Virus record (IMG/VR): IMGVR_UViG_3300025151_000373
Span: 1-21,044 of that record
Direction: 5' to 3' (one strand)
From: a virus
DNA: 21,044 nt
The translations under genes and the position numbers were made by a program. Numbering within the stretch: the first letter of the stretch is position 1; each line of letters begins with the position of its first letter. Positions 1 through 21,044 of this stretch are shown here, piece after piece. The notes under the pieces were generated by a model. The model ran no database searches. It worked only from the letters and a program-made list of their open reading frames with translations, and was not told where the DNA came from.

Positions 1-3
1 GTG

Positions 4-135
4 TTAAAGGTTATCTTGTCTCTTGAGCCATCTTACATACATCTTCGCTGCCCAAGCGTTTCTTTGTTTCTTGAAGGGATAACGCTTCTTTAACCTCGCA
101 CTTGCTATGCGAAGGAATCTATACATATCTTCCAT
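4..135 (-). CDS. Small basic protein, 43 aa, unknown function
   Basis: A complete 43-codon reading frame begins with ATG at 135 and ends with TAA at 4. The product is rich in Lys, Arg and aromatic residues (RLKKRYPFKKQRNAWAAK is typical) and has no membrane segment or signal peptide. It lies just beyond the tRNA-like element, in the same direction as the replication/recombination genes, so it may be the last small gene of that operon. The strong basic charge would suit nucleic-acid binding, but that is inference only. I do not recognise a family. Because the frame is so short, the call depends on its composition and position. Confidence 0.45.
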   Translation of the reverse strand: MEDMYRFLRIASARLKKRYPFKKQRNAWAAKMYVRWLKRQDNL

Positions 136-149
136 AGTAATATAATTTG

Positions 150-210
150 AAGGGGAGGGAGGAATCGAACCTCCCAAGCCTACTCCGCAGTCAGCTTCCC
201 TTATCCCCTT
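150..210 (-). ncRNA. 61-nt tRNA-like element lacking a D-arm
   Basis: Read on the minus strand, AAGGGGA (210-204) and TCCCCTT (156-150) form a perfect 7-bp acceptor-like stem. Immediately inside its 3' half is a canonical T-arm: GGGAGG, loop TTCGATT, CCTCCC (175-157). A central arm pairs AAGCT (197-193) with GGCTT (180-176) over a 12-nt loop, within which ACT and AGT can also pair. Only six nucleotides (TAAGGG) join the acceptor stem to this arm, so there is no D-arm and no variable region. No 3' CCA is encoded. The central loop is not a normal 7-nt anticodon loop, so no amino acid is assigned. It could be a degenerate tRNA or a tRNA mimic. Confidence 0.5.
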
Positions 211-218
211 ACAGACGT

Positions 219-455
219 TTAGAACAAGTCGTCATCTTGTGTGTTAGCAGCTTTCGCTCCCTTGAACTCCATAGTAGGAATCTCGGCATAGAAGCCACCG
301 TCTTTCTTAGACTTCAGGTCGATGTTTACCCACCCTCTGTCATTAAGGTTTCCCTTAAGTAGGTTAAGGTCTTTCTCGTTAAGACCTAAGTTGATGATTT
401 GACCATACTTGGTCGTCTTGACTCTGGTAGAGCCTACAAATTGCTTGTCAGCCAT
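219..455 (-). CDS. Small protein with SSB-like acidic C-terminal tip, 78 aa
   Basis: The 78-aa product begins MADKQFVGSTRVKTTKYGQ and looks like one compact beta-rich domain. A short linker then leads to an acidic, aromatic tail, QDDDLF. Bacterial single-strand DNA-binding proteins end in a comparable acidic tip (usually DDDIPF) that recruits partner enzymes. This gene closes an operon with a RecE-like exonuclease and an annealing protein, so a small ssDNA-binding or exonuclease-partner protein is a reasonable inference. The full OB-fold cannot be confirmed by eye and the protein is shorter than a normal SSB (about 110 residues or more). A gap of 28 bases separates it from the upstream gene. 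Confidence 0.6.
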   Translation of the reverse strand: MADKQFVGSTRVKTTKYGQIINLGLNEKDLNLLKGNLNDRGWVNIDLKSKKDGGFYAEIPTMEFKGAKAANTQDDDLF

Positions 456-483
456 TTGGATCTAATTTAGGATTAATAAATAC

Positions 484-909
484 TTATTCAAGAATCAATT
501 TTGAGAGGTGATTCACCCTCTGTTCTAACCTCGATACTCTCGAGTTCATATTATCTACTACCTGAGAGATATCTGTGCTATCCTCAGCGGTGCTTTTAAG
601 GATGCCTGACATCTTGTTATAGTTGAAACTATACATACCGTCCGACATTCTTAGATCGTGGCTGTGAATGTATTCGTACGCCATACGCTGACTTACTCCT
701 AACACCTTACCCACTTCTGTGCTACTATACTTTTGCTCCGATAGTACTCGAGCGATCAACGCTCTGGTAGCTACCACCTTTCTGTTCTTGCTGTTGTCAA
801 CGATTTTATCTACCGGCACATCCATAAGGTTGCACGCACTTTCGATAATCAATCGTTCCATTGGGCTATAGTTCTCCCACAATAGCATAGTACGGTCTAA
901 ACTCTCCAT
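484..909 (-). CDS. DnaA domain IV-like DNA-binding protein with C-terminal coiled coil, 141 aa
   Basis: Residues 33-88 resemble the DnaA C-terminal DNA-binding domain: a KNRKVVATRALIARVL helix (41-56), then a helix-turn-helix with the EVGKVLGVSQ core (65-74). The DnaA AAA+ ATPase region is absent. Residues 110-141 carry a leucine/valine heptad pattern suggesting a short coiled coil, so the protein is probably an oligomer. It overlaps the exonuclease gene by 44 bases if translation starts at 909. ATG codons at 888 and at 861 (just after the exonuclease stop, with GGGAG upstream) are alternatives, and the HTH is kept in all of them. A role in origin binding or transcription control is inferred from the domain alone. 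Confidence 0.7.
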   Translation of the reverse strand: MESLDRTMLLWENYSPMERLIIESACNLMDVPVDKIVDNSKNRKVVATRALIARVLSEQKYSSTEVGKVLGVSQRMAYEYIHSHDLRMSDGMYSFNYNKMSGILKSTAEDSTDISQVVDNMNSRVSRLEQRVNHLSKLILE

Positions 910-1621
910 CTAAAAATAAATCTTTATACAAATTAATCGACTTCTCAAGTTCCTGAGCGCCGAAGCGCAAGAAACTTTCCGAGGCCTTAAATATCCCTAC
1001 CTCGTAAGGGAATTCTTTCTCTACTACCAAGAAGTAAAACTCATCCAGATCAAACAACTGGGTATACAGGTATGCTTGCTGTGCATACATCCATTTTGCA
1101 TTTCTACGGAATTCATCCAATGGCTTTGCCGTAGTCTTAAGATCTACAATGTAGTCTCCTGTTGGAGCAGAAACCACAGAATCCGCTTTACCTTTTAGCT
1201 TTACAAACTCCCCAGATTCCAGGTACCAATCCATTACGGCAGGAACCTCTGGTTTAAAGTCAAAGCCCATAAGGTCGGTAACCTCTTGCACCTTCTGTAG
1301 TTTGTCATACATACCTTGTACGCAATCATAATCCTTTGTGGGTAGCACCAACTTATCAGCGTGTTCCGCTTTAAAAGCCTTGTAATCGTTTCCTCTACGG
1401 GTTCCGTTCCACTTCACTGAGATATCTTTTCCTTCCAGGAATAAGGCGTGTAGTGCTGATCCTACATCGAAGTACGATGCACTTGGCCAGGACCACTTAC
1501 CTTGTCTCCACAGGTGAAATTTGGTAGGTGACTTTCTTAGGAGATTCAGCGAACTATTGGACAGGTAAGACCGGTCCGCATAGTACGCTTCGTCATCGTT
1601 AAATCTGGTTACATCATCCAT
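866..1621 (-). CDS. RecE-like PD-(D/E)XK exonuclease, 251 aa
   Basis: This is a phage recombination exonuclease of the PD-(D/E)XK superfamily, expected to resect double-stranded ends for the annealing protein encoded just upstream. Visible motifs in order are GSALHALFLEG with H58, acidic E125 in FKPEVPAV, KGKAD with D147, VDLKTT with D160 and K162 (the D-x-K pair), and QQAYLY with Q182 and Y184. This order is typical of RecE C-terminal and Cas4/AddB-like nucleases. No iron-sulfur cysteine cluster is seen, which argues against Cas4. The start ATG overlaps the annealing-protein stop by one base (TAATG), which points to translational coupling. The length fits a nuclease-only RecE-type protein. 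Confidence 0.85.
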   Translation of the reverse strand: MDDVTRFNDDEAYYADRSYLSNSSLNLLRKSPTKFHLWRQGKWSWPSASYFDVGSALHALFLEGKDISVKWNGTRRGNDYKAFKAEHADKLVLPTKDYDCVQGMYDKLQKVQEVTDLMGFDFKPEVPAVMDWYLESGEFVKLKGKADSVVSAPTGDYIVDLKTTAKPLDEFRRNAKWMYAQQAYLYTQLFDLDEFYFLVVEKEFPYEVGIFKASESFLRFGAQELEKSINLYKDLFLDGEFRPYYAIVGEL

Positions 1622-2160
1622 TACCCGAGGATCTCTTTACGCACCTTAGCAGTAACCTTGTAGTTACCTAACGCATTCTCTACAGCATCTTTCTTCCCGT
1701 CAGCTACAGCCTTAATCATCTTCTCTTTGATCTCGTCTGTTAGGGTTTTAAGAGCCGGTTGAGCCGTACTTGAATTCTTATTTGCCGGTGCAGTAGACTT
1801 GTTTTGTTTGGATATCGCCATCGAAACCTCGTTACTACTTGCAATTGAAGTATCAATACCAATACCAAGATTAGCCAACGCACGGCCCCAAGCACTTGTT
1901 TCGCAATTCTCCACATAACTTGTTTTGTTTATGTATGAGGAAGACTTGTCTTCTTGGGCAAACCCAGTAGCCTTAACCATACCGTTCTCATCGGTAATCA
2001 ATGCTTTGATCACACAGCTACCTTCGTCCAGATGAACTACCTCGGAAGATAAAGACCAACCTTTGTAGTCTCCACTCTCACGGAAGTACTTGATTCTTTC
2101 GTTAACCTCAACATACTCTTTACCTTTGATGTTGGTGGTTTTAAACTTGTAACGACTCAT
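1621..2160 (-). CDS. ERF/Rad52-like single-strand annealing protein, 179 aa
   Basis: The key region is residues 78-103: NKTSYVENCETSAWGRALAN, followed by LGIGID. This segment is characteristic of phage ERF/Sak-type annealing proteins, which form rings on ssDNA and anneal complementary strands. The N-terminal half is beta-rich. Residues 115-150 form a Ser/Ala/Asn-rich linker, and the last 35 residues are a small helical domain. Pairing with a RecE-like exonuclease immediately downstream (one-base overlap) supports a two-component recombination module. The upstream 133-base gap holds an unusual GC-rich hairpin. The precise family cannot be fixed without a profile search. Confidence 0.8.
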   Translation of the reverse strand: MSRYKFKTTNIKGKEYVEVNERIKYFRESGDYKGWSLSSEVVHLDEGSCVIKALITDENGMVKATGFAQEDKSSSYINKTSYVENCETSAWGRALANLGIGIDTSIASSNEVSMAISKQNKSTAPANKNSSTAQPALKTLTDEIKEKMIKAVADGKKDAVENALGNYKVTAKVRKEILG

Positions 2161-2191
2161 ATATAGTTAATTTAAAATTACTTGTTTAGAG

Positions 2192-2235
2192 TTTGGTTAG
2201 AGGGGGACGGAGCCACCCCCTCCGGTACAACCAAA
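2192..2235 (-). ncRNA. GC-rich nested hairpin in the leader of the annealing-protein gene
   Basis: In the gap between 2160 and 2294, TTTGGTT (2192-2198) pairs with AACCAAA (2229-2235). Inside it GAGGGGG (2200-2206) pairs with CCCCCTC (2216-2222). A competing stem is CGGAG (2208-2212) with CTCCG (2220-2224), so two mutually exclusive folds exist. No T-run follows on the minus strand, which argues against a simple terminator. It would lie in the 5' leader of the annealing-protein mRNA. Attenuation, RNA processing or protein binding are all possible. Confidence 0.45.
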
Positions 2236-2293
2236 ACCTTAAAGATATTACTCCGTTACTTAACACCTTTCTGCTAATATACTACAAATATTC

Positions 2294-2830
2294 TTACCAA
2301 GCAATACTTGCAATCTTTTTATTTAACGCATTGATACGAACATCTTTCTTACGAGACTCGTCCTTCAAGGACTCTAACTTGTCTTCTACAAGGATAGCAC
2401 GCTCTTCCGCCTGGAGTTTACTTTTAATCAACTCTCTGTTTCTTTTGGATAGCGAGATCAACCTAAGTCTAAGTCTTCTGTTCTCTTCCTTTAAACCTTG
2501 GTACTCTTCAAAGTCAAGATCTACAAACATCATATCAGACAACGTAGAAAGTATCTGGTTGTACGCTGTTCTATAGATTTGATTGAACCTCATATTTGAT
2601 TCGTGGTTTTTCGTGGCGTGTATCACTGTCGCGTGATGCTTCCCGATTACCAGACCAAGTTCCGTTATGCTGAGACTGCTTGCCTCCCTTGAGGCTACCA
2701 GGAATGCGTGCTTGTACATCACATTACGTTGGTGCCTGTTATCTTGAATACTTTCTTGATCACAGAGTTCTTTCCAGTACTCTTTTAATTGTTGCATCTG
2801 GCTAATAGCGCCTACTAATTCTTCGCTCAT
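2294..2830 (-). CDS. DnaA domain IV-like initiator/regulator with long coiled coil, 178 aa
   Basis: Residues 35-75 match the DnaA C-terminal DNA-binding domain: RNVMYKHAFLVA (35-46), SITELGLVIG (54-63), and the signature GKHHATVIHA (63-72). The last resembles the DnaA-box recognition signature G-R-D-H-T/S-T-V-x-H-A, so sequence-specific DNA binding is likely. No AAA+ ATPase domain is present. Residues 108-170 are a charged coiled coil (EENRRLRLRLISLSKRNREL). It is the first gene after the palindrome-rich region at 2849-2976, which makes those palindromes candidate binding sites or an origin. It starts at ATG 2830, preceded by an AAAAAAAG ribosome-binding stretch. Confidence 0.8.
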   Translation of the reverse strand: MSEELVGAISQMQQLKEYWKELCDQESIQDNRHQRNVMYKHAFLVASREASSLSITELGLVIGKHHATVIHATKNHESNMRFNQIYRTAYNQILSTLSDMMFVDLDFEEYQGLKEENRRLRLRLISLSKRNRELIKSKLQAEERAILVEDKLESLKDESRKKDVRINALNKKIASIAW

Positions 2831-2848
2831 ATCTTTTTTTATTTGCTT

Positions 2849-2865
2849 TATATACTAAGTATATC
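2849..2865. repeat. Palindromic repeat copy 1 (ATATACT-A-AGTATAT core)
   Basis: The 17-mer TATATACTAAGTATATC contains a perfect 7-bp inverted repeat around one central base. It recurs exactly at 2906-2922. This copy sits 19 bases from the ATG of the DnaA-domain gene, overlapping its likely leader, as an autoregulatory operator or iteron might. Confidence 0.75.
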
Positions 2866-2905
2866 AATAACTAATATATTATCAAATCTCTCTAAAAGAG
2901 ATTTG

Positions 2906-2922
2906 TATATACTAAGTATATC
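2906..2922. repeat. Palindromic repeat copy 2 (ATATACT-A-AGTATAT core)
   Basis: This is an exact 17-bp direct copy of 2849-2865. It lies directly beside the AAATCTCT/AGAGATTT hairpin and is followed by an AT-box (ACTAATATATTA at 2931-2942) that also accompanies copy 1 at 2870-2881. Confidence 0.75.
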
Positions 2923-2980
2923 TATATATTACTAATATATTACTATAATATACCCTACGTATATAAGGGTGTTTAGTGGG

Positions 2981-3223
2981 TTATATTCCGAGGTGATCTC
3001 CATATTCGTCCTCTAAACGATTATCTATCCATAACTGATACCGATACTCATCATCTGCATAAACATCGCTTAGATCGTCTCTAAGACATCTCTCTGTCGA
3101 TGTATTGGTTAAGCCTACCTTCCGCTTCTTTCCAACGCTTATGGTATTCGTTCCTTTCTGCCAAGACTTTTTTGTATTTGAGGCGAGCCTGGTCAACACC
3201 TCTTTGAAGTTTAAGTAAATCAT
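2981..3223 (-). CDS. Uncertain overlapping frame or frameshifted extension, 80 aa
   Basis: This frame overlaps the 101-aa gene by 143 bases. Its N-terminal half (Lys/Thr/Ser-rich) looks like a shadow of that gene. The non-overlapping C-terminal 36 residues (RDDLSDVYADDEYRYQLW and on) have a coding-like acidic and aromatic composition with GAT/GAG/TAT codons. No start codon lies within the non-overlapping part. Either a small protein starts inside the upstream gene at 3223 (upstream AAGAACAA), or the 101-aa product is extended by a frameshift near 3081-3100. I see no classical slippery heptamer there. Confidence 0.35.
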   Translation of the reverse strand: MIYLNFKEVLTRLASNTKKSWQKGTNTISVGKKRKVGLTNTSTERCLRDDLSDVYADDEYRYQLWIDNRLEDEYGDHLGI

Positions 3224-3386
3224 TTGTTCTTGTTCTGTGTATTGCCTCGAAGTCGTACAAGGCCATTAGTAATTTCTTTTTCTCATCAGTATCTTCCAGC
3301 ATACCAACGATCTCAGTCATCTCACCTACAATATAGATGAGAAGACTAATATCATTTTGGTAGATTATTTCATCTGCTGGATTCAT
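3081..3386 (-). CDS. Coiled-coil early protein, 101 aa, unknown function
   Basis: The product starts MNPADEIIYQNDISLLIYIVG and is almost entirely predicted helix. Residues 30-95 are dense in Lys, Glu, Arg and Leu (LKLQRGVDQARLKYKKVLAE is typical) with a coiled-coil pattern. Its ATG overlaps the upstream stop codon as ATGA (3383-3386), so it is translationally coupled in the early minus-strand operon. No catalytic motif is visible and no family is recognised. Confidence 0.65.
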   Translation of the reverse strand: MNPADEIIYQNDISLLIYIVGEMTEIVGMLEDTDEKKKLLMALYDFEAIHRTRTNDLLKLQRGVDQARLKYKKVLAERNEYHKRWKEAEGRLNQYIDREMS

Positions 3387-3610
3387 TTAAACAACACTTT
3401 GTTTTTCCAATCGTTAAGGTCTGTAGGTTGTAGATCACTACTGACGTTCTCAAACTTGTAGTACGCAATAGCGTCTACCATCACCTCCTCTGGTACCTCG
3501 TTCCATACATAAACTAAGGCAAGGTCAGCGAGCGAGGGACGGCCTTGTCCCTCTATACGCTTCCAATTATTAATCACTTTAACGAAGTGGTTCAATGAGT
3601 TGATTTCCAT
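3383..3610 (-). CDS. Small early phage protein, 75 aa, unknown
   Basis: The 75-aa product starts MEINSLNHFVKVINNWKRIE and is a mixed-charge, mostly helical soluble protein without membrane segments or cysteines. The start is one base from the stop of the upstream 70-aa gene and its stop overlaps the next start by four bases. Tight packing supports a real gene. No family is recognised. Rapidly evolving small early genes of phages often modify host functions, but nothing here shows which. Confidence 0.6.
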   Translation of the reverse strand: MEINSLNHFVKVINNWKRIEGQGRPSLADLALVYVWNEVPEEVMVDAIAYYKFENVSSDLQPTDLNDWKNKVLFK

Positions 3611-3611
3611 C

Positions 3612-3824
3612 TTACTTATTCTTTAGATTTTTCCATTTAATACGTGCTACTCTTAGGCTTAAGTTATCTAAAACAGCATCGTAGAAGTGTACCAGTGAGT
3701 GTTCCAAGTAGTTTCTATCTACCACATCTATTATTAGATCTGCCAATTCCTTTGCGGTGGGGTCAATGTCTTTAACAACATCTTCCAGTTTTCTAAGGGT
3801 CTTCTCGTACTTTGTAGTTTCCAT
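3612..3824 (-). CDS. Small early phage protein, 70 aa, unknown
   Basis: The product begins METTKYEKTLRKLEDVVKD and is a helical, charged protein with a basic C-terminus (RVARIKWKNLKNK). It lies in the early operon, one base before the next gene and 30 bases after the 64-aa gene. No membrane segment, cysteine cluster or catalytic motif is seen, and no family is recognised. The basic tail might contact nucleic acid, which is inference only. Confidence 0.6.
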   Translation of the reverse strand: METTKYEKTLRKLEDVVKDIDPTAKELADLIIDVVDRNYLEHSLVHFYDAVLDNLSLRVARIKWKNLKNK

Positions 3825-3854
3825 ACTATTAAAATAATTGGTGGTGCGCCTCCT

Positions 3855-4049
3855 CTAAAAAGGGAGATCCCTGTCTTCGTTGATTATATACAACTCTTCT
3901 TCCGTTGCATCTCTCCAACCCGTATCTGTCAACACCTCAGCAGAATAGATGTAAGCATCACAGAAGTCTGGGTAATCAGATGTTTCTATACCCTCTACTT
4001 GAAAAGATCTGATGTCCTTTACGTTTAGTTTTTTCAATAAATGTTTCAT
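3855..4049 (-). CDS. Small acidic early protein, 64 aa, unknown
   Basis: The product starts MKHLLKKLNVKDIRSFQVEG. The middle contains DYPDFCDAYIYSAEV and the end ELYIINEDRDLPF. Short proteins with a DYPDFCDAYI-type segment and a Glu/Asp-rich tail recur in phages and their hosts, in my recollection, but without assigned function. The gene starts four bases after the stop of its upstream neighbour, consistent with an operon. No catalytic residues can be named. Confidence 0.6.
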   Translation of the reverse strand: MKHLLKKLNVKDIRSFQVEGIETSDYPDFCDAYIYSAEVLTDTGWRDATEEELYIINEDRDLPF

Positions 4050-4053
4050 TGTA

Positions 4054-4227
4054 TTACTCTTTTATCATTTTAATAATTTCATCGTAGCTTTCCGAATATT
4101 CGCCCCAGCCATTGTTACCGAGTCCGTTCACACAGGTAACGTGATCTCTCACCCAGACCTTTGTGATAAATGCAGTATTGCAATAATGTTTACCTCCTTT
4201 GAGATCCGTTAATTCAATCCACTTCAT
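4054..4227 (-). CDS. Small early protein starting MKWIELTD, 57 aa
   Basis: The start was set at ATG 4227 rather than an earlier in-frame ATG at 4257. The codon at 4227 follows the upstream stop (TAG, 4234-4232) by four bases and has AAAGAG nearby. The N-terminus MKWIELTDLKGGKHYCN resembles a common class of very small phage and bacterial proteins that fold as short beta structures around a bound ligand or nucleic acid. The C-terminal YDEIIKMIKE is a short helix. Function is unknown. The longer form would add ten residues. Confidence 0.6.
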   Translation of the reverse strand: MKWIELTDLKGGKHYCNTAFITKVWVRDHVTCVNGLGNNGWGEYSESYDEIIKMIKE

Positions 4228-4231
4228 CTTA

Positions 4232-4519
4232 CTACTCTTTAATAAATTCATACTCATTACCGAAGGCTGTTACCGAGATCAACTGGTCCGGAATGATAGC
4301 CATATAACGCTTGCGATTGGTATCCCAGATCAGCCAGTTGCTATCCTTCAGTGTAGACTTACCACCCTTGGTAAACTTAGAGACACCCATACGTCCGTTA
4401 AACTTAGTCATCTCACCATTCTTTTTGAGGTAGGTACCGCCAAAGATGCGGTTGCTGTTGGCTAATTCTGATTTAAGATCAGATGCATAGCCCTTAGTTA
4501 CTGACACTTTAGTTTTCAT
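4232..4519 (-). CDS. Probable Sm-like SH3 beta-barrel protein (WYL_2-like), 95 aa
   Basis: The centre of the protein, SNRIFGGTYLKKNGEMTKFN followed by GRMGVSKFTKGGKST, resembles a widespread small phage family whose core reads approximately G-x-x-F-x-K-x-D/N-G-x-x-R/T-x-x-N-x-R-x-G-V (WYL_2, an Sm-like SH3 beta-barrel fold). The later NRKRYMAIIPDQLISV matches the expected final strands. Such barrels can bind nucleic acid or regulators, but no activity is established here. It belongs to the early operon. Assignment is by remembered pattern, without alignment. Confidence 0.6.
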   Translation of the reverse strand: MKTKVSVTKGYASDLKSELANSNRIFGGTYLKKNGEMTKFNGRMGVSKFTKGGKSTLKDSNWLIWDTNRKRYMAIIPDQLISVTAFGNEYEFIKE

Positions 4520-4530
4520 AGTATATAGTT

Positions 4531-4776
4531 TTAGTATTTAATATAAGAGTCCTTAGCTGGGTACACCACATTGTAGTTTTCGTCAAACATACCACACTCA
4601 AATCTGCGTGTTTGTAGCGTTTCAGCTATGTATATCAACTCATCATCATTACACCACTCCCTAAGGATAACTTCTAACATTTGTCCAGCAGTCCAATGTT
4701 CTGCTTCCTGTGTAATTGCATTCACAGCTCTTTCCGAGTGTGAGTCGTTGTGTAAATCTATATCTGTTGCTTTCAT
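4531..4776 (-). CDS. Small acidic early protein, 81 aa, unknown
   Basis: The 81-aa product starts MKATDIDLHNDSHSERAVN and is acidic and mainly helical in the first two thirds (GQMLEVILREWCNDDELIYI), ending in DENYNVVYPAKDSYIKY. Two cysteines are too far apart to suggest a metal site. It lies second in the early operon driven by the promoter at 4949-4979. No family is recognised. Confidence 0.6.
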   Translation of the reverse strand: MKATDIDLHNDSHSERAVNAITQEAEHWTAGQMLEVILREWCNDDELIYIAETLQTRRFECGMFDENYNVVYPAKDSYIKY

Positions 4777-4780
4777 TTGT

Positions 4781-4924
4781 TTATTTCTTTAAAGGTTCAA
4801 CTTCACACGTGTAATCATTGATGATAGGATCATCGTAGTTTGTAAACATCTCAAACGCTTCATCGTATGATTCTGCGTCGAAAGATAATTCTCTGGTGTA
4901 CTTAAATGTGTAGGTCATTTTCAT
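4781..4924 (-). CDS. First small gene of the early operon, 47 aa
   Basis: I chose ATG 4924 (MKMTYTFKYTREL) because it lies just downstream of the promoter. A longer in-frame start at 4978 would fall inside the promoter itself. The product is a small acidic protein (EMFTNYDDPIINDYTCEVEP) of unknown function. Position next to the promoter would make it among the earliest genes expressed. An alternative start at 4918 removes two residues. Confidence 0.6.
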   Translation of the reverse strand: MKMTYTFKYTRELSFDAESYDEAFEMFTNYDDPIINDYTCEVEPLKK

Positions 4925-4948
4925 AGTTGTTAATGTTTTGATTCTGGT

Positions 4949-4979
4949 CAAAGGTAATAGAAAACTTCTAACTTGCAAA
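4949..4979 (-). promoter_or_regulatory. Bacteroidetes-type promoter for the early minus-strand operon
   Basis: On the minus strand TTTG (4979-4976) is followed after exactly 19 bases by TACCTTTG (4956-4949). This matches the Bacteroidetes primary sigma consensus TTTG, about 19 bases, TAnnTTTG. Transcription would start near 4942-4945, about 20 bases before the first small gene. It is the only clear match to this consensus found by eye in the window. Confidence 0.85.
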
Positions 4980-5193
4980 CATTTCTGTTAATAATCCCAA
5001 AAAAAATATTTTTCCCAGATTCCACAGGACTTCCCGTTACAGAAAAGTCCCCAATTATTTCGGCAATTCGCGGTATATAGGGTCCGGATGCACTCGCCTT
5101 CAGCACGTGTAACGGTTTGAAGCCGAAAACCCGATTTTTTAGGCTTTTTCGCTCATCGGCATAGGTGAAAAATACCAGTGGACCGGATCCGTA

Positions 5194-5206
5194 GGTATTT
5201 AATACC
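5194..5206. promoter_or_regulatory. 13-bp palindrome GGTATT-T-AATACC
   Basis: GGTATT (5194-5199) and AATACC (5201-5206) form a perfect 6-bp inverted repeat around one base. ATACC (5202-5206) can alternatively pair with GGTAT (5215-5219). This cluster upstream of the central genes could be an operator. There is no direct evidence for a bound regulator. Confidence 0.35.
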
Positions 5207-5256
5207 AGCACCCCGGTATAAAATACTCAATTTATCCCCGGATCAGGGACGAAGCA

Positions 5257-5299
5257 CTAACCCCACAGCCCAGGCCTGGCCAGGGTTAGCGGGTTTTTC
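5257..5299 (+). terminator. Terminator- or attenuator-like hairpin in the leader of the central block
   Basis: CTAACCC (5257-5263) pairs with GGGTTAG (5283-5289), enclosing a GC-rich interior with CCAGGCCTGG. CGGGTTTTT follows at 5290-5298. No plus-strand gene lies upstream within this window, so it could attenuate central-block transcription or block leftover transcription from an unseen start. The 5-T run is short, so termination strength is uncertain. Confidence 0.45.
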
Positions 5300-5397
5300 A
5301 TTCGATAAAAACACGTTAAAAATATTAAGCCTCTTAAAAAAAGATCCCTAAATAAGGGACCTATATAATAGAAGGCCCTATATTTACACCAGTAAAC

Positions 5398-5410
5398 AAC
5401 CACGGCCGGC
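5398..5410. repeat. CCACGGCCGGC repeat, copy 1
   Basis: AACCACGGCCGGC occurs here 32 bases before the first central gene and again at 5671-5683 before the second. In this copy CACG (5401-5404) pairs with CGTG over GCCGG. It is a leader element shared by the two genes. Confidence 0.6.
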
Positions 5411-5441
5411 GTGCCCTTTATTAATTAAACACTTTTTAAAA

Positions 5442-5669
5442 ATGAAAAATTTAACAGCCTACCAAAAAAACACCGCAAAAATTGATCGCCTTTTAGCTTC
5501 GGGTTTTTATAACTCATCAGTTGACGCCTATCTACACATTAAAAACATTGACGGGTTAAAACAGCCAATGAAGGACAAACTTTTGACCTACTTAATAGAT
5601 GAACAATGCGACGAGGATCTCGAGCTGTTTTTAGGCCGTAATCATTCGACAAGCAATCTATTTAAATAA
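5442..5669 (+). CDS. Small protein of the central block, 75 aa, unknown
   Basis: The product starts MKNLTAYQKNTAKIDRLLAS and is a soluble mostly helical protein with a mildly acidic second half (DEQCDEDLELFLGRNHS). The start follows TTTTTAAAA, an A-rich ribosome-binding region typical of Bacteroidetes. No membrane segment or catalytic motif is seen and the family is not recognised. It is the first gene of a plus-strand run with GC-richer codons than the phage arms. Confidence 0.6.
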   Translation: MKNLTAYQKNTAKIDRLLASGFYNSSVDAYLHIKNIDGLKQPMKDKLLTYLIDEQCDEDLELFLGRNHSTSNLFK

Positions 5670-5670
5670 T

Positions 5671-5696
5671 AACCACGGCCGGCCACAGCGCCGGCC
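5671..5696 (+). repeat. CCACGGCCGGC repeat, copy 2, within a strong hairpin
   Basis: AACCACGGCCGGC (5671-5683) repeats the 13-mer at 5398-5410. Here GGCCGGC (5677-5683) pairs perfectly with GCCGGCC (5690-5696) over CACAGC. It falls between two genes and has no T-run, so an mRNA-stability or regulatory hairpin is more likely than a terminator. Confidence 0.6.
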
Positions 5697-5712
5697 CTTA
5701 ATACCTTAAGCA

Positions 5713-5916
5713 ATGAAAAACAATTTAAACAAAGATCAATTTCTAAACTGGTACACCTCAGGAAGCGACCAAGAACAGCACTTAACCGCGACCCAATTAG
5801 GGCAAAGAGTTATAGAAGGCCTCAACAGGTCCGGCCAATTTTCTATAACTATTGAAGACCTAATAAACGAAAGTTTAGACGTATATATTGACGAACTCAA
5901 TACCCAAACAAAATGA
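5713..5916 (+). CDS. Small acidic protein of the central block, 67 aa
   Basis: The product begins MKNNLNKDQFLNWYTSGSDQ and continues with a helical acidic region (QRVIEGLNRSGQFSITIEDL). No family is recognised. Its stop overlaps the next ATG as ATGA (5913-5916), which supports real coding and coupling to the downstream membrane peptide. It follows the hairpin repeat at 5671-5696. Confidence 0.6.
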   Translation: MKNNLNKDQFLNWYTSGSDQEQHLTATQLGQRVIEGLNRSGQFSITIEDLINESLDVYIDELNTQTK

Positions 5917-6044
5917 AAAAGACAACCCAACACCAGAACCCAAACCAACTAACAAAAGGCGAGAAAATAGAGGCCCTTGTTTTATTTGGATCCGGCGCCC
6001 TGTTCATATTGGCACAGGTGATCCGCTTAATTTTTAACTTTTAA
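5913..6044 (+). CDS. Single-pass membrane peptide, 43 aa
   Basis: A complete 43-codon frame, coupled by ATGA overlap to the gene before it, encodes a polar N-terminus (MKKTTQHQNPNQLTKGEKIE) and then one hydrophobic segment (ALVLFGSGALFILAQVIRLI, about residues 21-40). It ends NF. This is a likely inner-membrane peptide with the polar end first. No holin or toxin motif can be claimed, although small single-TM phage peptides include both. It is easy to miss because of its length. Confidence 0.55.
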   Translation: MKKTTQHQNPNQLTKGEKIEALVLFGSGALFILAQVIRLIFNF

Positions 6045-6056
6045 AACCTCAATAGA

Positions 6057-6293
6057 ATGATACTACGATACAAAAAAAGTATAATTTTCTGGAAAGTGAA
6101 CCACGGCGATATAAGACGAACCACGGCCACCCGCCACGACCTAAAACAACCAGAACGGACCAAAGAATACAAACAATTACAGCAGGAATTTAACGCCGGC
6201 AAAATTGAGGCTTTTGGCTGGACCATATGGCACCCAGGACCGGGCCAAGATCAAAACGTAAAACCCGGGACCCCTGTAATTAGTATACTATAA
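6057..6293 (+). CDS. Small basic protein of the central block, 78 aa
   Basis: The product starts MILRYKKSIIFWKVNHGDIR and is basic and rich in Thr, Gln and Pro. It ends in a glycine/proline segment (WHPGPGQDQNVKPGTPVISI). The GC-rich codons CAC GGC/GCC fall in AACCACGGC strings (6099-6107 and 6119-6127) that resemble the intergenic repeat of this block. Function is unknown. Confidence 0.5.
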   Translation: MILRYKKSIIFWKVNHGDIRRTTATRHDLKQPERTKEYKQLQQEFNAGKIEAFGWTIWHPGPGQDQNVKPGTPVISIL

Positions 6294-6310
6294 TTTAAAA
6301 CCTTAAAAAA

Positions 6311-6559
6311 ATGTTTAGAGACTTATCAGAATTCGAAGAAATCGCCAGCCTATATATAAATGGGGAAGGCGAATACAACCCCGGCGAAATGGACTATTTA
6401 AACGGCACCGGAATACCGGAAGGCTGGACCGCTAATGTTTACGGCCTTGTTATTTGTGTAGGCTCGAAAGAGTACACCATACCAGCCAAGGCAATACCGC
6501 CGGAATTGATCCGGCACCTAAGCCAAAAACTACAGGACGAACTAAACGACCACCACTAA
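6311..6559 (+). CDS. Small acidic protein of the central block, 82 aa
   Basis: The product begins MFRDLSEFEEIASLYINGEG and contains a beta-rich middle (PEGWTANVYGLVICVGSKEY) and a final helix (ELIRHLSQKLQDELNDHH). It is preceded by CCTTAAAAAA, an A-rich ribosome-binding region. No family is recognised. It precedes the Gp88-like gene by 28 bases and is probably in the same transcript. Confidence 0.6.
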   Translation: MFRDLSEFEEIASLYINGEGEYNPGEMDYLNGTGIPEGWTANVYGLVICVGSKEYTIPAKAIPPELIRHLSQKLQDELNDHH

Positions 6560-6587
6560 AAAAAACAACCTTTTAAAACTTTACAAA

Positions 6588-7454
6588 ATGATTGACTTTA
6601 AAACATTAGGCGAAGCCCTAAACCCGAACACCGGCCGAATAGCTGTCAAAGATTTGGCGCGCGAACTCGAAGCAATAAACAACCCAACACCGCCAGCGTA
6701 TAAGGTCCCGACTAAATTATTAGGGAAGAGCAACGCCAAAACAGAAAAAAACGACAGAGAGACGCATATTTTGTATCTAATACCAACGGACAAGAATAGC
6801 AAGAAAAAGAACCTTTGCCCTTTTGCCTCGAAAGGATGCGCGAAGGCCTGCTTAGTTAGTGCTGGCCGTGGTAAGTTTAACAACGTGAAAACGGCCCGAG
6901 GAAATAAAACCGAGTATTTCGTACAGGATCCGAAGACGTTCACCGCTCAACTAATATTAGAAATTGAGACACTAATAAGAAAAGCAAAGAAGGACGGCCG
7001 ACAAATTGCCGTTAGGCTCAACGGAACGGCGGATATTGACTTTTTGCACCTGTTTAAAAAATACCACGGCTGGAACTATGAAGAAAAAGCAGTCCAGCCC
7101 GGGACCAATGAACCCGGGGTTATTTTCTACGATTACACACCAAACCCACATAAATACAAAAGGTACAAGGGCACCAAATACGCCCTAATATTTAGTAAAA
7201 AGGAAGACAACGCCGAAGAGGTAGAAGATATCTTAAGCATAGGCGGTAAAGTGAGTGCAGTGTTCAAGGACGGATTACCAGAAACCCACAACGGGACCAA
7301 AGTAGTCAACGGCGATCTAAGAGACGATCTTATCATTGACATAGTAACAGACCCGGCGCCCGTGATCATAGGACTAAAGGCCAAAGGCGACGCCAAAAAA
7401 GATACAACCGGCTTTGTAATTACGGACCACCTAAACACCGGCGCCAATGTATAA
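6588..7454 (+). CDS. Gp88-like phage/mobile-element protein with CX6CX3C motif, 288 aa
   Basis: Residues 76-89 read LCPFASKGCAKACL, with C77, C84 and C88 spaced CX6CX3C, followed by SAGRGKF and a helical region. RLNGTADID (143-151) is a second conserved-looking block. This order recalls the phage Gp88 family, in which a Cys-rich LCP...C...C motif precedes a GR-rich loop and an R-x-N-G/x-T/S-D segment. That family has no established biochemical role that I can state. The cysteines could bind a metal or Fe-S cluster, but only three are in the cluster. It is the largest gene of the GC-rich block, and its stop overlaps the next start by eight bases. Confidence 0.65.
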   Translation: MIDFKTLGEALNPNTGRIAVKDLARELEAINNPTPPAYKVPTKLLGKSNAKTEKNDRETHILYLIPTDKNSKKKNLCPFASKGCAKACLVSAGRGKFNNVKTARGNKTEYFVQDPKTFTAQLILEIETLIRKAKKDGRQIAVRLNGTADIDFLHLFKKYHGWNYEEKAVQPGTNEPGVIFYDYTPNPHKYKRYKGTKYALIFSKKEDNAEEVEDILSIGGKVSAVFKDGLPETHNGTKVVNGDLRDDLIIDIVTDPAPVIIGLKAKGDAKKDTTGFVITDHLNTGANV

Positions 7455-7647
7455 CCCTTTCCAATACATAGACAAAAGGCCGTTAAAAGTAAGACCCGCA
7501 AAGCGTCCCGGCCGGTACTGGATCAAGACCAACGGCCAGCGGGTAAACCTTGAAACCAGGAACCACCACAGCAACACCACCACCGGCAAAACCTTTTATT
7601 TTAGTGAGGACGGCCAACAGGTAAAACAGATCAATAACTACATATAA
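7447..7647 (+). CDS. Small basic protein after the Gp88-like gene, 66 aa
   Basis: The frame overlaps the end of the Gp88-like gene by eight bases (ATGTATAA). The product is basic, rich in Asn, Thr and Arg, and ends in GKTFYFSEDGQQVKQINNYI. The layout suggests a small beta-rich nucleic-acid-binding or partner protein, which is inference from charge and coupling. It is the last gene before the terminator at 7676-7703. Confidence 0.6.
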   Translation: MYNPFQYIDKRPLKVRPAKRPGRYWIKTNGQRVNLETRNHHSNTTTGKTFYFSEDGQQVKQINNYI

Positions 7648-7675
7648 ACGGCGCCAAAGGACGCCAGCGAATAAG

Positions 7676-7703
7676 CCCCTGTATATATTACAGGGGTTTT
7701 TTT
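7676..7703 (+). terminator. Strong rho-independent terminator of the central block
   Basis: CCCCTGTA (7676-7683) pairs perfectly with TACAGGGG (7689-7696) over TATAT, followed by seven T residues (7697-7703). It lies 28 bases after the last central gene and closes that transcription unit. Confidence 0.9.
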
Positions 7704-8069
7704 GTGCTTAAGTGATCCAATACAGGGAACCCCGGACCACTGGAAAGAAGAAGAAAGGACAGAAGGAAAAGAGGAAAAGAGGCGGAGAGTTCACGCCACC
7801 CAGCGCCACCCCTTACAGCCCACCGGATACCTGGAAAACCGGAATAACCGACCCCGAACAGCCGGCGCCCGCTGGAATACGTCCGGACCGATGCACCCGA
7901 ACGAATACCCGCCCCGAGGTAGTGACCGGAAAAATGGAGGTGAGAGTATACTTAGACCCCTCTGAACGCGGGGGAGATCGCGGGGGGATATTATCCCGCT
8001 TCTAAACGCATTTCACCACCTAATCTATACATTGGTACCAAAGAATACAGAAACGCTCTTAGAACGTCT
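7704..8069. other. GC-rich stretch with no convincing gene
   Basis: About 365 bases follow the terminator. A purine-rich tract (about 7742-7790) leads into Pro/Thr-codon-rich sequence. A frame at 7712-8005 could start at GTG directly after the terminator, without a ribosome-binding site. Its product would be Lys/Arg/Gly-rich then Pro-rich and ends EVRVYLDPSERGGDRGG. A competing frame (7702-7965) is equally weak. It may be a decayed gene or a non-coding RNA. GCGGG/CCCGC near 7980-7999 forms a small hairpin. Confidence 0.35.
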
Positions 8070-8251
8070 CTAAACACCCTTAAAAGAGCTATAGGCATTA
8101 GCCATTGCTGAAGGGAAAACAGAATATGCCAATCCATAGGGTGGCATTATATACGTAGGGTATATGTAGTAGTATACTAATCTAGTAGACCTCTTTATTA
8201 GAGGTCTACTAATATATTAGTAATATATATAAGTAATATATTAGTATATTA
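8070..8251 (+). promoter_or_regulatory. AT-rich control region B upstream of the late genes
   Basis: It contains CTAAACACCCTTA (8070-8082), TTATATACGTAGGGTATAT (8147-8165), a 12-bp-stem hairpin (8183-8211) and TAATATATTAGTA twice (8210-8222 and 8234-8246). Several are exact inverted copies of elements at 2849-2976, so the two control regions are related and face outward from the segment between them. It probably drives or gates the late plus-strand genes. No standard Bacteroidetes promoter was found here by eye. Confidence 0.65.
8183..8211. repeat. 12-bp inverted repeat of control region B
   Basis: TAGTAGACCTCT (8183-8194) pairs perfectly with AGAGGTCTACTA (8200-8211) over TTATT. There is no following T-run. 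The CTCT/AGAG centre matches the AAATCTCT/AGAGATTT hairpin at 2884-2904, suggesting a common protein-binding or structural role. Confidence 0.75.
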
Positions 8252-8294
8252 GGGGAAATGAAAAATACATTAGTGAATTGAAATAACATTCATT

Positions 8295-8305
8295 ATTGTA
8301 AATTA
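8295..8305 (+). promoter_or_regulatory. Late-gene motif ATTGTAAATTA, copy 1
   Basis: ATTGTAAATTA lies 20 bases before the first late gene. The wider context TTATTGTAAATTA plus GTAAA matches the copy before the capsid gene. It is a candidate late promoter element or mRNA processing site. Confidence 0.45.
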
Positions 8306-8325
8306 GTAAAGTAACAAGATATTTT

Positions 8326-8607
8326 ATGACAAGGAAAGCATTGATATTAGCTTTAGTAGGTGGTGGATTACCTAAGGGAGAACTCAAGGCGGAGATGTTC
8401 AAGTTCTACAATTCTATGGTAGGTAAGAGTAGATACTTCAAGAAGGAAGAGAACCCTAAGACAGCTTGTGGAAGTTGTATACAGAGGGTGAAGACTTCTA
8501 TATGGAAGTGGTATCATTACGATGAGAAAGCACCAACCTACAAAGAGATAATCTTTACGGGAAGGTTGGGCGCACATAACATACCCTTATACAAATTTGT
8601 GGAGTGA
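8326..8607 (+). CDS. First late gene, 93-aa protein upstream of small terminase
   Basis: The product starts MTRKALILALVGGGLPKGEL and contains ACGSCIQRVKTSIWKWYHYD with a CxxC pair, then a basic/aromatic C-terminus. The start is preceded by AACAAGATATTTT. Its stop (TGA 8605-8607) overlaps the ATG of the small-terminase candidate. Position suggests packaging or its control, possibly DNA binding, but no family is recognised. The hydrophobic N-terminus is short and glycine-rich, so I do not call a signal peptide. Confidence 0.65.
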   Translation: MTRKALILALVGGGLPKGELKAEMFKFYNSMVGKSRYFKKEENPKTACGSCIQRVKTSIWKWYHYDEKAPTYKEIIFTGRLGAHNIPLYKFVE

Positions 8608-9071
8608 TGGCAAGTGTTAGAGATAAGAACGGTAATGTAGTCAGAGGACTAGGTTCTGAACTTACAGATACTCAGAAGGAGTTTATTGATAAGGTAAAGA
8701 AGTACGGCTTTGACGAAGCCGCTAAGATAGCTTCAGAGATGAAGTATACCAACTACTACCGAGATAGGAGAACTATCGGCACAGCGTTCTATAACGAGCT
8801 TATGAAGATAGTAGCATCTGAAGGGATGCAGATAGAAGCAGCGAAAGGTTCTAACATTAGAGCATTGATAAACATCAGAGACAAAGCACTACGTGCTGGA
8901 GATGATAAAGCTGCAATGGAAGCCATTAAGATACTGAACGATATGCAGGGTTATAAAGCTCCTACAAAGGTTCAACAAACTAAGATAGATGTGAAAGCTA
9001 CTATCGACCTAACCAAAGAACCTGATGAAGAAGCTGATAGTTATATTGATATTGATTACATTAACGAGTAA
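8607..9071 (+). CDS. Terminase small subunit candidate, 154 aa
   Basis: I chose ATG 8607 (MASVRDKNGN) over GTG 8604. Residues 15-50 form a helical, HTH-like segment (LTDTQKEFIDKVKKYGFDEA, then YYRDRR) of the kind that recognises packaging sites. The middle is a helical oligomerisation region. The tail (TKIDVKATIDLTKEPDEEAD) is acidic, as in many small terminases, where it contacts the large subunit. Location before the large terminase supports the call. Its last 47 bases also encode the start of the exported protein in another frame. Confidence 0.65.
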   Translation: MASVRDKNGNVVRGLGSELTDTQKEFIDKVKKYGFDEAAKIASEMKYTNYYRDRRTIGTAFYNELMKIVASEGMQIEAAKGSNIRALINIRDKALRAGDDKAAMEAIKILNDMQGYKAPTKVQQTKIDVKATIDLTKEPDEEADSYIDIDYINE

Positions 9072-9453
9072 CGCTCAAGAGTGTAATCCGTATTTTGGTA
9101 TCAATAATTATGAGTTAGATAAGTCTAAGTCGGCAGGTATAGCTTATGTAGCTTGTGTACACGCAACAGGTGTAGCAGCTGAAGTAGGTTACGACAATTT
9201 GTTTGTAGGTGTCTTAGCAATGGGTCAAGGGCATCACGGAGCGACCTACGGATATATCCACTACGAATACTACACAGACCTTTACAGGGTATACGCTGGA
9301 CCTGCATACCGACTAAACAACGACCCTGCGCTAATGATAGGTAGAGCAGGCATAGATGTTAAAGCGTATAAAAACTTTTACATTACCTTTAGCCTACTTC
9401 AAGTAACCACCAACTTAAACTACTTTCACTACGGAGTAAAAGTAATATACTGA
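9025..9453 (+). CDS. Exported outer-membrane beta-barrel-like protein, 142 aa
   Basis: The N-terminus MKKLIVILILITLTSNAQ is a classical Sec signal peptide, with likely cleavage after A17. The mature part has alternating Tyr/Gly/hydrophobic strands (VGYDNLFVGVLAMG, GYIHYEYYTDLYRVYAGPAY) and ends in an aromatic residue (KVIY), as outer-membrane barrels do. Unusually for a packaging cluster, it sits between the terminase genes. The first 47 bases overlap the small-terminase gene in another frame. Its stop abuts the large-terminase start (9453). A host-surface change such as superinfection exclusion is a plausible role but unproven. Confidence 0.75.
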   Translation: MKKLIVILILITLTSNAQECNPYFGINNYELDKSKSAGIAYVACVHATGVAAEVGYDNLFVGVLAMGQGHHGATYGYIHYEYYTDLYRVYAGPAYRLNNDPALMIGRAGIDVKAYKNFYITFSLLQVTTNLNYFHYGVKVIY

Positions 9454-10703
9454 TGGAGATAAAATTATACAATCCTACTAAGCCACAGAAAGATTTTCTG
9501 CGTATCATCTACGAGGATAAGCCTTTTATCACACTAGCGGCTATGGGTAGGCAGACGGGTAAAACCTACTGTATGCAGAACGATGCAGTGATGCGTGCTT
9601 TGAATAATAAGAAGCACAGAATGTTTTGGGTGTCTCCTATACAAGACCAAGCAAACAAGGTGATGAAAGACATCGAGAGTATGTTTAGCAACCATCAGGA
9701 TTTGTTTAGTCAGATAATTACAAGGTTTGACAGGAAGCACAATGAGATTTATTTTTATAACGGTAGCTTTATTAAATTTCGTTCTTCTGAGGCAGGGGAT
9801 AATCTTCGTGGTGCCACGCTTGATTTTATCTATATTGACGAAGGAGCTTTTATTAAAGAAGCATTTATTAACGAAGTGCTTTTACCGATGGTTACACGGA
9901 CGAACGGACGAGTAGTAATGAGCAGTACCTTTAACGGTAAGAATTGGTATTGGGATTGGTATCAGCGAGGGTTGAAGGAAGATAACGCTAAGCAGATAAA
10001 AAGCATCAAGAAAACCTACCTTGACTTAAACGACCCTGATGTAGAGCGTACAGTATTAGGTATTAAGAAGTCAATGACTAAGGCACAGTTCGACCAAGAG
10101 TTTTTATGTAGACCTGTGAGTGCAGATGCTCTATTCTCCAACATTGAGGATGCGGTGGTTAAAGATGTAGTACAAGAGTACGAGAGAATCTATATCGGTA
10201 TGGATATTGGTGTAGCACAGGATTACACAGTGCTTACAGCACTAACTCAAGACTACGAGGTGATAGACATTGATAGGTTCAACTTCAAGGAACAAGGATT
10301 AGACTCTACAGAATTTAAGCAACGTATTAAAGATTTTTACCTTAAACACTTTGATAAACTTGCAGCGGCATACTTTGAGGTGAACAACAACGATTTATTA
10401 TTCGATGAGATTAGCGATGACGATAAAATGTATAAGCTAATACCGTTCCAAACGACAAGCAAGAGCAAACCTGAAATCATTAGAAACCTTATTAAGCTTT
10501 TCGAAGACCATAAGATTAAAATACCTAACTACGATGTATTGGTAAAAGAGTTGTACGATTATAAGAGTAAGAGAAACCCTATCACGGGGAACTTACAGTT
10601 TTCTAATACCGAGGGTAAGCACGATGACTGTGTAATGAGTTTAGCCATTGCTGCCTATTGTGCTGCAGAGGAACAAGATGGTGGTATAACGATGTTCTTA
10701 TGA
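9453..10703 (+). CDS. terL: Terminase large subunit, 416 aa
   Basis: The ATPase-nuclease packaging motor is recognised by a Walker A motif GRQTGKT (32-38), a Walker B motif LDFIYIDE (123-130, with D129 and E130 as the Mg and catalytic residues) and a coupling motif MSST (156-159). The RNase H-like nuclease acidic residues are D251 in GMDIG, E309 in YFEVNN and D391/D392 in HDDCVMSLAIA. Length is normal for a compact terminase. The start overlaps the stop of the exported protein by one base, and its stop overlaps the next ATG (ATGA at 10700-10703). Confidence 0.93.
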   Translation: MEIKLYNPTKPQKDFLRIIYEDKPFITLAAMGRQTGKTYCMQNDAVMRALNNKKHRMFWVSPIQDQANKVMKDIESMFSNHQDLFSQIITRFDRKHNEIYFYNGSFIKFRSSEAGDNLRGATLDFIYIDEGAFIKEAFINEVLLPMVTRTNGRVVMSSTFNGKNWYWDWYQRGLKEDNAKQIKSIKKTYLDLNDPDVERTVLGIKKSMTKAQFDQEFLCRPVSADALFSNIEDAVVKDVVQEYERIYIGMDIGVAQDYTVLTALTQDYEVIDIDRFNFKEQGLDSTEFKQRIKDFYLKHFDKLAAAYFEVNNNDLLFDEISDDDKMYKLIPFQTTSKSKPEIIRNLIKLFEDHKIKIPNYDVLVKELYDYKSKRNPITGNLQFSNTEGKHDDCVMSLAIAAYCAAEEQDGGITMFL

Positions 10704-11404
10704 TTACATTACGAAAGCATATTGAGCTGATGCAGCATATCCAATCGGGTGATACTGTATCTAATTTTATGGAAAGTATGAAGCCTTTAGAAGCTTTAGA
10801 TTTTAGCAGGGCATCAAACAAGACTTACCCTATACAGCAGAACATTAAACAACCTAGTGTAGATAAAAAGATATACACTACCGTTGAGTCTTTAGTACTA
10901 GGACAGTTTATTATGCTGGAACAGATTATTACCCGTAAAACTAAGCTTGCAGACCATTTAATAGACTTTGAGATAGCTAAACTGCTTATCAGACCTTCAA
11001 ATCATATAGTGTTTGATAACGAAGATATTAAAGAAGAAAAGGCTAATGAGCAAGACATATTAGATATGGATGTCTTAGAGGTGTATTGGGTGTTAGACAA
11101 CTTTATTGAAAATAGAAATAAGACATTGTTTGAGGATTTCTCAGGGGTGTTCTACGATGTTCCTGATGAAAACGAAGAGCAGGAAGAACAGACCGAAGAA
11201 GAGAAGACCTCAGAGATGTTATTCAACCAACAATGGTATTGGTACTCTATTGTGAGAATGTTAGGCAACGAGGACATTACTAAATACAGTGAAATATATA
11301 TGTTGAATATGAGTACTGTATTACCTGAGATGTCCTTCCTAGCACAGCGTAGTAAGATAGAATCTGCTAAAGAAAGACAAAGGCAGGCTATGAGTAAATT
11401 GTAA
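10700..11404 (+). CDS. Tail assembly chaperone candidate, 234 aa
   Basis: The ATGA overlap at 10700 picks the start MITLRKHIELMQHIQSGDTV over an earlier in-frame ATG at 10658. The middle has an acidic Glu-rich stretch (DENEEQEEQTEEEKTSEM). The C-terminal part (QQWYWYSIVRMLGNEDITKY) resembles the Trp/Tyr-rich ends of tail assembly chaperone proteins of Bacteroidetes phages, which lie upstream of the tape measure. Three genes intervene less tightly than in lambda (gpG/gpGT), and no frameshift pair is apparent. The assignment is moderate. Confidence 0.5.
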   Translation: MITLRKHIELMQHIQSGDTVSNFMESMKPLEALDFSRASNKTYPIQQNIKQPSVDKKIYTTVESLVLGQFIMLEQIITRKTKLADHLIDFEIAKLLIRPSNHIVFDNEDIKEEKANEQDILDMDVLEVYWVLDNFIENRNKTLFEDFSGVFYDVPDENEEQEEQTEEEKTSEMLFNQQWYWYSIVRMLGNEDITKYSEIYMLNMSTVLPEMSFLAQRSKIESAKERQRQAMSKL

Positions 11405-11408
11405 ATTA
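11398..11408 (+). promoter_or_regulatory. Late-gene motif ATTGTAAATTA, copy 2
   Basis: The motif spans the stop codon of the 234-aa gene and lies 13 bases before the GTG of the next. It is followed by AGAAGG, the clearest Shine-Dalgarno-like stretch among the late genes. Confidence 0.45.
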
Positions 11409-11421
11409 CAAAAAGAAGGTT

Positions 11422-11862
11422 GTGAACGATTTAATTAGTATTTACGAGCTGTTTGAGCAGTTTGGAACAACTCACAATATGGTGAGTACATTTAAGCTAC
11501 TGAACAGCATAGAAGACCTTGAAAGAATAGAGATGGGTTATCGTGGTATGTATATCGCTCTAAACGATGCAAACATATCAAGAGAAGATTCAAGTCCTGT
11601 ATACGATATTAACTTTGATATTGTTATCGTTGACAGAACAGACAAAGACGATTCGTTAGCTTTGATGAACTCTAATCAGGAGAATTTATTTGTGATGGGT
11701 CAACTTCAAGACTACTTCATACAAAACCTTGACGGAAGCCAAAGTTTCCAAGAGGTGAGTATGCGTGGTTTCTCAGACGATGATTACAACATCACAGCAG
11801 CTATAAGCTCCGCTACCTTTATTGTAGGTAGAAATCCTTACATCAAAGGAATTGATATTTAA
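11422..11862 (+). CDS. Neck/tail completion candidate, 146 aa
   Basis: Translation is placed at GTG 11422, six bases after AGAAGG. The product (MNDLISIYELFEQFGTTHN) is acidic and beta-rich in the middle (YDINFDIVIVDRTDKDD), ending in GRNPYIKGIDI. Small proteins of this size between terminase/chaperone and tape measure are often tail-terminator or completion proteins. That is positional inference. The stop overlaps the next ATG by one base (TAATG). Confidence 0.5.
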   Translation: MNDLISIYELFEQFGTTHNMVSTFKLLNSIEDLERIEMGYRGMYIALNDANISREDSSPVYDINFDIVIVDRTDKDDSLALMNSNQENLFVMGQLQDYFIQNLDGSQSFQEVSMRGFSDDDYNITAAISSATFIVGRNPYIKGIDI

Positions 11863-12551
11863 TGGCTGTAGATGTAAATAGAATGAAGAACCCCAAGGCT
11901 GCTAAAAATCAGCAGCAAGGGGCTATACGCTTTTACTTACAGCAAGAGTTGAATAAGTTAAAGATTATTAATAAACTTAAAAATAATCTAAAAGGTACAG
12001 CAGTCGATGGCGACCCGTATATCCACGATGTTACAGGAAACTTAAAAAATAGTATAAAACCCAATAAAGATGGAGGACCTGTTTGGGGAGGGAATATTAT
12101 ATCTAAAATAAAAACAGATACTTACCTAGGATTAGGTATTGGTATTGACCAAGTGTCTGTAAAAATAGATATGGCTAAGTACGGAGATGTTTTGGATATG
12201 GGTAGAAAACCAAGTCCACAAGTCACTGTAGAAGATATTAAGCAATGGATTATATTAAAGTCTCAAAAGTACCCTACTACTAAATGGTATCTATTTAATA
12301 CGAGACAAGGGATTAGAGAGTTTTATGGTAGTGAGATGACACCTAAGATAGCTGCTTCTTTAGCCATACCTATTACTAAAAAAATACAGATAGACGGTGT
12401 TAGAGAAAGCGGTTGGCTAGATGTATTAAAAGGTAAAAAGGGGTTAAACGGTGCTTTAGATAGAGCATTTCTTAGATACCTTAGAGATTACGATGATTAC
12501 GCTTACGGTACGGTAATCAACAAACTAAACAAAATGTTAAGCAAGCTATAA
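11862..12551 (+). CDS. Tail-completion (HK97 gp10-like) candidate, 229 aa
   Basis: The protein starts MAVDVNRMKNPKAAKNQQQG. Features recalling the HK97 gp10/tail-completion class are an N-terminal helical Lys-rich region, VTGNLKNSIKP (about 54-64), a YGDVLDMGRKPSP segment (about 107-119), VEDIKQWIILKSQKYP, and a final ASLAIPITKKIQIDGVRESG. It directly precedes the tape measure, one base away. Homology is judged by pattern and position. A neighbouring neck protein role is the alternative. Confidence 0.5.
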   Translation: MAVDVNRMKNPKAAKNQQQGAIRFYLQQELNKLKIINKLKNNLKGTAVDGDPYIHDVTGNLKNSIKPNKDGGPVWGGNIISKIKTDTYLGLGIGIDQVSVKIDMAKYGDVLDMGRKPSPQVTVEDIKQWIILKSQKYPTTKWYLFNTRQGIREFYGSEMTPKIAASLAIPITKKIQIDGVRESGWLDVLKGKKGLNGALDRAFLRYLRDYDDYAYGTVINKLNKMLSKL

Positions 12552-12552
12552 A

Positions 12553-15500
12553 ATGGCAGAACAAAGCAATAGAATACAGTTTCTAAAAGATGCGTTAAAG
12601 AACCTATCTTCAGCTGTAAAAGAGGTTAGCAATGGTCTTATCGACCTTGAAAAGGTTATATCAAGACTTTCAGGCAAAACTAGAGAGTTTGCTAAAGAGC
12701 AACAGGCTGCAGCACAGTCGGTAAACCGTGTAGGTAAAAACCTTAAAGACACTGCAAAGACGGTAGATGATTACGGTAAGAATACCGAGAAAGCATCAAA
12801 GTCTCAAAAAGGATTGTTTGGAGGTCTTCGTAAAAACCTTAGGACGATTGTTCAGTTTTACGGGGCTTATCAAATATTAAATATTGCACTATCCGCTTTT
12901 AGAGAATTAGCAATAGGTTCTGCAAGACGAGCTGTTGCATTAGAAAAATCTTTAGCAGATTTAAGAGCTGTGGCAGGGTTAACCGCTGAAGATGTATCTG
13001 CATTAAAAGACGTTGTATTTGAAGTGGCGGGAGCTACATCTTTGACTTCTACTGAGGTTGTTTCATTGCAAAAAGAACTTGCTAAACTAGGTACTTCTGT
13101 AACTGATATTGAGAATTTAACACTACCTATTGCACTTTTATCTCAGGCATTAGGAGAAGATGCTGGAGGTGTAGCAGCTACACTAAAGAAGACGCTAAAT
13201 CAGTTTCAGGCAACATCTTCAGAATCAGAAAGATTTGCCAATATACTTTTAGGTGCAGTTAATGAAACCGCACTTAGTTTAACTGACCTCGGTACAGCAT
13301 TAGGTTATGTTGGTCCACTTGGGGCGCAACTTGGAGTAAGCTTTGAGGAAACAGCTGCTTTATTAGGTATTCTTGCTGACAATGGATTTAAAGCATCTAA
13401 GGCAGGTACAGGTCTTCGTTCTTTCTTCATTGCAGCTGCTAAAGACGGTAGACCATTTAATGAGTTCTTAGAAGATGTAGGTAGCAGAAGTTTAGATGCT
13501 ACTGAGGCTGTACAGACTTTTGGAAAAATAGCGGCTTCACAAGCATTAGTTTTAGGTGAAAACGTAGATAAGTACAAAGAGCTTTCTAAAGAGCTTCAAG
13601 ATTCCACAAGACTTTTAAAGGCAAATGCAGACCAAATGGCTTCTACGCAAGGTCAGATTGATTTGCTTTCTTCTGCTTATGATAAAGCCTCTACTAGATT
13701 AGGAGAATATATTACTAAAACAGATTTATTTCTTAGTGTTATAGCAATTTTTGATAGGAAGGTTGCTGGTCAAGCTGCTGCATATAAAGTTATATCAGAA
13801 GCTACTGAAACTACTAAGGAAGCTTTAGACCTGTTAATAGAAAGTCAAGCTAGATTTAATAAGACTTCAGAAAACACACTCACTGAAACAGAGCTTGTTG
13901 AAAAAGCATTTGATTCTTTAGGTAATAAAGTAGATATAACTAGAGAACAGTTTCTTTTTAGATTTAATGAAGAGCTTGAAAAAACAGGAAGTGTTCAAGA
14001 GGCTTTAACAAATTTAGGGAAAACTTGGAACAATGAATTAAACGAGGCTGCATTAACCATACAAGCTCTTATAGATATTACATACGCTCAAAGCAAATCT
14101 TTAGATGATGCTTATATTGCTCAAGAAGCTAATAGTGCTTCTGTAAAAAGGTATAAAGAAGAATATCAAGGTTTGTTATCTTTAACTAGAAAAGGTATCA
14201 ATGTAGACAAAGAAAAAAGCATCTTAACAAAACAAATAGACAAAGAAATATCAGCTTTGCAAAAAGCTAGCTTCAAAGCAGCTGCTGATAGAGATTTTGA
14301 GCAACAAAATATTATTATAAAAAGAATTGAGCTTTTAAAAGAGCAAAAAGAAGAAATAGGAAAATTATCTGTTTCAGAAGAAACGTTGGCTAATCAAAGG
14401 AAAAAAAGAGATAAGCAAGCTAGAGAGTCTTTTGAAAAAGATTTAGCAAGTTATATAGAGAGAATTAAAGAAACTGAAAAGGCTATTTCTGAACTTCCTG
14501 AAGGTGTTTCTGACAAGTTATTTACTCAACAGGTAGATTTACTTACAGGTTTCTTTGGTAGTGCTGAAGATATTATAGCTCAAGCAACAAAAAGGTTTGG
14601 TGCTGACTCAGAGTTTGTTAAAGCTTTGATTGAAACGTTAAAAAAGGCTTCTAAAAAAGTAAGTGTCGAACTACCTAAAGACCCTTTTGCAGATACTATA
14701 TTAGATTTCTCAGACCTTGCGGCTTTTGATGAAGGAGATGTAGAAGGTGTTACGAAAGTTGCTAAGACTGCTGCTGAAAAAATTAGAGACGCTTTTAAGG
14801 GTGTTGAGTTAGGTGAAGTTATTGCTGAAGGATTAGAAACCGCAGCGGATGCTATATCTAATTTCAACGATACCGCTCTTGAGAACACAAAGAACAGACT
14901 TGATGCGGAAAAGTCTTCTATTGAAAATAGGTATCAGATAGAACAAGATATTCTTAAGTCTCAGTTAGATAACCAATTAATTACAGAATCTCAGTTTAGA
15001 CAAAAACAAAGAGAACTTCAAAAAGCAAAAATAGCAGAAGAGAACGCTATTGATAAACAGATATTTGATTCTGAAAAGAAAAGAGACAGACAAAACGCCT
15101 CTACAGATTACCTGCAAGCAATAGCTTCTATTATACCTACGCTTATCGCTTACGATAAAACGGCTGACCCTGTAAGTGTATTGACTAAGGCTGCTATTAC
15201 AGGAGCGTTAGCAACAGCCGCTTATGGTGCTGAGTTAGCTGCTATTGGACAGCGTAAGTTCTTCCCTAAGAAGTTTGAGCAAGGGGGTATGGTATCAGGT
15301 CCTTCACACAATCAAGGCGGTGTACCATTTAGCGTACAAGGTCAGGGAGGCTACGAGATGGAAGGTGGTGAGTTCATTGTAAATAAACGTGCTACTGCTA
15401 AACACTACGACCTGTTACAGCGTATCAATGACTCATACCGTACAGCTCCTAAAATGGGTCGTATGAAGTTTGCTGATGGTGGTTTGATTAATAGCCCTAT

Positions 15501-15654
15501 GAATGAAAGTGTAGATTACCTAAAGGCTATTGCCGAAGCTACTACCTCAACAGCTATTGGTGTAAGTAAACCTGTAAGAGCTTATGTGTCTGATAAAGAC
15601 CTACGCACAAATGCTACAGAACGTAGAATTAGAGACAGAAACGATAGATTATAA
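12553..15654 (+). CDS. Tail tape measure protein, 1033 aa
   Basis: This fixes tail length and aids DNA ejection. Residues 1-90 are coiled coil. About 98-122 is hydrophobic. Residues 130-300 match the TP901-1-type tape-measure core (RAVALEKSLADLRAV, SFEETAALLGILADNGF, AGTGLRS at 284-290). Central helices follow to about 850, then a second hydrophobic region (about 851-900) and a Gly-rich segment (GGMVSGPSHNQGGVPFSVQG, about 911-930) common in such phages. By the usual 0.15 nm per residue, a tail near 150 nm is expected. The stop overlaps the next ATG by one base. Confidence 0.92.
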   Translation: MAEQSNRIQFLKDALKNLSSAVKEVSNGLIDLEKVISRLSGKTREFAKEQQAAAQSVNRVGKNLKDTAKTVDDYGKNTEKASKSQKGLFGGLRKNLRTIVQFYGAYQILNIALSAFRELAIGSARRAVALEKSLADLRAVAGLTAEDVSALKDVVFEVAGATSLTSTEVVSLQKELAKLGTSVTDIENLTLPIALLSQALGEDAGGVAATLKKTLNQFQATSSESERFANILLGAVNETALSLTDLGTALGYVGPLGAQLGVSFEETAALLGILADNGFKASKAGTGLRSFFIAAAKDGRPFNEFLEDVGSRSLDATEAVQTFGKIAASQALVLGENVDKYKELSKELQDSTRLLKANADQMASTQGQIDLLSSAYDKASTRLGEYITKTDLFLSVIAIFDRKVAGQAAAYKVISEATETTKEALDLLIESQARFNKTSENTLTETELVEKAFDSLGNKVDITREQFLFRFNEELEKTGSVQEALTNLGKTWNNELNEAALTIQALIDITYAQSKSLDDAYIAQEANSASVKRYKEEYQGLLSLTRKGINVDKEKSILTKQIDKEISALQKASFKAAADRDFEQQNIIIKRIELLKEQKEEIGKLSVSEETLANQRKKRDKQARESFEKDLASYIERIKETEKAISELPEGVSDKLFTQQVDLLTGFFGSAEDIIAQATKRFGADSEFVKALIETLKKASKKVSVELPKDPFADTILDFSDLAAFDEGDVEGVTKVAKTAAEKIRDAFKGVELGEVIAEGLETAADAISNFNDTALENTKNRLDAEKSSIENRYQIEQDILKSQLDNQLITESQFRQKQRELQKAKIAEENAIDKQIFDSEKKRDRQNASTDYLQAIASIIPTLIAYDKTADPVSVLTKAAITGALATAAYGAELAAIGQRKFFPKKFEQGGMVSGPSHNQGGVPFSVQGQGGYEMEGGEFIVNKRATAKHYDLLQRINDSYRTAPKMGRMKFADGGLINSPMNESVDYLKAIAEATTSTAIGVSKPVRAYVSDKDLRTNATERRIRDRNDRL

Positions 15655-16217
15655 TGGCAGATTTAGTATTCAAACAAGGAATTGATAGCACGTTATTCAG
15701 TGTAGCTCTTACCCGTACATCTTCAAACACCCTTGAAGAAGTTACTGCAACAGGAGCGTTTCAGGCTAGAGATGTAGTAAGAATTACATACACGCCATCA
15801 GGAAGTTATCCAAGAGCTGTATACGCTGTATGTACAAATGCTGTAGGTGCTGCTGAATTTACATTTGATGAAAATATATATCCTGTAACTTTAACTTCTA
15901 TAACAGGTGATATATATTTATACAACAGAGACGATGTAGCAGACACAGGCTCTTATAGAATTGGTGTAGATGTAGAGAACGGATTGTATTCAAAAGCATA
16001 CTTACAGTACGAAAACAATATTACGTACTCATTAATCATACCTACCAAACGAAGAGAATACTTTGGTGCAGCATCAACTATTATAACACAATCAGATGTT
16101 GCTTTTGCAGACTACTGTGACAACAAAGCATACGGGGTGGGTTTATCAGAAGCATCCTTAACCAACCTAAACAACAAGTTTAAGTCTTCGTTAGAATTTA
16201 ATATCGCTACACGTTAG
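15654..16217 (+). CDS. Tail protein, 187 aa, unknown
   Basis: The product begins MADLVFKQGIDSTLFSVALT and is beta-rich with many Thr, Val and Tyr residues, ending in SSLEFNIATR. Position after the tape measure and before a 919-aa virion protein suggests a distal tail or tail-tip component. No signal peptide or catalytic site is seen. It overlaps the tape-measure stop by one base and precedes the next start by one base. Confidence 0.6.
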   Translation: MADLVFKQGIDSTLFSVALTRTSSNTLEEVTATGAFQARDVVRITYTPSGSYPRAVYAVCTNAVGAAEFTFDENIYPVTLTSITGDIYLYNRDDVADTGSYRIGVDVENGLYSKAYLQYENNITYSLIIPTKRREYFGAASTIITQSDVAFADYCDNKAYGVGLSEASLTNLNNKFKSSLEFNIATR

Positions 16218-16218
16218 T

Positions 16219-18978
16219 ATGGAATTTAAATTAGAGATTAGTCGAGACAATGTTACCTACTATGAGGTTGACTTGTTTCCTGAACAGCAATTAGATTACG
16301 ATTTAGATTTTTACGACAGCTTAGAAATCGACAAGGTAAAGCTTCCGTTTTACACCAAACTTCGTATTCCTCTAACCGCAAACAATAAAGCATCTAACAG
16401 GTTTAATTTTGACCCACTAACTAGTACGAGTGCCGATTTTCCTAAAGATGATTTTTATTTCACAATAAGTGTATTTGGGTCTTCTGTAACAGAGATAGGT
16501 GGTATTCTAAACATCAAGTCTTTTGAGTACAACTCATCACAATCATATATAGAAGTAGAACTGAAAGACTATCTTTCTAAATATATCGCGGGCATAAGCG
16601 ACCTAAAGCTAGGTACACTATACGGCTCTGAAACAGCATACTATAGAAACAGACATACCTTTGCTGATTTTTTAACTACTACTGCAAGTGGTGGTGAAGC
16701 AGGTACTATAGGTCAAAACCCTGACTATACACGTCCTATATCTTTTCCTTACGTAGACTTCTGTAATGATGTAGACGGTAAGTTTGGATATGCTGCAAGA
16801 CAGTTTATGGAGTACGGAGCAGGTCTTAACAGAACAGGTATTATGCCTGTGTTTTCAGTGCCTAAGTTTTTAGAGTACATAGGTCTTTATTTAGATACAG
16901 CGAGTTTTCCTTTACGTGTAGACTCAAAACTTTTTGGCGTAGGAGATTTCGCAGGTAGCCCTGCCTTTGCTGATATGCAGCCTGAAAAGCTACATATGGT
17001 AATTCCTTCTCAGTTGCTTGCAAAGCAAGATGTAAATAGAAGAAACTTTAGTGTTAGACAATCACCTGCTTGGGCAGGAACAAACAAAAACCTAGACTAT
17101 TGCGGAGATGTTCTAGGAACTCAAAAACTAATCAGAACAGATTGGTTTGGAAGTATGGAAACCGCAGGGAACTACGGAACTGATGGCGAAGGCGACCCTG
17201 TATACGCTGTAGAAGAATGGGGAGCAGACAAACGTATGGGGTTCTACCCTTACGATACTACAACAGGATTTGACGATGATGGAATACGAGGGTATTTCTG
17301 TCCTAAAGTTTCATTTAACTCTTCTATAAGTCTTGCTTCAGGAAATCAAGCTGCTACAATACAAAGAATTAAATATGAGATTCCTGTAATTCAGGATGAT
17401 AAGATAGTTGTAAACATAGATACTGCTAACGCTAATTCAGATATGGATTTTGGTGTTTATGTTGGAATCTATGTAGACGGTGTTATAAAAAAGAAAATAC
17501 GACTTCAAGACAGTGGAGGAAATGACCTAGTATTAAACGCTCAAAACGCAGCAACTTCTCAAGGGTACTCAAATAAAAACGATTTCAATGCTACATTTGA
17601 TTATAAAGCTTGTGACGGTAATGCTTTCACTACAGGTACAGATACAGGTGCTATATACGCATACAATGCTGCTTGGGTAGATATTCTTGAGTTTGAATCT
17701 ATCACAGCTTACTTTCCACAAGGTGAGGAATTGTTTATAGATGGTGGCAGCCAATACAGCATAAATTACTTCCTTGAACCACTAGACGGTTCATTAGTAA
17801 TTGAATATGTTGACAACTACGCTTTTCAACCTGCTAATCCTACCATACCTTATTTTTATGCAGCAAGTACAAACATTTCTACTTTTGAAACTTACGATAT
17901 TAAAAAGGCTATTACTAGAATTGGAGAGCCTGACGGTTCAGGAGATTATGGGCAGCTGAATATTAAGTTTAATTCAAACGCAGACACCTTCCTTTACAAG
18001 ACTGACGATGAATTTTCTATCGAAGATTCTATAAACGATACTTGTCCACTAAAGGTTATGGATATTCTTCCTGAAGTATTAAATAGATTTGACTGTGGAT
18101 TGTTTTATCAATATGACAACTCCACATCACAACACGTACTTCGTATAGACCCACTATCAGTTGTAAGAAGCGGAAGTCAAGACATTAACAGTTTAGTTGA
18201 TGACCTAAAGTCTGTTAAGATATTTAACGGTGGAGATAAGGTTAAAACACTCACACTAAACAACAAAGACTACGACCTTTACTTTGATGATTTTGATAAT
18301 GACGACATAACCATTGGCTCTACCACTCAAGACATAAATCAAGAAGGTATAACTGAAATAAAGATAGACCTAAACTCTTCTATTTATTACCGTTCTGTTT
18401 GTGGTGAAGAAGGTCCAAATTATGACGAGGTAACAAACTACAAAGCTTTCAGTCAAAATGAATTAGGTTTTACAGAAAACATCTTTACTCCTAATAAAGA
18501 CGTAGGTTTAAGATTTGCTTACTTAGATAAGCCGTTATATAAAACCAATTTACTTGTTCCTTATGTAACCCTTAAAGGTTTTGGTATCAATGAAAATATG
18601 GTTACGGATTCTCAAATAATATTTTCCAACATTTATCTTCCTACGCTAACTACAAACATTGGCGGTCAACATATATTTAACGGGAGGTTATTTTCATATA
18701 ATACAGCAGGTTGGTCTTTAATGTTTGAAGACGAAGACGGTAACACTACAGACTCTTACGATAGTATTTTTGCTGTATCTGAAAAGATATTACAAAGTGA
18801 AAATCCTCGTATAGAATTTGATATGGTTGTTCCTACATCAAGCCTTGCTTCATTAGACTTCTTTTTACAAACTTTATCAGCTACGAGATTTACCTCTAAT
18901 GGCATACTTGTTAAGAGTGCAAGCGGTGAAGTATTTAATGATAACGCCTACCTTACTATAGAGGGTATATTACAATAA
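16219..18978 (+). CDS. Large tail-tip/baseplate protein candidate, 919 aa
   Basis: The N-terminus MEFKLEISRDNVTYYEVDLF begins a large beta-rich protein with many Asp, Asn and Tyr residues and repeated beta segments throughout. Candidate internal landmarks are a GYFCPKVSFNSSISL stretch and an acidic region (DDFDNDDITIG). No collagen-like, peptidase or lysozyme motif was noticed. Downstream of the tape measure this position is usually taken by distal tail, tail hub or receptor-contact proteins. The exact role cannot be read from the sequence. Confidence 0.6.
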   Translation: MEFKLEISRDNVTYYEVDLFPEQQLDYDLDFYDSLEIDKVKLPFYTKLRIPLTANNKASNRFNFDPLTSTSADFPKDDFYFTISVFGSSVTEIGGILNIKSFEYNSSQSYIEVELKDYLSKYIAGISDLKLGTLYGSETAYYRNRHTFADFLTTTASGGEAGTIGQNPDYTRPISFPYVDFCNDVDGKFGYAARQFMEYGAGLNRTGIMPVFSVPKFLEYIGLYLDTASFPLRVDSKLFGVGDFAGSPAFADMQPEKLHMVIPSQLLAKQDVNRRNFSVRQSPAWAGTNKNLDYCGDVLGTQKLIRTDWFGSMETAGNYGTDGEGDPVYAVEEWGADKRMGFYPYDTTTGFDDDGIRGYFCPKVSFNSSISLASGNQAATIQRIKYEIPVIQDDKIVVNIDTANANSDMDFGVYVGIYVDGVIKKKIRLQDSGGNDLVLNAQNAATSQGYSNKNDFNATFDYKACDGNAFTTGTDTGAIYAYNAAWVDILEFESITAYFPQGEELFIDGGSQYSINYFLEPLDGSLVIEYVDNYAFQPANPTIPYFYAASTNISTFETYDIKKAITRIGEPDGSGDYGQLNIKFNSNADTFLYKTDDEFSIEDSINDTCPLKVMDILPEVLNRFDCGLFYQYDNSTSQHVLRIDPLSVVRSGSQDINSLVDDLKSVKIFNGGDKVKTLTLNNKDYDLYFDDFDNDDITIGSTTQDINQEGITEIKIDLNSSIYYRSVCGEEGPNYDEVTNYKAFSQNELGFTENIFTPNKDVGLRFAYLDKPLYKTNLLVPYVTLKGFGINENMVTDSQIIFSNIYLPTLTTNIGGQHIFNGRLFSYNTAGWSLMFEDEDGNTTDSYDSIFAVSEKILQSENPRIEFDMVVPTSSLASLDFFLQTLSATRFTSNGILVKSASGEVFNDNAYLTIEGILQ

Positions 18979-18988
18979 TTGTAAATTA
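18978..18988 (+). promoter_or_regulatory. Late-gene motif ATTGTAAATTA, copy 3
   Basis: The motif overlaps the last base of the 919-aa gene's stop and ends five bases before ATG 18994. Here it lies inside the ribosome-binding region, so it may be a translation signal as well as, or instead of, a promoter. Confidence 0.4.
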
Positions 18989-18993
18989 ATGTG

Positions 18994-19773
18994 ATGGCTA
19001 CATACAACGACTACCCACAATCTGCTACTAACAACGCCAAGAAAGTTCTTGAGTGGAAAAAGAAGTACGGAAAAGAAGTTAAAGGAATGACTTCAGTGGG
19101 TTGGACTCGTGCAAGACAGTTAGCCTCAAGAAGAAAGCTATCATATGATACTATTGCTAGAATGGCTGCATTTAATCGTCACAGAAAGAATGCTGAGATT
19201 GACCCTAAGTATAAGGACACTCCTTGGAAAGATAGAGGCTATGTTGCTTGGCTTGGGTGGGGAGGAACTTCAGGCGTTAATTGGGCGATTAAAAAAGCTG
19301 AGTCAATCCGAAAAGGAACAGTTAAGGCTAGTGCAGACATCGCTGACCTCCCGTGGGGTAATCGCAAAAAACAAGATGATTACGCAACACAGGGTAAGGA
19401 TGGAAGCATTAAGAAATCTCCCAAAGCACCTAAGAGCGATACTCCTAACAAGAGTCCTAAAGGTGTTGGAAAAGGTGGAAAGCTATCTCCAAAGATTATT
19501 AAGTCTATAGAAAGCAAAGTAGCAAAGCATAATGAAAAGTACCCTGATAAAAAGATTGGTGTCGGAGCTGCAAAGCGTGTTGTGTTACGTGGTATGGGTG
19601 CATACAATACGTCTCACTCACCCAAAGTTACCTCTGCAACTCAATGGGGACTTGCAAGACTAAACGCATTTTTATACTTGGTAAAGAACGGTAAGCCTTC
19701 TAACCCAAAGTATGTACAAGATAATGACCTGCTACCAAGCTGGCATAAAAGAAAAACTAAAAAGAATGGATAA
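18994..19773 (+). CDS. Two-domain basic virion-associated protein, 259 aa
   Basis: ATG 18994 (MATYNDYPQSATNNAKKVLE) is preferred over GTG 18991. Residues 1-105 form one domain (TSVGWTRARQLASRRKLSYD, then YVAWLGWGGTSG). A Lys/Pro/Ser/Gly-rich linker spans about 135-165. The C-terminal domain has RVVLRGMGAYNTSHSPKVTS and LARLNAFLYLVKNGKPSNPK, resembling a phage domain of unknown function I recall as DUF5824. Both domains are strongly basic. It precedes the protease-scaffold gene with an eight-base overlap, suggesting a capsid-assembly or internal-protein role. Confidence 0.65.
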   Translation: MATYNDYPQSATNNAKKVLEWKKKYGKEVKGMTSVGWTRARQLASRRKLSYDTIARMAAFNRHRKNAEIDPKYKDTPWKDRGYVAWLGWGGTSGVNWAIKKAESIRKGTVKASADIADLPWGNRKKQDDYATQGKDGSIKKSPKAPKSDTPNKSPKGVGKGGKLSPKIIKSIESKVAKHNEKYPDKKIGVGAAKRVVLRGMGAYNTSHSPKVTSATQWGLARLNAFLYLVKNGKPSNPKYVQDNDLLPSWHKRKTKKNG

Positions 19774-20812
19774 CTTACCATTATTTGATATATCGTTAGA
19801 AGATATTGCACAAGGGATGTACAAGATTTCCCTTGTAGACAAACCTGCTATTGAGGAAAACTTTATCTACTTCAACGAAGTTGAGCGAGTGCAGATGTTT
19901 TCTAATGACGAGAAGAAAGAAGTTGTAGGACCAATTATGATTCCTAACAAGGAAATCCTACGATTCAGCCCTGATATGGGATATTACTATGTACGCTTCA
20001 CAAAGGAGACAATCGAAGAGATTATGTACAAGTATTCTAAAGAAGGGTTGTTTAACGCATTTGGTATTAACCACTCATACGATACTGATGATGTGGTGAT
20101 GCTAGAAGTTTGGATGAAAGAGTCTGATAACGATAAGTCTAAAGACTATGGTTACAACCTACCAAACGGAACAGTATTCGTAAAGGCTAAGATTGAGTCT
20201 GACGAATTGTTTGCTTCGATTAAGAGTGGAGAGATAAATGGTTTCTCTATCGAGATTAAAGCTGATATTAAACCAACAAATAATAATGAACAAATGAATG
20301 AATTTGCTTTCGCCAAAGAACTTGGTAAGTTGGAGGCTCAATTTGAGGCTATGATGAACAAGTACGAGGCACGCATTGAAGCTTTGGAGAACGAAAACAA
20401 CGTACTCCTTGAAGCTGTGACATCTTTTGAAGATAAGTTCGCTGGCGTTGAAGACCTAAAGTCTGCTATCGAGATGATTCAAAAGCACATCGAGTCTATG
20501 GCCGCATCTCAAGAAGATGAGAAAATGGAGGAAGATGAAGAAAAAGAAGAGATGGCTTCTAACGAGGAAGAGGAAATGGCCTCTGACAAGGAAGAAGAAT
20601 CTTACGAAGCAACTGAAGAGGTTACTGAAGAAGTAACTGAAGAGTTTGAGGCTACTGAGGAAGAAGTTAACGAAACAGAAGTTGAGGAGCAATTCGCTGC
20701 TGAACAGAAAGAAGAAGAAGCTGAAGAAACAGTAGAAGACAAGACAGTAGTTTTTAATGGTATCACTCCTGAAAAAGTGAATATGATTAACAACTTCTTT
20801 AATCGCAAGTAA
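19766..20812 (+). CDS. XkdF-like prohead protease fused to an acidic scaffold, 348 aa
   Basis: Start ATG 19766 (MDNLPLFDISLEDIAQGMYK) overlaps the previous stop by eight bases. An upstream in-frame start at 19712 lies deeper in that gene. Residues 20-170 match the XkdF-like/S78_2 protease pattern: LVDKPAIEENF, VVGPIMIPNKEI, FGINHSYD with candidate catalytic H103, and EINGFSIEIKADI with candidate S161. Residues 190-260 are coiled coil, and the rest is a Glu-rich repetitive acidic tail, as in scaffolds. It probably assembles and matures the capsid encoded next. A separate scaffold could arise from ATG within NEQMNEFAFAKEL. Confidence 0.75.
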   Translation: MDNLPLFDISLEDIAQGMYKISLVDKPAIEENFIYFNEVERVQMFSNDEKKEVVGPIMIPNKEILRFSPDMGYYYVRFTKETIEEIMYKYSKEGLFNAFGINHSYDTDDVVMLEVWMKESDNDKSKDYGYNLPNGTVFVKAKIESDELFASIKSGEINGFSIEIKADIKPTNNNEQMNEFAFAKELGKLEAQFEAMMNKYEARIEALENENNVLLEAVTSFEDKFAGVEDLKSAIEMIQKHIESMAASQEDEKMEEDEEKEEMASNEEEEMASDKEEESYEATEEVTEEVTEEFEATEEEVNETEVEEQFAAEQKEEEAEETVEDKTVVFNGITPEKVNMINNFFNRK

Positions 20813-20814
20813 TT

Positions 20815-20825
20815 ATTGTAAATTA
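20815..20825 (+). promoter_or_regulatory. Late-gene motif ATTGTAAATTA, copy 4
   Basis: The motif lies 33 bases upstream of the capsid-like gene and shares TTATTGTAAATTA plus GTAAA with copy 1. It is the longest such spacer and best fits a promoter or processing site for a highly expressed gene. Confidence 0.45.
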
Positions 20826-20858
20826 AGTAAAACGAACCTTTTTTAAAATTCATATAAA

Positions 20859-21044
20859 ATGAGTATTTCTATTTCTTCATTGCCATATGGTGACAGACGT
20901 CCTGACCTCTTCATCGATGCAATGGTAAAATCAGCGGCTGTATTGAACCGCTTCCGTCTAATTGACGGTGTAAAAGCTAAAGTAAACGTACCAATCTTTG
21001 ATGCTTCATTGACTTTCGGTAACGACCTTTGTGTATTTGATTCT
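20859..21044 (+). CDS. Major capsid protein candidate, N-terminal 62 aa (cut by window end)
   Basis: ATG 20859 opens a frame that runs off the window: MSISISSLPYGDRRPDLFID, then AMVKSAAVLNRFRLIDGVKA and so on. It follows the protease-scaffold gene, has its own long leader (46 bases) with an ATTGTAAATTA motif, and the leader TTTTAAAATTCATATAAA is A-rich. This context is where HK97-like phages keep the major capsid gene. The first 62 residues alone cannot prove the fold. Confidence 0.6.
   Translation, partial: MSISISSLPYGDRRPDLFIDAMVKSAAVLNRFRLIDGVKAKVNVPIFDASLTFGNDLCVFDS

Follow-up and report, generated by a model that had tools for sequence, protein, structure and literature searches.

A gene for a putative outer-membrane beta-barrel protein lies between the terminase genes of the window, the whole 21,044-nucleotide stretch of viral DNA analysed here, and starts inside the end of the upstream terminase gene. 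Comparison with related junctions suggests that the barrel was inserted between terS and terL, that the front of its signal peptide was overprinted on the tail of terS, and that this tail and the barrel recombine as one cassette; we give these three steps jointly a probability of about 0.78. The barrel is an accessory, moron-like phage gene, present at this site in a minority of one tailed-phage group.

Results and Discussion

Overlap of the barrel gene with terS

The features of the region are collected in Table 1. Across positions 9025-9071 the TerS frame ends with DEEADSYIDIDYINE and a stop codon, and the barrel frame begins MKKLIVILILITLTSN-AQ. The acidic terminase tail in one frame and the export signal in the other, as proposed in the preliminary description, can thus both be read in the sequence, and the extent given there is exact, 47 nt being common to the open reading frames at 8604-9071 and 9025-9453. 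The ATG at 9025 is the first start codon downstream of the barrel-frame TAA at 9010-9012. Further in-frame start codons within the overlap are TTG 9046 and TTG 9052; past 9071, the next possible start is TTG 9199, from which the first two strands of the barrel would be lost. The predicted signal peptide has lysines at positions 2 and 3 and a hydrophobic core (maximum 9-residue Kyte-Doolittle value of 3.66), with cleavage expected before Gln18. At the other end of the barrel gene, the TGATG junction is of the same type as the terS-terL junction of many phages in which the barrel is absent.

Table 1. Coordinates of features in the terS-barrel-terL region of the window.
Feature	Position	Strand	Details and basis
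Upstream open reading frame (TerS by position)	8604/8607..9071	+	GTG 8604, 155 aa; ATG 8607, 154 aa; ORF list
Conserved ATIDLT motif of TerS, then acidic tail	within 8607..9071	+	Alignment
Barrel-frame TAA, closing the barrel ORF four codons before the ATG	9010..9012	+	Read from sequence
Dual-coding overlap, 47 nt	9025..9071	+	TerS tail DEEADSYIDIDYINE and stop; barrel signal peptide MKKLIVILILITLTS(N)
Predicted signal peptide, M1-A17	9025..9075	+	Sequence, hydrophobicity, invariant Q18/C20
Putative outer-membrane barrel gene, ATG start, 142 aa	9025..9453	+	ORF, structure prediction, dN/dS
TGATG: barrel stop shares 1 nt with TerL start	9451..9455	+	Sequence
TerL, large terminase, 416 aa	9453..10703	+	Pfam Terminase_6N 1.2e-20; phrog_2 1.7e-45

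The name TerS rests on position next to TerL: the protein gave no profile match above noise and no convincing match to a solved structure, and the gene precedes TerL in all 78 distinct junctions examined. A search of the plus strand found no sigma-70 promoter near the barrel gene, and a search of literature titles and abstracts found nothing relevant on a signal peptide overlapping a terminase gene.

Eight carriers, every one of them metagenomic, have a readable junction, and in each the overlap measures 47 or 50 nt. That it is kept alongside different terminases, in the window and in seven relatives, argues that it is not due to chance. The homologous start codon is ATG in six carriers (the window, L002, L028, L034, L053 and L090), GTG in L003 and TTG in L098, and a stop in the barrel frame lies three to four codons upstream of it. 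Among close pairs, dN/dS for the mature barrel is 0.19 (window and L002) and 0.14 (L028 and L034), values indicating that this part of the protein is under purifying selection.

Predicted structure of the barrel protein

The preliminary description had called the product an outer-membrane barrel candidate, and structure prediction bears this out. The AlphaFold2 model (pLDDT 79, with residues 17-31 unreliable) contains a signal helix followed by eight strands, formed by residues 35-43, 48-56, 59-66, 74-83, 87-96, 104-115, 118-128 and 131-141, and the mature protein is expected to fold into an eight-stranded outer-membrane beta-barrel. Its best matches among solved structures are a designed TMB (VIA Z of 15.4), OmpW (15.2), OprF (15.2) and OmpA (14.7). 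The transmembrane domains of OmpA, OprF and OmpW are likewise small eight-stranded outer-membrane barrels, but sequence identity is only 9-17%, and the window protein lacks a periplasmic domain and has minimal loops. Viral fold matches are the predicted barrels of Vibrio phage nt-1, Tenacibaculum phage Gundel_1 and Cellulophaga phages. Lom/Ail-type barrels and other Omp-like proteins of phages resemble it in being small, exported and accessory; however, the window barrel has no sequence or Pfam relation to them, lies between terminase genes, starts inside terS and has very short, conserved loops. None of the 15 family members matches a Pfam family at E<=0.1, the Ail/Lom, OmpA, PagL and PagP families included.

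The 15 relatives align without large gaps. Small outer-membrane barrels have, as standard, both their amino- and carboxy-termini in the periplasm; with the orientation inferred in this way, the presumed outer loops are residues 44-47, 67-73, 97-103 and 129-130, only 2-7 residues long. They hold some of the most conserved stretches of the protein (CxHA, GxGHHGAT and LNxxP), and, being both short and conserved, are unlike those of a variable, antigen-like surface protein. Gln18, Cys20, Cys44, His46 and His70 are invariant in the alignment, the two histidines lying in presumed outer loops, and His135 and Asn98 are also conserved. A disulfide between Cys20 and Cys44 (a region encoded at 9082-9156 of the window) is difficult to envisage, as it would have to connect an outer loop with the periplasmic end of the protein; the model does not allow it to be judged, because residues 17-31 are unreliable.

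Insertion of the barrel between terS and terL

Scans of viral contigs with TerL yielded 78 distinct terS-terL junctions, the window being counted besides. In 68 of these the two genes are directly adjacent or overlap, most often by 1 or 11 nt, and seven contain the barrel, so that the lodging of this gene among packaging genes, described for the window, recurs in its relatives. Two further junctions have an 87-nt gap and one a gene resembling a homing endonuclease. The latter, of GIY-YIG type (L022, positions 115-648; phrog_314, 6.9e-29), belongs to a phage in which the barrel is absent; an enzyme of this kind at the junction could help neighbouring inserts to spread.

The comparison of relatives with and without the barrel gene, suggested in the preliminary description, settles part of its origin. 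The closest filled and empty junctions, L098 and L044, differ by a clean insertion of 394 nt, placed between ...GATATTG and ACTGATG(terL)..., from which we infer that the barrel was inserted. In L098 the insertion begins at position 1480, 33 nt past the barrel start at 1447; these 33 nt, comprising the start codon and the next ten codons of the signal peptide, belong to terS sequence that L044 has too. Between L002 and L007, the latter being the nearest empty relative of the window, the insertion is 397 nt long and 28 nt of signal coding lie in the old terS, in an alignment that is less clean because the tails differ. The gene had been described as either inserted or evolved by overprinting, and both apply, each to its own part: insertion accounts for the mature barrel and the final residues of the signal peptide, and overprinting on pre-existing terS sequence for the start codon, the basic stretch and the greater part of the hydrophobic core. 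The first step is shown by these comparisons: about 394-397 nt that code for the barrel and the closing stretch of its signal peptide lie between the terS tail and terL, the terS stop now falls within inserted DNA, and the barrel stop overlaps the ATG of terL.

Probable overprinting of the front of the signal peptide on the TerS tail

The tail of TerS in the carrier L053 reads PDEEQDYLDIDAELLDG and that of the non-carriers L069, L075 and L077 PDEEQDYLDIDAD, each followed by a stop. The carrier tail PDEEQDYLDIDA has the same residues as these non-carrier tails, and inside the overlap the match is residue by residue over EEQDYLDIDA. In the second frame, the same tail encodes MKSKIILILML in L053, and MKSKTIWI followed by a stop in L075 and also in L064. 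The mark of overprinting, an older frame conserved where the newer one is absent, is therefore found here, for the overlap only.

The second frame is open in all eight carriers (mean best hydrophobicity 3.1) versus 10 of 50 non-carriers, a contrast that is not an independent test, since carriers are open by definition and are partly related. When the carriers' own tails were resampled synonymously, a frame that was open, hydrophobic and provided with a start arose in only 0.2-6% of draws; such rarity indicates that the codon choice of the carriers is held rather than incidental. These observations strongly support a second step: the beginning of the signal peptide, from the start codon through the basic stretch and most of its hydrophobic core, is read from the old acidic terS tail, where codon choices keep the second frame open. 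The idea that acidic tails are a near-free source of signal peptides was rejected, with 2.0% against 1.9% for other 16-residue segments.

A gene born by overprinting has been described in htgA over yaaW (PMC2268670). The likeness lies in a new frame opened inside an existing gene through codon-level change; in contrast to htgA, overprinting would here be confined to the start codon and the leading part of the signal peptide, the rest being an inserted, pre-existing gene. The junction would offer a natural example, with empty-site relatives, of how an inserted gene can obtain an export signal of which it brought only a part, the leading residues being written over the tail of a conserved protein.

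Probable movement of tail and barrel as one cassette

On the TerL tree the carriers are scattered, requiring five to six state changes, and the cassette, as judged from this tree, was either moved or repeatedly lost. On the barrel tree, the window, L002, L053, L028 and L034 form one clade (100/99), which is not a clade on the TerL tree. L053 and L028 are 84% identical in the tail, compared with 68% in the terS body and 72-77% in terL. Tail and barrel appear to be exchanged jointly, their overlap leaving the signal peptide bound to the tail, and a third step in which they act as a single recombining cassette is supported.

Scattered carriers would also be found if the barrel were ancestral at the terS-terL site and had been lost many times, the non-carriers being deletions, and a barrel tree of 15 rows allows a single terS-linked origin. 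We nevertheless consider repeated loss improbable: about 90% of junctions are empty, in two tidy junction forms, and in L053 and L028 the tail goes with the barrel and not with the terS body. A 35-row barrel tree requires two label changes, although a single clade is not rejected (p-AU 0.09). The region directly after terL in the window (10701-11452) resembles its counterparts in the carriers L028 and L053 (79-82%) more than those in nearer, barrel-less TerL relatives (61-73%), an additional sign of mosaicism.

Barrels outside the terminase locus

A scan with the 15-row barrel alignment gave 53 loci. The family, previously unnamed, occurs in several kinds of marine phage genomes. Outside terS, the barrel often starts inside or at the end of an upstream open reading frame. 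In four loci from unrelated phages (L093, L094, L097 and L100, near positions 3886-4053), this is a conserved frame of 48-49 aa that overlaps the barrel start by 44-47 nt; other contexts include a frame of 95-104 aa overlapping by 1-34 nt and a thioesterase or nuclease-like gene overlapping by 4 nt.

In L204, L205, L206, L208 and L214, the barrel lies away from terS and has a signal peptide from position 3956. This signal peptide, MKIKILLILILLTTLGKGQEC, is similar to the terS-linked ones; translated in the terS frame, it yields NEDKDSIDTDIADDLG, an acidic sequence resembling a terS tail that stops at the same point, and on the tree these barrels are sisters of the terS-linked barrel of L098 (96/90). 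Such loci would be expected had the barrel arrived with a complete signal peptide whose alternate frame then replaced the terS tail, the tail being the donor's shadow frame. We regard this as unlikely, given the residue-by-residue agreement of carrier and non-carrier tails inside the overlap and the unrelated signal peptides of most other barrels outside terS. The same agreement favours the simpler reading of L204, that an overprinted signal peptide left terS together with its barrel, over L204 as donor. Chance is a further possibility, since an acidic reading of the second frame could arise from a signal peptide of comparable composition. Insertion together with overprinting remains our preferred account, and tentatively it may be extended: a mobile barrel might take its export signal and start from the coding sequence ahead of its landing site, L204 keeping the ghost of a terminase tail.

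Possible function

Translation of the barrel would be coupled to that of terS in a late operon. Sec would export the protein, the signal peptide would be removed ahead of Gln18, and BAM would insert the barrel into the outer membrane. A late change of the host surface, such as a block of re-adsorption or of a receptor, may follow; this is our best single guess at a function, made by analogy and held with reserve. The family forms a ready set for asking what a phage gains from adding a protein to the outer membrane of its host.

More specifically, the barrel may be a superinfection-exclusion or receptor-masking protein, a possibility we hold just as tentatively. Such a role is known for phage proteins of the outer membrane, T5 Llp excluding superinfection by jamming FhuA (PMC9586334), and the barrel gene is dispensable in the group, sits among late genes and encodes a product predicted to be exported. 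However, superinfection-exclusion proteins are expressed early in many phages (PMC9586334), whereas the barrel gene sits between packaging genes, and outer loops as short and conserved as those presumed here do not favour this role. Llp and Cor, like the window protein, are small phage products predicted to reach the outer membrane, but they are lipoproteins; the window barrel has no lipobox, its invariant cysteine being reached through AQEC with Glu (or Gln) at position -1, and is a predicted barrel.

A role like that of PagP or PagL, as an enzyme or ligand binder in the outer membrane, seems a poorer prospect. The fold is the same (VIA Z of 13.2 for PagL and 11.1 for PagP), and the invariant His46 and His70 in presumed outer loops, Asn98 and two invariant cysteines would suit such a role, but many unrelated barrels score as high and the whole family of 15 is without a Pfam match. 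PagP, the lipid A palmitoyltransferase, has catalytic His, Asp and Ser residues at the surface, and PagL, the lipid A 3-O-deacylase, has a catalytic HxSN motif plus a Glu. Membership of the PagL family was rejected on Pfam and on the motif: the window protein contains no HxS, and its conserved His46, His70 and His135 stand outside any such motif.

Phages and hosts

Barrel relatives were not found in isolated phages, and searches of GTDB contigs with the barrel or TerL alignment gave no bacterial homologue or host prophage, although these searches were pattern-based and could miss distant relatives. One barrel has next to it a thioesterase that shares 71% identity with its counterpart in Flavobacterium phage immuto, and the tape-measure gene of the window has its lowest E-value, among the matches listed, to Flavobacterium phage hattifnatt (5e-30). 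On the basis of these two matches, the carriers are probably uncultured phages of flavobacterial hosts. Elsewhere in the window, positions 6588-7454 hold a gene of the GP88 family (Pfam PF17338, 4e-31), which has relatives in uncultured marine, Pelagibacter and Mycobacterium phages.
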